Positions 1-64,000 of a DNA stretch of 64,000 nt are shown piece by piece. Origin of the DNA: Paenibacillus sp. FSL H7-0357 (GTDB lineage: Bacteria > Bacillota > Bacilli > Paenibacillales > Paenibacillaceae); contig NZ_CP009241.1 of assembly GCF_000758525.1 (NCBI RefSeq), positions 5,332,001-5,396,000 on the forward strand. Reading direction: 5' to 3'. A program made the translations under genes and the position numbers. Under the pieces are notes generated by a model. That model did not search any database, had not been told where the DNA came from, and saw nothing but the letters and a program-made list of their open reading frames with translations. How positions within the stretch are numbered: position 1 is the stretch's first letter; each line of letters begins with the position of its first letter.

Positions 1-1033
1 TGCTGGCCACGGCGCTCTTCATCTGATTCGCCTGGCCGTACATGACACCGCTCAGCAGTTCATCATAAGGAATGGCATAATTGATCGCCTGGCGGACCTT
101 CTCGTTGTCAAAAGGCTTCACTTTACTGTTCATCGCAAAGTAGAGAATCCGGTTGCTCGCGTTGGAGGCTACGGTCAGGTCAGTGTTGCTCTTCAGGGAG
201 GATACATCCTTAGGCGGAATCTCAATCGCCATGTCTACATCACCTTTATCCAGCAGCAGCACCCGGTTGGAGGCCTCCTTGGTGAACTTCAGGGTCACCT
301 TACCAAGTTTCGCAGCTCCCTGCCAGTAGTCCTCGTTAGGTGTGAACACTGCTTCCGTAGCCGGGTCCCATTTCTCCAGCTTGAACGGGCCGGAGCCGGC
401 AGCATGGGTCTTGAGGTAATCGGCACCTTGCGCTTCCACCGTCTTCTGATCGACGACGGAGAAGGTGTACATGGCCAGTATTTGCAGGAAATTATGATTG
501 GCATTAGTCAGGGTAATTTCAACTGTAGAATCATCTACGGCGGTTACGGTTTTGATCGCAGCCATCCCATAGAGAAAACTGCCGGAACTGGACTTGGCAA
601 CACGGTCAAAGGAATACACAACCGATGCTGCATCCACAGGATTGCCGCTCTGGAATTTCACTCCGGGCGTCAGTTTGAAGGTATAGACAGTATTGTCGCT
701 CGAAGCCTCCCAGCTCTCGGCAAGCATGGGCTGAATATCTTCAGTGTTGGCGATATTCGCGCCATTTTCGGTCTTAATTCCGTAGGTAACCAGCTGATCG
801 TATGCGGCAAGTACCAGTGTATCGGAGGTCAGGTCATTCGCTTCTGCCGGGTCCAGTGTTGTGCCGCCCTCGGAATAAGCTACGGTCAGGAATGGTTTGG
901 CAGCCGCCGTCTCTCCTGTAGTTCCCGATGTCGCTGGTGAGGCAGCCGGTGTTTGCGGATTGGCGCTGGTTGCGCAACCAGCCAGCATAATTGAAAAAGC
1001 GATGAATGTGGACAGCAGCTTGACTCTTTTCAT
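1..1033 (-). CDS. Dipeptide/oligopeptide ABC transporter substrate-binding lipoprotein (C-terminus off the window)
   Basis: This is the first 344 codons of a family 5 extracellular solute-binding protein; the rest lies beyond base 1. It starts at an ATG preceded by a GGGAGGAAT-type ribosome binding site. A type II signal peptide ends in the lipobox L-A-G-C (Cys at about residue 21), so the mature protein should be a lipoprotein on the outer face of the membrane. A Ser/Thr/Ala-rich linker follows, then family features such as TLDPAEANDL, FKLTPGVKFQSG and the AINYAIPYDEL segment. It is the last gene of an operon behind two permease genes and would deliver a peptide-like ligand to them. The ligand cannot be read from the sequence. 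Confidence 0.9.
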   Translation of the reverse strand, partial: MKRVKLLSTFIAFSIMLAGCATSANPQTPAASPATSGTTGETAAAKPFLTVAYSEGGTTLDPAEANDLTSDTLVLAAYDQLVTYGIKTENGANIANTEDIQPMLAESWEASSDNTVYTFKLTPGVKFQSGNPVDAASVVYSFDRVAKSSSGSFLYGMAAIKTVTAVDDSTVEITLTNANHNFLQILAMYTFSVVDQKTVEAQGADYLKTHAAGSGPFKLEKWDPATEAVFTPNEDYWQGAAKLGKVTLKFTKEASNRVLLLDKGDVDMAIEIPPKDVSSLKSNTDLTVASNASNRILYFAMNSKVKPFDNEKVRQAINYAIPYDELLSGVMYGQANQMKSAVAS

Positions 1034-1224
1034 CAGTAATTCCTCCCTTTTCTATATCCTGCCTGCTAAAAAAACATATTGCTGCTTGTGATCATGCTCC
1101 GTGAGGGGCTGGATCTGCTTCCGAGGGTCTCGCCTGTCTGCAGCAGCCCTTCCGGCAGACTCTAATCTATATTTATCGGGCAACCTGCGGATGTGCAGCG
1201 GGACTTCCCTGCCTGCGCTCAGCT

Positions 1225-2124
1225 CTATTTGCCCGACCGCAACCGTGGATCAAGAACATCTCGTAAACCGTCGCCGAGCAGATTAAAGCCCAGAATCGAA
1301 GTGGCGATGGACAATCCCGGAAAAGTGACCAACCACCATTGACCGGAAATGATGTATTCCCTGCCCTCTGAGATCATCGCCCCCCACTCGGCAATCGGGG
1401 GTTTGACTCCAAGGCCGAGAAAGCTGAGACTGGATGCCGTCAGGATGGCGAAGCCCATTCCGAGGGTAGCCTGTACCATCAGCGGGGCCAGTGCATTGGG
1501 CAGAATGTGACGGTATAGGATCACCGAATTTTTTACACCGATCGCCCGGCTGGCTTCAACATACTCCTTCTCGCGGAGAGAGACGGTCTGGCCGAACATC
1601 AGCCGCGCGAACTCCGGAATACCGACGATTCCTACAGCGATCATTGCACTGGTTAAGCCTGCCCCGATGGAAGCGGCAATTGCCATGGACAGCACCAGTG
1701 AAGGGAAGGATAACAGGACATCCATCAAGCGCATAATGACCGTTCCGGTCTTTCCGCCGTAGTAGGCAGCAATTCCGCCCAGTGGTACGCCGATAAGAAA
1801 AGAAATCGCCACGGCAATCAGACCGGTCCAGATACTGATCCTTGCTCCGTACAGCACCCGGCTGAGAATATCCCGGCCGAAGTTGTCCGTTCCGAACCAG
1901 TGGCTTCCTGAAGGAGCCTGCAGTTTATTCGCCATATCAGTAATGTAAGGATCATGCGGAGCAATCCAGGGTGCAATGATGGCAATCACCGTCCAGATCA
2001 GAATAAAGATGAGGCCGATGGCAGCCAGACGGTTATGCAGAAGCAGCGTCAGTAATGTTTTGGGTTTCGGTGCAGCGGCGGGTTTGGCAGGGCTGCCCTG
2101 TGCTGAATGTGCTGCAGTGCTCAA
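1225..2124 (-). CDS. ABC transporter permease, DppC/OppC family
   Basis: Inner-membrane permease of a peptide-type importer, 299 residues. It has an N-terminal membrane helix, the OppC_N-type segment ending near HWFGTDNFGRDILSR, further helices, and the EAA loop that contacts the ATPase (about residues 185-215, with EYVEASRAIGVKNS and HILPN). I start it at the TTG at 2124 because a GAGGAGGA site sits 8 nt upstream; the TTG at 2145 lies within that ribosome binding site. It begins 29 nt after the DppB-like gene and forms the heterodimeric pore with it. No ATPase gene for this importer is seen in the window, so ATPases must be encoded elsewhere or beyond the left edge. Confidence 0.9.
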   Translation of the reverse strand: MSTAAHSAQGSPAKPAAAPKPKTLLTLLLHNRLAAIGLIFILIWTVIAIIAPWIAPHDPYITDMANKLQAPSGSHWFGTDNFGRDILSRVLYGARISIWTGLIAVAISFLIGVPLGGIAAYYGGKTGTVIMRLMDVLLSFPSLVLSMAIAASIGAGLTSAMIAVGIVGIPEFARLMFGQTVSLREKEYVEASRAIGVKNSVILYRHILPNALAPLMVQATLGMGFAILTASSLSFLGLGVKPPIAEWGAMISEGREYIISGQWWLVTFPGLSIATSILGFNLLGDGLRDVLDPRLRSGK

Positions 2125-2153
2125 CAGAAATCTCCTCCTCTCCAAAAAGCTGT

Positions 2154-3164
2154 TTATTCATAGCGGATACGCGGATCAATCAGACCGTATATCAGATCTA
2201 CCGCCAGGTTAATGCCGCAATAGAGAATCGCACTTACTAGGGTAAACGCCTGAATCGGCGCATAATCCGCGGCCAGAATGGAATCTGTGACATACCCGCC
2301 GATGCCCGGCCAGGAGAAGATCGTCTCGGTGATGACCGCACCGCCCATCAGATAGCCAAACTGCAGGCCGAGCACGGTAAGTGTAGGAATGAGGGCATTC
2401 ACAAGTGCATGCTTATAAATTACGGCGGACTCCCGCAGCCCTTTGGCCCGGGCGGTGCGCACGAAGTCCTGATCGACTACCTCCAGCATGCTCGAACGGG
2501 TCATGCGGGCCACAATAGCCATGGTGCCTGTGCTCAGGCAGATTGCCGGAAGCAGCAGGTGGGCCAGACTGCTTTTCAAAGCGGCGGTATCACCCGACAG
2601 AAGGCTGTCCAGCACGTACAAACCCGTAATGTGGACCGGCGGATTCAGATCACCGCTGATTCGCCCCATCGGTGCCGGAGCCCAGCCAAGGATCGAATAA
2701 AAAATATAAATGAACATCAGACCAAGCCAGAAGATCGGCACGCAGGCGCCTATCAGCGAGAATACACGCGAAATATGGTCGAGGATGGATTCCTTGCGGG
2801 TCGCAGCAACAATTCCGACGGGAATCGCCACCAGAATCGCGATCAGTATGCTGGTCAAGGTTAGCTCAAGGGTGGCCGGAAACCGTGAGGACAAATCACT
2901 GGCTACCGAATGCCCCGTATGATAGGCATAGCCGATATTCCCTTGAAACAGCTGCCCGAAATAGCTGAAGAACTGAACGTAAAGCGGCTTGTCCAGCCCC
3001 ATGTCCTGGCGGATCTTGTTCACGACTTCCTCCGGGGCCTGTTCACCGGCCAGCATAATTGCGGGATCACCCGGCAGTACCCTGGATAGAATGAATGTGA
3101 TGACGATGATACCAAGCAAGGCCGGAATCATCTGCGTTAGTCTTTTTAATGTGTAAGCAAACAA
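2154..3164 (-). CDS. ABC transporter permease, DppB/OppB family
   Basis: First gene of the importer operon, 336 residues. It begins with the family's N-terminal helix (FAYTLKRLTQMIPALLG), carries the DppB signature around LPGDPAIMLAGEQAPEE and the EAA loop (DFVRTARAKGLRESAVIYKH), and ends LIDPRIRYE as is usual for DppB proteins. The start is a TTG with GGGGGTT 6 nt upstream. It pairs with the DppC-like protein to form the membrane channel. The Dpp/Opp family moves di- and oligopeptides, nickel or related solutes; the DUF1177/AroM/aminopeptidase/racemase genes upstream suggest a peptide-like substrate, which is inference. Confidence 0.9.
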   Translation of the reverse strand: MFAYTLKRLTQMIPALLGIIVITFILSRVLPGDPAIMLAGEQAPEEVVNKIRQDMGLDKPLYVQFFSYFGQLFQGNIGYAYHTGHSVASDLSSRFPATLELTLTSILIAILVAIPVGIVAATRKESILDHISRVFSLIGACVPIFWLGLMFIYIFYSILGWAPAPMGRISGDLNPPVHITGLYVLDSLLSGDTAALKSSLAHLLLPAICLSTGTMAIVARMTRSSMLEVVDQDFVRTARAKGLRESAVIYKHALVNALIPTLTVLGLQFGYLMGGAVITETIFSWPGIGGYVTDSILAADYAPIQAFTLVSAILYCGINLAVDLIYGLIDPRIRYE

Positions 3165-3268
3165 TGAATCAACCCCCTTACGGCTTCTGTTGCAATCCAG
3201 GCTGTGAGCCCTTTCTTTAGCGGAACCTGCGGTTCCATGTCAGGTACTGTGCTGTTTCTTTATTCTCT

Positions 3269-3296
3269 TTAGTAGTTGAGCTAATTCTACATACAA
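3269..3296 (-). promoter_or_regulatory. Candidate promoter of the dpp-like operon
   Basis: On the minus strand TTGTAT and TACTAA are separated by 16 nt. The region lies between the pucR terminator and the first permease gene. A GGAACC-gca-GGTTCC inverted repeat lies further downstream, at about 3222-3236, and could be a regulator site. Sequence match only. Confidence 0.4.
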
Positions 3297-3326
3297 TTTC
3301 ATGTCCACTCTACGTCCCGTTTAGCT

Positions 3327-3357
3327 AAAAAAAAGCACAACCGTTTGTCGGTTGTGC
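3327..3357 (-). terminator. Intrinsic terminator after pucR
   Basis: An 8-bp GC-containing stem (GCACAACC / GGTTGTGC, loop 7 nt) is followed on the minus strand by eight T residues. It separates pucR from the downstream importer operon. Confidence 0.85.
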
Positions 3358-3420
3358 ACTATTACCGCCTCTTAATGTCATGTTTTCTAACATTAACTTC
3401 CGTAAAAATTCCAGCACGCC

Positions 3421-4947
3421 CTATTTTTCCTGCAGGTAGTAGTAAATCAGGCACAAATGGCAGACAAATTGCTCACGCGGATCATTGAGATCGAACCCTG
3501 TAATATCACGGATCCGCTCCAGCCGGTATTTCACTGAATTGCGGTGTATGTAGAGACTGCTGGCCGTGTCAATCAGACTCCCCCGGTGCTCCAGATAATG
3601 ATAAAACGTCAACAGCATGTTGCTGTCATGCTCCTGGTCATATCGCAGCAGCTTACCCAGCTTGCGCTCGAACAGCACCTCGAAGCCCTGCCCGCTTAAC
3701 CCCTCCAGCAGATGGTAGACCTCCATCTCCTCGTATTGGGTGACTGCACCAGCCCCCTGGCCCAGACGTTTGGAGACCGACAGCGCTTTGCGCGCTTCAT
3801 TATAGCTGGTGTGGATATTCCACAAATTCTCCGGGGTCCCGATACCGGTCCGGTAGGCGCTAAGACCTTCGCTTTTGTCATGCAGCCAGCTTTCCAGCGT
3901 TGCCGCCCATGGTTCCTCCCCGCCTGTAGCTCCCGTAAATTTACGGCCTTCCGGTGTCGGCAAGAACAATACGGCTCGGCTTGAGCGGTATTCCACATGG
4001 GGAGTCACTCCGCGCTTGCGCGCTTCCCGGTCCAGCAGCCGGTTCACGGTCTCCTCACTAGGAGCGGTATCACCTTCAATGACGGCTACCTCCCATTTAT
4101 GTTCAGGATTCATGCCAAGCTGACGTGCCCGCCGCTCCACTTCATGCCGTGAAGGCAGCGGAGGCGTCAGCAGCTCGTCGATGAAATTGCCGCGCAGACG
4201 AAACTCGGTATCCTCGGCTACCTTTTTCCGCATCAGCTCAAGGGCAAATACCAGCCTGGCCTGCTCGATCCCCACTTCCTCCATATCATCCAGCTTCTCC
4301 TTGTCTACCAGAAGCCTGGCCACCGTCCGCTTGTCCACATTAATGTTCCAGTTCAGCGGTGAAGTCTTCTGTGACCAGTCAAAATTGGAGGGTGAGGAAA
4401 CTATAATACTGCGCTGCGTATCCACCAGTGCGACAGGCGCTTTTAGAAAGTCGGCCACATTATCGCTTACCGCCTGAATTCCGCTGTTCTCCAGCACCAT
4501 CGTTGTGAGTGTGCGGTAGACCTCTTCTGCCCGGCGCAGCAGCATAGCCTGACGGCCCAGCAGCAGCTCCATCACCGGCTGGGTAATGTTCGTATAAGGG
4601 ATTTCAGGCGGAATCTCGACGATCGGCAGCCCGCAGGCATTGCTCGCTTCGATCGCCGCTTGAGGAATTTCCTTCAGGAACCGGGCTGGTTTTATCGCCA
4701 GCGCAGCTGCCCCGAGCTTGTCCAGTGTGTATACCAGCTCAGTCAGCAGTGAAGGGTCATGACGGATCGAATAGGCCGTAGTGAGCAGCATGACGCCTTC
4801 ACTGATCCAACCCTTCAGGTCGGGAACCTCCATAATATCTACAAAGCGGACAATCCGGTCCAGTCCCTGTCCACCGCTGACTACGGTGGCTGTGCCGAGT
4901 ATCGGCAGCTGCAGCAGCTCTCTCAACGTAATTCCTCGTGTGTTCAA
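3421..4947 (-). CDS. PucR family transcriptional regulator
   Basis: A 508-residue regulator with the PucR layout: an N-terminal PucR-like domain (TLRELLQLPILGTATVVSGG onward), a central GGDEF-related region, and a C-terminal PucR helix-turn-helix (about residues 440-500, including LIDTASSLYIHRNSVKYRLE). The start is the TTG at 4947, which has GGAGGGAGGAAGG a few nt upstream. PucR proteins usually control use of purines, amino acids or related nitrogen compounds. Placed between a peptide-type importer and a peptide/amino acid operon, it probably senses that substrate. It ends at its own terminator, so it is transcribed separately from the importer. Confidence 0.88.
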   Translation of the reverse strand: MNTRGITLRELLQLPILGTATVVSGGQGLDRIVRFVDIMEVPDLKGWISEGVMLLTTAYSIRHDPSLLTELVYTLDKLGAAALAIKPARFLKEIPQAAIEASNACGLPIVEIPPEIPYTNITQPVMELLLGRQAMLLRRAEEVYRTLTTMVLENSGIQAVSDNVADFLKAPVALVDTQRSIIVSSPSNFDWSQKTSPLNWNINVDKRTVARLLVDKEKLDDMEEVGIEQARLVFALELMRKKVAEDTEFRLRGNFIDELLTPPLPSRHEVERRARQLGMNPEHKWEVAVIEGDTAPSEETVNRLLDREARKRGVTPHVEYRSSRAVLFLPTPEGRKFTGATGGEEPWAATLESWLHDKSEGLSAYRTGIGTPENLWNIHTSYNEARKALSVSKRLGQGAGAVTQYEEMEVYHLLEGLSGQGFEVLFERKLGKLLRYDQEHDSNMLLTFYHYLEHRGSLIDTASSLYIHRNSVKYRLERIRDITGFDLNDPREQFVCHLCLIYYYLQEK

Positions 4948-5402
4948 TATTCCTTCCTCCCTCCGCTGTCTACAGTATTTCAAGTTTTCTCCTGAGATAT
5001 GCCATAGTCTGGCGTTCCCGATAGTTTATCAGAATTCGCCCGCAAACCACAGGGCAAATATTTCAAATTGCAGATAACAACTGCATCCTACAGTAAAACC
5101 TTCTGGAGAAAATCGCTGAAATGGAGACATCCTGCAAACTACATTGTGCGGTGACTTATCCGGACACCAGAGCTGTTAGTTCGTTGAAATCCACAATTTC
5201 GGCAATCCACGGACATCACAGTCGCTATTGCAATTTGTATGAAATTGCCGGCATTTTGCCGTTTCTCCAAGGAATTACGCGACTGCGGTCCGCATGTAGT
5301 GTGGAAACCAGATTCTTTTGCTTCTCATTCCGCCATCTGTTCCACCACTTTACGCGATCGAGACTCCGCTCCTGCGTTTCATCAAGCTTTCGAGTGATCC
5401 AC

Positions 5403-5443
5403 AAAAAAACGTCCTCGCCAGACCGATGGTCCGGGAGAACGTT
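5403..5443 (-). terminator. Intrinsic terminator after the racemase operon
   Basis: On the minus strand AACGTTCTCCCGGACC pairs imperfectly with GGTCTGGCGAGGACGTT and is followed by seven T residues. The rest of 4948-5495 (pucR upstream region) shows no gene. Confidence 0.7.
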
Positions 5444-5495
5444 TCACTTGAGTGTGGGTAGCTGTCTGCCCAACAAATCAGCCGTTGACAACGAT

Positions 5496-6149
5496 TTAGC
5501 GGCGGACAAGCCCGGGCAGAGAGGCAGCCGAAGCCGCTGCGGCACCCAGTGAGAGAATCGGGTCGAGCGCACGGATTCCTAGCTTCTCTTCCAGTTCAGC
5601 AGCCAAACCGATCGTTGCAAATCCGGTACAGGCCAGCACAATGGCCTCTGCTCCGCGCTCAACGAGCCTTGCCGCTCCGGCCAGAGCTCCGGCACGCCCG
5701 GCAGGCGTGTTCAGATCAAGCGTCGTTGTTACACCGTCGGGGCGATCCATCCCGAGATAGGCGTCCCCGAGGATGCTTCGAATGAAGGGAGGCACCTCGG
5801 TCAGGATCGTCAGAACCCCGACTCGGCTGCTGAAGGCCAGCGCCATATGGGCTGCGCAGGACCCGGCACCGAGTACAGGAATCCGTACCGCAGCCCTCGC
5901 TTCCAGCAGCGCCGGATCCGCCGCGCAGCTGATGCCGATCGCCGTACATCCGCTTGCTTCAAGCTCCCGTGCGAGTTCAATGATTTTCGGTACGGATTCC
6001 GCTTCCGTTAGGTCATCGTAGACGCCTTGAGGCTGATCCTGAATGCAGCGGCTCGTGACCGGCAGACCATAGCGGCGCTCTATCAGCTCGCCGTGCAGAT
6101 GGATGGAGCTCTCTTCTTGAAGTGTTATTACACGTATGATTCCCAGCAT
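5496..6149 (-). CDS. Asp/Glu/hydantoin racemase family protein
   Basis: A 217-residue protein of the aspartate/glutamate/hydantoin racemase superfamily, which moves a proton at a chiral carbon with two cysteines. The two expected cysteines are visible in typical contexts: GISCAADPALLEAR (about residue 75) and VLACTGFA (about residue 175). It starts at an ATG behind GGGAGGGAT. It is the last gene of the operon DUF1177 - aroM-like - M29 peptidase - racemase. A role in turning a D- into an L-amino acid or derivative for catabolism is likely from the family; the exact substrate is unknown. Confidence 0.8.
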   Translation of the reverse strand: MLGIIRVITLQEESSIHLHGELIERRYGLPVTSRCIQDQPQGVYDDLTEAESVPKIIELARELEASGCTAIGISCAADPALLEARAAVRIPVLGAGSCAAHMALAFSSRVGVLTILTEVPPFIRSILGDAYLGMDRPDGVTTTLDLNTPAGRAGALAGAARLVERGAEAIVLACTGFATIGLAAELEEKLGIRALDPILSLGAAAASAASLPGLVRR

Positions 6150-6203
6150 CCGTATCCCTCCCTTTCAGGTTGCTTGTAACGACCGCTTAGGTACTTGGCA
6201 AGA

Positions 6204-7148
6204 CTAGAGCAATTCCCCGGCACGCATAATGATTTTGTTATCAATATACACATCCGGCTTCATCACTACGGCATCTATATGTACACCTGCCGCTACAACA
6301 CCGCCAAAGGTGTTATTGCTGCCAAAGGCTACATGAATGGTCCCGTAGACCTTCTCATCCTCAAGCACCACACCGGTTATTCTCGCCTTGTTATTCGTGC
6401 CAATGCCGAATTCACCCAGGAGCCGGCCATCGCCTGCCCCCAGCATCCCCAGCAGCTTGTCTCCGCCTTCTCCTTCAGCTGCTGTAAGCCGGCCCTGCTC
6501 CACCGTCAGCACCATTGGACTGGCCAAGGCACCAATACCGGCTATGGACCCGTCTACTTTAATCCGTCCTGCGGCGGTGCCTTCAAGCGGTGCTATATAC
6601 GCTTCGCCCGAAGGCAAATTCCCGGATTCTCCAGGATTCAGGTATAGCCCGGTACTCAGAACTCCGTCCCGCCCTTCTATGGAAAAGGAGAGGCTTAGCC
6701 CGTCCTTCTCCACACGTACCTCACGGCCTGCAGACAGAAGCAGGGCAACTTGTTCCGTCAACGACTTCACTTGCCCATAGTCTGCCGTAATGGCTCCATG
6801 GCTGAACATGTCATCCGTCATACCCGGCATGGTCGCTACCCGGGTTCCCGCTGCAGCAGCCTGCTTGCGGGCCGCTGTATGTGTCATGGAGTGTTTTGTA
6901 ATACACACCGCCACATCCGCCTTGGCCATCGCCTCCGCAATCGGAGCAGGCGGTTCTTCACCGGACTTGCTCCGTTCCTGCATGATCAGCAGCACCGATT
7001 CGGCTCCGAGTCTTTTGCCGGCCTCGTAGACGGATTCGGCAAGCTCCCGCTTGTCATCGTCCGCCACTACGGCCAGTAGTTCACCGCTGCTGAGTCCCAG
7101 GCAGTCCTTCAGGACATTCATACTGATTATTATCCGCTCTTCACTCAT
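6204..7148 (-). CDS. M29-type aminopeptidase (COG2309-like)
   Basis: A 314-residue protein resembling the leucyl aminopeptidase/aminopeptidase T group. The C-terminal half carries the family hallmark LGEFGIGTNNKARITG followed by GTIHVAFGSNNTFGG, the region that supplies metal ligands. The N-terminal half is an alpha/beta fold with a conserved KHSMTHTAARKQA segment. It is shorter than the roughly 400-residue M29 enzymes, so it belongs to a short branch whose activity is less certain. It lies 54 nt before the racemase gene and 15 nt after the AroM-like gene, and would remove an N-terminal residue or cleave an amide in the compound the cluster handles. Confidence 0.75.
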   Translation of the reverse strand: MSEERIIISMNVLKDCLGLSSGELLAVVADDDKRELAESVYEAGKRLGAESVLLIMQERSKSGEEPPAPIAEAMAKADVAVCITKHSMTHTAARKQAAAAGTRVATMPGMTDDMFSHGAITADYGQVKSLTEQVALLLSAGREVRVEKDGLSLSFSIEGRDGVLSTGLYLNPGESGNLPSGEAYIAPLEGTAAGRIKVDGSIAGIGALASPMVLTVEQGRLTAAEGEGGDKLLGMLGAGDGRLLGEFGIGTNNKARITGVVLEDEKVYGTIHVAFGSNNTFGGVVAAGVHIDAVVMKPDVYIDNKIIMRAGELL

Positions 7149-7163
7149 ATTCGTTCCTCCTGA

Positions 7164-7832
7164 TTACACCATTTCCGCCATCAGCTTCCCTATGAGGGCA
7201 TTTGACAGTACGGCTGGCACTCCTGCTGAGGCCGCCCATATTCTATGCTGCTCCACATAACCCATGCAGTCAAGCACAATCACATCCGCCTGGTCTTTCA
7301 GCCGGCTCGCTGCGGCGCGGAATTCCGCTTCAGTGCCGGTATATGGGGAGACAGCGGCAAAAGGAAGGGAGGTCCCCGGCCCGGCAAATTTCTCGACCAT
7401 ATTCTCTTCCTGCTCAGGCAACGGGCCAATCAGCCCCAACCGGCGTTTGCCAATCATGGCCTGCACTACCGGTGGTATAATCCGGTCCGGCTCAAGCAAA
7501 TGGGCACGGTTCGTGTGCAGCTCAGGAAACACACCGGTGCAGAGCAGCAGAATCAGTCGGATTCCAGCAGCCTCCATGGCATCAATTTTTCCCTGCAGCA
7601 CCGTCTTTATCCTTTCGCGGGAGATGATCGCCGCAGTACCATCCGCCATCCGGGTCGTCAGAACGTATTCTCCTTCTTGCGGACTGTAGTATTCGCGGAC
7701 CTGTGCCGGGGTGTATCCATCCAGTACCCCCGACTGCAGCAATTCCGCACGGCCCTCCAAATATTTCTCTATAATCGGCGCCACATCGGATCTGGGGGAC
7801 TGTCCAATCGTGATCAATCCAATTTTTTTCAA
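7164..7832 (-). CDS. AroM family protein
   Basis: A 222-residue protein with the AroM hallmark near the N-terminus (IGLITIGQSPRSD) and the cysteines LLCTG and LDCMGY in positions that recall the racemase superfamily's catalytic pair. I start it at the TTG at 7832 because TAGGAGGAAG lies just upstream; no better start precedes it. AroM of E. coli has no established reaction. Here it sits in an operon with a racemase, a peptidase and a DUF1177 protein, which suggests amino acid or peptide chemistry, not shikimate metabolism. Confidence 0.8.
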   Translation of the reverse strand: MKKIGLITIGQSPRSDVAPIIEKYLEGRAELLQSGVLDGYTPAQVREYYSPQEGEYVLTTRMADGTAAIISRERIKTVLQGKIDAMEAAGIRLILLLCTGVFPELHTNRAHLLEPDRIIPPVVQAMIGKRRLGLIGPLPEQEENMVEKFAGPGTSLPFAAVSPYTGTEAEFRAAASRLKDQADVIVLDCMGYVEQHRIWAASAGVPAVLSNALIGKLMAEMV

Positions 7833-7894
7833 TTTGCTTCCTCCTAGATGTTCATGGAGTTTCCCTTTACAGTACAATCGCTATAAACCCGGAT

Positions 7895-8845
7895 TTAGCG
7901 GGAGGTTACCACCGGTTTGCCCAGTGTCTGCAATACACGCATCGTGCCGTACAATTCTGTAATGCGGTCAAATTCCGCTTCGTTATAGAATGAGCATGAT
8001 CCCCCGGTCACTTCTTTGGCGGTTTCAATCGCAAAACGTACTGCAGAAGCAATATCAACCTCGTGGCTTGCCCCGGTACCGCAGCCGGGCACCATGGACT
8101 GTGCAGTTATCGCCAGGCCCACAACCGGAGCATTCGTTGCAACGGCAGGCTGAAGAATCGAGTTAATATGATAGAGGCCATTCCCGTAAGGTGTAATATC
8201 CTGGGTCGTCACCGGAAAAGTAACCGGAAACTGGCCTGTCGTCATTTCCAGAATGCGCAGCAGGTCCTCACTCACCCGCAGGATATAGCCTTCCTTGACC
8301 GTTGGCGAAATTGCAATGCCTTTGTGGTTGACCACCCGGTTCCCTTTAGTGGTATCAATGGACAGAACCGCTTCCATTTCCGGCAGCACCTCATGTTCAT
8401 TCATCTGCAGAATATCGACCGGAGAATCCATGAAATCCACCGGTTCATGCGGCAGCGTCGGAGCATCCGGGCAAATATGGGTCGTTACCAGCACATCCCC
8501 TTTGAGCACATCGCCTTGGGTCTGCATATGGGCCAATTTCAGTGCTGAAGCAATAGCAGCGACTGCGCCGTCCGCATCGGAGACAATCCCGATCCGGCTG
8601 GGACGGGCGCCGATTCCGCCTAGTCTGCCCACAATCCCGAAGGTCGGCGCCGTGCCGCCCGCCAGCTTTCCGTTGCTGCCCGGGATTGAGATTTTGACGA
8701 ATTCCGTGCTGCCCTTTTCACCCTCAACCTTATGGACGTCTACCTTAACTGCCGGATAAGCTGCAAACAGCTGCCTGACCTGTTCACCGTTAGCATAAGC
8801 GCTGTCCAGTGTGTTCAATACCGTTATCGTTTGATGAAGTGCCAT
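7895..8845 (-). CDS. DUF1177 family protein
   Basis: First gene of the operon, 316 residues, start ATG behind GAGGAGGAAT. The sequence matches my knowledge of DUF1177 along its length: ITVLNTLDSAYANGEQ at the start, GGTAPTFGIVGRLGGIGARP, VTTHICPDAPTLPHEPVDFM and VPGCGTGASHEVDIASAVRFA. The conserved His, Asp and Cys residues would suit a metal-dependent or hydrolytic enzyme, but no reaction is established. DUF1177 genes are often next to peptide importers and AroM genes, as here. Confidence 0.85.
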   Translation of the reverse strand: MALHQTITVLNTLDSAYANGEQVRQLFAAYPAVKVDVHKVEGEKGSTEFVKISIPGSNGKLAGGTAPTFGIVGRLGGIGARPSRIGIVSDADGAVAAIASALKLAHMQTQGDVLKGDVLVTTHICPDAPTLPHEPVDFMDSPVDILQMNEHEVLPEMEAVLSIDTTKGNRVVNHKGIAISPTVKEGYILRVSEDLLRILEMTTGQFPVTFPVTTQDITPYGNGLYHINSILQPAVATNAPVVGLAITAQSMVPGCGTGASHEVDIASAVRFAIETAKEVTGGSCSFYNEAEFDRITELYGTMRVLQTLGKPVVTSR

Positions 8846-9190
8846 TATAATTCCTCCTCGGATGTGCTAACTCACGGATTTGTTAATCTGTAGAAACGCT
8901 AACGACATTTCATGAAAAAGCAGCCAACCGCCGCCAGTCTGTACAAAACTATTATTGTAAGGTTAGAGTTTATAGTATCTTAAATTCCAAAACGTTCACA
9001 ATGTACCGCCCTGCCAAAACTGATGTGCTTTTCTTGTCCTTTGCAGATAAACCTTACGCAGCACGTACAGTCTTCAGTCGTTATTCCAATTCTCGCCTCA
9101 TAAATAAGGATCAAATAAAGGAAACTTGTATCTTTCAGGCGAATTTCTTAGCTAAGCTACTTATAAATGAACTGAATCGGAGGAACCATC

Positions 9191-10213
9191 ATGAAGCTTG
9201 AATATCTGCAGCATAAGCTCGGCGCTGAAGCTGAGACCGAAAGATTCTCTGGAGCAGTTTTGGTCAAAAAACAGAGCCAGATCCTGGCCGCTTCTTACGG
9301 CAGTGCCAACATTTCAGAGGAGCGGCTAAATCATCCGGACACACGCTTTGGCATCGCCTCCGGCTGCAAGCTGTTTACGGCGATTGCTGTCTGCCAGTTG
9401 GTGGAACAGGGGAAGCTTGCTTTCAGCAGCAAGGTGCTGGATGTGCTGAATGGAAAAGAATTTGCCCGATTCAGCCATGACATGACCGTTCATCACCTGC
9501 TGACGCATAGCTCGGGTATTGCGGATTACTTTGATGAAGAAATCATGGATGATTACGCGGCGTTGTGGCTGAACCAGCCCATGTACCTCCTGCGCAAGCT
9601 CCAGGATTTCGTACCGATGTTCTCGCAGCATCCGATGAAATTCACTCCGGGAGAAAGATTTCACTACAACAATGCCGGATACATCATGCTTGGCCTGCTG
9701 GTTGAGAAGATTAGCGGGATGCCCTTTACGGATTACGTGGAGCAGCATATTTTTGCGCCTTGCGGAATGAAGCATTCCGGGTATTTTGCACTGGATGCGC
9801 TTCCAGCCAATACCGCCATGGGATATATCGAAGAAGCGGATGGAAACTGGGTCACCAACATCTATTCCATTCCCGTAAAAGGAGGCGCTGACGGCGGCGC
9901 TTTCGTCACCGCGCCGGATATGCAGCGGCTATGGCAGGGACTGCTTGATCATACGCTGTTAAATCCGGAGCTGACGGCCCTGCTGCTCACTCCGCATATT
10001 CATGATGATAATGATGAGTACTACGGTTACGGAGTATGGATCACGAAGCGAAACGGCGAGGCACTGAAATACCATCTGATGGGGTACGATCCCGGGGTGT
10101 CCTTCCACTCCGCCTTCTATCCTGCAAGCGGAGTAACCGTTGTTGTCCTGTGTAACAAAAGCCGGGGAGCCTACCCTATCCTGAAGGTGGTAGAGGACTG
10201 GCTGCTGCAGTAA
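9191..10213 (+). CDS. Serine hydrolase of the beta-lactamase (class C/PBP4*) family
   Basis: A 340-residue protein on the plus strand, start ATG behind CGGAGGAACC. It has the SxxK nucleophile motif as S-G-C-K (about residue 57), the second motif Y-N-N (about residue 155, in HYNNAGYIMLGLLVE) and a C-terminal HLMGYDPGVSF segment where these enzymes have the third motif. No signal peptide is visible, so it is probably cytoplasmic. Family members are esterases, D-amino-acid peptidases and penicillin-binding-like proteins; actual beta-lactamase activity is doubtful. It is oriented against all neighbours and is not part of their operons. The 345 nt upstream (8846-9190) holds no other gene. Confidence 0.85.
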   Translation: MKLEYLQHKLGAEAETERFSGAVLVKKQSQILAASYGSANISEERLNHPDTRFGIASGCKLFTAIAVCQLVEQGKLAFSSKVLDVLNGKEFARFSHDMTVHHLLTHSSGIADYFDEEIMDDYAALWLNQPMYLLRKLQDFVPMFSQHPMKFTPGERFHYNNAGYIMLGLLVEKISGMPFTDYVEQHIFAPCGMKHSGYFALDALPANTAMGYIEEADGNWVTNIYSIPVKGGADGGAFVTAPDMQRLWQGLLDHTLLNPELTALLLTPHIHDDNDEYYGYGVWITKRNGEALKYHLMGYDPGVSFHSAFYPASGVTVVVLCNKSRGAYPILKVVEDWLLQ

Positions 10214-10287
10214 TTCTTCATGGCAAGGTGCAGGTTAGATGATATTTAAAGTCAAACTCCTGGAGGGTTAGATTACTTCAAATTGCA

Positions 10288-10327
10288 AAAAGCCGTACAG
10301 AACATTTGACTGTTCTGTACGGCTTTT
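10288..10327. terminator. Bidirectional terminator between the serine hydrolase and pdp
   Basis: A perfect 17-bp inverted repeat (AAAAGCCGTACAGAACA, loop of 6 nt, then its complement) gives an A-tract on one side and a T-tract on the other, so it can end transcripts from both convergent genes. Confidence 0.9.
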
Positions 10328-10388
10328 CGTTTACATGATGCTGATCTATCACAGAAATACAAGAACCTTTACATTCCTGCGCTGAATC

Positions 10389-11720
10389 CTAGTACCGCGT
10401 TACGCCATCTTTGGTCACAAGCGCAAACACCAGCGGCTGAGGCGGAACAGGCTGAGCGGAAATGCGGTAAGCTTCCAGCACTTTGGCTTCCGCTTCCTGC
10501 ACTTTGTTCTCGCTGGCATCGTTCACATGCAATACAGCAAGCGTATCGCCTGCGGCTACGGCATCGCCGACTTTCAGCGACAGCTGGATGCCGACGGCGA
10601 GATCAATGACCGATTCCTTGGTCTCGCGGCCTGCGCCAAGCAGCATGGCAGCTACACCAATCTCTTCGGCTTGGATGCTCTCCACATAACCACCGGTTGC
10701 TGCTTTCACTTCGATAAATCTCCGTGCTGCCGGCAATGTGTCCGGCGCTTCGACCTGCGATACCTTTCCGCCCTGCGCAGATACGATTTGCTTGAACTTG
10801 TCCAGAGCACTGCCATCCTCAATATGAGACATCAGGATGGAGCGGGCTTCGGCTTCGTCCTTCGCCTTGCCGCCAAGCACCAGCATTTGGCTGCCCAGAA
10901 TAAGGCAGACCTCCTGCAGATCCTTCGGCCCGTGGCCCTTCAAGGTTTCGATGCCTTCCTTGATTTCCAGGGCATTGCCGATGCCGTAGCCAAGCGGCTG
11001 GTCCATGTCGCTGATGACCGCAACCGTATTGCGGCCCAGATGGGTCCCGATATCCACCATGGCTTGCGCCAAGGCAATGGAATCGTCAAGTGTCTTCATG
11101 AACGCGCCGCTGCCGGTCTTCACATCAAGCACGATGGCATCGGCACCTGCGGCGATTTTTTTGCTCATGACGGAGCTGGCGATCAGCGGAATGGATTCCA
11201 CTGTCGCTGTCACATCACGCAGTGCGTAGAGTTTCTTGTCCGCAGGTGTAATGTTGCCCGACTGGCCGATTACAGCAGCGCCGATCTCCCCTACCTGGGC
11301 GAAAAATTGTTCCCGGCCCATCTCGATAGAAAAGCCGCTGATCGACTCCAGCTTGTCGAGGGTGCCTCCGGTATGTCCCAGCCCGCGGCCGGACATTTTG
11401 GCCACCGGAACTCCGGCTGAGGCAACAAGCGGTGCCAGTACCACAGTCGTCTTATCGCCCACGCCGCCGGTGGAATGCTTGTCCACCTTGATGCCGGCAA
11501 TCGGACTGAGATCGACCTGATCACCGGACATGGCCATTTCCAGCGTCAGATCGCCGGTTTCCCGTGCGTTCATCCCGCGGAAATACACCGCCATTGCCCA
11601 AGCCGAGATTTGGTAGTCGGGAATTTCACCCTTGCTGTAGCCTTGGATCAGAAAAGCTATTTCTTCACGGCTAAGCTCCCCGCCGTCTCTTTTTTTCTGA
11701 ATAAGATCAACCGCTCGCAT
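10389..11720 (-). CDS. pdp: Pyrimidine-nucleoside phosphorylase
   Basis: A 443-residue homodimeric enzyme that splits uridine, thymidine or deoxyuridine with phosphate to the free base and (deoxy)ribose 1-phosphate. The N-terminal helical domain starts [16 protein letters not shown]; the phosphate-binding signature is [15 protein letters not shown] (about residues 80-94), followed by [18 protein letters not shown]. The length fits the family. Its ATG overlaps the stop of the upstream purine nucleoside phosphorylase (TAATG), so the two are translationally coupled. It is the last gene of the nucleoside salvage operon. Confidence 0.95.
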
Positions 11721-12580
11721 TACACCTGTACCTCACGTACAAAGGCGCGCACAAGGCCGATAAACTTCGGTTTAGTCAGATTGGCGACTTTTACCACCTG
11801 CTCATGGGTCAACGGCTCCAGCTCATCTCCGATCGCCATATCGGTGATACAGGTAATGCCGAGCACACGCAGCTTGCTGTGGCTGGCCACGATCACTTCA
11901 GGTACAGTAGACATCCCGACAGCATCACCGCCGAGGTATGCCAGCATTTTCAGCTCCGCCGGTGTCTCATAAGTTGGACCGCTGATGCCGGCATATACAC
12001 CTTCCTGCAGCACAAGCGATTCACCGTCTACACCTTTAACATCAGCCGCAAGCTTTTTGGCCAAAGCCATGTACTCAGGGTCATAAGCACGGGACATATC
12101 CGGGAAACGCACACCCAGCTCCGGATCATTAGGTCCGATCAGCGGGTTGTCACCAGTCATATTGAGGTGGTCGGTAATCAGCATCAGGTCGCCTGCTTTG
12201 AATGCCCGGTTCATTCCGCCGCCCGCGTTAGTGATCACCAGCGTACCCACGCCAAGCTTTGCCATCACATAGACCGGAAGCACAACTTTGCGCATCTCGT
12301 AGCCTTCATAGAAGTGGAAGCGGCCCTGCATGATAATAACATCCTTGCCTTCCAGCTTCCCGATGACGAACCGGCCAGCATGGCCCTCTACCGTAGAACG
12401 CGGAAAATGAGGAATTTCTTCATAGGGCAGATACACTGCATCTTCGATTTGGTCGCCCAGATCGCCAAGCCCTGAGCCCAGAATCAGCCCGATGGACGGT
12501 GAATACGCTCCGAATTTGGATTTTACGTAGTCCGCTGCTTCTTTCACCTGATTGCCGTAAGAAATATTGGTTTGTGTCAT
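11720..12580 (-). CDS. Purine-nucleoside phosphorylase, trimeric type (variant paralogue)
   Basis: A 286-residue protein of the PNP/MTAP family, start ATG behind GGGAGGTTC. It shows the phosphate loop [32 protein letters not shown] and the base-binding Glu in PTYETPAE. Where trimeric PNPs carry Asn (human N243) in the ITN motif, this copy has Asp (CITDMAIG). In methylthioadenosine phosphorylases an Asp at the equivalent place binds the amino group of adenine, so this copy may prefer a 6-aminopurine or be less selective; this is inference. It follows a second PNP gene by 82 nt and overlaps pdp by one base. Confidence 0.9.
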
Positions 12581-12662
12581 GAATTGAACCTCCCGGGTAT
12601 GAATTGTTGTGAATGAATAATATTGGCATAATTCCGATGCCATTGAATTTGATCTATAGAGC

Positions 12663-13487
12663 CTACATCTTCGGAATAAAGGCCAGTACCAGCTTCAAAA
12701 AGCGCTCACGCACACGTTCAGCCGTCTCCATAACCTCCGCATGGTTCAGCGGCTGGTCAAGAATGCCGGCAGCCATGTTGGTGATGCAGGAAATGCCAAG
12801 CACCTCGATACCGGCATGACGGGCCACAATCGTCTCGGAGACGGTGGACATGCCTACAGCATCCGCACCTTGACGGCGCAGCATGACAATTTCAGCCGGA
12901 GTTTCATAGCAAGGGCCGAGCAATCCGGCATAAACGCCTTCTTTGAATTCAAAATCCTGCTCTGCCGCAGCTTCCTTCGCCGCTGCAATCAGGCGGGGGC
13001 TGTAGGCGGTCGACATATCCGGGAACCGCACGCCCAGAGCATTGTCATTCGGGCCGGTCAGCGGATTGCGCCCGGTCAGGTTCAGATGATCGGTAATCAG
13101 CATCAGATCGCCGGGTGTAAAGTCCGTGTTCACGCCACCTGCGGCATTGGTAACGAGCAGGCTGGTTACGCCAAGCTCTTTCATGACGCGCACCGGGAAA
13201 GCCGTCGTCTCCGGGCCGTAGCCTTCATACATGTGGAACCGGCCCTTCATCATTACAACTCGTCGTCCTTCGATCATCCCGATCAGCAGTTCGCCTTCAT
13301 GTCCTTCTACTGTGGATACAGGAAAATGGGGGATCTCGTTGTAGGGAATTACAACCTCACCCGTAATGAGGTCTGCCAGAACGCCCAGACCTGAACCGAG
13401 AATCAGCCCGATTTCCGGGGCGACTGTACATTTATCCTTGATATAAACCGCTGCTTCCTGAATGTGCTTTTGGCTAACTGCTTCCAT
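12663..13487 (-). CDS. pupG: Purine-nucleoside phosphorylase, trimeric type
   Basis: A 274-residue enzyme converting inosine or guanosine and deoxy forms plus phosphate to base and (deoxy)ribose 1-phosphate. Motifs: [12 protein letters not shown] phosphate loop, FPVSTVEGHEG, KGRFHMYEGY, PCYETPAE with the base-binding Glu, and the standard CITNMAAG with Asn for 6-oxopurines. It is the normal copy and follows deoB by 56 nt, the gene order also found in Bacillus. Its product sugar phosphate is the substrate of DeoB. Confidence 0.93.
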   Translation of the reverse strand: MEAVSQKHIQEAAVYIKDKCTVAPEIGLILGSGLGVLADLITGEVVIPYNEIPHFPVSTVEGHEGELLIGMIEGRRVVMMKGRFHMYEGYGPETTAFPVRVMKELGVTSLLVTNAAGGVNTDFTPGDLMLITDHLNLTGRNPLTGPNDNALGVRFPDMSTAYSPRLIAAAKEAAAEQDFEFKEGVYAGLLGPCYETPAEIVMLRRQGADAVGMSTVSETIVARHAGIEVLGISCITNMAAGILDQPLNHAEVMETAERVRERFLKLVLAFIPKM

Positions 13488-13543
13488 AGTTTATTGCCTC
13501 CTTGAGGGTTGTCCGTAGTATTGATGCTTCATAGGATTTCGTA

Positions 13544-14722
13544 TTATTTGAGTTCCGCCAAAAAGCTTGTCCCATATTGCGGCGCTTTGGCCCCGAAGTT
13601 GTCGGCAATTGTCGCTGCCACATCTGAGAACGTCTGGCGGATGCCCAGGTTGCCCGGAGTCTTGAATCTTGGACTATAAATCAAGAGTGGCACATACTCG
13701 CGTGTATGATCAGTTCCGCTATGGATCGGATCGTTGCCGTGGTCTGCCGAGATAATGAGCAGATCATCTTCGCCGAGTGTAGAGAGCAGTTCCGGAAGCG
13801 CCTGATCGAATACCTCAAGAGCATGTCCGTAACCTTCCGGATCGCGGCGGTGGCCATACAGGGAATCGAAATCTACCAGATTCGTGAACAGGAAGCCGTC
13901 AAACGGCTTGCGCAGCTCTCGGATCGTAATCTCGATGCCATGCTCATTGCTTTTTGTCGGATAAGTGGCTGTTACGCCTTCACCTGTGAAAATATCGTTG
14001 ATCTTGCCCACAGCGATAACGTCTTTACCGATATCCTCCAGCGCGTTCATTACCGTCGGCTCCGGCGGTTTGACCGCATAGTCATGGCGGTTAGGAGTAC
14101 GCACAAAGTTCCCCGGTTCGCCGACATAGGGGCGGGCGATTACGCGGCCTACTGAGAATTCGGGAGCCATCGTCAGCTCGCGGGCGATTTTGCAGGCGCT
14201 GTACAGCTCTTCCAGCGGGATAATATCTTCATGAGCAGCAAGCTGGAATACGCTATCGGCGGAAGTGTACACAATCCAGGCCCCGGTCTTCATTTGCTCT
14301 TCGCCATATTCGACCAGAATCTCCGTACCGGAAGCCGGTTTATTGCCGATCACTTTGCGTCCGGTTGCCGCTTCGAACTTCTCAATCAGCTCTGCCGGGA
14401 ATCCGTCAAAATAGGTGTTGAACGGAACTTCAATCTTCAGTCCCATCAGCTCCCAATGCCCGGTCATTGTATCCTTGCCTACCGATACCTCCTGCATTTT
14501 GCCGTAATATCCGGCTGGTGCTGCTACAGGCTCCAGCGGCGGCAGCGGTGCAATATTGGCGAGACCAAGCTTTTGCAGATTAGGCAGCTTAAGACCCGGC
14601 ACCCGCTCCAAAATATGTCCCAGCGTATGGGACCCTTTATCACCGAAACTTTCCGCATCCGGCGCTTCGCCGATACCAACACTATCAAGAACGATAAATC
14701 CAATTCGTTTAAATGAGGACAT
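13544..14722 (-). CDS. deoB: Phosphopentomutase
   Basis: A 392-residue Mn-dependent enzyme of the alkaline phosphatase superfamily, interconverting (deoxy)ribose 1- and 5-phosphate. Metal ligands are seen in [12 protein letters not shown] near the N-terminus and [19 protein letters not shown] near the C-terminus; the phospho-threonine lies in [13 protein letters not shown]. The start is the ATG at 14722 ([10 protein letters not shown]), which gives the family length; the frame is open further upstream without a convincing start. It links the nucleoside phosphorylases downstream to central metabolism. Confidence 0.95.
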
Positions 14723-15007
14723 GTCCGTCTTCACTCCTTCGTAGTATGCATATTCTTTAGGTTTTATCAAAACAAGAAGAAACGGCTCTACCTTCTTCCG
14801 AAGGGACAGCCCTTCCGAAGCCAGCGGCCCATTGCCCCGCTTTTTAGGTACCCGTTTCTGCCGAAAGTAACTCCCGGGGTTCACACGTTCCGGTCTATCC
14901 TTTCAGTATATTTCCATCATAACGATCTTACTCACAAAAAGCATCTTTTTACCCTTACCTCGGGGATTACCCGCGATTCAGGTCTTATACCCATTCCGCA
15001 GCAGCAG

Positions 15008-15901
15008 TTACCTCGCCCGGGGATGGTGGCTTTCGTAGACTTCCTTCATATTTTTGCGGGCAATCCCGCTGTAAATCTGCGTTGTGGAAATATCCGCATG
15101 ACCAAGCATCTGCTGCACGGAACGCAGATCCGCACCGCCTTCCAGCAAATGAGCAGCGAACGAATGTCTAAGGGTATGCGGAGTGATATCCTGCTCAATC
15201 TGAGCTTCACGCGCATACTTTTTAATGATTTTCCAGAAGCCCTGACGGGTCAGCCGTCCGCCCAGACTGTTCAGAAACAGGGCAGGCTCCTCCTGATTTC
15301 CCCGCAGCAGCTTGTCCCGCATACCGGATGTATATACCGCCACGCACTCCGCTGCAATAGCGCCGATTGGCACTACCCGCTCCTTCCCGGAAGCCCCGCT
15401 GCAGCGGGCAAACTTCAGGTCCGTATGCACGTCCTCGACATTCAGGGTAATCAGCTCTGTAACCCGGATGCCGGTGGCGTACAGCAGCTCTATCATCGCC
15501 TTGTCGCGCATCCCCTGGGGGGTAGCATCATCAGGGGCCGCCAGCAGCCGTTCGATTTCTTCAATACTTAAGATCATCGGCGGTTTTTTGCTCGGTTTGA
15601 TCATTTCCATATCCAGCGTTGGGTCCTGCACGATCAGCCTTTCTTTCAGCAGATAGTGAAAAAACGCGCGCAGCGACACCGTATTCCGGTTCACTGTTGC
15701 GGTGGCCCGCCCTGCGGTGCGGAGCTCAGCGAGATACTGCATAATATGCGATCTTCTAATCTCCTCCGGTGTAACGGCACCACGGCCTTCGGCAAACTCC
15801 AGAAACTGCGACACATCGCGTCCATAGGACTCGAGCGTGCTGGAAGATAAACCTTTCTCTACAGTTAAATATTGCATAAAAGGCTGCAAGTGTGACTTCA
15901 T
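15008..15901 (-). CDS. xerD: Site-specific tyrosine recombinase XerD
   Basis: A 297-residue tyrosine recombinase that acts with XerC/CodV at dif to resolve chromosome dimers. The N-terminal SAM-like domain is residues 1-85; the catalytic domain has ATGIRVTELITL (Arg), the HTLRHSFAAHLLEGG motif (His-x-x-Arg), GHADISTTQIYSGI (His and nucleophile Tyr). I prefer the ATG at 15901, which has AGGAGC about 9 nt upstream, over the GTG at 15910 that nearly touches that site. Placement next to deoB and yqzK is as in Bacillus. The 285 nt between xerD and deoB hold nothing I recognise. Confidence 0.93.
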   Translation of the reverse strand: MKSHLQPFMQYLTVEKGLSSSTLESYGRDVSQFLEFAEGRGAVTPEEIRRSHIMQYLAELRTAGRATATVNRNTVSLRAFFHYLLKERLIVQDPTLDMEMIKPSKKPPMILSIEEIERLLAAPDDATPQGMRDKAMIELLYATGIRVTELITLNVEDVHTDLKFARCSGASGKERVVPIGAIAAECVAVYTSGMRDKLLRGNQEEPALFLNSLGGRLTRQGFWKIIKKYAREAQIEQDITPHTLRHSFAAHLLEGGADLRSVQQMLGHADISTTQIYSGIARKNMKEVYESHHPRAR

Positions 15902-16059
15902 TTCATTCACGCTCCTGTCTGCTCAGGCTGCTCTTCGCGGCTATGCAGCATTTAGGCATGGAGTTCAGCATCTGGCTGCACAGCGGCAAGCCAGATGCAT
16001 GAACTCACCTAAGGTTCATTCGACAGTGTTCCGGCTTCTTCCTGCTTCGGGCCGGGCAA

Positions 16060-16293
16060 TCACTCGCCATACCAGTAATATAGCCGCAGACGTTCCCCTG
16101 CATTCAGACTGTCCACACTGACAGGGGCATCCTTAAAGGCCCGGACTGCCGTGCCTTCCGGGATTTCATAATGATCTATCGGACTGATCCATCCGCTTAG
16201 CCAGCTCAGGGCGTAATACAAGAAACAGCTCAATGCAACAAGCAGGGTCAAAAAATACAGCCGGCGCACCGTTCCAGGCACAGAAATAATCAT
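16060..16293 (-). CDS. yqzK: YqzK-like membrane protein (DUF4227)
   Basis: A 77-residue protein with one membrane helix (about residues 10-30, RRLYFLTLLVALSCFLYYAL) and a short outside domain with HYEIPEGTAVRAF. It matches the DUF4227/YqzK family, which lies between fur and xerD in Bacillus, as here. The ATG at 16293 has AGGAGG 7 nt upstream. Two copies of a structured repeat occupy the leader directly upstream of this ribosome binding site. Function unknown. Confidence 0.8.
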   Translation of the reverse strand: MIISVPGTVRRLYFLTLLVALSCFLYYALSWLSGWISPIDHYEIPEGTAVRAFKDAPVSVDSLNAGERLRLYYWYGE

Positions 16294-16307
16294 TAGGATT
16301 CCTCCTA

Positions 16308-16370
16308 AAAGTTTTGTGAGCTTATACTTCCCAGGGTTGCTGCGTACAAAACTCACTTCGGAAGCATAAA
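16308..16370 (-). repeat. Interleaved-stem repeat element, copy 1 (yqzK leader)
   Basis: Plus-strand order of complementary blocks is A (AGTTTTGT, 16310-16317), B (TTATACTTCC, 16322-16331), A' (ACAAAACT, 16346-16353), B' (GGAAGCATAA, 16360-16369). A pairs with A' and B with B'; because the pairs interleave, both can form together only as a pseudoknot. The single B/B' mismatch is a G-U pair if the RNA is read on the minus (gene) strand. The A block ends 3 nt from the AGGAGG of yqzK. Confidence 0.75.
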
Positions 16371-16375
16371 CTTAT

Positions 16376-16435
16376 GTTTTGTGAGCATATACTTCCGGGA
16401 ATTGCTTCGTACAGAACTCGCTTCGGAAGCATAAC
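16376..16435 (-). repeat. Interleaved-stem repeat element, copy 2 (tandem with copy 1)
   Basis: Same block order as copy 1: A GTTTTGT (16376-16382), B TATACTTCCG (16388-16397), A' ACAGAAC (16411-16417, one mismatch), B' CGGAAGCATA (16424-16433). It lies upstream of copy 1 in the direction of transcription, between the fur terminator and yqzK. Confidence 0.7.
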
Positions 16436-16495
16436 TCGTCCTTCACTTTATGCGCCGGCAGGCGGTGATATGTATGTCGGCCTGATGAAATCATT

Positions 16496-16532
16496 TAAAA
16501 AGCCCCCTCCGGCAGTACACCGGGGAGAGCTT
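16496..16532 (-). terminator. Intrinsic terminator after fur
   Basis: On the minus strand AGCTCTCCCCGG pairs with CCGGAGGGGGCT (loop of 7 nt) followed by TTTTT. Confidence 0.8.
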
Positions 16533-16557
16533 GTGCGGTAATTTATCATCTATAAGC

Positions 16558-17025
16558 CTATTCGGGCGTATTGCCATCCGTAGTATTCTTGTCCTTGCAG
16601 CGGTGGCAAATCCCGTGAAAATCAAGTCTATGATCGAGCACCGTGAAATTATAATCGTTCTCCAGCCGCTCTTCCAGCGGTCCGAGCCAATCCTCACGGA
16701 TTTCATCCATTGTGCCGCATTGCACACAGATTAAATGATGATGATGGTGTTTCGCCGTATCTGTCCGCAGGTCATAACGGGCAACTCCGTCTCCGAAATT
16801 AATCTTCTCCACGACATGAAGCTCGCTGAGCAGTTCAAGGGTCCGGTATACAGTGGCGAGACCGATCTCGGGAGCCTTTTCTTTCACAAGCATAAACACA
16901 TCTTCTGCACTTAAATGATCGTCTTCGTTCTCCAGCAGCACTCTTAAGGTTGCTTCCCGTTGGGGTGTAAGCTTATATCCTTGGGATTGTAGCTGTTGCT
17001 TTATCTTGTCTATCCGGGCTTCCAT
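16558..17025 (-). CDS. fur: Ferric uptake regulator (Fur family)
   Basis: A 155-residue metal-responsive repressor. The N-terminal winged helix contains YKLTPQREATLRVLL and LATVYRTLELL; the dimerisation domain contains the His-rich metal site KHHHHHLICVQCG and a second CxxC (HGICHRCKD), both usual for Fur. Position next to yqzK and xerD matches Bacillus fur. PerR and Zur paralogues share the fold, so identity as Fur rests on this synteny. A clear sigma-A promoter lies upstream. Confidence 0.88.
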   Translation of the reverse strand: MEARIDKIKQQLQSQGYKLTPQREATLRVLLENEDDHLSAEDVFMLVKEKAPEIGLATVYRTLELLSELHVVEKINFGDGVARYDLRTDTAKHHHHHLICVQCGTMDEIREDWLGPLEERLENDYNFTVLDHRLDFHGICHRCKDKNTTDGNTPE

Positions 17026-17078
17026 AGTATCCCTCCCCCTTGGAAAATTACCGCACCGGGCATAAAACCACTTCTTCC

Positions 17079-17108
17079 ATTATAGGGGGAGTCGCTTTGA
17101 GAAGTCAA
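17079..17108 (-). promoter_or_regulatory. Promoter of fur
   Basis: On the minus strand TTGACT and TATAAT are separated by 18 nt, about 54 nt before the fur start. Confidence 0.75.
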
Positions 17109-17326
17109 ACGCTTTTAGAGTGTGTTCAATAGCGGTATTCCGTGATGGCAATACAGCTCTGACAACGGTTCTATGGACTGTATAAGTTGAACTTTAGATT
17201 TAGCGAGCCGGCATAGAACGCAACTGCAGTGAATGTTTGGACTTCCGGCCGCTGTTGTCTACTGATTTCTTGATTTATATGCTCATAGCGGTAGAAATCC
17301 GTAGACAAAGGCGGTCGCTATCGCTC

Positions 17327-18133
17327 CTACAGTTCCAAAATTGGGAGATAGATTAGAATATGATTGCCTATACGTTCAGACTTCCATCCCATTTCCCGAT
17401 CCGTAAACGTTTCAGAGATGCCTGCTGTCTTTTTTCCTGTCGAGAGATTATACATGCCGGATAGTGAATAAGGCTGCCCAACATTCACGCCCAGCGGATT
17501 GCCCACGTTGAAGGAACTGTTAATAACAAGCTCATTGCCGGCAAATGAAGAATCACTGTGTGTGCTCCAATCGGCAACTATAGTGTATGTTTTCTTATTT
17601 GAGGTATAAATCACACGAAAAAAATCCTGACTTTGCATTAGACTGGATCCTGTAAATTTGATCACCGCATAAGGCCCGTTCAATTTAATATCCTTAAGCA
17701 TGATATCTTCGTACCTGCTGCTTGACATTCCGCCTAAATTCATTTTAAAAACAGGATTGTTCCAAGGGGCTTGATACACAGCGAGAACGTTGTTACTGTA
17801 CACAGAAAGTCTTTCTTTATTGCTACCTTCTGGTGCGTACCAGTGGATCAACTCCCCATTGCTTGTTATTGATTTAGTGATTGGAGCGCTGTTAAAGACT
17901 GTAATGGAGAGTGTCGTTCCTTCCTTACTCAGGACGATCTTTTGCAGCTTGTTGTTTTTATCTTTGGCGATCACAATGATTTTCTCCGGAGAGCTGAGTA
18001 CATCAACATCATAGAGCTTGGAATAACTTTTCGTCCAAGCTTCTTCGCCTGAAGCCAAGTTAAAGACAGATATCGAGTTATCCATCCTGTTAAAAATAAC
18101 TTTCTCTTGGGCTGAAAGTGTAAACAATTGCAA
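17327..18133 (-). CDS. Unrecognised protein, probably missing its N-terminus
   Basis: A 268-codon frame I do not assign. The text resembles repeats of a beta-propeller (SISVFNLASGEEAWTKSY, and later VFKMNLGGMSSSRYEDI). There is no signal peptide, the first possible start is a TTG with no ribosome binding site, and the frame stays coding-like for 13 codons upstream to a stop (GVGTLEGF). That suggests a 5'-truncated remnant of a larger secreted or membrane-anchored protein. It lies between spoIIM and fur, genes that are close together in Bacillus, so it looks inserted. The 217 nt downstream hold nothing recognisable. Confidence 0.5.
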   Translation of the reverse strand: MQLFTLSAQEKVIFNRMDNSISVFNLASGEEAWTKSYSKLYDVDVLSSPEKIIVIAKDKNNKLQKIVLSKEGTTLSITVFNSAPITKSITSNGELIHWYAPEGSNKERLSVYSNNVLAVYQAPWNNPVFKMNLGGMSSSRYEDIMLKDIKLNGPYAVIKFTGSSLMQSQDFFRVIYTSNKKTYTIVADWSTHSDSSFAGNELVINSSFNVGNPLGVNVGQPYSLSGMYNLSTGKKTAGISETFTDREMGWKSERIGNHILIYLPILEL

Positions 18134-18228
18134 ATCATTGTTAAGAAAGCCTTCTAAAGTCCCAACACCATTTTAATTCCTATATTTGCAAATATCTACT
18201 ATTCATAACTTTTTGCAATCAAAGGAAC

Positions 18229-18267
18229 AAAAAAATGCTGCCCAGTGAAAATCCCACCCGGCAGCAT
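18229..18267 (-). terminator. Intrinsic terminator after spoIIM
   Basis: Stem ATGCTGCC / GGCAGCAT (17-nt interior that can pair further), followed on the minus strand by a T-tract. Confidence 0.8.
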
Positions 18268-18275
18268 TCTTTAAA

Positions 18276-18908
18276 TCAACCAATAGATACGAGCATGGGT
18301 GTCACCCATCTCATCATCACCGGCGTCACCCAAGCCTCAAAACCGGAAATGCCCAAGACGAGTACGGCCATTCCAAGCGATAATACCGTGTACATTGCAA
18401 AAGGCCTTGTCACCGGCGTACGCCGCTTCCCCAGCACCCGGCTGCGGATCATCAGCAGCGAGAAGGCAATAGCCGCTGCGCTGCATACGAGCAGAACCGG
18501 GATCAGCACAAGATTGTGCGGAGCAACCGAGACGAGGGCAAACAGCATGCCGTGCCAGGAATATTGACTGACGAGGCAACCGACGGTAAAACCGATAAGC
18601 ACGCCTTTGAGAAAATCCAGGATTAGAATACCCGGAAGCCCAATGACCGACAAGCCAAGAATCCAAATGAGTCCCACCCACTTCAGATTGAGCGCGGCGA
18701 TACTCCAGTAAGAGTCGGGTGCAGCCGGCAGGCCCTGCTGATCAACGGTGACGAAGAAATTCCCCATGTAATCTCCCAGCTCCTGCTGCTGGTCCAACGT
18801 TAACGCACTGACAATCAGAGCCCCGAAAACGACACCAACGAGAAATAATACGGCAACAAAAATATAAAGAGGCGTCTGTTCCTTCATCATCAGCCTTAAA
18901 CTGCGCAT
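18276..18908 (-). CDS. spoIIM: Stage II sporulation protein M
   Basis: A 210-residue polytopic membrane protein. SpoIIM, with SpoIID and SpoIIP, remodels septal peptidoglycan so that the mother cell can engulf the forespore. About five hydrophobic helices are visible, and the middle (WVGLIWILGLSVIGLPGILI, FLKGVLIGFTVG, VAPHNLVLIPVLL) is typical of the family. The ATG at 18908 follows GGAAAGGAGAACG. Its position near fur and nudF fits Bacillus synteny and marks the organism as a spore former. Confidence 0.88.
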   Translation of the reverse strand: MRSLRLMMKEQTPLYIFVAVLFLVGVVFGALIVSALTLDQQQELGDYMGNFFVTVDQQGLPAAPDSYWSIAALNLKWVGLIWILGLSVIGLPGILILDFLKGVLIGFTVGCLVSQYSWHGMLFALVSVAPHNLVLIPVLLVCSAAAIAFSLLMIRSRVLGKRRTPVTRPFAMYTVLSLGMAVLVLGISGFEAWVTPVMMRWVTPMLVSIG

Positions 18909-19006
18909 CGGGACGTTCTCCTTTCCGGTCACATATTACACCATATGAGGAGACATCCCGCTCTATGACTTGTCCTTTGGACAGGTCGCCGTTATGCACA
19001 GCAATT

Positions 19007-20212
19007 CTACTTTTTGTTCACCATTACTTTGCCGTACGTCCCTCCGCCTCCTGCCGACAGTGCAAGTTCCCCCGTGCGTGCAAGAACAATCTGCGCAGCC
19101 AGCTCCGTTCCCGCTACTGCAGCAATCTCCGCCTCGCCGGCGCCATGCAGAATGTTCATCTCCGTTCCAAAAGCCGCCAGCAGCGCGTTCATCTTGGCCG
19201 GGCCAAGTCCCGGAATAAACTCAAGCGGCACCTGATAGTGATACGGCGGACGATGGTCCGGCACGAGGGGCTGCCTGCGGTCGGCAATGGACAGAATCCG
19301 GTCAAACACCCCTTGCACCAGCTTGGGACTGCCGCAATAAGGACAACGTTCCGAAGTGGCATACGCTTCATCAATGATGCTGCCGCATCCGGCACAATAG
19401 GTGCGGTGATACTTGCCCAGGCGCGGGTTCAGTCCAAAATTAGCGCTGACTCTACGGCCTGCCTTACGCTTCAGTGCCAGCTTCAGTTCGCTGAAGGACG
19501 GCTTAGCCAGCTCGATGACATTGTATTCACGGCCGATTTTGCCGAGGGAGTGGGCGTCAGAGTTGGTCAGGAAGGTATAGCTGTCCAGCTCAGAAATGTA
19601 TCCTGCCATCTCCGAATCCGCGCTAAGGCCAAGCTCAACTGCTGCGATACGCTCCAGGTCAAACAGCTCAGCCATACGTTCTGCAGCGCAGCCGTAAAGA
19701 CCTTTATGCGGCGTGAAAATATGCGCCGGAATTAGAATGCCCCCGCGTCCGTAAATCTCATCCTGCAGTTCTCTGGATGGGGCATACAGCCGCTGGGAAC
19801 TGAGATTTACGTTGCGCATATGCTTGCTCATCCAGCTGCTGAAATCCGCCATCGTCTCCAGATCCGGTATAAAGGCCAACACATGGCATTCCTTCCGGCC
19901 AGGCTCGCGGATTTCGATCTCTGACCCCAGCAGGATGGTGGTGCCCCTGTAAGCAATACCTCCACCGTCTGCCACTGTCATCTCTCCGGATTCCAGCGAC
20001 TGGCGGATATCGCGTTGCACGCCGGGAGAGTGGCTGTCTATAATCCCGATTAGCCCGATCCCCTTGCGCTCTGCGGCCTCCTTGGCGATTCCGGCAAAGG
20101 TGAGATTCTTGCTGCCGCTGATTTTGACAGCTTGTCCTTCCGTAGTGCGGCCGATATGAACATGCAGGTCACAGTAGAAGCTGTGCAGCTTGTTTTCCTC
20201 TTCTAGTGCCAT
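19007..20212 (-). CDS. Endonuclease Q-like PHP domain protein
   Basis: A 401-residue protein. The PHP metal-dependent phosphoesterase domain comes first (CDLHVHIGRTTEG near residue 15, GIIDSHSPGV, GSEIEI, IPAHIFTPHKGLYG, FLTNSDAHSLGKIG), then a zinc ribbon (CAGCG and CPYCG, about residues 275-300) and a helix-hairpin-helix region (EFIPGLGPAKMNALL). This order matches endonuclease Q/YqxK-like proteins, which cut DNA next to deaminated bases. The start is uncertain: ATG 20212 gives a 10-nt overlap with nudF, ATG 20239 is also in frame; neither has a strong ribosome binding site, as is common for coupled genes. Confidence 0.85.
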   Translation of the reverse strand: MALEEENKLHSFYCDLHVHIGRTTEGQAVKISGSKNLTFAGIAKEAAERKGIGLIGIIDSHSPGVQRDIRQSLESGEMTVADGGGIAYRGTTILLGSEIEIREPGRKECHVLAFIPDLETMADFSSWMSKHMRNVNLSSQRLYAPSRELQDEIYGRGGILIPAHIFTPHKGLYGCAAERMAELFDLERIAAVELGLSADSEMAGYISELDSYTFLTNSDAHSLGKIGREYNVIELAKPSFSELKLALKRKAGRRVSANFGLNPRLGKYHRTYCAGCGSIIDEAYATSERCPYCGSPKLVQGVFDRILSIADRRQPLVPDHRPPYHYQVPLEFIPGLGPAKMNALLAAFGTEMNILHGAGEAEIAAVAGTELAAQIVLARTGELALSAGGGGTYGKVMVNKK

Positions 20213-20775
20213 TGGCCCGTCAGCGTATAGAGATGCCATGCATACACCGCCATCATCGTTTTGGCGTCGGCGATGCGGCCGTCCGCAATGTACTGGTAAG
20301 CTTCCTCCAGCGTAAGCTCGGAGACCTCCAGGAATTCGTCCTCATCGAGTGCCATATCTCCCGCCTGGGCGTTGTCTGTCACATACAAATGAATAATTTC
20401 ATCCGCGAATCCGGGCGAGGTATAAAAGGATTTCAGCAGCTTAAGGTCGCCGCTGTGAAAGCCCGTCTCCTCCTGAAGCTCCCGGCCGGCAGCGGCCAAG
20501 GGATCTTCGCCCTTATCCAGCTTACCAGCGGGGATCTCCACCTCGGTGCGGTGCATCGGCTGGCGGTATTGCTCCACTACAAGCATCTTGCCCTGATTCA
20601 GGGCAAGCACAGCTACAGCTCCGGGATGCTTCACGACCTCGCGGGTTGCGGTATTGCCATCCGGCAGCTTAACCGTATCCACCTGCAGGGAAATAATTTT
20701 GCCTTCAAAAATCGGCTGTGTAGACAACGTCTCTTCATCCAGTGCGGGATTGCGGTGAGTTTCATCTTTTTTCAT
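20203..20775 (-). CDS. nudF: NUDIX hydrolase, ADP-ribose pyrophosphatase type
   Basis: A 190-residue enzyme expected to hydrolyse ADP-ribose to AMP and ribose 5-phosphate. The Nudix box is complete (GKLDKGEDPLAAAGRELQEE, then TGF) near residues 90-112, followed by the acidic DEDEFLEV loop seen in ADP-ribose enzymes. The ATG follows AAGGAGACC. It is the first gene of a two-gene unit with the endonuclease Q-like gene. Confidence 0.9.
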   Translation of the reverse strand: MKKDETHRNPALDEETLSTQPIFEGKIISLQVDTVKLPDGNTATREVVKHPGAVAVLALNQGKMLVVEQYRQPMHRTEVEIPAGKLDKGEDPLAAAGRELQEETGFHSGDLKLLKSFYTSPGFADEIIHLYVTDNAQAGDMALDEDEFLEVSELTLEEAYQYIADGRIADAKTMMAVYAWHLYTLTGQWH

Positions 20776-20814
20776 AGTTTATGGTCTCCTTTAGCTCAGT
20801 TCTGCATAGGGTGT

Positions 20815-20842
20815 ATTATAGCAAACTTAAGGGGAAAGAAGG
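20815..20842 (-). promoter_or_regulatory. Extended -10 promoter of the nudF unit
   Basis: TGCTATAAT lies 40 nt before the nudF ATG on the minus strand; the -35 region is poor, as extended -10 promoters allow. Confidence 0.6.
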
Positions 20843-20851
20843 AATGTAGAC

Positions 20852-21025
20852 ATGAATGACATCCTTATCCGTACAAGCTCGACTGCAGTCACAATGGTAG
20901 GTACACCGGAGCAGATTAAAGCAGTAATCGCCGGGTGGACCCTGCAGTACGGACGTGATATGCCACTGTCCTACATCCTGCGGCTGAAAGCTGAATCACG
21001 GCTGAGTCCACCTAAAGCGGGGTAA
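20852..21025 (+). CDS. Small protein of unknown function (57 residues)
   Basis: A short frame divergent from nudF: ATG, 57 residues, TAA. It starts MNDILIRTSSTAVTMVGTPE and contains a basic, aromatic middle (AVIAGWTLQYGRDMPLSYI). An AGAAGGAAT site sits 7-8 nt before the start. The codon pattern looks coding, but no family is recognised and the promoter would overlap that of nudF. Real but unproven. Confidence 0.5.
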   Translation: MNDILIRTSSTAVTMVGTPEQIKAVIAGWTLQYGRDMPLSYILRLKAESRLSPPKAG

Positions 21026-21065
21026 CCGCTTGCAGCATTTTCCCCTTTCCGTTTCTGAATGTATC

Positions 21066-21313
21066 CGGACCGGAAAGGCGTTATTATACCTGGTAAATCC
21101 TTTTTCCCGATCTTTCGGACCGGAAAGACGTTATTTCCTCTACAAGGAGGGAAATTGGCTTCAAAACAGAACAGTAGTGTCACTGGAGTCCGTTTCCTTG
21201 TAAAAAACAGGCAATTATTAGAAATAACGTCCATGGAGTCCGGCAGCTTCTAGTCCTCATCCTCAAGTCACGGAGAGTTCTCCCCAGCTTCTAAGTCACG
21301 GAGAGTCCTCCCC
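21066..21313. repeat. Intergenic short repeats between the small ORF and the M20 peptidase
   Basis: This 490-nt region (21026-21516) has no gene I can support. It contains two direct copies of a 20-nt word beginning CGGACCGGAAAG and ending CGTTATT (21066-21085 and 21116-21135, one difference), a partly matching inverted copy at 21221-21243, and two copies of AAGTCACGGAGAGT-y-CTCCCC (21265-21285, 21293-21313). Confidence 0.6.
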
Positions 21314-21435
21314 ATTCGCTTGAAGGAACGTTGCCAACAAATACGTAGATTAAGCTAGACAGCAGCATTTCCCGTAAGGTTCCATTCGGCGAAGCTGTTC
21401 CATTAAACGCTACTAATGGTACTGTCCAGAAAAAC

Positions 21436-21476
21436 CATAAGGAGCTGTTCCCGGGCATCGCCCGGAAACAGCTCCT
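21436..21476 (-). terminator. Terminator-like hairpin after the M20 peptidase gene
   Basis: Stem GGAGCTGTTYCCGGGC with its complement around a short loop (21441-21475), followed on the minus strand by TTATGGTTTTT. Strong hairpin, imperfect T-tract. Confidence 0.65.
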
Positions 21477-21516
21477 TCACTGCATATACCCAGCCTCAGC
21501 TGCTGCGCATGATATT

Positions 21517-22644
21517 TTAACCTTTTACACTTTCCTTAACGATGGCTACAACCAGCTCAGCCGCTTTGACGATGTCTTCGGCTTTGATCCGTTCCTTGGT
21601 GGTATGGATATGCTCGTAACCGATGGCCAGATTTACCGTTGGTACCTTTAGACCATTGAACACATTGGCGTCGCTGCCGCCGCCGGACGGGAACAGGCGT
21701 GTCTTCAGACCAAGTGAGGTTATGGCACGGTCCGCAAGCACCACAACAGGATCATGCTCATTAAAGCTGAATGCCGGATAAATAATCTCACTGCGGAATT
21801 CACATTCTGCACCATGCTCACGCACTGTGGTCTCCAATGCTTCGCGCATGGAAGCCACTTGCCGGTCTACCTTCTCCTGCACAATACTGCGCGCTTCGGC
21901 ATCCAGCTGCACATGGTCACAGACCACATTCGTTGGTCCGCCGCCTGCGAACTTGCCGATATTGGCCGTAGTCTCATTGTCGATGCGCCCCAGCTTCATC
22001 GCCGAGATGGCTTTGCTTGCCACCTGAATGGCGCTGATGCCATCTTCCGGATTCACGCCGGCATGGGCGGATTTGCCGAAGATCTGCATTGTTACTTTAG
22101 CCTGGGAAGGCGCAGCAACCGCAATCGCTCCAACCTCGCCGTTGGAATCCAGCGCAAAGCCCATATCAGCATCCAGTAGTTTGGGGTCCATGGCCCGGGC
22201 GCCAAGCAGCCCGGATTCTTCACCGGCTGTAATGACAAACTGGATCTGACCGTGAGCAACGCCCTGTTCCTGAATGACACGGATCGCTTCGAACAAAGCA
22301 GCTAACCCCGCTTTGTCATCCGCCCCGAGAATTGTGCTGCCGTCGCTCGTAATCCAGCCGTCTTCTCCAAGGGTAGGTTTGATGTTCTGTCCGGGAACTA
22401 CTGTATCCATATGGCAGGTGAACAGCAGCTTGGGAGCCGCATCTCCGTTATCGGCAGGCCAGGTAACGAACAGATTGCCCGCTCCATGTCCAGTGCGCTC
22501 CTGGGAATCGTCCTCGATGGCAGTAAGACCCAAGGCGCTGAATTTTTCTTTTAGCACATCGGCAATTTGCCGTTCGTTTCTTGTTTCACTGTCAATACGG
22601 ACAAGCTCCATAAATTCCTGAATCAATCGGTCTTGTGATATCAT
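21517..22644 (-). CDS. M20 family metallopeptidase (PepT-like, YqjE-type)
   Basis: A 375-residue zinc exopeptidase. Metal ligands are visible in order: FTCHMDTVVPG (His-x-Asp), STILGADDKAGLAA (Asp), TAGEESGLLGA (catalytic Glu and Glu ligand), LDSNGEVG (Asp), and a C-terminal HIHTTKE (His). The lid domain is residues about 180-290. It resembles the tripeptidase T-like YqjE proteins. It starts at an ATG behind AGAGGGAAG and is monocistronic, with prli42 divergent 95 nt away. Confidence 0.88.
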   Translation of the reverse strand: MISQDRLIQEFMELVRIDSETRNERQIADVLKEKFSALGLTAIEDDSQERTGHGAGNLFVTWPADNGDAAPKLLFTCHMDTVVPGQNIKPTLGEDGWITSDGSTILGADDKAGLAALFEAIRVIQEQGVAHGQIQFVITAGEESGLLGARAMDPKLLDADMGFALDSNGEVGAIAVAAPSQAKVTMQIFGKSAHAGVNPEDGISAIQVASKAISAMKLGRIDNETTANIGKFAGGGPTNVVCDHVQLDAEARSIVQEKVDRQVASMREALETTVREHGAECEFRSEIIYPAFSFNEHDPVVVLADRAITSLGLKTRLFPSGGGSDANVFNGLKVPTVNLAIGYEHIHTTKERIKAEDIVKAAELVVAIVKESVKG

Positions 22645-22739
22645 TGGACTTCCCTCTCTTTCACGATTGCGTTACAATAGTGGTACTGCCTTAAATATCT
22701 GTACGCTCTTAACTTAAACTAATTCTAAAGGAGTCACTC

Positions 22740-22841
22740 ATGCAACGTCAAAAATGGTTCCGTATCTTCATTTATGTCATGCTGATCGCCATGGTCGGCT
22801 CTACCTTGCTGATGGTCATCGAGCCTTTCCTGGCCGGTTAA
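22740..22841 (+). CDS. prli42: Stressosome-associated miniprotein Prli42
   Basis: A 33-residue single-helix membrane protein: a short basic N-terminus (MQRQKWFR) followed by IFIYVMLIAMVGSTLLMVIE. The basic start, the Y-x-M-L-I-A-M core and the small size match Prli42, which anchors the stressosome at the membrane in Listeria and is conserved in Firmicutes. AAAGGAG lies 7 nt before the ATG. The gene faces away from the M20 peptidase. Confidence 0.8.
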   Translation: MQRQKWFRIFIYVMLIAMVGSTLLMVIEPFLAG

Positions 22842-22863
22842 CAGCAGAAAGTAGAACGTTAAT

Positions 22864-22892
22864 AATAGCGTCCGGACTCCCCGGACGCTATT
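22864..22892. terminator. Hairpin between prli42 and lipB
   Basis: A perfect 12-bp inverted repeat, AATAGCGTCCGG with its complement and a 5-nt loop, lies between two convergent genes. It is a likely bidirectional terminator, with only a short T-run. Confidence 0.7.
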
Positions 22893-22926
22893 TGACATCC
22901 CGGATTACCGTCAAATCAGCCTGAGC

Positions 22927-23628
22927 CTACGGATTCACCGGGTTGATCACCTTATACGGAAAGTGCTGCAGGAAATAAGGAATCAGCTCCTCTGATACCT
23001 GCTCAGGATCCATAGGCCGGCCGGTGCATTCCTCCAGCGAAGTTACCCCATATTCCGCAATGCCGCAGGGAATAATTCCCTGAAACCCGCGCCCGCCAAT
23101 CCCCGCAGAGATGTTGAAGGCGAAGCCGTGGCTGGTAATAAAGCCTCTGCGTGATTTGCTTCTGTTAAACTTGACGCCAATCGCACAAATCTTCTGGTCG
23201 CCAACCCAAACGCCGGTATACCCGGGTTTGCGGTCACCCTCTATTCCGCAGGAAGCCAAATAATCGATAATTACAGCCTCCAGCCGGCGGAGATACCCAT
23301 GCAGGTCGACCCTTCCGTCCTCCCCAAGCTTCAGCAGCGGGTAGCCGACAAGCTGGCCCGGCCCGTGATATGTAATGTCCCCCCCGCGGTCGATTTCAAA
23401 CAGCGCAATCCCTTGCTCCTTGAGCTGTTCACCGCTGAGGAGAAGATGCTCCGGGTGATTCTGAGAACCGATGGTATAGGTGGGCGGATGCTGCAAAAGG
23501 ATCAGCTGTTCCAGGCCTGTTCCGGCATCAATGGCCTGCACATGTTCCTTTTGCAGCTCCCAGGCCGCACCATATTCCATCAGGGGGTGATATGAAATTT
23601 CCAGCTTGCCAGGTTGCGGGTTATTCAT
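22927..23628 (-). CDS. lipB: Octanoyltransferase LipB
   Basis: A 233-residue enzyme that moves the octanoyl group from acyl carrier protein to lipoyl domains, the first step of lipoate synthesis. Signature RGGDITYHGPGQLVGYP at about residues 80-96; catalytic Lys in KICAIGVKFN and Cys in GIIPCGI. It lies directly downstream of the E2 gene bkdB (53-nt gap), so the acceptor and the modifying enzyme are probably made together. Confidence 0.95.
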   Translation of the reverse strand: MNNPQPGKLEISYHPLMEYGAAWELQKEHVQAIDAGTGLEQLILLQHPPTYTIGSQNHPEHLLLSGEQLKEQGIALFEIDRGGDITYHGPGQLVGYPLLKLGEDGRVDLHGYLRRLEAVIIDYLASCGIEGDRKPGYTGVWVGDQKICAIGVKFNRSKSRRGFITSHGFAFNISAGIGGRGFQGIIPCGIAEYGVTSLEECTGRPMDPEQVSEELIPYFLQHFPYKVINPVNP

Positions 23629-23681
23629 AACGTCAGGTCCCCTTTGAATTAGAGTCGCCAGTCACTGAATGTTGCAAAATA

Positions 23682-25085
23682 TTAATACAGCTTGGTATCC
23701 GGTGTATAGCTTTCCAGGTTATCCTTCACGCGCTGCAGGAAGCGGCCGCAAATGACTCCATCCAGAATCCGGTGATCCAGAGACAGACAAATATTGGCCA
23801 TGGAGCGTACGGCGATCATATCGTTGATGACCACAGGCTTCTTCACGATGGATTCAAAGGTCAATATTGCCGCCTGCGGGTAGTTGATAATCGGGTAGGA
23901 CAGAATAGAGCCGAAAGAACCGGTGTTGTTAACGGTAAAGGTACCACCCTGCATATCTTCCAGGCGAAGCTTGCCGTCGCGGGTCTTTTGCGCTAATTCG
24001 TCGATCTCCCGGGCAAGTCCGGCGATGTTCTTCTGATCAGCCTTCTTGATTACCGGTGTCATAACGGAATCTTCGGTGCCTACAGCAAGTGTAATATTGA
24101 TGTCGCGTTTGACAATGATTTTATCAACCGCCCAGACGGAGTTCATAATCGGATAATCCTTGATCGCACTGACTACAGCCTTCATCATAAAAGCGAGGTA
24201 AGTCAGGTTGATGCCTTCCTTGCGCTTGAACTCATCTTTAAGCTTATTGCGCAGCACGACGAGATTCGTCACATCCACTTCAATCATTGTCCACGCATGG
24301 GGAATCTCCGAGACACTCTGGCGCATTCTTGTGGCGATCGTGTTGCGGATCGGGGTGACGTCGATCAGAAATTCTGAACTGCTGCCCCGGCCGCCTTCCA
24401 CCTCAATCGTCGGAATACGCGGAGATTCGCTCAGGTGCAGTCCGGAATGGCGAACGGGCTCCTGCACTTCGGTCTGAACAGCCTGCAGCACAAGTTGCTG
24501 CGCGGCTTCTTGCGCCTGATGTCCGGCTGCCGAAGCTGCGCCATTGGAGGCATGGACGGCTGCGGCCCCGCCGCTTTCCAGGAACGTCAGCACATCCTTC
24601 CGGGTGATACGGCCGCCCATACCGGTTCCCGGCACAGCGGCAAGATTAATACCGTGCTCGGCGGCGAGTGTCTGTACTGCCGGTGAGTAGCGGGAGCGCA
24701 TGGGAGCGTCAGCTGAACCCCCGGCAGCTGGTACCGGCGGTCTGGCGGCTGCAGGCGCCTGCGGAGCAGTACTCACCTGGCCAGCTCCGGCGGATGGAGC
24801 TGCCGGAACCGTTGGAGCTGCGGGAGCAGCCACAGCTACAGCAATACGGGCGATAACTTCGCCAACGTTGACGGTCTGGCCCTCTTCCGCGAGCAGCTCC
24901 ACCAGTGTTCCTTCCACGGTGGAAGGCAGCTCTGCATTGACTTTATCTGTAATCAAATCGCAGATGGGCTCATATTGATCCACTTGATCGCCCGGCTGCT
25001 TCAGCCATTTGCCGATCGTCGCCGATACCAGCGACTCAGCCAGCTGCGGCAGAATCACGTCGATCAGCTTTGTATTGTCAGACAT
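23682..25085 (-). CDS. bkdB: Branched-chain 2-oxoacid dehydrogenase E2 (dihydrolipoyl acyltransferase)
   Basis: A 467-residue core protein of the complex. One lipoyl domain (residues 1-80, lipoyl Lys in DLITDKVNAE), an Ala/Pro-rich linker, the peripheral-subunit binding domain (SRYSPAVQTLAAEHG onward, near 130-165), a second linker and the catalytic acyltransferase domain with the active-site LDHRILDG near the C-terminus. The ATG at 25085 follows AAGGAG; a structured repeat directly abuts this site. A pyruvate dehydrogenase E2 is the alternative; assignment to the branched-chain complex follows the gene set and order. Confidence 0.88.
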   Translation of the reverse strand: MSDNTKLIDVILPQLAESLVSATIGKWLKQPGDQVDQYEPICDLITDKVNAELPSTVEGTLVELLAEEGQTVNVGEVIARIAVAVAAPAAPTVPAAPSAGAGQVSTAPQAPAAARPPVPAAGGSADAPMRSRYSPAVQTLAAEHGINLAAVPGTGMGGRITRKDVLTFLESGGAAAVHASNGAASAAGHQAQEAAQQLVLQAVQTEVQEPVRHSGLHLSESPRIPTIEVEGGRGSSSEFLIDVTPIRNTIATRMRQSVSEIPHAWTMIEVDVTNLVVLRNKLKDEFKRKEGINLTYLAFMMKAVVSAIKDYPIMNSVWAVDKIIVKRDINITLAVGTEDSVMTPVIKKADQKNIAGLAREIDELAQKTRDGKLRLEDMQGGTFTVNNTGSFGSILSYPIINYPQAAILTFESIVKKPVVINDMIAVRSMANICLSLDHRILDGVICGRFLQRVKDNLESYTPDTKLY

Positions 25086-25097
25086 ATTGTCACTCCT

Positions 25098-25158
25098 TAA
25101 AATTTTGTAAGCAATACTTCCTGAAATGTCTTCGTTCAAAATTCACTTCGGAAGCATA
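25098..25158 (-). repeat. Interleaved-stem repeat element, copy 3 (bkdB leader)
   Basis: Blocks: A AATTTTG (25101-25107), B ATACTTCC (25114-25121), A' CAAAATT (25137-25143), B' GGAAGCAT (25150-25157). Compared with copies 1 and 4 the A block has G to A and A' has the matching C to T, so pairing is kept. The AAGGAG of bkdB lies 2-3 nt from the A block. Confidence 0.75.
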
Positions 25159-25161
25159 CGC

Positions 25162-25222
25162 TTAAGTTTTGTAAGCAATACTTCGTGTTGAGTCGTCGTA
25201 CAAAACTCGCTTCGGAAGTAAG
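25162..25222 (-). repeat. Interleaved-stem repeat element, copy 4 (tandem with copy 3)
   Basis: Blocks: A AGTTTTGTA (25165-25173), B TACTTC (25179-25184), A' TACAAAACT (25199-25207), B' GAAGTA (25215-25220); all perfect pairs. It lies between bkdAB and copy 3. Confidence 0.75.
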
Positions 25223-25242
25223 TACCCGCAGAATCAGAATGT

Positions 25243-26229
25243 TTAGTATTGCGCCAGCCGGAGCATCTCCGCTTTCACTTTATCTTTGCTCAGCATGAAG
25301 AATTTCTCCATCGGCGGGCTGATCGGCATCGCGGGTACATCAGGGCCGCAGAGCCGGAAGATCGGCGCGTCGAGCTCGAACAGGCAGTGCTCGGCAATAA
25401 TGGCCGCCACCTCGCCGCCGATTCCGCCTGTCTTGTTGTCCTCATGGACAATCAGCACCTTGCCGGTCTGGCGGGCAGCGGCAATAATGGCTTCACGGTC
25501 CAGCGGCTGCAGCGTGCGAAGATCCAGTATGTGTGCCGTTATGCCTTCCTCGCGCTCCAGCTCCTCCGCGGCCTGCATCGCAAAATGCAGCGGCAGGCTG
25601 TACCCGATCACCGTAATATCGCTGCCTGCGCGCAGCAGGTTCGCCTCTCCGATCGGCACGGTATAATCGTCTTCCGGCACGTCTTCCTTAATCAGCTTGT
25701 AGCATTTCTTGTTCTCGAAGAATATGACCGGATCCGGGTCACGGACCGCTGCCTTCAGCAGACCTTTGGCGTCATAAGCCGAATAAGGCGCCACAATCTT
25801 CAGTCCCGGTGTGCCGAAGAAAATTGATTCGGGGCACTGGGAATGATACAGCCCGCCAAATATACCGCCGCCGATAGGCGCGCGGATAACAACCGGGCAG
25901 TTCCAGTCGTTATTGGAGCGGTAACGGATTTTGGCCGCTTCGCTAATAATCTGATTGGTTGCCGGAAGCATGAAATCCGAATATTGCATTTCGGCAATGG
26001 GTTTCATGCCGTACATGGCCGCTCCGATGGCCACTCCGGCAATCGCCGACTCCGCCAGCGGGGTATCCATCACGCGTTCTTCCCCGAACTGCTCCTGCAG
26101 CCCTTTGGTAGTGGTGAACACACCGCCCTTAACGCCAACATCCTCACCCAGCACGAACACAGATTCATCGCGTTCCATTTCTTCCTTCATCGCCAGCCGG
26201 ATCGCATCGATATATTCCATCATTGCCAT
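25243..26229 (-). CDS. bkdAB: Branched-chain 2-oxoacid dehydrogenase E1 beta subunit
   Basis: A 328-residue transketolase-like subunit that forms the E1 heterotetramer with BkdAA and decarboxylates branched-chain 2-oxoacids with thiamine diphosphate. Features: FVLGEDVGVKGGVFTTTKGL with the Glu that activates the cofactor, GLYHSQCPESIF, and HEDNKTGGIGGEVAAII in the C-terminal domain. It starts at an ATG behind GGAGGAGC, 3 nt after bkdAA. Confidence 0.92.
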   Translation of the reverse strand: MAMMEYIDAIRLAMKEEMERDESVFVLGEDVGVKGGVFTTTKGLQEQFGEERVMDTPLAESAIAGVAIGAAMYGMKPIAEMQYSDFMLPATNQIISEAAKIRYRSNNDWNCPVVIRAPIGGGIFGGLYHSQCPESIFFGTPGLKIVAPYSAYDAKGLLKAAVRDPDPVIFFENKKCYKLIKEDVPEDDYTVPIGEANLLRAGSDITVIGYSLPLHFAMQAAEELEREEGITAHILDLRTLQPLDREAIIAAARQTGKVLIVHEDNKTGGIGGEVAAIIAEHCLFELDAPIFRLCGPDVPAMPISPPMEKFFMLSKDKVKAEMLRLAQY

Positions 26230-26232
26230 GAA

Positions 26233-27264
26233 TTATGCTCCTCCTTTGAGGTCTGATTCACTGTATACATGCAGCAGCGTATCTTCCGGTTTCGGGAACG
26301 GTGCATTGTCAGCATATTCAATAGCCTCTTTCAGTTCAAGATTGTACTGTGCAGCCAGATCGCGTTCCTGTTCGTCACTCCACAGGCCCAGCTCTATCAG
26401 ATAGTTGCGGAAGGCGGCGACGCCGTCCTTTTTCCAGTTCTCGTCAACCTCTTCCTTGGTCCGGTAAGCCAGATCGTTGTCCGAGGTGGAATGCGGTGAC
26501 AGGCGGTACATCATCGCTTCGATCAGCGTTGGCCCTTCTCCTCTAAGTGCTCTCTCCCGCGCTTCCTTAACGGCACGGTACACTTCAAGCGGATCATTGC
26601 CGTCTACCTGGATGCCCGGGAAGCCGTAGCCCAGCGCACGGTCACTGACTTTGCCTGCGAGCTGCTTATGGGCAGGGACGGAGATGGCGTACTGGTTGTT
26701 CTGGCAAAAAATAATGACCGGCAGCTTGTTCACACCGGCAAAATTGCACGCTTCATGAAAGTCACCCTGGTTGCTGGAGCCCTCTCCGAACGTAACAAAA
26801 GAAACAAACTTTTTCTTCTGCATCTTGGCCGCAAGCGCGAAACCTACCGCATGCGGTACTTGTGTAGTCACCGGACTTGAGCCGGTTACGATGCGCAGAC
26901 GTTTGCTTCCAAAGTGGCCCGGCATCTGCCGTCCACCGCTGTTGGGATCCTCAGCCTTAGCGAACACGGAGAGCATCAGCTCGCGCATGGTCATGCCCAC
27001 GGTGAGCACAAAGGCATAATCGCGGTAATACGGAAGGAAATAATCATTCTGCCGGTCCAGTGCAAAGGCAGCCGCCACCTGCGCCGCCTCCTGGCCGATG
27101 CCGGAAACATGGAAGTTAATCTTCCCGGCGCGCTGCAGAAGCAGACTGCGCTCATCGTACTTCCGTCCCATCTGCATATATTTGTACATATCGATGACCT
27201 GGCCGTCACTGAGTCCAAGCTCCTTATGTCTGTTGACTGTTCCTACAGTACCTTGAGATTCCAT
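26233..27264 (-). CDS. bkdAA: Branched-chain 2-oxoacid dehydrogenase E1 alpha subunit
   Basis: A 343-residue subunit carrying the thiamine diphosphate motif (FGEGSSNQGDFHEACNFAGV, then VIIFCQNN) near residues 165-195, the GRQMPGHFGS loop and the phosphorylation-loop-like YRLSPHSTSDN. The ATG is behind AGGAGG, with repeat copy 5 directly upstream. A terminator separates it from lpdV, so it likely has its own promoter in 27341-27425. Confidence 0.92.
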   Translation of the reverse strand: MESQGTVGTVNRHKELGLSDGQVIDMYKYMQMGRKYDERSLLLQRAGKINFHVSGIGQEAAQVAAAFALDRQNDYFLPYYRDYAFVLTVGMTMRELMLSVFAKAEDPNSGGRQMPGHFGSKRLRIVTGSSPVTTQVPHAVGFALAAKMQKKKFVSFVTFGEGSSNQGDFHEACNFAGVNKLPVIIFCQNNQYAISVPAHKQLAGKVSDRALGYGFPGIQVDGNDPLEVYRAVKEARERALRGEGPTLIEAMMYRLSPHSTSDNDLAYRTKEEVDENWKKDGVAAFRNYLIELGLWSDEQERDLAAQYNLELKEAIEYADNAPFPKPEDTLLHVYSESDLKGGA

Positions 27265-27280
27265 ATGAGAGGTACCTCCT

Positions 27281-27340
27281 AAAAGTTTTGTGAGTCTAAT
27301 CCCACTAAATTGATTTCGTACAAACTTGGATTAGATGCTT
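27281..27340 (-). repeat. Interleaved-stem repeat element, copy 5 (bkdAA leader, covarying variant)
   Basis: Blocks: A AAGTTTTGT (27283-27291), B TCTAATCC (27295-27302), A' ACAAACTT (27320-27327, one base shorter), B' GGATTAGA (27328-27335). B and B' differ from the other copies at several positions yet remain perfectly complementary. AGGAGG of bkdAA lies 2 nt from the A block. Confidence 0.75.
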
Positions 27341-27427
27341 AAAATTATAACAACCTGTGCCTGATCTTATAACCTGGTACTAAGACTTGGCCTGAGTTCA
27401 TTATAATCCCTTTCTGTACAAAAAGAA

Positions 27428-27490
27428 AAGAGAGGAAAAGCCGGAATAGAGCTATTTCGGCGCATAACGCTTCTCCAGCTCTATCCGGCA
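27428..27490 (-). terminator. Intrinsic terminator after lpdV
   Basis: GCCGGATAGAGCT pairs with AGCTCTATTCCGGC (one bulged base), followed on the minus strand by TTTTCCTCTCTTTTC. Confidence 0.75.
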
Positions 27491-27515
27491 TTCTCTTGGG
27501 GACTTTTCTCGTATA

Positions 27516-28937
27516 CTAAAAACCGATTGATTTGCCATCTACCGCCAGCATGGCTTCTCCAATAATCTCGGAAAGGGTCGGATGGGCATGGATGGCTTCG
27601 CCGATCTCCCAAGGGGTGGCGTCCAGCAGCTGCGCCAGCGCCGCTTCGCCGATGAGATCGGTCACATGCGGTCCGATCATTTGAACACCGAGAATATCCC
27701 CGCTGCTGCGGTCGGCAACGACTTTGACAAAACCGTCCTTCATCCCGTAGACGATAGCTTTGCCGATAGCCGAGAATGGAAATTTCCCTGTCACGACATC
27801 ATGGCCGAGATTCTTGGCCTCTTTCTCCGTATATCCGACACTGGCCACTTCCGGCCGTGTGTAGACACAGCGGGGAACCTGATGGATATGATAGGGATAG
27901 AGCTTCTCACCTGCCAGATGGTTCACCGCGCGAATACCTTCATGGCTGGCGGCATGGGCCAGCTGCAGGCCGCCGATGCAGTCGCCGATACCGTAGATAT
28001 GCGGCTCATTTGTCTGCATGTTAGCATTAACCTCAATCACACCTTTATCGAAGTGGATATCGGTATTTTCCAATCCAATATTTTCGATATTGGCTACTCT
28101 GCCGACAGATACCAGCAGCTTCTCTGCGGACAAGCTCTGGCTCTGTTCCCCCTTGCGGGCTTCAATGGTTACGCCGTCCTCCGTTACCACACAAGTCTCA
28201 GCATCCACGGTTGTCCCCGTCAGAACTTTGACCCCGCGTTTTTTGAGCAGACGCAGCAGCTCCCGGGCAATTTCCTCGTCTTCCAGCGGCAGCAGCTGGC
28301 CAGCGGCCTCGACCACAGTCACCTGTACACCGAAATCAACCAGCATTGAAGCCCACTCCACACCGATTACTCCGCCGCCTACTATAATGATCGAAGACGG
28401 CAGCTCTTCAAGCGTCAGCGCTTCTTCACTGCTCAGAATAACCTTGCCATCCGGTTTAAGTCCCGGCAGCACTCGGGGGCGTGAGCCTGTAGCGACAATA
28501 AGATTGGATGAGACCACAGTCTCCATCTCGCCATTCTCCAGTTCCACCGCCACAGCACCGCTGCGCGGGGAGAATATCGAAGGCCCGATGATCCGGCCTT
28601 TCCCTTTGAGGACCTGGATTTTATTCTTGCGCATCAAAAATTGCACACCCTCATGCAGCTGTTCCACCACAGCTTCCTTGCGGCGCTGCACCTTCGGGAA
28701 TACCAGCTGCACACCTGTTGTTTCGATGCCATAACTTTCGCTCTCATTTATCTCAGCATAGACTTCTGCGCTGCGCAGCAGCGACTTGCTTGGAATACAG
28801 CCGCGGTGCAGGCAGGTGCCGCCCAGTTTGTCCATTTCGATGACGACAACCGACTTTCCCAGCTGGGCCGCGCGGATCGCCGCCACATAACCTCCGGTTC
28901 CACCGCCCAGTATTGCCACGTCACAGGATATTGTCAT
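27516..28937 (-). CDS. lpdV: Dihydrolipoyl dehydrogenase (E3)
   Basis: A 473-residue FAD enzyme that re-oxidises the lipoyl group and makes NADH. FAD-binding VAILGGGTGGYVAAIRAA at the N-terminus; redox disulfide GGTCLHRGCIPSKSLL (Cys-x4-Cys); NAD-binding IIIVGGGVIGVEWASM; C-terminal catalytic HAHPTLSE (His-Glu). The ATG at 28937 has GGAGGA 8 nt upstream. It lies before bkdAA-bkdAB-bkdB, as the E3 of this complex in Bacillus. Confidence 0.93.
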   Translation of the reverse strand: MTISCDVAILGGGTGGYVAAIRAAQLGKSVVVIEMDKLGGTCLHRGCIPSKSLLRSAEVYAEINESESYGIETTGVQLVFPKVQRRKEAVVEQLHEGVQFLMRKNKIQVLKGKGRIIGPSIFSPRSGAVAVELENGEMETVVSSNLIVATGSRPRVLPGLKPDGKVILSSEEALTLEELPSSIIIVGGGVIGVEWASMLVDFGVQVTVVEAAGQLLPLEDEEIARELLRLLKKRGVKVLTGTTVDAETCVVTEDGVTIEARKGEQSQSLSAEKLLVSVGRVANIENIGLENTDIHFDKGVIEVNANMQTNEPHIYGIGDCIGGLQLAHAASHEGIRAVNHLAGEKLYPYHIHQVPRCVYTRPEVASVGYTEKEAKNLGHDVVTGKFPFSAIGKAIVYGMKDGFVKVVADRSSGDILGVQMIGPHVTDLIGEAALAQLLDATPWEIGEAIHAHPTLSEIIGEAMLAVDGKSIGF

Positions 28938-28985
28938 GATATGTATCCTCCAGTCATTACTCATAAGTTCTGCATAACCTATTAC

Positions 28986-29013
28986 ATTGTACTCTCTTTT
29001 ATGCCCATTACAA
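28986..29013 (-). promoter_or_regulatory. Candidate promoter of lpdV
   Basis: TTGTAA and TACAAT separated by 16 nt on the minus strand, about 50 nt before the lpdV start. Confidence 0.5.
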
Positions 29014-29104
29014 ACTTATAATCGTCATGTATTCATGGACTTTTTCCTGGTGAAGCGTTATCATATGGGGGAATCCAAAGGGCTGCGAAGGAGATGGAAC
29101 CCTC

Positions 29105-29410
29105 ATGAAACTGCTGATTTCACGCTTCATTGCCATCCTTATTCTGGTTATTCCCGGCCTGCTGGCCATGACGGGCTTCCTGATGATGAAAGATGATATT
29201 TTCAACTATATCTCCATGCATGGCGACGATGCTGTGACACCGGATTTTGCCTGGCTGCATTTTGGCGGGGGGCTGCTGCTCTTCTTGGCCGGGATGAGCT
29301 TTCTCGGAGGCTGGATTCTGACGCGTGACCGTAAAAAGAACTATGTCGGCCCGCGGTTCAGAGAGAAGCAAAAAATCCAGCAGCCGCCTGCTACGAAAAG
29401 TAATCCTTAA
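29105..29410 (+). CDS. yqzF: YqzF-like small membrane protein (DUF2627)
   Basis: A 101-residue protein with two membrane helices (residues 1-25 and about 55-72) and a basic cytoplasmic tail (TRDRKKNYVGPRFREKQK). It matches DUF2627, found near the bkd genes in Bacillus, as here. AAGGAGATGG precedes the ATG. Function unknown. Confidence 0.8.
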   Translation: MKLLISRFIAILILVIPGLLAMTGFLMMKDDIFNYISMHGDDAVTPDFAWLHFGGGLLLFLAGMSFLGGWILTRDRKKNYVGPRFREKQKIQQPPATKSNP

Positions 29411-29436
29411 CTTTTAATAACTTAGATCACTTAACC

Positions 29437-29474
29437 AGGCATTTCCGAAGACATTCGGAGATGCCTTTTTTTTT
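29437..29474 (+). terminator. Intrinsic terminator after yqzF
   Basis: AGGCATTTCCGAA pairs with TTCGGAGATGCCT around a 4-nt loop and is followed by nine T residues. Confidence 0.9.
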
Positions 29475-29545
29475 GATTCTATGAATCCCTTAGGAAATAA
29501 GGTATATTTTCCCTGTAACTTATTTTAATCAGGGAGTGGTATGTC

Positions 29546-30265
29546 TTGCTGCATCAACAACAGACCCCGGCACTGGACAGCAATGCGATTATCGTATCCG
29601 GCGCAGGCAAAACATTAAATCAGACAAAGATCATCCGCAGCGTTTCTTTCGCTGTGCCTCATAACAGCATTTTTGCCATCATCGGCCCGAACGGAGCGGG
29701 CAAAACAACCCTGCTGCGTCTCATCATGGGTCTCTTGACACTGGATGAAGGAACGATTACTTATTCCAGTGATCTGCGGAAAATCTCGGTATTGCTGGAG
29801 AATGATTACTTATTCGAGACCAAAACCGGGCGTGAAAACATCCGTGATTTCTGCATCTATTTGGACGTAAGTCCGGCGTCGGCTTCTACGATGATCGAAC
29901 GATATGCTGCTCTTCTGCAGCTCGAAACCGCACTTGATAATAAAGTGGCTTCCTATTCCAAAGGCATGAAACGAAAGCTGTCGCTGCTGATTACGCTGCT
30001 GAAGGATTCCCCCATTCTGCTGCTGGACGAGCCTACCTCCGGTGTCGATCCCGAATCAAGACTGGTCATGCGCAGCGTCCTGCGCGGTTTGAAGGATGAA
30101 GGCAAAACACTTATCCTTACCTCTCACGATCTGGCGGAGGTTCAAAAAATCAGCGATTGGATCACCATCCTGATCGGCGGTTCCATTGTTGATATTATCC
30201 ATAATCAAGAATTCTGCGGTGATTTGGAGCAACGGTTCTTCACTGTACTTAAGGAGGCTAGATAA
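29546..30265 (+). CDS. ABC transporter ATP-binding protein
   Basis: A 239-residue ATPase of the export type. Walker A GPNGAGKTT, signature YSKGMKRKLSLL (degenerate LSGGQ, as usual in this group), Walker B ILLLDEPTSGVDP and a switch His in LTSHDLAEVQ. The start is a TTG with AGGGAG about 10 nt upstream. It overlaps the next gene by one base (TAATG) and serves that permease. Substrate unknown. Confidence 0.9.
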   Translation: MLHQQQTPALDSNAIIVSGAGKTLNQTKIIRSVSFAVPHNSIFAIIGPNGAGKTTLLRLIMGLLTLDEGTITYSSDLRKISVLLENDYLFETKTGRENIRDFCIYLDVSPASASTMIERYAALLQLETALDNKVASYSKGMKRKLSLLITLLKDSPILLLDEPTSGVDPESRLVMRSVLRGLKDEGKTLILTSHDLAEVQKISDWITILIGGSIVDIIHNQEFCGDLEQRFFTVLKEAR

Positions 30266-30993
30266 TGAGGCTGCATCCGGTGAACAAATTGAATATCAGG
30301 GATGTCCTGAGAACCCCCTCGTATATTGCCATGCTCCTGATCGTGATGATCTTGCCGTTTAACTCCCTGCTGCAAATTCTGAGAACCAGCACCGGCCCGT
30401 TGGCATTTATCGCGGTCTATATTTACCTTATCCTCAACATCTCGATCTATCTCTTTCTTAATATGCTTGCCCTCAGTCTAATAGTTATTTCCGAAAAAAC
30501 CTCGGGGCGCTGCGAATATTATCTTGCCAACAAGGTCGATATCCGCCGGCTAACGTCTTTATACAGCCGCTCCGCCTTTGTGCTAAGCATTGCTCCTGTC
30601 CTGCTTTTTAATGCCCTCGTGTTCGGATATGCCCTGGCTGCCCGGGAAGCGGTGCTTCTCCATCTGTTCCGGAATGTTGCTTTTGTGATGTTTGCTGCGG
30701 CTTATCTCCTGTTTACCTATGCCGCCACCGGAACATTGACGCTGATCTCCATGCTCTCCAAGTCCCCCGAGCGGGTAAGGACTTTCCTTTCGGTCAGTGC
30801 CGTTCTGTTTGTGTTTGCCGCCTCACTGCCCGGCACATTTATCCGCAAGCTCGGGATTACACCGGATGGTAACGCCATCCTTTGGATTACCGGCTGCATG
30901 CTGCTTCTCCTGGCTGCACTCTGCACCGCTGTGCGCTCCTCTCTAAACGGGAAGCTGAGCAATGAGAGCATTATATTATCCTACAAACAGTAG
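30265..30993 (+). CDS. ABC transporter permease, ABC-2 like
   Basis: A 242-residue polytopic protein with about six hydrophobic segments and no catalytic motif. It is translationally coupled to the ATPase upstream, so the pair should form one exporter. The sequence does not reveal the substrate; lipid, peptide or antibiotic export are all possible. Confidence 0.8.
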   Translation: MRLHPVNKLNIRDVLRTPSYIAMLLIVMILPFNSLLQILRTSTGPLAFIAVYIYLILNISIYLFLNMLALSLIVISEKTSGRCEYYLANKVDIRRLTSLYSRSAFVLSIAPVLLFNALVFGYALAAREAVLLHLFRNVAFVMFAAAYLLFTYAATGTLTLISMLSKSPERVRTFLSVSAVLFVFAASLPGTFIRKLGITPDGNAILWITGCMLLLLAALCTAVRSSLNGKLSNESIILSYKQ

Positions 30994-31011
30994 CTCCATT
31001 TTTCGGGAAGG

Positions 31012-31078
31012 GCAAAAAAAGCAGCAAGCCCGCCGCCCCAGTTCCACTGCCTGCCGGGATGGCGTATCTTGCTGCTTC
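31012..31078 (-). terminator. Terminator between convergent ABC genes
   Basis: AAGCAGCAAG and CTTGCTGCTT are complementary arms around a long interior; on the minus strand seven T residues follow, ending the exporter operon. The arms also serve the plus-strand unit weakly. Confidence 0.7.
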
Positions 31079-31109
31079 TAGTTAGTCGTTCTGATTCTGG
31101 ACTGTCCCC

Positions 31110-32957
31110 TTACATCGCTGCCTCATCCTTGGCACCCCGAACCAGTTCGCTGTACAGTCCGCCTTGCTGCAGCAGTTCGTCATGTGTGCCCTGCTGCAGC
31201 AAACGTCCGCCCTGCAATACCAGGATACGGTCCGCCGCGCGGATGGTGCCCAGTCTGTGGGCGATCACGAAGCTTGTCCGGCCTTTCATCAGCGCCTGCA
31301 GCCCTTCCTGAATCTTGATTTCAGTCACCGTATCAATGCTGCTGGTCGCCTCATCCAGCACCAGCATGGAAGGATTGGCGAGAATCGCTCTTGCGATCGC
31401 CAGCAGCTGCTTTTGCCCCTGGCTAATCCCGCTGCCGTCCACGGAGAGCATCCGCTCGTAGCCGCCGCGCATCCGCATGATGAAGGAATGGGCATTCGCC
31501 AGCTTCGCCGCCTGCTCCACTTCCTCGTCCGTAGCGTCCAGCCTGCCGTAGCGGATATTGTCGCGGATTGTGCCTTTGAACAAGAAGGAATCCTGCAGCA
31601 CAAAAGCCATCTGGCTGCGCAGACTTTCCCTGCGGATGGACGAAAGATCCATGCCGTCCAGCGTAATGCTTCCTTTGCTCGGATCATAGAACCGCGATAA
31701 GAGGCCTATCAGTGTTGTCTTGCCGGCCCCTGTAGGTCCGACGAGGGCGATCATCTCGCCCGGCTTCGCTTCAAAGCTGATATTCTGCAATGTATCGGCG
31801 CCGCCGTCATAAGAGAAAGAGACGTCCTTGAACGTCACCGCCCCCTCCACCTGTTCCAGCGATACGGCCGCGCCTTCATCCTTGGCTTCAGTCTCTTCGT
31901 CCATAACCTCAAACACCCGCTCCGCCCCGGCAATCGCCGACAGCAGTGTGTTCCACTGGTTCGCCAGATCATTAAGCGGCCGCGTAAATTGACGTGTATA
32001 CTCCACAAAGGCGATGATGACACCGACAGTGACCAGGCCGCGGATCGCCAGCAGGCCGCCCACACCGGCAACAATGGCAAAGCTCAGATTGTTCAGGCCA
32101 TTCATCAGCTTGGGAATAAAGCCGGAAATCGACTGCGCCCAATACCCCGACAGCATAATCCGCGTATTGCGTTCACGGAAACCGGAAATGACCCGTTCCT
32201 CCTGCGAGAACGCCTTGATAATCCGCTGTCCCGACAATGTCTCTTCTATATAGCCGTTGAGCTCGCCCATGCTGCGCTGCCGCTCCTTGAACAGCGGACC
32301 GGTTCGCCGCGTTATCCAGCGCATCCCCAGCGTCATCAGCGGCACTACAATAAACGTCAGCAGCGTAAGCAGCGGGCTGAGCCATAGCATGACACCCACG
32401 GTGCCCAGCAGCGTGAGGACACTGGAGAAAATCTGGATCGCCGAGCTGTTCAGGGTGGAGCTGATATTCTCGATGTCATTGGTCAGGCGGCTCATAATTT
32501 CGCCCTGCTGCCTGCGGTTGAAGAAGGAAATCGGCAAACGGTGCAGGTGCGCGAACAAATCGGTGCGTATCCGGTAGATTGTCTCCTGGGCAATTTCGAT
32601 CATCCAAATATTTTGCAGCCAGGAAGTTAATGAATTGAGCACATATACAAGTGCAAGGGTAATGAGGAAGGTCCCCCAGGTTCTGCCCCCCGATCCCTCT
32701 AAGTAATGATCGACCGCCCGGCTGATCAGATAAGGTCCAAGCAGCGCCAGACCGGAGCTGAACAGCACCATCAGAAGCACGAGGAACAGCTTGGCTTTGC
32801 GCTCGGCAAGATAACTCCAGATCCGTTTCAGCGTAGCCGACCAATTTTTCGCTTTCGCTTGGGGCTTGCGGTTCGAGGCCGCCCCGAAGCTTCTACCCTC
32901 TCCAAGTCCCAGATCCAGCTTCGGATGCTTGAAAGGTTCAATTAATGCTTTGAACAT
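31110..32957 (-). CDS. ABC multidrug exporter half, catalytic (canonical Walker) subunit
   Basis: A 615-residue half-transporter: a six-helix membrane domain (about residues 50-350) and a C-terminal ATPase. Walker A GPTGAGKTT, Walker B MLVLDEATSSID with the catalytic Glu, and H-loop IAHRLGT are intact, but the signature is ISQGQ instead of LSGGQ. Together with the partner gene this gives one normal and one degenerate ATP site, as in BmrC/BmrD-type heterodimers. The ATG at 32957 follows AAGGAGGCGG and overlaps the partner gene by 20 nt. Confidence 0.9.
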   Translation of the reverse strand: MFKALIEPFKHPKLDLGLGEGRSFGAASNRKPQAKAKNWSATLKRIWSYLAERKAKLFLVLLMVLFSSGLALLGPYLISRAVDHYLEGSGGRTWGTFLITLALVYVLNSLTSWLQNIWMIEIAQETIYRIRTDLFAHLHRLPISFFNRRQQGEIMSRLTNDIENISSTLNSSAIQIFSSVLTLLGTVGVMLWLSPLLTLLTFIVVPLMTLGMRWITRRTGPLFKERQRSMGELNGYIEETLSGQRIIKAFSQEERVISGFRERNTRIMLSGYWAQSISGFIPKLMNGLNNLSFAIVAGVGGLLAIRGLVTVGVIIAFVEYTRQFTRPLNDLANQWNTLLSAIAGAERVFEVMDEETEAKDEGAAVSLEQVEGAVTFKDVSFSYDGGADTLQNISFEAKPGEMIALVGPTGAGKTTLIGLLSRFYDPSKGSITLDGMDLSSIRRESLRSQMAFVLQDSFLFKGTIRDNIRYGRLDATDEEVEQAAKLANAHSFIMRMRGGYERMLSVDGSGISQGQKQLLAIARAILANPSMLVLDEATSSIDTVTEIKIQEGLQALMKGRTSFVIAHRLGTIRAADRILVLQGGRLLQQGTHDELLQQGGLYSELVRGAKDEAAM

Positions 32958-34725
32958 GATGCACCGCCTCCTTGCCCTGGGATTCATAAATTTTCCGGTA
33001 GAGGGAAGAGCCGGTCATAAGCTCTCCATGGGTACCTTTGGCGATTAACCGGCCTTCATCCAGCAGCAGGATCAGGTCTGCCGATACCGTGGAGCTGATC
33101 TTCTGGGTAATAAGAAAGGTTGTGCAGGACATATGCTTCAGTTCCTCCAGCAAAAGACCTTCCGTTACTGCATCTAGCGCACTGGTGCTGTCATCCAGAA
33201 TGAGTATCGCCGGCTTTCGCACAATCGCCCGGGCGATAGTCAGCCGCTGCTTTTGCCCGCCGGACAGATTGACCCCCCGCTGCCCCAGCATGGTGTCATA
33301 GCCTTGAGGAAGACCTCTCACCGTTTCGTGGATTTGCGCCGCAGCAGCTGCCCGCTCGATCTCTTCCCGGGTTGCGTGCTCATTCCCCCAGGCAATATTG
33401 TCACGTACCGAGCCGGTGAAGAGCAGTACCTCCTGTGGCACATAACCAATCGCTCCCCTCAGCTTGGCAATATCCAGCTCCGAGCTGTCCACACCGTCAA
33501 TTGAGATCACCCCATGGTTCTGCTCATATAACCGGGGAATCAGTCCGACCAATGAGGATTTCCCGGAGCCGGTTGCCCCCATAATCGCCACCCGTTCTCC
33601 AGATTTCACCTTAAAGGAGATCTCTTCCAGGACTGCGATCTCGCTCCCCGGATAACTGAAGCTGACATTCTCAAATTCAACCTCACCCTGTATAGCATCC
33701 GGTCCGGTATAGTCACTGCGTCCAGAAACACCACGCTTACGCTCATTGGTCTGTACGGCTTGCTCCGCCATTACATCCGGAACTGCATCTGCCGACATCA
33801 CTTCCGCCACCCGCTGCGAAGAAGCAATTGCACGCGAGAACGTCGCCATGATCGAGGACAAGGCTGACATAGCACCTATCGTGCGCAACGAGTAGTTAAT
33901 GACCGCCACGGTCTGTCCCAGGGTTGCTTCCCCTGCAGAAATCTCAATCCTTCCAAACCATAAAACCGCCATAATCCCCGCGTTGACGATCAGCATAATC
34001 AGCGGAGCTGTTGTTTCTGTCAATCGGAGTGCAGCTACAGTCGACTTCATCAGCTCTCCGCTGAATGAAGCGAACCGGCCAATCTCGTGGCCCATACGGA
34101 CAAACACACGAATTAAACGGATGCCGGTCAGATTCTCCTGAATAACGCCGTTTACCCCATCCAGCCGGACTTGCACGCTGCGAAACAAACCTGATGACCT
34201 GCGTATCACCCACGCCAGGAACAGAATCAGCACCGGCAATGTCACCGTCAGCAGCAGCCCCAGCTTCACATGCACGACCAAAGCCATGACCACACTGCCC
34301 AAGACAACAAGCGGCACCCGGGTCATAAACCGCAGCCCCATAAATATTGTATCCTGCAGTTGGGTCACATCTCCGGTAAGACGCGTAATCAGCGACGAGG
34401 TCGGAAAACGGCTGAACACTTCATAGGTGAAGGACTGCACCTTCCCGTACAGCTTGTCCCTGAGATCAAAAGCAAATCCCTGACTGGCATGAGACGCAAA
34501 AAAAGAGCTGAGCACACCCGCCGCAAACGCTATAATCGCGCTTACTGCAAGTACACCGCCCCACAGCCAGACTACTGAATTATCCTTCTCCCTGATCCCA
34601 TTATCGATAATTTTGGAGATCAGCAAAGGCTGCGACAGTTCCACCGAAAGCTCGATAAGCATCATTACCAGGGCAGCGATCGCCGCCACCCGGTATCTTT
34701 TGAGATAAGAAAAAATTAAGTTCAT
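32938..34725 (-). CDS. ABC multidrug exporter half, non-catalytic subunit
   Basis: A 595-residue half-transporter with six membrane helices and an ATPase domain. Walker A GATGSGKSS and signature LSGGQKQR are normal; the catalytic Glu of Walker B is Asp (ILILDDSTSALD) and the switch His is replaced (LITQKISS). These changes define the degenerate site of heterodimeric exporters. The gene is first of the pair and is translationally coupled to the second. Confidence 0.9.
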   Translation of the reverse strand: MNLIFSYLKRYRVAAIAALVMMLIELSVELSQPLLISKIIDNGIREKDNSVVWLWGGVLAVSAIIAFAAGVLSSFFASHASQGFAFDLRDKLYGKVQSFTYEVFSRFPTSSLITRLTGDVTQLQDTIFMGLRFMTRVPLVVLGSVVMALVVHVKLGLLLTVTLPVLILFLAWVIRRSSGLFRSVQVRLDGVNGVIQENLTGIRLIRVFVRMGHEIGRFASFSGELMKSTVAALRLTETTAPLIMLIVNAGIMAVLWFGRIEISAGEATLGQTVAVINYSLRTIGAMSALSSIMATFSRAIASSQRVAEVMSADAVPDVMAEQAVQTNERKRGVSGRSDYTGPDAIQGEVEFENVSFSYPGSEIAVLEEISFKVKSGERVAIMGATGSGKSSLVGLIPRLYEQNHGVISIDGVDSSELDIAKLRGAIGYVPQEVLLFTGSVRDNIAWGNEHATREEIERAAAAAQIHETVRGLPQGYDTMLGQRGVNLSGGQKQRLTIARAIVRKPAILILDDSTSALDAVTEGLLLEELKHMSCTTFLITQKISSTVSADLILLLDEGRLIAKGTHGELMTGSSLYRKIYESQGKEAVHHVQSIN

Positions 34726-34743
34726 CGACGTTACCCCATTTGT

Positions 34744-34953
34744 TTATTCGTAGAGCGCATCCCGCAGGCGGGTGGACATTGCCGAACCCTGTCCCGTCTT
34801 AAGAATCACCCGCCGCAGCGCCTTGTTGCTCCGGTTCATTTCTGCTAATTCATCAAGCATTTCCGTCAATAAACTTTGCGTTTCCGGGGACAGTTCCCCG
34901 CTCTCCTGAAGTGCTGCCATTCTCTCTTTATAATGCTCCATTTTCTCCGTCAA
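34744..34953 (-). CDS. Small helical protein upstream of the exporter
   Basis: A 69-residue, charged, mostly helical protein (METs in EHYKERMAALQESGELS, then LLTEMLDELAEMNRS). The start is probably the TTG at 34953, with AAGGAA 9 nt upstream; the in-frame ATG at 34998 falls almost at the expected transcription start. It ends 18 nt before the exporter and is its first operon gene. It could be a small regulator; no family recognised. Confidence 0.6.
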   Translation of the reverse strand: MTEKMEHYKERMAALQESGELSPETQSLLTEMLDELAEMNRSNKALRRVILKTGQGSAMSTRLRDALYE

Positions 34954-35008
34954 CTGCCAAACTTCCTTTCTGTCAAGGCTTCTCCTGTGGAAGTCCATAA
35001 TTGCGTAT

Positions 35009-35017
35009 ATTATAACA
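35009..35017 (-). promoter_or_regulatory. Extended -10 promoter of the exporter operon
   Basis: TGTTATAAT on the minus strand, about 56-64 nt before the chosen TTG start; no good -35. Confidence 0.6.
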
Positions 35018-35131
35018 TATCACCAGGGAAGCACACTTTAAAGCGGTTGCTGAAATTTAAAAACACGATGGCAATGATTTCACTGGCAAGTTCAGCCACG
35101 AGTATGATACTCTAATAATATCGTAGGAGTT

Positions 35132-35277
35132 TTGTAACATCTTCATGTCTGTATCATCACATCCCGGTATAACGTAGTTATTTCGGCATTTCCAAGGAAT
35201 TCGTCTAATTTTGATTTGTAACATCTTCACGTTTATATCATGGCGTATCCGTTTATTTTGTTACCCAAGATGTTACC
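35132..35277. repeat. GTAACATCTT repeats at the host/prophage junction
   Basis: Two direct copies of a 27-nt word starting TTTGTAACATCTTCA (about 35133-35159 and 35216-35242) and one inverted AAGATGTTAC (35267-35276). GTTACCC also occurs three times nearby. The region 34999-35321 has no gene and marks the change from host genes to phage lysis genes, so it probably contains the prophage attachment site with integrase or excisionase binding repeats; this is inference. Confidence 0.5.
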
Positions 35278-35321
35278 CGAGTGACTTATTGTCCACAATG
35301 TGGATAACTACTGTATAAAGA

Positions 35322-35356
35322 TATAGAAGAAGGCCCCCCAACAAAGGAGGGCCTTT
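35322..35356 (-). terminator. Terminator at the end of the prophage late operon
   Basis: AAGGCCCTCC pairs with GGGGGGCCTT around a 6-nt loop, followed by a T/C-rich run on the minus strand. Confidence 0.8.
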
Positions 35357-35361
35357 CGTCA

Positions 35362-35631
35362 TTACTTAGTGTTACCCGGGTTATTTTTTCCAAGTTCAAA
35401 GATACCGGTTGATGATAACCCCGCAAATGCTCCGGCCCATAACCGCGGCACCACTTCCAAATCAGTAAACGGGTAAGCTGCCCATCCTGCCAAAATACCA
35501 ATGACTAGACCGATAATAGGGATAAAGTTTTTAGGAATGCTCACCATTGCTTTTACAGTTTGCAACACTGCAAAAACAGCAGCTGCGAGCACAGAAGCAA
35601 AGACCATCACTTGATTCAGCATATCATTCAT
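35362..35631 (-). CDS. Phage holin (A118 Hol118-like)
   Basis: An 89-residue protein with three hydrophobic segments (residues about 5-25, 33-50, 62-80) and a WAGAFAGLSSTGIFEL C-terminus like that of the Listeria A118 holin family. It would form membrane lesions that release the endolysin. Its ATG overlaps the amidase stop by 8 nt, and it is the last gene of the late operon. Confidence 0.85.
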   Translation of the reverse strand: MNDMLNQVMVFASVLAAAVFAVLQTVKAMVSIPKNFIPIIGLVIGILAGWAAYPFTDLEVVPRLWAGAFAGLSSTGIFELGKNNPGNTK

Positions 35632-36550
35632 TTGTCACACTCTCCTTTGGGTAAATTAGTACGCGCTTGGTGTTAACCGCGTCAGGCTCCAGGAACACGC
35701 CTTTAACCACTCCCAGAGATTGCAGGTCAATCGACTTGATGTAACTCTTAGTATTAATAAGCTTGGTCTCTACAGGCGCACCATTGATGTAGATGGCTTT
35801 CTTTTGGTACAGCCATGTTATACCAAGCTCCGTCAGCACATCACGCGCCGGGACCCAGCTCCGGCCGGGACTAAGTAGCCCATCAAATTGTTTTTCTCCT
35901 ATATATACAGCTACAGGAGTCATTCCGTCTGGTAGCGTAATTGCTGGGGTAACTTCTATATATGTGCGTCCAAAGTACTGACACAGGCCCCGGGCAATCT
36001 CTTCGGCGCATTCAGACCGGTACGCATCAGATTTCAGCAACATCGCTTCGTCTGGATTGTCCATAAACGCGCCCTCGATTAGCACGGATGGCATCTGTGA
36101 TTCCCGGGTAATGTGCAAGTTTGCTGTCTTCAGGCCCCGGTTGATCAGCGGCGTACCCTTTACCAGATACTCCTGTATGTCCTGTGCGAGCTTTTTGCCC
36201 TCTTTGTATTTGTCCCGGTAAAATATTTCAATCCCTTTAGCCTTAGGGTTCCATGTGCTTCCCATGGCGTTTGCGTGGACAGAGACCATTGCATCTGCCG
36301 GGCGACCGAATGTATTAAGGATTGTGTTATTAGCCAGTCCGGTGCGTGTCTTCAAGGGAACGTCAGTATCCCCGGCCGAAACATGCAGCACATCGAAAGC
36401 ATTGCGTTGAAGATGAACAATCAATTTATCCACGACAGCACGGTTAAATTCGTTTTCCCGCATATATGTGCCGTCTTCAAACATCGGCGTGCGCTTGCCA
36501 TTCGTTTCCATGCCGTGGCCGTCATCTACTGCTATCAGTATTTTTGTCAT
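35624..36550 (-). CDS. Phage endolysin, N-acetylmuramoyl-L-alanine amidase (Amidase_3)
   Basis: A 308-residue lysin. The Amidase_3 domain occupies residues 1-180: zinc ligands in AVDDGHGMETNG (His), MRENEFNRAVVDKL (Glu), MVSVHANAMG (His) and the catalytic Glu in VLIEGAFMDN. The C-terminal part (from about 195, ITLPDGMTPVAVYIGEKQFD) resembles a copper amine oxidase-like stalk/wall domain. I start it at the ATG at 36550 (MTKILIAVDDGHG), where the domain begins; the frame is open to 36898 without a stop, so an N-terminally extended, membrane-anchored form cannot be excluded. Confidence 0.88.
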   Translation of the reverse strand: MTKILIAVDDGHGMETNGKRTPMFEDGTYMRENEFNRAVVDKLIVHLQRNAFDVLHVSAGDTDVPLKTRTGLANNTILNTFGRPADAMVSVHANAMGSTWNPKAKGIEIFYRDKYKEGKKLAQDIQEYLVKGTPLINRGLKTANLHITRESQMPSVLIEGAFMDNPDEAMLLKSDAYRSECAEEIARGLCQYFGRTYIEVTPAITLPDGMTPVAVYIGEKQFDGLLSPGRSWVPARDVLTELGITWLYQKKAIYINGAPVETKLINTKSYIKSIDLQSLGVVKGVFLEPDAVNTKRVLIYPKESVTNE

Positions 36551-36898
36551 TGGGTACCGCCTTTCCTGGTCTGTAACCGGCTGTGATAATGTCGATGATG
36601 TAGTTAAGTTCCTCGGATCCGACTTCTCGGATAACGTCGAACGCCCATACTCTCTTACGGGGATGTACGGTTCTCCGCCAAGCTTTACGATCTGCTTTCC
36701 CACATATTTTCGCCACTCTTCACTTTCCTCCTTAAACAGTGGGAAGTGGTCGGATAAGAATTTACGAAACATCTTCATTCCCGACCGTTTTCCAACCAAG
36801 TAGAACAAAAAAAAGAGCAGCGCTTCCCAGCTTAGCTCCCTCGCGTTCTTTAATATGAAATAAAGCAACTCATACAGCGACTCTATGGCTCCCCACAT
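36522..36898 (-). CDS. Small phage membrane protein, possibly expressed across a -1 frame change
   Basis: From the ATG at 36898 a membrane helix (LSWEALLFFLFYLVG) is followed by a basic/acidic stretch ending near KYVGK. In that frame there is no stop and reading would run into the amidase. The -1 frame over 36522-36660 looks more protein-like (FDVIREVGSEELNYIIDI) and ends with a stop inside the amidase start. The slippery heptamer GGGAAAG lies in frame at 36695-36701; alternatively the -1 frame has its own GTG at 36716 behind AAGGAGG. Which is used is undecided. Confidence 0.4.
36695..36701 (-). other. Candidate -1 slippery heptamer G GGA AAG
   Basis: Read in the frame of the ATG at 36898 the codons are gtG GGA AAG, identical to the slippery site of the phage lambda G/GT frameshift. 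No strong downstream stem is seen. Confidence 0.35.
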
Positions 36899-37028
36899 CT
36901 ATGCTCACCACCGGTGGATCAAGTATTTGCGCCATTTCTTCGCCATAGAGGTACGTGATCCAGTCCAGCGCCCACACGTTTAGGCCATCTTGAAATTCTG
37001 TTTCGTCGTAGTCAATTAGGTTATCCAT
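36870..37028 (-). CDS. Small phage protein (52 residues)
   Basis: An acidic 52-residue protein beginning MDNLIDYDETEFQDGLNVWA. Its ATG overlaps the stop of the 1375-residue protein gene (TGATG) and AAGGA lies 8-9 nt upstream. It runs 29 nt into the next start. No family recognised. Confidence 0.6.
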   Translation of the reverse strand: MDNLIDYDETEFQDGLNVWALDWITYLYGEEMAQILDPPVVSIDVGSHRVAV

Positions 37029-40000
37029 CACTTTTGATCCTTCATTTTCAGGGTTAAGCGCTGAATCATTTCGTTTCTGCGCTTGATTAATGGCTCGATT
37101 TTCAATTGCTTTTGTTTTGAATTTAATGGGCCACGCTCAATTGCTTTAATTGTTTTGTTGATGTCGCTCACTGCCTCAGAAACATCATTTATGCTCTTCA
37201 GTTGTCCTTGCTTCGTGAAAGGCTTCTTGTTAAGCTTTGCAGATGCCTTTTCCTTGGTGAGCTCTTCTTTTTTCTGATAGAACTTATCCATTGCTTTTCC
37301 GCCTTGGTTGGGATCAACAAGGAACGAACGGGTAAATGGTGCCTGTTCAATTGACTTGGCTGGCTTTGCTGTCCTCTCAAATGCCCCTGTCTTGTCTAGG
37401 ATAAAGTCCACTGCATCAGATGCATATTTACCAAGGCCTGCAGTCAATCCCTGCAGTGTATTGTCGATCACTCGCGGTGAACTGAAGTTCTTGAATGTAC
37501 CTTTACCACCAGTAAGCTTCTCTACGCCACCCGCAATGATCCTAGCAGATGTCGTAGTGCGAACCGGGTCATACTGGTCAGAGAACTCTAATCCTTGCTC
37601 AGAACGTGGAATGATAGGACCTTCTTTAAAGAAAGAATAATTTGAGTATCCTTCATAAAGTGGGAGCAATCCAGAAATTTGTGTTGGCAATGAAGCATCT
37701 TTCAATGCTCGCCGTGCAAATCCATCAAACGCTGCAGAGTCCTTGTTAAACACAAAGTCCAGTGCCTTTTCTGGCAGATTAGCAAATACTGCTGCCAAAT
37801 CAAATGGCTTTGGAATACGAGCCACAGTATCTGTACCCGGAACAGCCAGTAACCAGAAGGAGTCCTTCATCCAATCTGGAGCATTAGCAATAGTATCCTT
37901 TTGTGTCTTATTTGCAAACTCGCGGTTAGCGATAAAGATACCTATTGTTGGTGCTGTAACAGAAACAAATCCACGAGACACAACGCCTAAGGGATCATTT
38001 TTAATTGCTCTTATAAGTTTTGATTTACCTTGAACATTAGCATTAAAAAATGAAACAACACGGTTTAGAGGCCTCACACTAGCTCCACCACGGGCAAAAT
38101 CCATCAAATCACGGGACCGGTACGCTGCCTCTTGCTTGCTGGAGCCAGAACGCAGTGCTGCTCGGTACTCCCCGACCTTGGTCGCTGATTCTGTGGTGTC
38201 TGAAATGGCTCTCAATAGTCCAATCAGTGACTTACCGTTAACCAAATTTACAAATTTTTTCGAATTCGGCTGCCTCAGAACCGTTTCTAAGGCTTTTTTG
38301 TGAAGATTTCTATCCATAGAAAGCGTATTTCCGTAAGCTCCCAGGTTATCAATCCACTCTTTGTACAATGGGCCTTTCGTGATGGTCTGGATCAACCCGG
38401 CGCCGAAGTCTGTAATAGGATTGAATCCACTTTCGGAGACAACGAATGCGTTATTGATATCACGGATTGGGTTGCGCAGTGCGAACTCAGGTGTAAGTGT
38501 GGCCCCGGCACGCAGCAGGCTGGCAGGCTTAGATAGGATGTTAATCAGCGTGTTGCTGGACTCTTGGTCCAGGTTCATCAGTGCCTTGTATACCTCAGGC
38601 TGCACCTCATACCGAACTTCCTTGCCATCTACCTTAACCTTGACTACGTTTTTTTCGCCTACTTGCTCGGCATTGGTGAGTTTGCGGAAGAATGTGCCGT
38701 TTCCATCCAGTTCAGCAAGCTTCGGTATCTGCCGGGCCACATTATTGCGTTCGGCAGCATTGACGCTTTGGAAGATGTTCTTCACCATATTTTCCAGCGG
38801 AGCAATGACCTTTCGCTCTGACCCTTGCAACGCCTTAATCGGGCTGGTTACGTTGGCGAGAGCACTCGATAACCCGCCGCCTAATCCTACCTTATCGTTA
38901 TCCATTTCGCGGAACAAAGGGATGTAGTTCTTCCAGCGTTCGCCCAGCACATCATACAGTTCCTTGGATACTACGCCACTGTCCACCAGTTCCTTTAGCA
39001 TATCGCGGTTAACTTTAACTATTTCTTGCTGAGCTGCTATCATTTCAGGTGATGCCAGTTCATCAATGATTGATTTAATCTCTTGATTTGTATAACCGGA
39101 TTTATATCCGGCTGCGTTCACGTCCTTAGCATGCATAGCAAGCACGTAATCCTCTAGGTCTTCGGATGTTTTCCCTATGGCCTCTACTCTCCGAATGACA
39201 GGACCCAGTCTGTCTTGTATGATGAGGCTAGCACGTTCAGGAGCGCCTTTGAAGAGCCTAGCAGCCTTGTACAAGCTGTCTTCAGCACTGGCTAGTTTTC
39301 CCCCACGTACATTCTTTTCAACGGTTTCCAATGCTGCTAGGTCATCTGTGGTTTGTGTCCGCCATTGCTGCCATCTTTCCCCGAAAGGTTTCTTCTTAAC
39401 TTTAACGTCTCTGCTGATTTTCGTTCTGAATGAAGCAGCATCACCTTCGGTCTTGGTGTTAAATTCAATTGCAGCTTTCCCTTCATCACTCACCAATCGT
39501 TCTTGTCGCCGCAATTCCTCCCGGCTCATGCGTAGGATCTTATCTGCATGTGGACGGACAGATTCGCCGAACTCCTTGACCAGTTCCTCTGTGAAGTTTG
39601 CCACTTTGATTGTGCTTTTACCGAGCTTGGAAGCCATGATTACCGCATAATCCGCCCACTCTGGCAACGGGCTTGAGTTCAGGTTGCCTTTACGTTTGGC
39701 AATGCGTTCTCTGGCCGCCTTCTCAGCATCATCAAGGTACGAGTAAACCTTATCCCGTACATTAGGATGATTGACTGCTTGAATTGCTTCCTCGACCTCC
39801 TGCAACTCTGTTTTAACAGGTAATTTCACAGGTTCAGGTGAAGACACTGGTTTAGGCTCCGGCGCTGGAGACGAGTAAAGCACTCTCTCATTCTCCAAGG
39901 ACGACTTGAGCGCATAGTCTATATCCTCTTGCGTTAATTCAGACGCCGGTTTGTTGATGATCTCACGATCCCTGGCACTTATGTTTTCATCAATTGCTGG

Positions 40001-41155
40001 TTTTACTTTTTCTGGTGCTGATTTCACAGCCTCCGGCGCCCTAGCAATCATTTCCTGTACCGGTATATCTGTCTCTATATTTGGATTTCTATTGGTAATG
40101 GATGATGGTGTTTCTATTGCTGCGCCTTCTGGTATACCGGAATTTCTTGCTGCTCGTACCTCAGCAAACTTTTCAAAACCGGATTTAACCGCGCCTCCCA
40201 CTGTACCCAGACCTAGACCAAACCCACCACCAATCAAGGCATTTATACCAATTTCCCGGTTACTATCCTGTTGGTTCATTAGCCCAGAGGCAACGTTTTG
40301 TACAGTTCCGGCCAATCCTTCTGTGAGTCCTCCACGCACGATATTATTCGCCGTAGATGGGCTAACTTTGGGTATGATCTTGGAGATCGCGTTAGTTGCC
40401 TTCATTCCGGCCCCTGTGTTTAAGAGTTTACCTGCGGCTTCATACGGCGCCACGTTTGGACCTGAACCTACAGGTGCACCTGTAGGAGTCAGGAACGGCG
40501 TTACAAAGTTGTTTACCGCATCTGCTACTTTATCCACTACTGTATTTCCACTTGAGTCTTTACGGGTAGCGCCTGAGTTACCACTAAAGGCATTACCTAT
40601 AGCTACCCCAATCGGGTTACCCTCCATGAGATAGTTCATGGCTTGCGCGTACTGTTTTACCACAGGCGGTGCGGATGCGATTTCCTTTTTATTAATCTCG
40701 TACTGTGATATGCCCGGTATCTGCGAAGCATTTGCCGGACCGCCACCAGTTTGATTCAGCAGGCTTGCGGCTGGCAAACGTCCCTGCAGTTGAGTCTGCA
40801 GAGATGTCACCGGTATGTTAAGCGCCGAGGCTGCTGGAAGCTTGCCCTGAAATGCTGCTATCTGTTTGCTTTTTAACTGTTCTGCTTTGAAATCAATTGG
40901 TTGGGTTTTAACCGGCTGCGGCGTAGTGTCGAATCCCTGCACCTGAGGACCCTTGCCAACACTGGATAAGGTACTGCTGAGCAGTGCTTTAGATCGGGCA
41001 TTGTTTTCAGCGGTTGTATCAACAATTTCCCGATTGCGTACAGCAGCAAATGAACTTTCTCGCTGTTCATCTTTTGGCGAGTAAGTACGATTTAGCACAC
41101 GCTGCTTCGCCTCTTCGCCCCGTTTACGATTACGAACCGCGTCAAATGTTGACAT
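37028..41155 (-). CDS. Very large virion-associated protein (LPD38-like polyvalent/ejection protein)
   Basis: A 1375-residue protein. The N-terminal 450 residues are low-complexity (Ser/Ala/Pro/Asn/Gln). Predicted coiled regions follow, and the C-terminal third has the pattern I associate with large polyvalent protein-associated domain LPD38: RNPIRDINNAFVVSESGFNP, FARGGASVRPLNRVVSFFNA, and small hydrophobic segments. It lies between the other internal protein and the lysis genes, where podoviruses encode proteins ejected with the DNA. The ATG at 41155 follows AAGGAG. Its length is about half that of the whole structural block; role as ejection protein is inference. Confidence 0.7.
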   Translation of the reverse strand: MSTFDAVRNRKRGEEAKQRVLNRTYSPKDEQRESSFAAVRNREIVDTTAENNARSKALLSSTLSSVGKGPQVQGFDTTPQPVKTQPIDFKAEQLKSKQIAAFQGKLPAASALNIPVTSLQTQLQGRLPAASLLNQTGGGPANASQIPGISQYEINKKEIASAPPVVKQYAQAMNYLMEGNPIGVAIGNAFSGNSGATRKDSSGNTVVDKVADAVNNFVTPFLTPTGAPVGSGPNVAPYEAAGKLLNTGAGMKATNAISKIIPKVSPSTANNIVRGGLTEGLAGTVQNVASGLMNQQDSNREIGINALIGGGFGLGLGTVGGAVKSGFEKFAEVRAARNSGIPEGAAIETPSSITNRNPNIETDIPVQEMIARAPEAVKSAPEKVKPAIDENISARDREIINKPASELTQEDIDYALKSSLENERVLYSSPAPEPKPVSSPEPVKLPVKTELQEVEEAIQAVNHPNVRDKVYSYLDDAEKAARERIAKRKGNLNSSPLPEWADYAVIMASKLGKSTIKVANFTEELVKEFGESVRPHADKILRMSREELRRQERLVSDEGKAAIEFNTKTEGDAASFRTKISRDVKVKKKPFGERWQQWRTQTTDDLAALETVEKNVRGGKLASAEDSLYKAARLFKGAPERASLIIQDRLGPVIRRVEAIGKTSEDLEDYVLAMHAKDVNAAGYKSGYTNQEIKSIIDELASPEMIAAQQEIVKVNRDMLKELVDSGVVSKELYDVLGERWKNYIPLFREMDNDKVGLGGGLSSALANVTSPIKALQGSERKVIAPLENMVKNIFQSVNAAERNNVARQIPKLAELDGNGTFFRKLTNAEQVGEKNVVKVKVDGKEVRYEVQPEVYKALMNLDQESSNTLINILSKPASLLRAGATLTPEFALRNPIRDINNAFVVSESGFNPITDFGAGLIQTITKGPLYKEWIDNLGAYGNTLSMDRNLHKKALETVLRQPNSKKFVNLVNGKSLIGLLRAISDTTESATKVGEYRAALRSGSSKQEAAYRSRDLMDFARGGASVRPLNRVVSFFNANVQGKSKLIRAIKNDPLGVVSRGFVSVTAPTIGIFIANREFANKTQKDTIANAPDWMKDSFWLLAVPGTDTVARIPKPFDLAAVFANLPEKALDFVFNKDSAAFDGFARRALKDASLPTQISGLLPLYEGYSNYSFFKEGPIIPRSEQGLEFSDQYDPVRTTTSARIIAGGVEKLTGGKGTFKNFSSPRVIDNTLQGLTAGLGKYASDAVDFILDKTGAFERTAKPAKSIEQAPFTRSFLVDPNQGGKAMDKFYQKKEELTKEKASAKLNKKPFTKQGQLKSINDVSEAVSDINKTIKAIERGPLNSKQKQLKIEPLIKRRNEMIQRLTLKMKDQK

Positions 41156-41167
41156 TCCGACCACTCC

Positions 41168-41557
41168 TTAGTACCACTTATTTTTGTCCCAAAATTGAAG
41201 GGCTTTGTAAGGATCCCCATAACGATCTATTACATATTGAAGTCCTTTGCTGGCTTGCTGGTTTGGATCAGACCAGTCTACGCTGTTTCCACCATAATTT
41301 TTACGAGTGCCATTCAAGAACTGATATAGCCCAGCAGCCGTAGATTTAGGATTTTTTGCATTAGGATTAAAGCTGCTCTCCCGCGCCACCAATTCTTCAA
41401 GGGGTTTCTGCCATTCTGCTGGTTTACCTGCTGCTTTTAAGGATTGAGATATAGCCGATGATGCAATCGCATAATTTTTCGGATTAGATTTTGCGTCCGC
41501 CGAAGCTTTGTAGTAATTGTTGTAAGCCCCACTAACCGAAGCTGTGGGGCTACTCAG
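41168..41557 (-). CDS. Lytic transglycosylase domain, made as a -1 frameshift extension of the upstream protein
   Basis: This 129-codon frame encodes a soluble lytic transglycosylase domain: catalytic Glu in LEELVARESSFNPNAKNP, then TAAGLYQFLNGTRKNYGG and a C-terminal RYGDPYKALQFW. It has no ATG, GTG or TTG before a TTG five codons ahead of the catalytic Glu, without a ribosome binding site. It overlaps the end of the 499-residue protein in the -1 frame, where a G GGA AAC slippery site and hairpin lie. I conclude it is the C-terminus of a 628-residue fusion that locally degrades peptidoglycan during DNA entry. Confidence 0.8.
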   Translation of the reverse strand: MSSPTASVSGAYNNYYKASADAKSNPKNYAIASSAISQSLKAAGKPAEWQKPLEELVARESSFNPNAKNPKSTAAGLYQFLNGTRKNYGGNSVDWSDPNQQASKGLQYVIDRYGDPYKALQFWDKNKWY

Positions 41558-41563
41558 TTTCCC
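41525..41563 (-). promoter_or_regulatory. Programmed -1 ribosomal frameshift signal
   Basis: On the minus strand, in the frame of the 499-residue protein: tcG GGA AAC then TGA. The slippery heptamer GGGAAAC (41557-41563) is followed after a 5-nt spacer by an 8-bp stem, AGCCCCAC (41544-41551) with GTGGGGCT (41525-41532), loop 11 nt. Heptamer, spacer and stem fit the standard bacterial/phage signal. Confidence 0.85.
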
Positions 41564-43053
41564 GAGTACGTTTTTAGAAGCGAATCAATTTCTTTCTTTG
41601 TCATGCCCAGCGATAAAAGAATCTGATTTGTTTCAGCATCACTTAATCCAGCATCAACCACAGATTCAAACATTTGCTTACGCTTCGTTGGATCCGCTGT
41701 TATCTTATCGCCCGTTTTCTTTTGCTCACCCGTTAATTCATTTGTGGTATACACGGGTTCAGTGTAAAGACTCTTCATGCTGCTGAGTATTTGATTTGCA
41801 GTAAGACCAGCCGTCGGGCTAGTTCCGGCCTGCTCAGCATCCATTTGTACCCACGCCCGGGCATTATCATCCTGCGACAGCGCAAGATTAGCCTGCTGAT
41901 ACGCCGTTTGATTCTGCTCCTGTAGGACATTAAGCGCATAACTCAACCCGTTTTGTTTAACATCTTCGTCGAATTTCGCTTGCCATTGCTTGTCAGAGAT
42001 TGCGTCACGGGCTTTCTGATAGGAAATTGTTTCCTGTGTATTCTGCTGATTGGCTGTGAGTGGTGTATTTGGATCTGCTGCTTGTCTGTACAGACCTTGC
42101 CAGTCGGATTGCGGTGTAACTGCTCGGCCTGTTGTATTAGCTACTGTCGTGGCTGCATCAAGGTTAGCGTTCTTAACTGATTGGTCTTGCGCTTGGCCTG
42201 CTAGTGTGCGTATACCCGGGTTGTTTGCACTCGCCTGTGCTGCTGTCTTGTCCGCGCTGTAGAAGCTTGGATCAATGCCCAATGACTTAAGCTGTGCACG
42301 GATTGCATCAGCCTCTGTGCTCAACTGTGTACGTGTATCCTTGGTTATTCCCTTTGTCTCAGCCTGCGCTTTAAGCCCTATAAGGTTCTGAATTGCTTGT
42401 TTGGCTTCTGCTGGCATGTAATTACCGGTTACCTGTGACTCTGTAATTGGGTTTTGGAAATCTTGCTGGTTATAATCCTGGTACAGATTACGCTGGTTGC
42501 CTATGCTGTCCTGATACTGCTGGTATGCCTGCTGCGCGTAGATTGGCAGGATATTGTTTGCTACGTTCTCTGCGCTCTGGTTAGCCAGTTGATTAGCTAC
42601 AGTTTCGGAATAAGAGGACTTACCTTGACCCGTTGCCCGGAGTTGCGCGTTTGTATTCTTTTGGTTCACTTGCAAATTCTGTTGGGCCGCCCGAAGTGCC
42701 GCCTGATAGGACGGGTCTGTTTCAGCGTTAAAGGTAAATGGTGTGTTCACCAGATTGCTCTGCGCTGACAAAGCTTGCTCTGTTCGCGGCTGTGAAGTTG
42801 TAGCAACCATCCTCTTAGCTGCTGCTGTAGCCGCTGGCGGAACTGCTGTAGCAACATTGCCACTCCTTACATTGTTGGCCGCTTTGATTGCCGCCTGTGG
42901 TAGTCCGTTGCTCTGTACTGTTGGATTAGGTACGCCAGCCATCATACCGGCTATTGCTCCCGGTGCTGATCCGGCGGTTGATGCGGTCTTATTGGTCTTG
43001 TACGTCTGTACCGCCTTACGTAGATTGTCCAAGTTGAATATGCTCTCTGCCAT
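41554..43053 (-). CDS. Phage internal virion protein (Gln/Asn/Ala-rich)
   Basis: A 499-residue protein with no membrane segment. Residues 20-130 are Ala/Thr/Pro-rich; residues 110-200 are unusually rich in Gln and Asn (AAQQNLQVNQKNTNAQLRA, YAQQAYQQYQDS), as in podoviral internal proteins. The C-terminus has EF-like helical text (AETNQILLSLGMTKKEIDSLL). The ATG follows AAGGAGGGTTATC, the same leader as two other virion genes. Its stop lies directly behind a -1 slippery site, giving a 628-residue form with a transglycosylase domain. Confidence 0.8.
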   Translation of the reverse strand: MAESIFNLDNLRKAVQTYKTNKTASTAGSAPGAIAGMMAGVPNPTVQSNGLPQAAIKAANNVRSGNVATAVPPAATAAAKRMVATTSQPRTEQALSAQSNLVNTPFTFNAETDPSYQAALRAAQQNLQVNQKNTNAQLRATGQGKSSYSETVANQLANQSAENVANNILPIYAQQAYQQYQDSIGNQRNLYQDYNQQDFQNPITESQVTGNYMPAEAKQAIQNLIGLKAQAETKGITKDTRTQLSTEADAIRAQLKSLGIDPSFYSADKTAAQASANNPGIRTLAGQAQDQSVKNANLDAATTVANTTGRAVTPQSDWQGLYRQAADPNTPLTANQQNTQETISYQKARDAISDKQWQAKFDEDVKQNGLSYALNVLQEQNQTAYQQANLALSQDDNARAWVQMDAEQAGTSPTAGLTANQILSSMKSLYTEPVYTTNELTGEQKKTGDKITADPTKRKQMFESVVDAGLSDAETNQILLSLGMTKKEIDSLLKTYSGN

Positions 43054-43073
43054 GATAACCCTCCTTTTCAATA

Positions 43074-43097
43074 GAAAAAGGACCCCGAATGGAGTCC
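43074..43097 (-). terminator. Intrinsic terminator directly before the internal protein gene
   Basis: GGACTCC pairs with GGGGTCC (one G-U) around 4 nt, followed by TTTTTC on the minus strand. It lies only about 10 nt before the ribosome binding site of the 499-residue protein gene. Confidence 0.65.
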
Positions 43098-43167
43098 TCT
43101 AGCCGATCAATTATTTATTTAAATGTAGCATACATGGGCAATAGTTTCGGGTTATTTTTGTATCATC

Positions 43168-43196
43168 TTGTTGTATAAAAACCGATATGCTAAGAT
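43168..43196 (+). promoter_or_regulatory. Candidate antitoxin RNA promoter
   Basis: TTGTTG and TAAGAT separated by 17 nt on the plus strand, reading toward the toxin gene. Confidence 0.5.
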
Positions 43197-43202
43197 ACAA
43201 TT

Positions 43203-43325
43203 AGAAAAGGAGCCGTGCTGTAACACGACTCCCCTCATGTACAATCCGCATTAAGAGCGGTAGGCGTTGCAAGGGTGATCAAGAATAGACCGATTCCTTA
43301 CTGGGGGGCGGTCTATTTCTTTTTG
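43203..43325 (+). ncRNA. Candidate type I antitoxin RNA
   Basis: A roughly 120-nt transcript predicted from the promoter at 43168 to a terminator formed by AATAGACCG and CGGTCTATT (43284-43316) followed by TCTTTTTG. It holds a 5' hairpin (GGAG-CGTG / CACG-CTCC, 43209-43232) and a CCGC/GCGG hairpin. It overlaps the 3' end of the toxin mRNA on the other strand, as RatA overlaps txpA in B. subtilis. A second plus-strand terminator at 43463-43494 would give a longer, fully overlapping form. Confidence 0.55.
43205..43234 (-). terminator. Terminator-like hairpin downstream of the toxin gene
   Basis: On the minus strand GGAGTCGTG pairs with CACGGCTCC around ttacag (one mismatch), followed by TTTTCTAATT. 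Confidence 0.6.
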
Positions 43326-43402
43326 TTAAAAGATAAAACGAGTATCATCAACGTTGCAAATTGGATCATTAACGTTAACGCATCTTTTATCTCCACAGGC
43401 AT
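43313..43402 (-). CDS. Type I toxin, TxpA/BsrG-like (putative holin-like toxin)
   Basis: A 29-residue single-helix peptide, MPVEIKDALTLMIQFATLMI then LVLSFNKKK. The short acidic start, ALxLMI..ATL core and FNKKK tail match the small putative holin-like toxins of Firmicutes prophages, which insert in the membrane. A very strong AAGGAGGTG precedes the ATG, and a TGCTATAAT extended -10 lies about 50 nt upstream. The opposite strand can encode an antisense RNA across the 3' end. It sits between two virion genes. Confidence 0.75.
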   Translation of the reverse strand: MPVEIKDALTLMIQFATLMILVLSFNKKK

Positions 43403-43454
43403 CACCTCCTTTACAGGAGACTAGCCGACCGCCCTTATGCCATTGTACTGGATT

Positions 43455-43463
43455 ATTATAGCA
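43455..43463 (-). promoter_or_regulatory. Extended -10 promoter of the type I toxin
   Basis: TGCTATAAT on the minus strand. Upstream of it lies a palindrome AGAC-n2-TACTC-n5-GAGTA-n2-GTCT (43463-43489) that on the plus strand is followed by TTTTTATT and could terminate the antisense RNA. Confidence 0.6.
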
Positions 43464-43491
43464 GACTGTACTCTATTGGAGTATGGTCTTT

Positions 43492-43977
43492 TTATTGTGC
43501 TTGCAGTTCTGCGAGTTGGGTCTTGAGTTCTGCAATCTTTTCTTTATACGAAGTGAGCAGTTTTTCGCGTTTCGCCTTGCTTTCTGTTAGATAATCCAAC
43601 TCATCTTTACTAAGTTTACCTGCTGCTATTGATTCATTAGCTCGTTTAATGCCTTCCTCAGTTGAAGTAATCAAAGTTGCATATTTATCTATTTCTTTTT
43701 GTAGTTCATCGGTAGAGTATTGTTTAGCTTTTGTTTTCATTTTCACCACGCCCTTTTCATAATCAACATTTAATCCTGATGCTTCGCTCACGGTTCTAAC
43801 AGGAGCATAACTTGTACCGTTGATGATAACAGCAGAACCAATTTCCTTGCCATCCAGAGAAACAACAGCAGTTTCTTGAACCGTCTGTCCGATCAAAGAT
43901 TTAATATCATCTGCAAACACAGAAGTTGAAATGGTGAAAATAGCCCCGACCAGGAATCCAACAATATATTTTTTCAT
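43492..43977 (-). CDS. Secreted stalk-domain (copper amine oxidase N-like) protein
   Basis: A 161-residue protein with a Sec signal peptide (MKKYIVGFLVGAIFTISTSV-FADD), a half copper-amine-oxidase-N/stalk domain (VIINGTSYAPVRTVSEASGL) and a C-terminal coiled coil (about residues 85-160). Such stalk domains are common in Paenibacillus cell-surface proteins and unusual in phage late operons; the endolysin here has a similar domain. It could alter the wall of the lysogen or serve in lysis. Start ATG behind AAAGGGAG. Confidence 0.7.
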   Translation of the reverse strand: MKKYIVGFLVGAIFTISTSVFADDIKSLIGQTVQETAVVSLDGKEIGSAVIINGTSYAPVRTVSEASGLNVDYEKGVVKMKTKAKQYSTDELQKEIDKYATLITSTEEGIKRANESIAAGKLSKDELDYLTESKAKREKLLTSYKEKIAELKTQLAELQAQ

Positions 43978-44024
43978 GTCAATCTCCCTTTATAATTCCA
44001 TTTTTCACCAATATACCACAATAA

Positions 44025-44645
44025 TTATGGACCTTCTAGTGCCTCTACTCGACTGTATAACTCATTAAGTTCATCTTGTAGGGTCTTGCTTTCATCAGAA
44101 TTATATATCACTGACCAATTTTGGAACTGTACAGTAGGAGAAGTTAATGTGATACCATAGGGGGCGTAAACCTCCCAGTCTGCAAAAATCGTACTAATTC
44201 TTGCTCTAAGTAATGTACCTGTAACAAATTCAATAGCTGGTGCATTTGCATAGTTCGAAACATAATTGATGTAATTGTTTTCATCATACGAAGTTCTAAA
44301 CAATTTTTCGGTATTACTCATTTCTGTCTTAGGATATCCGGTTTCGTTGGTACTGATATATGTACCGTACACTTCCCCGGCTGTGATCTTTCCCAAATCC
44401 GCTGATATAGCCGACAATTCATCCACATGAATCTTTTCTGCTGTCACTGACCCGGCCTTAATGTTCTTTGCTGTGATGCCATCCGCCTTAACATTAGTAA
44501 AATTGATGTCACCGTTCAGGGTGAAATCCAAGTCCTTAAACATGATAGCAATCTGGTTAGACAGATAGTTAATATACTTTCGTAATTCCACTGGATCGTC
44601 TGTGAGAGGCGGTGCTTTCAACTGTGACATTTTCCATATACCCAT
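44025..44645 (-). CDS. Phage tail-tip/minor structural protein
   Basis: A 206-residue protein. The middle has the repeat-like text ADGITAKNIKAGSVTAEKI and DLGKITAGEVYGTYI seen in phage tail-tip and minor structural proteins; the C-terminus is a short coiled coil (LQDELNELYSRVEALEGP). The ATG at 44645 follows AGGAGGGTTATC. It lies after the beta-propeller-like tail protein gene (10-nt gap). Confidence 0.7.
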   Translation of the reverse strand: MGIWKMSQLKAPPLTDDPVELRKYINYLSNQIAIMFKDLDFTLNGDINFTNVKADGITAKNIKAGSVTAEKIHVDELSAISADLGKITAGEVYGTYISTNETGYPKTEMSNTEKLFRTSYDENNYINYVSNYANAPAIEFVTGTLLRARISTIFADWEVYAPYGITLTSPTVQFQNWSVIYNSDESKTLQDELNELYSRVEALEGP

Positions 44646-44655
44646 GATAACCCTC

Positions 44656-46062
44656 CTAAAATAGTGGCAGTTGCCGGACTTCACGAACAAGCTCATGAAT
44701 CTTGCAAGGACCTATCATTTCGATTTTGACGCGGACCGTATTTTCCAGCACTACACTACGCACCGGGATGATTACTCGCTGCACGCCGGTTCCTGATCCA
44801 GCTACCGTATGAACTAAGTTGAAGTCGTTTCCGTCCTTGGTCGTGGAAAGATAAACGTTAACCGTTGTACCAACCGGAATTTCAGCATACATCCATAATT
44901 TAATCCATCTCTGCCGTCTTGAAAGCGTGGAGTTGGAGAATGGCTTGGTTATGAAATAAGCCGTTATCGGAGTTCCTGCATCGTCTGACGAGGTGAACAT
45001 TTTAAGGACTCGACCTGTGCTGTCCCCGATATACAACACATCATCCAGCATTAAAAAGAATGTTGGATTAATACCGTTCCACCTACTCCATGAGCTTACG
45101 CCTGTACGGGAGTCGTATACCATAATTTCATTGGTATGTGTGCGGAAATACAATAGATCCGGGTCCGAACCGGCTACGGTATTGGTATCCATGCCTGTGA
45201 GATACCCGCCAACAATTTGTGAGAACTCCTGATTTGGAAGGTTGCCACCAGCATAATCGTATATAGCCCTTTGATCAATGATGCGCATAATACCGCTTTG
45301 TGTTGTAGCAGATTTATTATTCAGTACACCGACATCGTCCGTAATTAGCTTTGTAACAAAGCTTGATGGCACACCACCGTATAACTCGTGCAAGCTGTTA
45401 GGCATTCCGATGGTAAGCTTGGTCAGGCTTCCAGACAGCATATTAACATTCTCGCCTCGGGTGCTTTCAATCGTCTTCCCGTATGATGATCCATCTAAAT
45501 TAGCAAAATCATTCCACACCTCTGGTTGATCAACTGCACAGGCCCTAATCTCATTTCCAAAAGCTACCCAGAGACGATTTTCGTATGTTGTGATGTACTT
45601 TGCTCCTGCTGGTACACCCGACAAATCGACTATCGTAGATCCGTCATAGCGCTTAGCTACGATGCCATTCACGCCTATAAGATTGATGTCTGCCCAATCT
45701 GCGCCTTGGAACCCGGTAAATGCCCACTCAGCGATTGTATCAATACCCGTAAGCAGCGTGGTCCATGTACTTCCGTTCCAGCGTCTCCACGTTCCGTCAT
45801 TCGCGATGATGTGCAACTCACTTTTCCATGCACCCACGCCCAGTATCCGACTGCCAAACGTGCCTAAAACAGAATACCCAGCCCTCACAGAGAGAGCCGG
45901 GTAATCGGATGTAGACATATTTGACATATCGGTGAGTTGTGTTTCGGATATGCTGAGTGGATCAAAGGTATTTAGTCCCTGCCACTGCCTGATACTGATC
46001 GGATCCTGAATGCCTGTCAGCGGCTGGTACTCCGTTCGTTTGCGTGGTACATAGTTAACCAT
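44656..46062 (-). CDS. Phage virion protein with beta-propeller-like repeats
   Basis: A 468-residue protein. Its middle repeats a pattern like SELHIIANDGTWRRWNGSTW, NRLWVAFGNEIRA, DLLYFRTHTNEIMVYDSRTG, which suggests a beta-propeller as in podoviral tail stabilisation/nozzle proteins. It overlaps the adaptor-like gene upstream by 8 nt. The role in the short tail is inferred from position. Confidence 0.65.
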   Translation of the reverse strand: MVNYVPRKRTEYQPLTGIQDPISIRQWQGLNTFDPLSISETQLTDMSNMSTSDYPALSVRAGYSVLGTFGSRILGVGAWKSELHIIANDGTWRRWNGSTWTTLLTGIDTIAEWAFTGFQGADWADINLIGVNGIVAKRYDGSTIVDLSGVPAGAKYITTYENRLWVAFGNEIRACAVDQPEVWNDFANLDGSSYGKTIESTRGENVNMLSGSLTKLTIGMPNSLHELYGGVPSSFVTKLITDDVGVLNNKSATTQSGIMRIIDQRAIYDYAGGNLPNQEFSQIVGGYLTGMDTNTVAGSDPDLLYFRTHTNEIMVYDSRTGVSSWSRWNGINPTFFLMLDDVLYIGDSTGRVLKMFTSSDDAGTPITAYFITKPFSNSTLSRRQRWIKLWMYAEIPVGTTVNVYLSTTKDGNDFNLVHTVAGSGTGVQRVIIPVRSVVLENTVRVKIEMIGPCKIHELVREVRQLPLF

Positions 46063-46618
46063 TGGCGGTCACCCCTGCATATTGTGTAGCAGCCTGTTCC
46101 CATACGGCTCGGTATTGGCTCTCATAGGTTGCAGCCTTTCCGGTGTCGTCCATCGCGTTAGCAAGGTATGCAGCCAATCCCACGTAATAAGTAAAGTGGT
46201 ATTCGTCTGGAGCGTCTGGAACTGCGCCCAGGTTGCCTGTCGTGAATGTTGTTGTCGCTATCCTAGCGTAACGTAAAACGCCCTGCAAACCGTTTGAGTA
46301 CGGCGCAGGACGCAAGGTCAATGTATGGGTGCTGTCGTCAAAGGTATAGGTGTTCTGTAGTGGGTTCGTAGTGCCGGGAACGAGTTCCTTATACTTGATG
46401 ATTCCCACCATCACAAGGTCAATGTTCTTCAGCCGGACCTCAGTTGATATGGAATATGCTGCCTGATCCTTTACCGGCGCGAGTGACAGCACCCTCGGGA
46501 TCTTAACCACGTTGAAAAAGTCATTGTTTAGCGCGTTCAGTGCGACGATTTTGTCTGCAAGTGGGACTTCGTTCGGGACCAGTAGGTCAGCTTCTGATAT
46601 GATATCACTGATTTGCAT
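46055..46618 (-). CDS. Phage head-tail adaptor-like protein
   Basis: A 187-residue protein starting MQISDIISEADLLVPNEVP. The helix-rich ends and a beta middle are typical of short connector or adaptor proteins. The ATG follows AAAGGAGGCC. It is coupled to the propeller-like gene. Function inferred from size and place. Confidence 0.6.
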   Translation of the reverse strand: MQISDIISEADLLVPNEVPLADKIVALNALNNDFFNVVKIPRVLSLAPVKDQAAYSISTEVRLKNIDLVMVGIIKYKELVPGTTNPLQNTYTFDDSTHTLTLRPAPYSNGLQGVLRYARIATTTFTTGNLGAVPDAPDEYHFTYYVGLAAYLANAMDDTGKAATYESQYRAVWEQAATQYAGVTANG

Positions 46619-46671
46619 AGTGGCCTCCTTTCTAAAAACAAACTTCCCTAATTGTTAATGATTATATAAGT

Positions 46672-47901
46672 TTAAAAAAGGAGTAATGCCAGCATCAGAA
46701 CTACAGGAGTGCTGAAACATACGATACTGGTCCGCAGTAATTGAATGCTTCTTGTATTTGCTTTCTTTTCCTTCTCTATTACATTGCTTGTGGAAATAGT
46801 GCCATTTAAAAGCCCGGCGTATAAACAAAATGCGTTGAAGTAGAATATCCATCCCTCTAGAACAGGTTCCATAAAGAACGTAACAACAAAGGCGCTGGAT
46901 AAACAGAGGAACAACACTTTCAACTTGTAAGGAATTTCAATTCGATTTAGCTTAACGACATTCAACAAGACAAGTAAAGAAAATATCGCAAGCAACAGAA
47001 AAGGAATAATTCCAGTTTCAAAACCTACATCCAGCCATAAATTGTGAGCATATTGCAGAGGTAGAACAGTTTGTTTTCCTCCACTCGGGAACAAAAATAA
47101 TCCTTTCCATGCCGCGTCCCAAGCTTTGATTCGTGGGTCATCTGCAAAAGACATTCCTGATGTTCTGGATAAAAAAAGCGACCCTTGAGCGTTTTTGTAA
47201 TAGTACATAGCCGCAAACGCTCCAATAACCAAAACGAATATCGACTTTTTCGTAACCCTTTTTAATATAAGGAAATAAGAAGCTATAGACAGAGCAATGA
47301 TCAATATCCCAGTTCTACTTCCCATTTTGGTCATAGAGTATACAGATAATCCGAAGATTATCAAGTATAACAGCTTTTTCCGTTTGGAATCCTTAATGAA
47401 TAGCATGGGAATTAAGGATAACCCCAATGATATATAAGCGTTAATGCCAGTTGCCGAAATTTTGTAACCCCAAACACTTTCAACGCCGCGCCATTGCAGA
47501 AGATCAATGACATTTGATGTGTACACATTTGTAAATCCAAATCCGGTTATGGTCAAAATAGTTAACACAAGAACGTGCATTGTCACTTTTTTAGATTTGT
47601 GCGCTAAATATTTTCCGAGAAAATAAAAAACGCTCGGAAAAACAACGGTTATAAAAATGATGCCAGGAGTCCTTAATTGGTAAGCGTTAAGAAAGTAACC
47701 AAAGACACTACAAAACAGCAGAAGCATAAACTGTTGTATGTTTATTTTTGCTCCGGTTCTGAAGAACATGATAATGACGATTGGAAATAATGCAAATATC
47801 GCGTAGTGCCCAACATTCATAAAGTTTGTGAAATATAACAGTATTAATGACAGGTAAATGAACACACCTTCTCTTTTCTTCTTTCCCTCGTCTAATAACA
47901 A
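46672..47901 (-). CDS. O-antigen ligase/polymerase-like membrane protein (phage cargo)
   Basis: A 409-residue protein with about 10-12 membrane segments, resembling the Wzy_C/O-antigen ligase family: a large outside loop lies between about residues 245 and 295 with LSRTSGMSFADDPRIKAWDAA and YAHNLWLDVGFETGIIPFLL, the part that carries the key Arg and His in that family. I start it at the TTG at 47901, with AGGGGGG 8 nt upstream; the in-frame ATG at 47931 has no ribosome binding site. The gene is AT-rich compared with its neighbours and interrupts the virion genes, so it is probably acquired cargo altering surface glycans. Confidence 0.75.
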   Translation of the reverse strand: MLLDEGKKKREGVFIYLSLILLYFTNFMNVGHYAIFALFPIVIIMFFRTGAKINIQQFMLLLFCSVFGYFLNAYQLRTPGIIFITVVFPSVFYFLGKYLAHKSKKVTMHVLVLTILTITGFGFTNVYTSNVIDLLQWRGVESVWGYKISATGINAYISLGLSLIPMLFIKDSKRKKLLYLIIFGLSVYSMTKMGSRTGILIIALSIASYFLILKRVTKKSIFVLVIGAFAAMYYYKNAQGSLFLSRTSGMSFADDPRIKAWDAAWKGLFLFPSGGKQTVLPLQYAHNLWLDVGFETGIIPFLLLAIFSLLVLLNVVKLNRIEIPYKLKVLFLCLSSAFVVTFFMEPVLEGWIFYFNAFCLYAGLLNGTISTSNVIEKEKKANTRSIQLLRTSIVCFSTPVVLMLALLLF

Positions 47902-48061
47902 ATCATTGACCCCCCTGAAGCTAATTCCCATATTTTACATCAGGAATTATTTTACTTCAATGACATTTTGGTCAGTTGTTCAATCTAAATATCGGATTAC
48001 CTACATAAAAATTGGTCATTGTATTTCCACCATTAAAAGTAGGCAATCTATAGTAACACAA

Positions 48062-50155
48062 TCACACCACAGTGCCGGTCGCGTCTTTCCAACTACTCCC
48101 CCACCACGTTATTGTCTTTTGAAGGGTAGTATCATCATATTTTTTTCCGATATATAGTCCTATGGTTGGTCTGTTTGCGGTTGTTCCGTAAGATGTGTTC
48201 TGCACTTTTGTTCTAATTTGAATAGAATCAGCTGTTGTAGTTAATCCAAATGTTAGTGGATCTAACGGTTCACATGTTACGGAAATCTGTGACCTTATCG
48301 CTCCAGTTTCTACGCCGCTATTTAAAACGTAAACAGTGATGGATTGAAGGGTAATGTCTGAATAGTATATCGTTGCAATTCCTTCCCACAACAAAAACTC
48401 GCTCTTTATATCTGTGGATGGGTTCGGATTTGCTACATCAATAAAATTTCCAATTGACTTATCTCCAAAGTATATGCGGAATGCGCTAAAGGTACTAGAA
48501 ATGGCGGAGACATATATCTTGATGTTCTTAATGGTTTGAAAAGGTGGAAGTGAGAATGTGTTTCCTAGTGCTATCCCACCTTTTGAAAAGTTGAATGTTC
48601 TTTCTATCCGTCGCACTGTTCCTACTGATGCTTGATTGTTGGTTATGTCGAAGTCTATAGTACCGTTACCATTAGAGTGAGTACATTCCTCAAAACGTGC
48701 ACTTTTGAAGATAAGAGCACTTACGAATACATCTTTTATGTTGTATTGAGTTGTCCCATCATAATATTTTATTTCATAACCCGTGCTTAAAAGATCACAG
48801 TATCTAAAAATAGCTCCCAGTGAAGAAAGACCCCCAGTAATAGCTGGAGCAATTGCAATTGGAAGAAGAAACAAAACATTGTTGAATACGACATTTTCAA
48901 AATTAAAGTTAGCAAGTCCATAAGCAGAAACTATTGTTTTAACTAATGATGCACCTGAAGCTAATCTAAGGTTCGCATTCCTCATATTCAATCTTCCAAA
49001 GTTCATATCTGCTAATTTCCACGTTGTCCCAGATGAACCGTATATTTCAATTCGATTATTATCAAAATTAAAATTGGATACGGCCGATTGCGTATAAAAC
49101 CCACCTGATATTTCTGAGTCTGTTTTCAACAGTGTTTCAGAACTGCTCACTGAGAATGAACAATTTCTAACATTAAAATTATCTGACATTTTAGTGAAAT
49201 GGAAATAAACTGACGTTGTGAAACCACCACCATATAATCCACATGAATCGAACGTCCAGTTTACTGATTCAGTATTTTCACCAAGGTATAATGTTTCAAA
49301 GTACCAGAATCTACAATTTAATACTAATGTTTGATCACCCATTCCATACCCTTTATTGTGAAATACTCTTTTTATTTTTGTTGTAAAATTTGGATTGGAT
49401 GTTGAACGGCCATTCCATACTGAAATATTATGATAATTCCCCTTACTTGCATCTGCATAACCAAGAACAGTGGAATTGTTGAAATATTTAAAAATCGTAC
49501 CTCCAATGGATATAGATTGGTTCTCGGAAACAGGTATAATTGTTATCCCACTTACCTGAGGCATCGTGATAGTACCATCAAAATAGAACAATTCATCTGA
49601 TGCGGAAGTGAGTTCCCATATTATTGTTGCATTGTCTCCTATGAGCTTAAAATCGATAGCTGGAGAAGTTCCTGATTGTCCTTCAGCTAAAGGAGAACCA
49701 AAAACATGGTTCCCACGCACTCGGTAAATACCTGCCGGAATGTAAATTTGCATGGAATTAGTTGGTATAGTCTGGACGCTTGGCACCCGTGCTTTATTGT
49801 ATCCATACAAGTTTGCTGCTCGGATTGCATCGTCATCATCCACTTCACCGTCACCTATCGCGCCAAAATTCTTAACGTTAATCACAATGTCCGCCAACTG
49901 TTCATCAACCTGAATGAACTTAGCGACTACCGCAGCCTCGGGATATTGCTGTAACACCTCCGGGCTTAGTTGGTCCGGTCCCACAGCACCGTCAGCTATC
50001 TTAGGCTGCGTTACCTGTTTATCCCCGATGTTATACGTCTGTGATACGTAGGACTCAACCTTATTCTGCGCCCCGCCCGGTGTCTCGTACCGTGGATCGT
50101 CCTCAGCTGCTATGGTAGGCGTTGTGCTTGATCTATACGGATATAAATTTGTCAT
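48062..50155 (-). CDS. Phage tailspike, pectate lyase-like beta-helix protein
   Basis: A 697-residue protein. The N-terminal about 100 residues (GGAQNKVESYVSQTYNIGDK, QPKIADGAVGPDQLSPEV) are a virion-anchoring part. From residue about 92 it has the classic start of pectate-lyase-3 beta-helix spikes (INVKNFGAIGDGEVDDDDAI), with AGIYRVRGNHVFG soon after, then a long parallel beta-helix-like region. The first 300 nt have normal base use while the rest is distinctly AT-rich, so the receptor-binding part was probably exchanged. It likely binds and cleaves a surface glycan. Confidence 0.85.
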   Translation of the reverse strand: MTNLYPYRSSTTPTIAAEDDPRYETPGGAQNKVESYVSQTYNIGDKQVTQPKIADGAVGPDQLSPEVLQQYPEAAVVAKFIQVDEQLADIVINVKNFGAIGDGEVDDDDAIRAANLYGYNKARVPSVQTIPTNSMQIYIPAGIYRVRGNHVFGSPLAEGQSGTSPAIDFKLIGDNATIIWELTSASDELFYFDGTITMPQVSGITIIPVSENQSISIGGTIFKYFNNSTVLGYADASKGNYHNISVWNGRSTSNPNFTTKIKRVFHNKGYGMGDQTLVLNCRFWYFETLYLGENTESVNWTFDSCGLYGGGFTTSVYFHFTKMSDNFNVRNCSFSVSSSETLLKTDSEISGGFYTQSAVSNFNFDNNRIEIYGSSGTTWKLADMNFGRLNMRNANLRLASGASLVKTIVSAYGLANFNFENVVFNNVLFLLPIAIAPAITGGLSSLGAIFRYCDLLSTGYEIKYYDGTTQYNIKDVFVSALIFKSARFEECTHSNGNGTIDFDITNNQASVGTVRRIERTFNFSKGGIALGNTFSLPPFQTIKNIKIYVSAISSTFSAFRIYFGDKSIGNFIDVANPNPSTDIKSEFLLWEGIATIYYSDITLQSITVYVLNSGVETGAIRSQISVTCEPLDPLTFGLTTTADSIQIRTKVQNTSYGTTANRPTIGLYIGKKYDDTTLQKTITWWGSSWKDATGTVV

Positions 50156-50159
50156 ATGC

Positions 50160-50771
50160 TCACCATCTTTCCTTTACTACGTATCGTTCATAACCACTCG
50201 TTGCTGATGTGTACTCTTTAAACAGTTCCTGATACCGGTTATAAAAGTTTCCGTTGTCAGGCATGATGTCCTTCAGCACGCCATATACCAGTAACATATC
50301 AAAGTCAGGATCAAAACCACTGCCATGATTCAAGTCATCCAGCGTCAACTCACCGATGATTGCGGTGTAAAATATCTTGATGCCGTAAAAAGTATCGTAG
50401 ATGGGTGGAGGGTATATGCCGATCTGCCCGGCCACGAAGTAGTAATATGGTCCGCGAGCCTGTTCGTCGAACTGCCTAAGTGGAATCCGGCGCCAGTCAC
50501 GTTCATCATCATCAAATGATTGATTTGTGTATATGGCGTTACGGATAGCGACCTCCGTAACATTACCAGGAGGGCATATAAGGTCCGTCAGTCCATTACC
50601 TGCTGTTAGGTCGAATGCTTGGTTAAGTACGTCAGATTGAGCCTGTGCGGGGCTGAGATTGCGTAACAACCGATCACGTACCTGAGTTATCTTCCTAAGG
50701 ATTGATGTGATCGGCATAGTGTTCTCTGGGATTTTTTCAACAATTTCTTCCACGATTTCCTGTAATAACAT
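50160..50771 (-). CDS. Phage head-tail connector/adaptor-like protein
   Basis: A 203-residue protein, starting MLLQEIVEEIVEKIPENTMP, with an acidic C-terminal half. Size, helix-rich start and position after the capsid genes fit the first adaptor ring below the portal. Ribosome binding site AAGGGGTG. It ends 4 nt before the tailspike start. Role inferred from place. Confidence 0.6.
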   Translation of the reverse strand: MLLQEIVEEIVEKIPENTMPITSILRKITQVRDRLLRNLSPAQAQSDVLNQAFDLTAGNGLTDLICPPGNVTEVAIRNAIYTNQSFDDDERDWRRIPLRQFDEQARGPYYYFVAGQIGIYPPPIYDTFYGIKIFYTAIIGELTLDDLNHGSGFDPDFDMLLVYGVLKDIMPDNGNFYNRYQELFKEYTSATSGYERYVVKERW

Positions 50772-50782
50772 GTCAACACCCC

Positions 50783-50974
50783 TTAGGCCGGAACACGAGG
50801 TTTGCGGCCAGTTCGCTTGCCCGTTTGCCCATCCCGGATTATGTTTTTCTTAACAGTCTCCACCTTCTTAGGAGTCTCTTCTTTTTCCAACAATTTCTCC
50901 AATAGTTCATTCGTTCTATGCTGCGCTCTGACCAATGCGTTCAAGGCATCTAGTTCCATGCGGTAATTTTCCAT
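50783..50974 (-). CDS. Small phage protein (63 residues)
   Basis: A 63-residue protein with an N-terminal helix (LNALVRAQHRTNELLEKLLE) and a basic tail (GKRTGRKPRVPA). No clear ribosome binding site; it follows a terminator hairpin closely. Could bind nucleic acid; no family recognised. Confidence 0.55.
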   Translation of the reverse strand: MENYRMELDALNALVRAQHRTNELLEKLLEKEETPKKVETVKKNIIRDGQTGKRTGRKPRVPA

Positions 50975-50982
50975 AGTTATAA

Positions 50983-51022
50983 AAGAAAAGAGGGAGCTAA
51001 AAGCCCCCTCAGTCCTTGTCCT
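50983..51022 (-). terminator. Intrinsic terminator inside the structural gene block
   Basis: GAGGGGGCT pairs with AGCTCCCTC around a 2-3-nt loop (one mismatch), followed by TTTTCTTTT on the minus strand. It overlaps the stop of the 58-residue gene. Confidence 0.75.
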
Positions 51023-51185
51023 CCATTCCGCCGTGATTCCTAATCCAGTTAACCATGATGTTCCAAAGTTCAGCGCCCTTTTTCTCAGATGCGCTCATTT
51101 CTTTTGTGACCCTTTGTAAGGTGATGTAAGGCACTTTGTCTATATTTGCATTCGTTGATTCAAATCCTACACGTTGCGGCTCCAT
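51009..51185 (-). CDS. Small phage protein (58 residues)
   Basis: Starts MEPQRVGFESTNANIDKVPY and ends RNHGGMEDKD. ATG behind AGGAAGTGAT, 4 nt after the end of the 105-residue protein gene. Coding-like and well placed in the operon; function unknown. Confidence 0.7.
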   Translation of the reverse strand: MEPQRVGFESTNANIDKVPYITLQRVTKEMSASEKKGAELWNIMVNWIRNHGGMEDKD

Positions 51186-51189
51186 ATCA

Positions 51190-51507
51190 TCACTTCCTAA
51201 TCACATGAATTGTCCACGTGCCAGAAGCAAGGTCAATAGTTCCCGCCGTGGGATTGAAAAAGGAAATCTTAACCGCATTCGCTGCGGATACATATCCAAA
51301 CGCCATGACGCCTTGCATGTCAGCAGGGGGGAAGAGTTCAACTCTATCCCCTAATGCTGCTCCAGTGGCTGTAATGGCTGCTGTAACTGCACCCGTGACA
51401 GTGGCTAAGCTTGCCGGGTCAACGGTAGCGGTGACTACAAAAAGATTCGTCAAGAATTGCTGTGATGCAGATCCCGCCTTTTTAATTCCGATAGAAGATA
51501 CGTTCAT
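51190..51507 (-). CDS. Phage virion protein (105 residues)
   Basis: A 105-residue Ala/Thr/Val-rich beta protein (LATVTGAVTAAITATGAALG, DRVELFPPADMQGVMAFGYV). Such small beta proteins after the capsid gene are often decoration or fibre-like parts. The ATG at 51507 follows AAGGAGGGTTATC, the leader shared with two other virion genes. Confidence 0.65.
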   Translation of the reverse strand: MNVSSIGIKKAGSASQQFLTNLFVVTATVDPASLATVTGAVTAAITATGAALGDRVELFPPADMQGVMAFGYVSAANAVKISFFNPTAGTIDLASGTWTIHVIRK

Positions 51508-51518
51508 GATAACCCTCC

Positions 51519-52478
51519 TTATACTGGGAAGTTCCCGTATCCCCATGCCCAGTCTACTGTACCAAACGAGCAGCGTTTAACGACTTTGTATTTAGCGATT
51601 TCAGTATCAAAATCGGTAATTGAACCGGTCTCAGCCAGTCTGCGGTTGAACCATTTCATGGCGTTTTTCATCCGTGTTGAGTCAGCCAGTACCCAAGCTT
51701 TAGGGTTCGTGAAGAACGGATTTACAATGACTTTAATACTGCCATCTGCATAAACGTTTGCGTTGTGGTCTGCATTTCCTGGTTCATACTTCACGGCTCC
51801 GTCAGGCAATCCAGCAATTTGCAGCGCTGTCCGGCGAAGTCCAGGAGCTACATACAAGGTGTCGCCCATTGCTGCCATCAGGTTACCTTTATCATCTTTC
51901 CATCCCTGCATAGCAACAAATGCGGCGTCAAAGTTATCAATGTTCAACTCAAGAACACCCTTGTTTGACTGTGTATCAACAGAGTTTGTAGGGCTGTACG
52001 GATGGTCCGTTGCAAACAAAGCCTTTCCATCAGGCAGTGCAGCGTTATACAGGCGGCCGCGGTAGTCTACAGCTGTCGTAGTCCGGTCCCCATTGTTAAA
52101 CCATTGTGCACCTTGCATTTGCTGCGTCTTGTATACGGCATCAGCCAGAGAGCGAATCCGGTCACGGATGGCGGTAAGCTTCAAGTCATCCACGAAGTCG
52201 CGGTCAATCTCGCGGCCCAAGGAATACTTGGAGTGAGTAAAGTATTTCTGCCAGAGTTGATCCACATCTTCATATTTGACTTGGTTGTTAGAGAACTTCC
52301 AGTCCTCCATCAGCCCTTCGCCGCCGATCATTTCAACGCTTTCAGTGGCTTTGTCAGACTTTTGGACATCAAACATAGACGGTACATAGTCCTTTTTATT
52401 ACTCATTTCTCTTGTATATAGTTCACGGAACACCGGTTCAAGTACGTTTTTATCCCATTGCAATGCTGTAACTGCCAT
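51519..52478 (-). CDS. Major capsid protein
   Basis: A 319-residue protein, presumably HK97-fold. It follows scaffold and decoration genes and has the text of capsid proteins of this type: an N-terminal arm (WDKNVLEPVFRELYTREM), a helix with LADAVYKTQQMQGAQWFNNG, then ALFATDHPYSPTNS and YVAPGLRRTALQI. No N-terminal protease domain is seen. RBS GGGGAGC. This is the most likely shell subunit by size and order. Confidence 0.8.
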   Translation of the reverse strand: MAVTALQWDKNVLEPVFRELYTREMSNKKDYVPSMFDVQKSDKATESVEMIGGEGLMEDWKFSNNQVKYEDVDQLWQKYFTHSKYSLGREIDRDFVDDLKLTAIRDRIRSLADAVYKTQQMQGAQWFNNGDRTTTAVDYRGRLYNAALPDGKALFATDHPYSPTNSVDTQSNKGVLELNIDNFDAAFVAMQGWKDDKGNLMAAMGDTLYVAPGLRRTALQIAGLPDGAVKYEPGNADHNANVYADGSIKVIVNPFFTNPKAWVLADSTRMKNAMKWFNRRLAETGSITDFDTEIAKYKVVKRCSFGTVDWAWGYGNFPV

Positions 52479-52495
52479 TTAAATGCTCCCCTTTC

Positions 52496-52909
52496 TTAGG
52501 AAAATACCCGTTTTTTGACTTTGAGTGTAACCAGAGACTTTGCAGTATTGATATTGAGGATGGAGAACGGTCCGGCAGTTACGTCTGAAGCCAGTACAGA
52601 TAGTCCGTCTGTTGAAACGTCTGCCACTTCAACCCCTGGTACGAATGCAGCGTCAGGTGTGCCAGTGTATGGAGCCTCGAACCAGTCGCCTTCACGTGCA
52701 ATAACCACCTCAAGGAACTGATCTGTGCCAGCTGCAAGGGTTTGATTTGCGAAACCAGCCACATTTGCACCGTTTGTTGCTTTGGTCCAGCGACCACTTG
52801 CGAGTTTTACAGCCTCACCGAGTACGAAAGCTTCAGAGTTTGTTGCTAGAATAGAACTGATCCGGTGCGTAGGTGCGCCGTAATCGTTAAATGCGAATTT
52901 GAACGCCAT
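52496..52909 (-). CDS. Head decoration-like protein
   Basis: A 137-residue beta-rich protein (FAFNDYGAPTHRISSILATN, VLGEAVKLASGRWTKATNG). Size and position between scaffold and capsid fit head decoration proteins of the DUF2190 type. Function by position. Confidence 0.6.
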   Translation of the reverse strand: MAFKFAFNDYGAPTHRISSILATNSEAFVLGEAVKLASGRWTKATNGANVAGFANQTLAAGTDQFLEVVIAREGDWFEAPYTGTPDAAFVPGVEVADVSTDGLSVLASDVTAGPFSILNINTAKSLVTLKVKKRVFS

Positions 52910-52919
52910 GTTGATTACC

Positions 52920-53849
52920 TCACTTTTTCACGTATTTTTTTGCCTCTTTTTGATCAATGCCAAATAGGCTGAATGCATCAGCCAGTTCTTTCGGTACTTC
53001 AACTTCGTCTCTTGCTTCGCCGCCAGTCGTTACCACAGCAGCCCTTTTATTGAGCCGTTGCTGTTTCAGCACATTTTGCTCGGCCATCTTGCGTTCTTCC
53101 GCGCTGATCTTATCCCGGTTCGCCAATTCATAAGCATCTATCGGGTCGTATCCGCGGTTGATCTTTTCCTGAATGGCAGGAGTAAACCATTCTGCTGCTT
53201 GTCCTTCCTCTGACATCGCGCTTGCCAGATCAGGATACTTAGCAAACAGATCTTGCCAGCCCTTAAGCATTGACTCTTCTGACTGTTGTTTTTTCTGTGC
53301 CTCTTGTGAAGCCTTATCACGGTCCAAAACAGCTTTGGCTTCAGTGAAGAGTGGATGATTGTCAATTAACTCTTCAATCTGCTTGGGGTCGTATCCATCA
53401 GCAGCGTAGCCATCAATTAACTCCTGTTTCAGTGTGGCGAATTTGCTTTCTTTATCTTGAATGGCTTGCTGTTCCAAACGGTCAAGGTCTGCGACATACT
53501 CCGCATTATCCTTATATCCGTTTAATTTTGCTGCTCTATCCAGTGCGGCTTCGTATTCTTTGGCCCGACCTTCTACCTTTTCGTAGTTCAGTCCCTTACG
53601 CGCATATTCAGCCACCTTTCCATCTTCAATAAACACGTCCTCTTTATTGAATTTGACGGTAATTCCCTTACGTTCCGGTTCCTGATCTGTGGGAGGATCT
53701 TCTTCGGGCGCGGGTTCTGGATCTGCTTCAGGTGCTGTAGGTTCAATGCCAAACAACGCTAATGCTTCACTGACTTCAGTGTCGGCCTGTGGGAGGGCGG
53801 ACGGTTCGACTCCTTCGCTTTGGGGGGCGTTGTTGTCAAGGTTTTCCAT
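52920..53849 (-). CDS. Scaffolding protein
   Basis: A 309-residue highly charged protein. The first 60 residues are acidic and Pro-rich (PTAPEADPEPAPEEDPPTDQ), the rest helical and coiled-coil-prone with many Lys, Glu and Gln. This composition and the place between portal and capsid are typical of scaffolds that direct procapsid assembly. The ATG at 53849 follows AAAGGAG. No protease motif. Confidence 0.8.
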   Translation of the reverse strand: MENLDNNAPQSEGVEPSALPQADTEVSEALALFGIEPTAPEADPEPAPEEDPPTDQEPERKGITVKFNKEDVFIEDGKVAEYARKGLNYEKVEGRAKEYEAALDRAAKLNGYKDNAEYVADLDRLEQQAIQDKESKFATLKQELIDGYAADGYDPKQIEELIDNHPLFTEAKAVLDRDKASQEAQKKQQSEESMLKGWQDLFAKYPDLASAMSEEGQAAEWFTPAIQEKINRGYDPIDAYELANRDKISAEERKMAEQNVLKQQRLNKRAAVVTTGGEARDEVEVPKELADAFSLFGIDQKEAKKYVKK

Positions 53850-53904
53850 GGGTAACACTCCTTTATCGAATGGCTCCTATGGGTGGGAGCGAGGTAAAAA
53901 GCAA

Positions 53905-53938
53905 TAGAAAAGGCCGGGGGATTCTCACCCACGGCCCA
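53905..53938 (-). terminator. Intrinsic terminator after the portal gene
   Basis: GGCCGTGGG pairs with CCCCCGGCC (one mismatch) around a 7-nt loop, followed by TTTTCTATTG on the minus strand; it lies right after the portal stop. Confidence 0.7.
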
Positions 53939-55999
53939 CTATGCTGATTGTTTTGTTAATGCTGCGGCTGCTTTCGCGGCCTCTATATCAATCTTTTGTT
54001 GTTGAATGCTTTGCTCGAACTGTTTATCCTGCTGTTGTGTCTGTGCTTGCTGATCATTGACCTGTTGAAGTTGCTGCTGTAACCCTTGATTCTCTTGCTG
54101 TAACTGCTGCGCCTGCATCATGGCCTCTTGTTGCTGTTGTTGCACCTGTGCAGCCTCTTGGATGCGCTGCTGTATGACGTTCATAGGCTCCATACGCCCA
54201 TATTGGACGGTGTACCGGACCGCCTCAGCGTCGATCATAGGTAATTGTGTGATCGGATCAAGCATCTTCAGCATGTTGAAGGCCATCTGCACCCAGTATT
54301 CACGGTCAACCGGCTTATCTGCTGCGATATTTACCTTGATATCAAACATCGGCACATACTCTTCTTGAAGGTCTAGCTTTTCTACTTCCCCGTTATCTAG
54401 TTGATTCTGAAGCTGTGTGTCTACGCTGTTAACCAACCTGTCCCGGCTCATGCCCACCTTACGGCCTGTTACACGTGCCACACGTTCAGTAGTGTAGAAT
54501 TGCGCAATCAGCTCAACATACTGGCCGAAAGTCTCTTCTAGCGCTTCCTGTATCGCATCAGTAACTGAGTTTAACCGTGTGCTAGCTGCCGATATTAGAG
54601 CCTTCGCTTGTTCTCCACTGGTTACGTTGCTGCTGGCCTGACCATTGGCAGAATCGAACTGCCCCGGGATCTTCTGAAGCATGTTCAGGTAGTACTCAAT
54701 CATGTTGAATACAGTAGAAGGTACGTCTACACCTTGAATTTCCTTGATCTTCTCAAGTCCACCTTGCGCAACGGGCAACATAGCTCCCGGCATGGATCGC
54801 TGTTCCTTCCAGGTTCGCACCTGTTTGGAGTTGATTGCACCTTCCTCATACATGGCCCCAGCATTACCTTGCTTTGCCATCGTCTCAACAGCCAATTCAG
54901 CGAATTTATTCAGCATGATTTGCGGCTTAATCATGTCCCTCATAAATCCCTTGCCCCACACGCTGCCTTCAATAGGGAACAATGTCCGGGCGCTGAACGG
55001 GTATTTACCATGATCGTATACATATGCCTTATGCTCCAGGAACACGCCACCGGCGCTAACATAGATGCAGTGTATGCCCTCCATGGTTCCGTCAGCCTTG
55101 GCTAATGCTTCTGATGGGTCTTTGCCACTCTCTACAAGGTTGGTAGCCTGTTCCTCAAATAGCTGCTTATCCTCTGGCGTAATCACCTTAGGTAGCCCTC
55201 TGTACCAATATTCCAGCAGACCAGCCATTTGACTTTGTGTACTTGCGTCTCCAGAAGTGTCAGTGAAGTTAAATGACTCTTGTGTGCCTTCGTTCTGAAA
55301 TATGCGTACATCTGAATCACTTTCAGCCTGAACCTTCTTCCCTTGCTTCGGCCATCTTTCTCTGAAGTAACTCAGTGGCTGCGGCGTCTTGACGATATTT
55401 GCTCCGGCCTTTTGAAGGTTAATGAAGTCGATGATGCGCGGGTCCGGGAAGAAACTACCCAATTCCACTGGTATGATATCGTTCTGTCCATCCCAGCGGT
55501 TAAGGCCCCTCCCACCCTCGACTGTAGGGTCATAGATGGTCTTGAGGATCAACGGTCCGTGAATAACACATGTCCGAATGGCCCGTGTATACTTCGACCT
55601 GAAACCAATCTGCCGCAACTCATATGGCATGAAGTCGTTGAGGTCCTGCGCCTTTTCCTCGTCACCTTCCTCCTGCGCCTCAAAGTCAGGGAATGGGTCC
55701 CAGCCGGTGATTTTACCGACAATAGATTCAATTTGCGCCCAACATATGTTATCCACGTTGGACGGTCTAAGGTTGGTAATATGCTCGGGCCTCAGTCCGT
55801 ACCAGTGATCACCGCGGTACATTCGCTGTTCCTGCTGCCATGTCGGTTCAATGTTCTGTCGATTTTCCTTATATGTGCTGAAGTCCGTCTGAACCACATT
55901 TACAAGCTTCTGCTGCTGTGGGGTGTTGATCGGTTCAATCTCTGGTTTCTCTGTTCCTTCGTTGCCGAATATGCTTTTTATCTTGTCCATTACTGCCAC
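53939..55999 (-). CDS. Portal protein (podovirus P22-like size)
   Basis: A 686-residue protein. Early features are MYRGDHWYG and ICWAQIESIVGKITGWDPFP; the middle has FSARTLFPIEGSVWGKGFMR. The last 90 residues form a Gln-rich coiled coil (AQVQQQQQEAMMQAQQLQQE), like the barrel of long P22-type portals. As a dodecamer it would be the DNA channel and motor dock. Start GTG at 55999 with GGGAGG 7 nt upstream. Confidence 0.85.
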   Translation of the reverse strand: MAVMDKIKSIFGNEGTEKPEIEPINTPQQQKLVNVVQTDFSTYKENRQNIEPTWQQEQRMYRGDHWYGLRPEHITNLRPSNVDNICWAQIESIVGKITGWDPFPDFEAQEEGDEEKAQDLNDFMPYELRQIGFRSKYTRAIRTCVIHGPLILKTIYDPTVEGGRGLNRWDGQNDIIPVELGSFFPDPRIIDFINLQKAGANIVKTPQPLSYFRERWPKQGKKVQAESDSDVRIFQNEGTQESFNFTDTSGDASTQSQMAGLLEYWYRGLPKVITPEDKQLFEEQATNLVESGKDPSEALAKADGTMEGIHCIYVSAGGVFLEHKAYVYDHGKYPFSARTLFPIEGSVWGKGFMRDMIKPQIMLNKFAELAVETMAKQGNAGAMYEEGAINSKQVRTWKEQRSMPGAMLPVAQGGLEKIKEIQGVDVPSTVFNMIEYYLNMLQKIPGQFDSANGQASSNVTSGEQAKALISAASTRLNSVTDAIQEALEETFGQYVELIAQFYTTERVARVTGRKVGMSRDRLVNSVDTQLQNQLDNGEVEKLDLQEEYVPMFDIKVNIAADKPVDREYWVQMAFNMLKMLDPITQLPMIDAEAVRYTVQYGRMEPMNVIQQRIQEAAQVQQQQQEAMMQAQQLQQENQGLQQQLQQVNDQQAQTQQQDKQFEQSIQQQKIDIEAAKAAAALTKQSA

Positions 56000-56011
56000 G
56001 CTATCACCTCC

Positions 56012-56251
56012 CTATTGCTTCAATTCATCGTTGTATTGAATGTCATCAGCCCAACTCATAGGCTTGTGCTTAGGTGGATCCGGCTCAGGTGGTCTATCCA
56101 TCTGCTTATACTCCCGGTAATCCTTCGCCATGAGTTTGTTTGTCATATCGTGTATCGTCGCTTGCTGCTTGCTTATGATCACAGACGACAAATAAGCGAT
56201 TGCGCTGATGGCAATCACTCCGAATATGGCTATGATGTTGGTGTCTGTCAC
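56012..56251 (-). CDS. Small phage membrane protein (79 residues)
   Basis: One N-terminal membrane helix (TNIIAIFGVIAISAIAYLSS) and a hydrophilic Pro-rich tail (DRPPEPDPPKHKPMSW). GTG start behind AAGGGGTG. It lies between terminase and portal genes; unknown function. Confidence 0.6.
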   Translation of the reverse strand: MTDTNIIAIFGVIAISAIAYLSSVIISKQQATIHDMTNKLMAKDYREYKQMDRPPEPDPPKHKPMSWADDIQYNDELKQ

Positions 56252-56262
56252 TGTATCACCCC

Positions 56263-57795
56263 TTATAAGATTCCACTGTACTGCTGTGGTTCGTCATCAT
56301 CATCGTCGTCAAACCGTCCTTGTCTCCGGTCATCTGGCATTGCTGTCCACGGTTCGTCATTGTATACGATAGTGTGCACCAGTTCTCCAGCAATGGATAT
56401 GGTGTCCACTTGGTCATCGTTCTTACCACGTGGGAAGCTCAATAGTTCATCCTCGAAATCCGTTAGCCACGGCGCTCCCTCACGGTGATAAACCTTGCCA
56501 GCCTCATATCGTGCTGCGATTGGTAAGCTGCGAGTAACCTTATCCTTATCTACCTTAATCGGTAGCACCGTCATGCCCTCGCGGGTCATTTCCTGAATCA
56601 AGTTGGTGCCGAAGGTTTTATCTTCAATGGCCTGAAATGATGGACGGTAACGGTAATTCTGCTCTTTCATGAGTGGCTTCTGATCAGGTCCTATAATATG
56701 AGTCCGGTATACATCGTATATGAGTATGTCATTGTCCGGCGTAACATAAAATGTAGTTACGACAAAGTAGTCATTGATCGTCTTCTCGCTATTCGCTGTA
56801 TCAACCGTTTGAAATATCTTGCACCTTGATTTCTCATATCTCTTCTCACCTACCAGTAAATATTGCATTGATACGAACTTAGTTTCCTCTTGAAAGTATT
56901 TGAAGTTCTTGCGCTGAAATATCGTACCGCCTGCAGCTGATGGCCTTTGCTGATATAAGGCATTGAATACATACGAGCCAACATCGGACTTGATCTGGTC
57001 CATGCGGCGAACATCAAAGCCATATTCAGGCCATAACGCTTCACCCTCGGTACGACCTAAAAAGTCATTAGCCTCCGCAATAGCCGGGAAGTTAATGACT
57101 GTCCAACGCTCGCCCACGTGTATTCCTTCTCTAATCTCGTCGGCTTCTTTCTTTAGCAACCTACCTACCAAGTCGTCTTCATGCCACCGTGTCATAACAA
57201 CGACTATGCGACCATCTGGAGTTAAGCGAGTGTACAGCGTTGAAGTGTACCAATCCCACACCTTTTCCCGCATAACCTCTGAGTTAGCTTCCTCCGCGTT
57301 CTTCACAGGGTCATCAATGATTGCTATCCTTGCGCCCTTACCTGTTATTGATCCGCCCACACCAGCAGCTGTAACGCCTCCACGGTAGCCCTCAATGCCC
57401 CATGATTCAGACGATTTATTATTCGGGTCAACAACAGCGTCAAACACGCCGGGATTACTGGTTAAAGTGTCACGTGATATCCTTGAGAATCCTCTACTCA
57501 GGTCGATTGAGTATGATGCAACAATGATTTCATCGCCGGGATTGCGTCCGACGTGCCATGCTGGGAACTTCTTAGACACTCGTTCCGACTTACCATGCCG
57601 CGGGGGCATAGTCACTATCACACGCTTGAGTTCTCCGGTGGACACCTTCATCAGCGTTTCATCAAGCACATCCAAATGTTTTCCCGGCCGATCCCGGTAC
57701 TCACTGTCATAGTCCATAAAATAAGAAAAGTCAGCATAGGCACGTGCCTGTCTGACTTCATCCAGTGTCGGCAACCTTGCCAAGGATGTTTTCAA
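56263..57795 (-). CDS. terL: Terminase large subunit
   Basis: A 510-residue packaging motor. ATPase: Walker A VTMPPRHGKSE near residue 62, Walker B ARIAIIDDPV, coupling motif VVMTRWHEDDL. Nuclease: acidic residues in QTVDTANSEK and GKNDDQVDTISI. The start TTG at 57795 overlaps terS by 38 nt with GAGGAACC upstream. An acidic run (DDDDDDEP) lies near the C-terminus. Confidence 0.93.
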   Translation of the reverse strand: MKTSLARLPTLDEVRQARAYADFSYFMDYDSEYRDRPGKHLDVLDETLMKVSTGELKRVIVTMPPRHGKSERVSKKFPAWHVGRNPGDEIIVASYSIDLSRGFSRISRDTLTSNPGVFDAVVDPNNKSSESWGIEGYRGGVTAAGVGGSITGKGARIAIIDDPVKNAEEANSEVMREKVWDWYTSTLYTRLTPDGRIVVVMTRWHEDDLVGRLLKKEADEIREGIHVGERWTVINFPAIAEANDFLGRTEGEALWPEYGFDVRRMDQIKSDVGSYVFNALYQQRPSAAGGTIFQRKNFKYFQEETKFVSMQYLLVGEKRYEKSRCKIFQTVDTANSEKTINDYFVVTTFYVTPDNDILIYDVYRTHIIGPDQKPLMKEQNYRYRPSFQAIEDKTFGTNLIQEMTREGMTVLPIKVDKDKVTRSLPIAARYEAGKVYHREGAPWLTDFEDELLSFPRGKNDDQVDTISIAGELVHTIVYNDEPWTAMPDDRRQGRFDDDDDDEPQQYSGIL

Positions 57796-58315
57796 GGTTC
57801 CTCAACTCCTCTGGTGAAAGCTTCTTCAGATCCTGTTTAACGGTCATTGATCCGTTTATGTTAGTGCTGGCTGTTGGATCACCCTTCATCAGCGCCCGTT
57901 TATCATATAGGGTACCGAAGTATGTGGATATCTGGCCTAATGGAATCGACATTACCGATGAGACTTCTCTCACCATATCCATGATATCTTTGGGATTTGC
58001 ATTAGCATCCGTGAGAGCATCTGTGAGTTTTTCGATAATTCCATCAAAGTTCTCAGCTGCCGCCTGAGCAAGTTTTATCTTTTGTCTCCCCAATGCCAGA
58101 GCCTGCTTCATATCATCGTAGATAACATCGATCAATTCTTCTCTTTTCTCTTCTCGCAAACTCTCAAGCTCATCCGGTTCTTCCTTACTGATCTTGTCCA
58201 CAGTTGCCCATGATACACCAACCTCTTTAGCAATTAGGTTCTTTGACTTGCCCATAGTAAGCAGGGCCTTGATGCGTTCTCGCTTTTCATCATCCAGAGC
58301 TACACCTGCTCCCAT
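57758..58315 (-). CDS. terS: Terminase small subunit
   Basis: A 185-residue protein with an N-terminal helix-turn-helix (RIKALLTMGKSKNLIAKEVG) that would recognise the packaging site, a helical oligomerisation middle and a short C-terminal tail. The ATG at 58315 follows GGGGGAGGTG. It directly precedes terL. Confidence 0.85.
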   Translation of the reverse strand: MGAGVALDDEKRERIKALLTMGKSKNLIAKEVGVSWATVDKISKEEPDELESLREEKREELIDVIYDDMKQALALGRQKIKLAQAAAENFDGIIEKLTDALTDANANPKDIMDMVREVSSVMSIPLGQISTYFGTLYDKRALMKGDPTASTNINGSMTVKQDLKKLSPEELRNLENILGKVADTG

Positions 58316-58453
58316 TGTGTTCACCTCCCCCTAATCCAAAATGTAACCACCTAACACAATGTAGCGACAGCATGTTGTCACCTATCTAACTACCTCTATG
58401 AAGATATATATCATAGCCATTAATATCCAATATACGTACCGTTCTGAATACCT

Positions 58454-58500
58454 CAACCTTATCCGGCCTCGCTTTGCTTAGTATTTCGGTCGTCTCGATG
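58454..58500 (+). repeat. Short repeat shared with 62574-62620
   Basis: AACCTTATCCGGCC followed by a GC-rich word and TTCGGTC..TCGATGG occurs here and at about 62574-62620 with small gaps. The two copies fall in different reading frames, so a shared coding origin is unlikely. Meaning unknown. The rest of 58316-58519 contains no supported gene. Confidence 0.4.
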
Positions 58501-58519
58501 GCGGCTTTGCCGCAAATAC

Positions 58520-58548
58520 AAAAAAGGCAACGACGACATGTCGTTACC
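58520..58548 (-). terminator. Terminator of the structured RNA
   Basis: GGTAACGAC pairs with GTCGTTGCC (one G-U pair) around a 5-nt loop, followed by TTTTTTG on the minus strand. Confidence 0.85.
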
Positions 58549-58945
58549 TCTTGTGATGTGGGCAAGGATTTACACCTTGCATGGAACTATACCGTTGTTA
58601 GTTGGCACCATGTTTCAGGGAAATACAGTTTCGTATTTTCAACGGTTTTTTCAGCCTTCCTACCTTACTTCTTTTTACCCAACTTGTTCTAGGTAGGCAT
58701 ATCGTAAGACTGTTCCTTAACTGTAAGTAGCGTCTACATATTCCGCCACCACATCATATATGCAAACCATTCCCAACATCGAAGGGGCGCTGTTCTCTAG
58801 CGCGTTGGGGATGGGTGTTGCTAAAAGGTAGCGCCAACCCGTAGCAGTCAGCGCATGAGTTTAGGTGTTACCCTAAGGAGTGAGTGGAATTGATGGGAAT
58901 CGGCGATAGGGGCAGTCCGCGCGTCACTGATCGCCAATTCCTCAT
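58520..58945 (-). ncRNA. Structured non-coding RNA with a tRNA-like 3' half
   Basis: A predicted RNA of about 430 nt upstream of terS. 5' half: hairpin 58930-58940 with 58897-58907 (11 bp, one G-U), TTAGG/CCTAA hairpin (58861-58876), stem 58804-58814 with 58767-58777 enclosing GCGCT/AGCGC. 3' half: acceptor-like stem GATGTGG (58749-58755) with CCACATC (58555-58561), D-arm as in tRNA-Leu (GCG/CGC, 58744-58746 with 58730-58732), T-arm GCAAGG-TGTAAAT-CCTTGC (58562-58580) adjoining the acceptor. Instead of an anticodon arm there is a 5-bp stem (58712-58716 with 58583-58587) enclosing two long-range helices of 7 bp. Confidence 0.75.
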
Positions 58946-58951
58946 ACTAGC

Positions 58952-58960
58952 ATTATATCA
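58952..58960 (-). promoter_or_regulatory. Extended -10 promoter of the structured RNA
   Basis: TGATATAAT on the minus strand, at the end of the upstream regulator gene; predicted start near 58945. No consensus -35. Confidence 0.6.
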
Positions 58961-59371
58961 CGATGCCTTTGCACTTGTTGTCACTACTTTGTCATGTTGA
59001 GCCATTCTATTGCGAATATATCCGTACGAATGTCCAGTATGTGCGGCGATTTCCTTCAAACTGTACCCCTGTGCACGTTTGGACAATATTACATTATCCA
59101 ACCCCGTGAACTGATCCATGTATGATTCATATTGACGCTTGATACCTTCCAATCGCTGTACCTCGTCAACACACTCATTTAGCTTATCAGCAGCTATGTT
59201 ATATAGTTCCAGTCCCTTTACCAGATCTATATGGCAGTAGATGCTTGATGGCAACTTACCTTCAACCATAGCTTTCTGAGCGGCTTCCCATTGCTTACGA
59301 AGTTCAAATTCCCTGAGCTTCATCATCTGCAGTTCAGCGCACGTATCGGCGTATGACTCCTTCCAGTTCAT
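58958..59371 (-). CDS. Phage late-gene transcription regulator-like protein (C-terminal HTH)
   Basis: A 137-residue protein: a helical N-terminal part and a C-terminal helix-turn-helix (NVILSKRAQGYSLKEIAAHT then GHSYGYIRNRMAQ). The layout and position just before the RNA and terminase genes resemble ArpU/RinA-type late activators. Exact family uncertain. ATG behind GGGGGAT. Confidence 0.65.
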   Translation of the reverse strand: MNWKESYADTCAELQMMKLREFELRKQWEAAQKAMVEGKLPSSIYCHIDLVKGLELYNIAADKLNECVDEVQRLEGIKRQYESYMDQFTGLDNVILSKRAQGYSLKEIAAHTGHSYGYIRNRMAQHDKVVTTSAKAS

Positions 59372-59398
59372 GGTTATCCCCCCTATAGATAAAATGAA

Positions 59399-59575
59399 TT
59401 ATTCCAACACCAGCACATACCCCTCATCACGTAGTTTATGTGCTCCCTCACAATCTATTTGCTGTACTGTTCCGATCTTCGGATTTGATAACCCGGGCAA
59501 CTCCTTAATCCATTCACACCGAACATATGTTAATGATTCAAAGTGTTCTATAAGATTCTTCAGTGGATCACTCAT
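59399..59575 (-). CDS. Small phage protein (58 residues)
   Basis: Begins MSDPLKNLIEHFESLTYVRC and ends EGYVLVLE. GGAGTGG precedes the ATG. It overlaps by 8 nt the end of the frame that follows the A AAA AAG site upstream. No family recognised. Confidence 0.65.
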   Translation of the reverse strand: MSDPLKNLIEHFESLTYVRCEWIKELPGLSNPKIGTVQQIDCEGAHKLRDEGYVLVLE

Positions 59576-59717
59576 GTTTTACCACTCCAATCACTTCCAG
59601 GCTACCCGCATGATATGGCATCGTCGTCCGTGTACCGTCTATCCATACATATACCCATTCGTTGATACGTATGATCCTGCCGGTTATGCCTGACTTGTGC
59701 CGGACCCTGTCGCCTAC
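59568..59717 (-). CDS. SH3-like 49-residue domain, probably a -1 frameshift extension
   Basis: This frame reads VGDRVRHKSGITGRIIRINE and continues to a stop at 59568. It looks like a compact beta-barrel (SH3/KOW-like) protein, yet it has no start codon before an ATG deep in the domain. It begins exactly where the -1 frame leaves the 107-residue protein at a canonical slippery site, so it is probably its C-terminal extension (156 residues in all). Loss of a start codon is the alternative. Confidence 0.6.
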   Translation of the reverse strand, partial: VGDRVRHKSGITGRIIRINEWVYVWIDGTRTTMPYHAGSLEVIGVVKHE

Positions 59718-60037
59718 TTTTTTTCAGCCACAACTCTCTTAACTTCATCCCAAAGTTTGTCACAAATATCATTATCGTACCAATGAGTCCCATCCAAAAA
59801 TATTTGCATTCCAGAGTCTTGTAATATCTCAATCATTTGTCCGATGGTTAGCAAAGGCACATTTTTAAGGTGAGGTTTACTGATGTTTTCAGCATTTGTG
59901 ACAAAATACTCTTTTGGATCATTGTTTAGTAAATCTACAATGTAATCTCCGACTTCAGGCGACCATTTAATTGCTAATATTTTCTGTTGTTCTTCTGTTA
60001 TTTCAGAAAGTTGATCCCTCGTGATCCTCTTCTTCAT
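59714..60037 (-). CDS. Phage early protein with a C-terminal slippery site
   Basis: A 107-residue helical protein (MKKRITRDQLSEITEEQQKI; later IGQMIEILQDSGMQIFLDGT). It ends gaA AAA AAG TAG, with the heptamer directly before the stop. The ATG at 60037 follows AAGGAG. No family recognised; a -1 shift would add a 49-residue SH3-like part. Confidence 0.65.
   Translation of the reverse strand: MKKRITRDQLSEITEEQQKILAIKWSPEVGDYIVDLLNNDPKEYFVTNAENISKPHLKNVPLLTIGQMIEILQDSGMQIFLDGTHWYDNDICDKLWDEVKRVVAEKK
59717..59723 (-). promoter_or_regulatory. Slippery heptamer A AAA AAG
   Basis: The E. coli dnaX-type -1 site, in frame and directly followed by TAG, with a purine-rich GAGAG about 10 nt upstream. 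No strong downstream stem is evident, only a weak CCGG/CCGG pairing. Confidence 0.6.
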
Positions 60038-60092
60038 CAAAATTACTCCTTAGGAGAAAAGGCGACCGGAGCCGCCTCACTCATTCATCTTC

Positions 60093-61094
60093 TTAAGCAA
60101 CCGATCGTACATACTCGATTTGGGCAACTCTGGCTTTGAGCTCTTCGAACTCTTCCCGTGTAACTGTCGATCCAGCCATTGTTGATGTCTCAGCAACCAA
60201 TCCAGTGGCTGCGCCTTCGGTAGTATCTTCTTCGGTGTCGCGAAAGGCCGGGGCCGTATAGGTTACCTCTTCAGTGGTTGCGTCGCTGTTTTGGTCGGGA
60301 ATATCGTATGAATGATCCTCATCACTAACGTCCGATTGTTGCGCTGCAAGGTATTCGGTGCGAAACGGAATTGCCTTCTCGGCTGTTACCTCCGTATATT
60401 TTATGTCTTTGTACAGCGTGTAATCTTTAATTTCCTCTTCAGTATCCGCAAGTATGGCCTTGAACTGTTCATTCCATTTACCCTCATAAACTACACTGTG
60501 TATTACTCTCTTTTCTTTCTTCACCGTTTCTGCGCCATCAAGGTTTGTTCTCGCTGGTGCCTTTGGTGCCGTAGCTGCTGCAATCTTATCGTTTAATTCA
60601 TCAATCGTTTTCTTTGCTTCCTGTAGTTCATTAGAGGCGTTGTCGCGCTTTGTAGCGTGGTCTTCTGCTTGCAATTTAGATTCATACAGCGCTGCCTTTA
60701 AGGTTGCGATTTCCGTATCTTTCGCCTCGATAATTTCGCTCAGTCTTTGCGATTCCGCTTCTGAAGCTTCGCTGAGCTTGTTATACCCTTCCTCAATGTC
60801 TTTCTTTTCTTGGATCAATTGTCTGAATGCTGATATAACTACCGATCTTACAGCCACATGATCCGCGATAGTGGTAAAGTATGCGCCAAGAGGCACCCCA
60901 AACAGTTCAATCTCTTCTTCGCCGCGTGCGATTACTGGGTCAACTTCCGGCTTGTCCAACTCTGCGGTCAGTTCCGCAATCTTTTCCTCAAGGTTCGCCA
61001 CCTTTGCATTGTCCCGGAGTCCCCCGTGCTGATTTTCCGTGTTAAGCTCATATTGCAACTGGTTGATCTGTGTTTCAATTTCCGATATTTGCAC
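60093..61094 (-). CDS. Phage coiled-coil protein
   Basis: A 333-residue acidic protein. Residues 1-45 and 85-185 are strong coiled coils (DIEEGYNKLSEASEAESQRL, HATKRDNASNELQEAKKTID). The C-terminal third is Asp/Glu/Thr-rich and probably disordered, closing with a short helix (EEFEELKARVAQIEYVRS). GTG start behind GGGGAG. Function unknown. Confidence 0.6.
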   Translation of the reverse strand: MQISEIETQINQLQYELNTENQHGGLRDNAKVANLEEKIAELTAELDKPEVDPVIARGEEEIELFGVPLGAYFTTIADHVAVRSVVISAFRQLIQEKKDIEEGYNKLSEASEAESQRLSEIIEAKDTEIATLKAALYESKLQAEDHATKRDNASNELQEAKKTIDELNDKIAAATAPKAPARTNLDGAETVKKEKRVIHSVVYEGKWNEQFKAILADTEEEIKDYTLYKDIKYTEVTAEKAIPFRTEYLAAQQSDVSDEDHSYDIPDQNSDATTEEVTYTAPAFRDTEEDTTEGAATGLVAETSTMAGSTVTREEFEELKARVAQIEYVRSVA

Positions 61095-61203
61095 AAATAC
61101 TCCCCATTTCGTTCATATTCTTGATTATTACCTATATTATACACTATTTCCCGGCTTTATTGTACATTTTTCTCCGTATTTCTAACGTTTACTCATGATT
61201 TAA

Positions 61204-61401
61204 TCATGCCGTTTTGAGATTAATCAAGTCCTTTTGCAGCATCTTGCAACCCTCTGTGTATATGACCACAGGAGGGTCATACAGCGCCCTTAAGCTCCGC
61301 TGGTGTGTTTGCTTGTCCAGCGTAATGATCGTGCCTCTATGGACCCCTGAATCGTCAATGAGCTTATATCCAGTGCCAAGGTTGATCCATGCTGCCTTCA
61401 T
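61204..61401 (-). CDS. Small phage protein (65 residues)
   Basis: MKAAWINLGTGYKLIDDSGV and a Lys/Leu-rich end. The ATG at 61401 follows GGGAGGTC and overlaps the rusA stop by 4 nt (ATGA). No family recognised. Confidence 0.6.
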   Translation of the reverse strand: MKAAWINLGTGYKLIDDSGVHRGTIITLDKQTHQRSLRALYDPPVVIYTEGCKMLQKDLINLKTA

Positions 61402-61820
61402 GCGCTGACCTCCCAAATTGATATTTCAATTCTTGGCTTTGCACTGTACCTCTTTTTTACTGTGGCCTCGACTACTTGACTATCATCCACCCACATGATG
61501 TTTGTGAGCGCGTCTGTGATCCCCTTCAGGTAATTGTCTGCATCAGGCTTGGTGAGTGGTAGGATCTCTCCTTTCTCGGCTGCAGCGGCCTTTTTAAGCG
61601 ATTTGCGAATGACTGATGTTAGTGGACGGTAAGCAATCACTTCAAGCCCTAGCGCCCCTTGTAGAGGATGTGGCGGTGCGTATTCCCGGGAGGCTAGTCT
61701 CACATAATCTTTGTAGTGTTTGGACTTGGCTGGATCGTACATTTTTACAAAGCCTGTGGCTGTAGTTGCCCGGGGTCTGCCTTGAGCGACAGGAGCCCCG
61801 TATACCGTGAATTTGATCAT
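61398..61820 (-). CDS. rusA: RusA family Holliday junction resolvase
   Basis: A 140-residue endonuclease that cuts four-way DNA junctions. The active-site acidic residues lie in TKPDADNYLKGITDALTNIM followed by WVDDSQVVEA; N-terminal FTVYGAPVAQGRPRA is typical. It overlaps both neighbours by 4 nt, so it belongs to a coupled early operon. Confidence 0.92.
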   Translation of the reverse strand: MIKFTVYGAPVAQGRPRATTATGFVKMYDPAKSKHYKDYVRLASREYAPPHPLQGALGLEVIAYRPLTSVIRKSLKKAAAAEKGEILPLTKPDADNYLKGITDALTNIMWVDDSQVVEATVKKRYSAKPRIEISIWEVSA

Positions 61821-62038
61821 GCGCCCTTCTTACCTTTCTTGCCGCTGAGGTAGTGACTCTTGTTCTGCTTGAGTGGCATCTTTGGTGGTCCGTACTTGGC
61901 TATCATGTCGGTGTACTCTTGGGGTGTCATTTGCCGGGTGATACATTCACTATGGCATGTGGCGCGGTTCGGTGGTGGAAAGCTGGATACTACTGGCATA
62001 GGGGTGATACGGCGATGTCTTTTTACGCCACTACTCAT
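61817..62038 (-). CDS. Small phage protein (73 residues)
   Basis: Basic protein with a Pro/Cys/His-containing N-terminus (PPPNRATCHSECITRQMT) and a Lys-rich tail (SGKKGKKGA). ATG behind GGGAGGTAATC. No family recognised. Confidence 0.55.
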   Translation of the reverse strand: MSSGVKRHRRITPMPVVSSFPPPNRATCHSECITRQMTPQEYTDMIAKYGPPKMPLKQNKSHYLSGKKGKKGA

Positions 62039-62334
62039 TTTTGATTACCTCCCATTCCGTATCTTCTCTCATATTCACTTCGTGTCATCACTAGCTTAAT
62101 GGTTGTGCTTTCAGGTAGATTGTGAGGATCTATATCGCTGTCTGGCTGTACTGGTGTGGGGTCAGCCGCTTTTGCCCTCAGTTCCTTTACTTCAGAAACC
62201 AGTTCTGTAAGCCAAGTGTACGAATTATCACGAATCATTTTCAGATATCTACCTGACTCCATACGATTTACCGACCAAGTTTTTGTGAGCGTCTTTTCAA
62301 TAATTTCAATTTCTTGATCCGACAGTTTAGGCAT
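62035..62334 (-). CDS. Phage hypothetical protein (99 residues)
   Basis: Helical first half (KLSDQEIEIIEKTLTKTWSV, LTELVSEVKELRAKA). The ATG at 62334 follows GGGGAGGAAAC. Coupled by 4-nt overlap to the next gene. Unknown function. Confidence 0.6.
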   Translation of the reverse strand: MPKLSDQEIEIIEKTLTKTWSVNRMESGRYLKMIRDNSYTWLTELVSEVKELRAKAADPTPVQPDSDIDPHNLPESTTIKLVMTRSEYERRYGMGGNQK

Positions 62335-62533
62335 TGTCTGTTTCCTCCCCTGGTAGGTTGATGTGGGCATAGTGGGTGATTCTATCGGCTATATATCCAT
62401 TTGGCGTGTACCACATGAACCTTCCAGCATCTACTTCATCAAGTTCCGCACTTGCTAATTTACCGTTTCCATACACCAAGTAAACCTTGTTGCGTTCTGG
62501 TTCGTTCTCAGGGTACTTTATCCAATTGATCAT
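62327..62533 (-). CDS. DUF551-like phage protein
   Basis: A 68-residue protein starting MINWIKYPENEPERNKVYLV, the usual opening of DUF551 proteins, with HYAHINLPGEE at the end. AAAGGAAC precedes the ATG. Function unknown; common in phage early regions. Confidence 0.75.
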   Translation of the reverse strand: MINWIKYPENEPERNKVYLVYGNGKLASAELDEVDAGRFMWYTPNGYIADRITHYAHINLPGEETDNA

Positions 62534-62637
62534 GTGGGTTGTTCCTTTCTTTATGGGGAGCCAGATTATGTAAACCTTATCCGGCCCCCGCTGCGCTGGG
62601 ATTATTCGGTCTGATTCGATGGTCTTCGGCCAAGGAG

Positions 62638-63030
62638 TTAATTCCGCATCAATAGCGCCATGTCGTACCCGGATTCGATGAATTGGATACTCAGCTTCCG
62701 GTTTACATCGTTCCCCAGCCGGTCATAGATTTCGTACATTTCATCTTTAGTGAATTTAGTACCCATCACCTCATTGAAACTTCTCAGAACCCGCGGTGCC
62801 CAGTATTTGTTTAAACCCTTAGCTATCGGACGGGAAACCCAAGCAAACATCTTACATTTGAAATCAAGCTCTGTACTTAATCCATCCAGCCTGAAGTACA
62901 CATTATTTCTTGGTTCAAGGATGATTTCGTTATTGCGGTTTATGAAGGCCTTTGGAAATGCGTGGAGCGCTTGATTGATAATGTTGCTCAATGACGCCTG
63001 ATCCGATAATTGATAGCTTGCTGTGCTCAT
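62638..63030 (-). CDS. Phage hypothetical protein (130 residues)
   Basis: A mixed alpha/beta protein (LSNIINQALHAFPKAFINRN, FAWVSRPIAKGLNKYWAPRV). ATG behind GGGGGAG. No family recognised. The 104 nt downstream has no start codon in any convincing frame. Confidence 0.6.
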   Translation of the reverse strand: MSTASYQLSDQASLSNIINQALHAFPKAFINRNNEIILEPRNNVYFRLDGLSTELDFKCKMFAWVSRPIAKGLNKYWAPRVLRSFNEVMGTKFTKDEMYEIYDRLGNDVNRKLSIQFIESGYDMALLMRN

Positions 63031-63045
63031 ATCCTCTTCTCCCCC

Positions 63046-63546
63046 TTATACCTCTATTAGTTCTGGATTCTCGTAGATGTTGCCGATGACTTCAGCCTTA
63101 TATCCCCGCACATCATATCCAGTCCAACCGCCATTCCCGGCATTTATGCGATATGTTTCTGGAGGAACTGCCTTGTATCTTCCTTGATTGCTGTCGTAGC
63201 AGATAATGAACTTTCTTGGTGTGTCGTCGATATATTCATCATCTGAGTGGTCATTCGGGTTGACGTTAGAGAAATAGTCCTCTAAAACAATATCCCCTTC
63301 GTAGATCTCCCGGCCGTTCTTGTCCTTTAATCCGGTGTATTGCATGAGCTCCACATCTTTCCCATGAATATAGTGACCGGATGATGACCAATTGGCGTTC
63401 TCACCATCGAATGGCTTCCTCCATACATGAACGTTTTCTTTTTTGCTGTCTTCCAGTTCTCCGCCTAACTCATAATCAATTTGTGAAGGAACAAACATTC
63501 TTTTGAAACTCTTATCCCACGCCCGGAACTTAATCTCTCTGCCCAT
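63046..63546 (-). CDS. YopX family phage protein
   Basis: A 166-residue YopX protein: REIKFRAWDKSFKRMF at the start, MQYTGLKDKNGREIYEGDIV in the middle and EVIGNIYENPEL at the end are all family hallmarks. ATG behind AAAGGGAGAGG. YopX proteins are frequent in prophage early regions; activity unknown. Confidence 0.92.
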   Translation of the reverse strand: MGREIKFRAWDKSFKRMFVPSQIDYELGGELEDSKKENVHVWRKPFDGENANWSSSGHYIHGKDVELMQYTGLKDKNGREIYEGDIVLEDYFSNVNPNDHSDDEYIDDTPRKFIICYDSNQGRYKAVPPETYRINAGNGGWTGYDVRGYKAEVIGNIYENPELIEV

Positions 63547-63576
63547 CGTGTATCCTCTCCCTTTGGGGTCTGCCCC

Positions 63577-63879
63577 CTAAAATTCAACTCTTCCAAACGC
63601 TATATCAATATTCAACTTGCTTCTCCGTTTATCATGGTCCTTCTGGATCATGGCGTGTAGCTTATTGCAGGACGGGCAAAACTCAAACCCTGCTACATTC
63701 GTGGCACACTCTTTACAAATGCCGTTGTCGCAGGTTTCGTGGTGTCCGCCTATCATATGCCCCCTTTGATCTTTTGCTGAGGTCCATAGGTAGCCAACTA
63801 CAAAATCACATAGTTGAGTGGCTTCATTCCTGCGGCAAAAGGTGCAAGGGTATTTTGGCATTTTTGCGACATTGCCCAT
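63577..63879 (-). CDS. Zinc-ribbon-like phage protein
   Basis: A 100-residue protein with pairs of cysteines in YPCTFCRRNEATQLCDF, HETCDNGICKECATN and FEFCPSCNKLH, suggesting two or more zinc sites. ATG behind AAGGGGG. Probably nucleic-acid or protein binding; family uncertain. Confidence 0.65.
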   Translation of the reverse strand: MGNVAKMPKYPCTFCRRNEATQLCDFVVGYLWTSAKDQRGHMIGGHHETCDNGICKECATNVAGFEFCPSCNKLHAMIQKDHDKRRSKLNIDIAFGRVEF

Positions 63880-63891
63880 GTCTCTGCCCCC

Positions 63892-64000
63892 TTATAAGTT
63901 AAGTACCGCTAGTAATGCAGCCTTACCGATGGCTTCAGGTGCTGAACCACCATACACCTTGTAATGCTTTTGGGATTCAGGATCATCAGGTGAAAAAATG
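63892..64000 (-). CDS. Phage protein, C-terminus only (phage 'ABA sandwich' domain-like)
   Basis: The last 35 residues of a frame that enters from the right edge: FSPDDPESQKHYKVYGG followed by SAPEAIGKAALLAVLNL. The ending A-P-x-A-I-x-x-A-A-L-L-A-V is what I expect at the end of phage ABA-sandwich-type proteins. The start lies outside the window. Confidence 0.55.
   Translation of the reverse strand, partial: IFSPDDPESQKHYKVYGGSAPEAIGKAALLAVLNL

Follow-up and report, generated by a model that had tools for sequence, protein, structure and literature searches.

A putative programmed -1 ribosomal frameshift predicted to join a peptidoglycan hydrolase to a virion-module protein in a podovirus-like Paenibacillus prophage

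Introduction

Paenibacillus sp. FSL H7-0357 carries a prophage in which a lytic transglycosylase (SLT) domain is encoded in a reading frame without a usable start codon of its own. This frame follows a 499-aa protein of the virion module, here called ORF0 (P0001), and lies in the -1 register relative to it. The question raised by this locus is how the transglycosylase is made. The locus was analyzed within a 64-kb stretch of the genome, referred to as the window, and its junction was compared with those of homologous phages and prophages.

In phage lambda, the G/GT pair is produced at a slippery heptamer that gives a minor, C-terminally extended product. Virion proteins of Gram-positive phages also have frameshift-extended minor forms, as in the Cps and Tsh proteins of the Listeria phage PSA type. 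These are capsid and tail tube proteins and are not known to carry a hydrolase.

Podophage capsid proteins can be lengthened by a -1 shift, as in T7 10A/10B, the phiEco32-like phage Privateer, and SU10 (PMC7881722). Privateer uses a GGGAAAG site, and its longer capsid protein was detected by mass spectrometry (PMC7881722). Lytic enzymes are also found on ejection proteins. T7 gp16 carries a transglycosylase that serves DNA entry (PMC8954989 and PMC5380687), and this enzyme is the in-frame N-terminus of gp16 (PMC8954989). The PRFect paper names lysins in general among the genes known to contain a frameshift (PMC10885494).

Here, sequence comparison makes it very probable that the virion module of this podovirus-like prophage uses a programmed -1 ribosomal frameshift, which would give a 499-aa form and a 628-aa form bearing the hydrolase.

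Results

ORF0 is encoded on the minus strand (41554..43053) and consists of 499 codons followed by the zero-frame stop TGA (41554..41556). Its 3' end reads TCG GGA AAC TGA. The slippery heptamer GGGAAAC (41557..41563) abuts this stop and lies in the X_XXY_YYZ register as G_GGA_AAC. Five nucleotides after the heptamer (spacer TGAGT) is a putative stimulatory hairpin (41525..41551, minus), composed of AGCCCCAC (41551..41544), an 11-nt loop, and GTGGGGCT (41532..41525), which form a perfect 8-bp stem. The minimum free energy of the stem region is -18.6 kcal/mol over 59 nt, with a z of -2.77 against 200 shuffles. The -1 frame opens 28 nt 5' of the ORF0 stop and closes with a TAA at 41168. After a slip, it would add 129 aa (41168..41560, minus), giving a predicted frameshift product of 628 aa. 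The SLT domain in this extension (PF01464, E 1.2e-8) lies at 41219..41437 on the minus strand. The earliest ATG, GTG, or TTG of the -1 frame is a TTG at 41392, already within the domain. The first-pass annotation of this DNA had described a 499-residue protein ending tcG GGA AAC TGA, a GGGAAAC heptamer with a perfect 8-bp stem after 5 nt, and a transglycosylase without a start of its own in the -1 frame, and all three descriptions hold in the sequence.

Homologues of ORF0 were found on IMG/VR contigs (12 loci in one search and 35 in another) and in genomes. The genome matches comprised 14 of 100 from the genus, the window's own included, 58 of 394 from the family, and 49 of 392 from a sample of the order, and these three sets overlap. 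Two matches were in named genomes, those of Paenibacillus jilunlii and an uncultured Paenibacillus. A DNA pattern search that contained GGGAAAC gave 18 loci and was the sole source of two junctions, L039 and L043. The short or unaligned matches L026 and L027 were left out before counting. Removal of duplicates left 95 distinct junctions, of which 28 came first from IMG/VR contigs and 67 from genomes. A duplicate was removed only if the 60 nt on either side were identical. The junctions are related, so the counts are not independent events. The hydrolase is in the -1 frame in 69 junctions and fused in frame in 4, and neither arrangement is seen in 22. The 69 include 68 recognized by HMM and L081, whose alignment A3 has a single Peptidase_M15_3 match. 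As background, 532 other stop-to-stop open frames of at least 150 codons were taken from the fetched DNA, not all of which are genes.

In 64 of the 69 homologues with a -1 hydrolase, a heptamer lies immediately before the ORF0 stop; with the pattern-derived L039 and L043 set aside, the figure is 62 of 67. At the stop, the forms are GGGAAAC (36), GGGAAAG (12), GGGGGAG (9), CCCAAAC (3), GGGAAAA (2), AAAAAAC (1), and TTTAAAG (1). In three more homologues, the heptamer lies one codon earlier, as GGGGGAG, GGGAAAG, or GTTTTTT. A listed motif is thus present at the stop or one codon before it in 67 of 69, of which ten are GGGGGAG, a non-canonical form, and one is GTTTTTT, neither matching XXXYYYZ. 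L140 has TTTAAAG three codons upstream of the stop, and L113 has no heptamer by the rule used. Of the 532 control frames, one has a heptamer at its stop. Four have one when the preceding codon is allowed as well, and in none of the 532 is this accompanied by a -1 frame that stays open for 90 codons. A heptamer at the stop is seen in none of the 4 fused homologues and in 1 of the 22 without a recognized hydrolase (L108).

The changes in the heptamer among homologues are mostly from one slippery form to another. By the way the 64 sites were defined, the third base preceding the heptamer always fits. Across these sites, the codon contributing X specifies 11 different amino acids, so the heptamer is not explained by a conserved peptide.

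Sites diverge in L113, L136, L140, and L152, with GGTTTTT or GTTTTTT, or TTTAAAG, and the stem is weak or absent in some of them. These may be alternative slip types. L108 keeps AAAAAAC and a stem-like repeat, and its -1 frame is closed after 26 codons; it could be either a damaged copy or another change of frame.

The predicted hairpin is also widely shared. The 50 nt past the stop fold with a mean of -18.2 kcal/mol and a z of -2.47 in the 69 junctions, against a z of 0.04 for the control stretch 120 nt further on; the 26 junctions lacking a -1 hydrolase have a z of -0.23. A z below -2 is reached by 43 of the 69 junctions, compared with 1 of 69 at the control stretch. A search that allowed G-U pairs found a stem of at least 7 bp in 57 of 69 junctions, compared with 68 among 345 control positions and 8 among the 26 junctions that lack a -1 hydrolase. 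No 7-bp stem is present in 12 of the 69, and in L102 and L152 the fold is no more stable than in shuffles. The 5' arm begins 3-7 nt after the last sense codon in 48 of 69. Among the 57 stems there are 35 distinct 5' arms; their outer 7 bp form 33 different arm pairs, and each position shows five or six types of pair.

Behind the stop, the -1 frame shows the substitution pattern of a coding sequence under constraint. In 33 disjoint pairs, the differences at codon positions 1, 2, and 3 number 864, 608, and 2385. Ka/Ks is 0.02-0.22 in 13 of these pairs, and Ks is saturated and not computable in the other 20. These comparisons indicate that the -1 frame is under purifying selection. Residue E61, which we take to be catalytic, is invariant in all 26 rows of alignment A2. 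The extension has the hydrolase domain (PF01464) and catalytic residue expected of a virion-associated lysin. Decay of a once fused gene, or an error in sequencing, would mean that the hydrolase is dead. Fused homologues do occur (L082, L084, L110, and L114), and the -1 frame of L108 is shut early, but the selection on the -1 frame and the recurrence of the arrangement in 69 distinct junctions from many assemblies make decay or error barely credible.

Translational coupling would give a different product, a free hydrolase, if ribosomes terminated at the TGA and restarted nearby, for example at the CTG that overlaps the stop. Like coupled genes, the two frames share a short overlap of a few codons, and AACTGA contains a CTG in the -1 frame. 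However, the stop is TAA or TAG in 25 of 69 junctions, where the CTG overlap is impossible, and 39 of 69 have no ATG, GTG, or TTG from the opening of the -1 frame to 20 codons past the stop. Such a codon is present by that point in 30 of 69; most of these have only a GTG or TTG, located 17-59 nt beyond the stop. An ATG or GTG stands at or before the stop in six (L023, L063, L081, L117, L119, and L128), so separate initiation could occur there. Coupling also leaves the heptamers and stems unexplained, and the four in-frame fusions indicate a joined product. With 39 of 69 junctions lacking a start, reinitiation is rejected as a general route, and we regard coupling as improbable. The +1 frame was likewise rejected as a route, being open for more than 20 codons past the stop in 4 of 69.

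Efficient transcriptional slippage needs long A or T runs. A shifted message made in this way, rather than slippage by the ribosome, might be considered for the sites with short homopolymer runs, such as the five G of GGGGGAG or the six A of AAAAAAC. GGGAAAC, GGGAAAG, CCCAAAC, and TTTAAAG have runs of three only, and a hairpin a few nucleotides downstream suits ribosomal stimulation. Transcriptional slippage is very improbable and was rejected from the sequence alone.

A -1 ribosomal frameshift is thus well supported by comparison, as the heptamer, the predicted stem, and the open, selected -1 frame are conserved together. The comparison of homologous prophages that the first-pass annotation proposed as a check finds these elements in 60-odd distinct junctions. 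It shows, as far as sequences can, that selection maintains a -1 slip signal leading into a selected wall hydrolase.

The enzyme behind this signal varies. By class models, five hydrolase classes are found behind the site, with 21 junctions encoding the SLT subclass of the window, 20 a second SLT subclass, 22 a glucosaminidase, 5 a VgrG3-like enzyme, and 1 an M15 peptidase. On a quick LG+G4 tree of 73 ORF0 proteins, which has long branches, there are at least 34 changes of class and 4 changes between the frameshift and fused states. L003 (SLT) and L006 (glucosaminidase) are 91% identical over the 600 nt upstream, and their hydrolases are unrelated. The identity spans the heptamer and stem, ends just behind the stem, and resumes at 77% in the gene that follows. 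Other pairs differ in heptamer and stem as well as in enzyme, as do L011 (GGGGGAG, SLT) and L040 (GGGAAAC, glucosaminidase). Percent identities between the hydrolases themselves, based on few alignment columns, were set aside. These comparisons show the hydrolase behind the predicted frameshift site to be exchangeable between phages.

Homologues that are simply fused had been named by the first-pass annotation as one of the findings that would speak against frameshifting. In-frame fusions occur in 4 of the 73 hydrolase-bearing homologues, and two of the four retain GGGAAAC or GGGAAAG at the joint, as TCGGGAAAC in L082 and TCGGGAAAG in L114. The joints of L084 and L110 have no heptamer. Since two of four keep the heptamer, the fused homologues look derived from frameshift forms; their existence also implies that a fixed ratio of the two products is not indispensable.

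A similar arrangement is found in Page and Pascal, two pageviruses of Bacillus megaterium. The protein encoded downstream of ORF0 is P0002, a large LPD38-domain protein (PHROG 9854; 37028..41155, minus) that starts at an ATG at 41155 after GGAG. Over 58% of its length, it shares 45% identity with the LPD38 protein of Bacillus phage Pascal, and Page and its relatives give similar values. In the two pageviruses, the order is a 417-aa protein, NlpC/P60 and SLT domains in the -1 frame from GGGTTTT, and then the LPD38 protein. In Page, the gene upstream is Page_18, and its 3' end reads TCG GGT TTT CTG GGG TAG. This contains the slippery sequence GGGTTTT, shortly before which the -1 frame opens. In Page (L050:2699-3439) and Pascal (L051:2568-3452), the -1 frame read from GGGTTTT matches NlpC/P60 from the first position of the profile.

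In the database records, the pagevirus enzyme is a separate gene with its own start, a TTG in Page and a GTG in Pascal, and it is annotated as a "lytic tail protein". The annotated TTG of Page removes 39 residues of the NlpC/P60 match, and a correction of this start is suggested. In Pascal, the annotated GTG leaves nearly all of the domain, which counts against a frameshift there. No significant stem was found behind the site in Page or Pascal (z -0.44 and 0.14), and profile comparison detected no homology between ORF0 and Page_18. With neither a significant hairpin nor detectable ORF0 homology, the pageviruses are a parallel, weaker case. The word frameshift is absent from the available text of the pagevirus genome papers (PMC3990757, PMC4559737, PMC4319499, and PMC4424291).

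Discussion

The reading that best fits these comparisons is that most ribosomes terminate at the TGA and release the 499-aa protein. A fraction would slip one base backward on GGGAAAC, aided by the hairpin 5 nt downstream, and produce the 628-aa protein with a C-terminal peptidoglycan hydrolase. Both forms would end up in the particle and are probably ejection (internal) proteins; the long form may open the thick wall by cutting peptidoglycan during DNA entry. We infer that ribosomes shift, how often they do so, where in the virion the products are located, and what role they have in entry.

What kind of virion protein is ORF0? The module around it contains a P22-like portal, a terminase, a major head protein, and two SU10-type adaptors, which make this a podovirus-type module. 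A search with the portal gave 8 records, all weak. A tail assembly chaperone of the lambda G/GT type was considered for ORF0 and ruled out by the P22-like portal and SU10 adaptors, together with the lack of a tape-measure neighbor; the only tape-measure PHROG hits among the scanned proteins are to the SLT domain itself.

The T7 gene order is gp14-gp15-gp16. ORF0 lies directly before the gp16-like/LPD38 gene of its module, the position of a T7-type ejection protein. A homologue of P0002 in Pelagibacter phage HTVC034P is two genes after an "internal virion protein B-like" gene, so the order around LPD38 in that phage resembles that of T7. It is gene order that suggests ORF0 may be an internal or ejection protein. 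ORF0 has no Pfam hit above the cut-off and no PHROG match, and tblastn against the phage collection gave no match. Profile comparison with HTVC034P gp45 gave no link. The predicted structure of ORF0 is helical and of low confidence (pLDDT 63.8, pTM 0.25), and a viral fold search with this poor model gave no match at E 1e-3. The first-pass annotation had called ORF0 an internal virion protein; its position before the LPD38 gene agrees with that name, and sequence and fold searches gave no confirmation.

The frameshift could also be real and its products be tail or tail-tip proteins or assembly factors. Neither sequence nor fold searches tied ORF0 to a known ejection protein, and the pagevirus annotators placed the enzyme in the tail by name. 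Against this stand the podovirus-type module, with its P22-like portal and SU10-type adaptors, and the position of ORF0 directly before an LPD38 gene whose surroundings in HTVC034P follow the T7 order. We consider a tail or assembly role rather unlikely, and an ejection role for ORF0 and its extended form is preferred.

The proposed mechanism shares a slippery heptamer and a minor C-terminally extended product with the -1 frameshifts of tail assembly chaperones (PMC10885494). In the chaperones, the extension serves tail assembly, whereas here it would be a cell-wall hydrolase, in a short-tailed module, and exchanged between phages. As in T7 10A/10B and the phiEco32-like capsids of Privateer and SU10, a podophage virion protein would exist in two lengths, but in those phages the extension is capsid without an enzyme, and the gene and its position are different. 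In contrast to T7 gp16, the LPD38 protein of this prophage has no enzyme hit, and its neighbor gains the enzyme in another frame. Unlike the prophage, the pageviruses have two enzyme domains and two separate annotated genes, and their upstream protein is not detectably homologous to ORF0. PMC10885494 also cites a study of a lysin with a frameshift; the title of that study points to a phage lysin rather than to a virion-module protein that has gained one.

Frameshift-lengthened podophage capsids and virion lysins are already known. No report of a frameshift-added lysin on a podovirus virion protein was found in full-text searches that covered few subscription papers or in parts of the PRFect paper (PMC10885494). 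The available text of PMC6937236, on the Paenibacillus larvae podovirus API480, has 0 mentions of frameshift, of transglycosylase, or of internal virion.

If correct, the proposed mechanism would take programmed frameshifting in phages beyond assembly chaperones and capsids, to the dosing of an enzyme in the DNA-delivery apparatus. It also offers a simple test of how many hydrolase copies per podovirus are required to cross the Gram-positive wall, and a series of enzyme swaps at one joint, such as L003/L006, is now available. The joint itself, a short cassette of heptamer, hairpin, and hydrolase at the end of the presumed ejection protein, may well be a dedicated exchange port, one that has likewise arisen or been inherited in the pageviruses; on balance, we favor this idea. 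Such a port would allow fast evolution of wall-cutting specificity, while the frameshift would hold the enzyme to a small dose and attach it to the ejection apparatus. The pagevirus version would use another heptamer and another enzyme pair.

Several other features of the prophage were observed. The two SU10-adaptor-like genes are separate within the one module, at 46055-46618 and 50160-50771 (minus). Also inside the module, the gene at 46672-47931 (minus) has a weak O-antigen ligase (Wzy_C) match below the cut-off and adjoins a candidate pectate-lyase-like tailspike gene at 48062-50155. The Wzy_C-like gene is possibly involved in serotype conversion. An ABC transporter gene pair (31110-34725, minus) lies beside the amidase end of the prophage. 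Between two genes of the prophage, at 43210-43449 (minus), lies a type I toxin-antitoxin-like RNA that matches Rfam BsrG with 57.6 bits against a gathering threshold of 55; a small hydrophobic ORF was read in it by eye.
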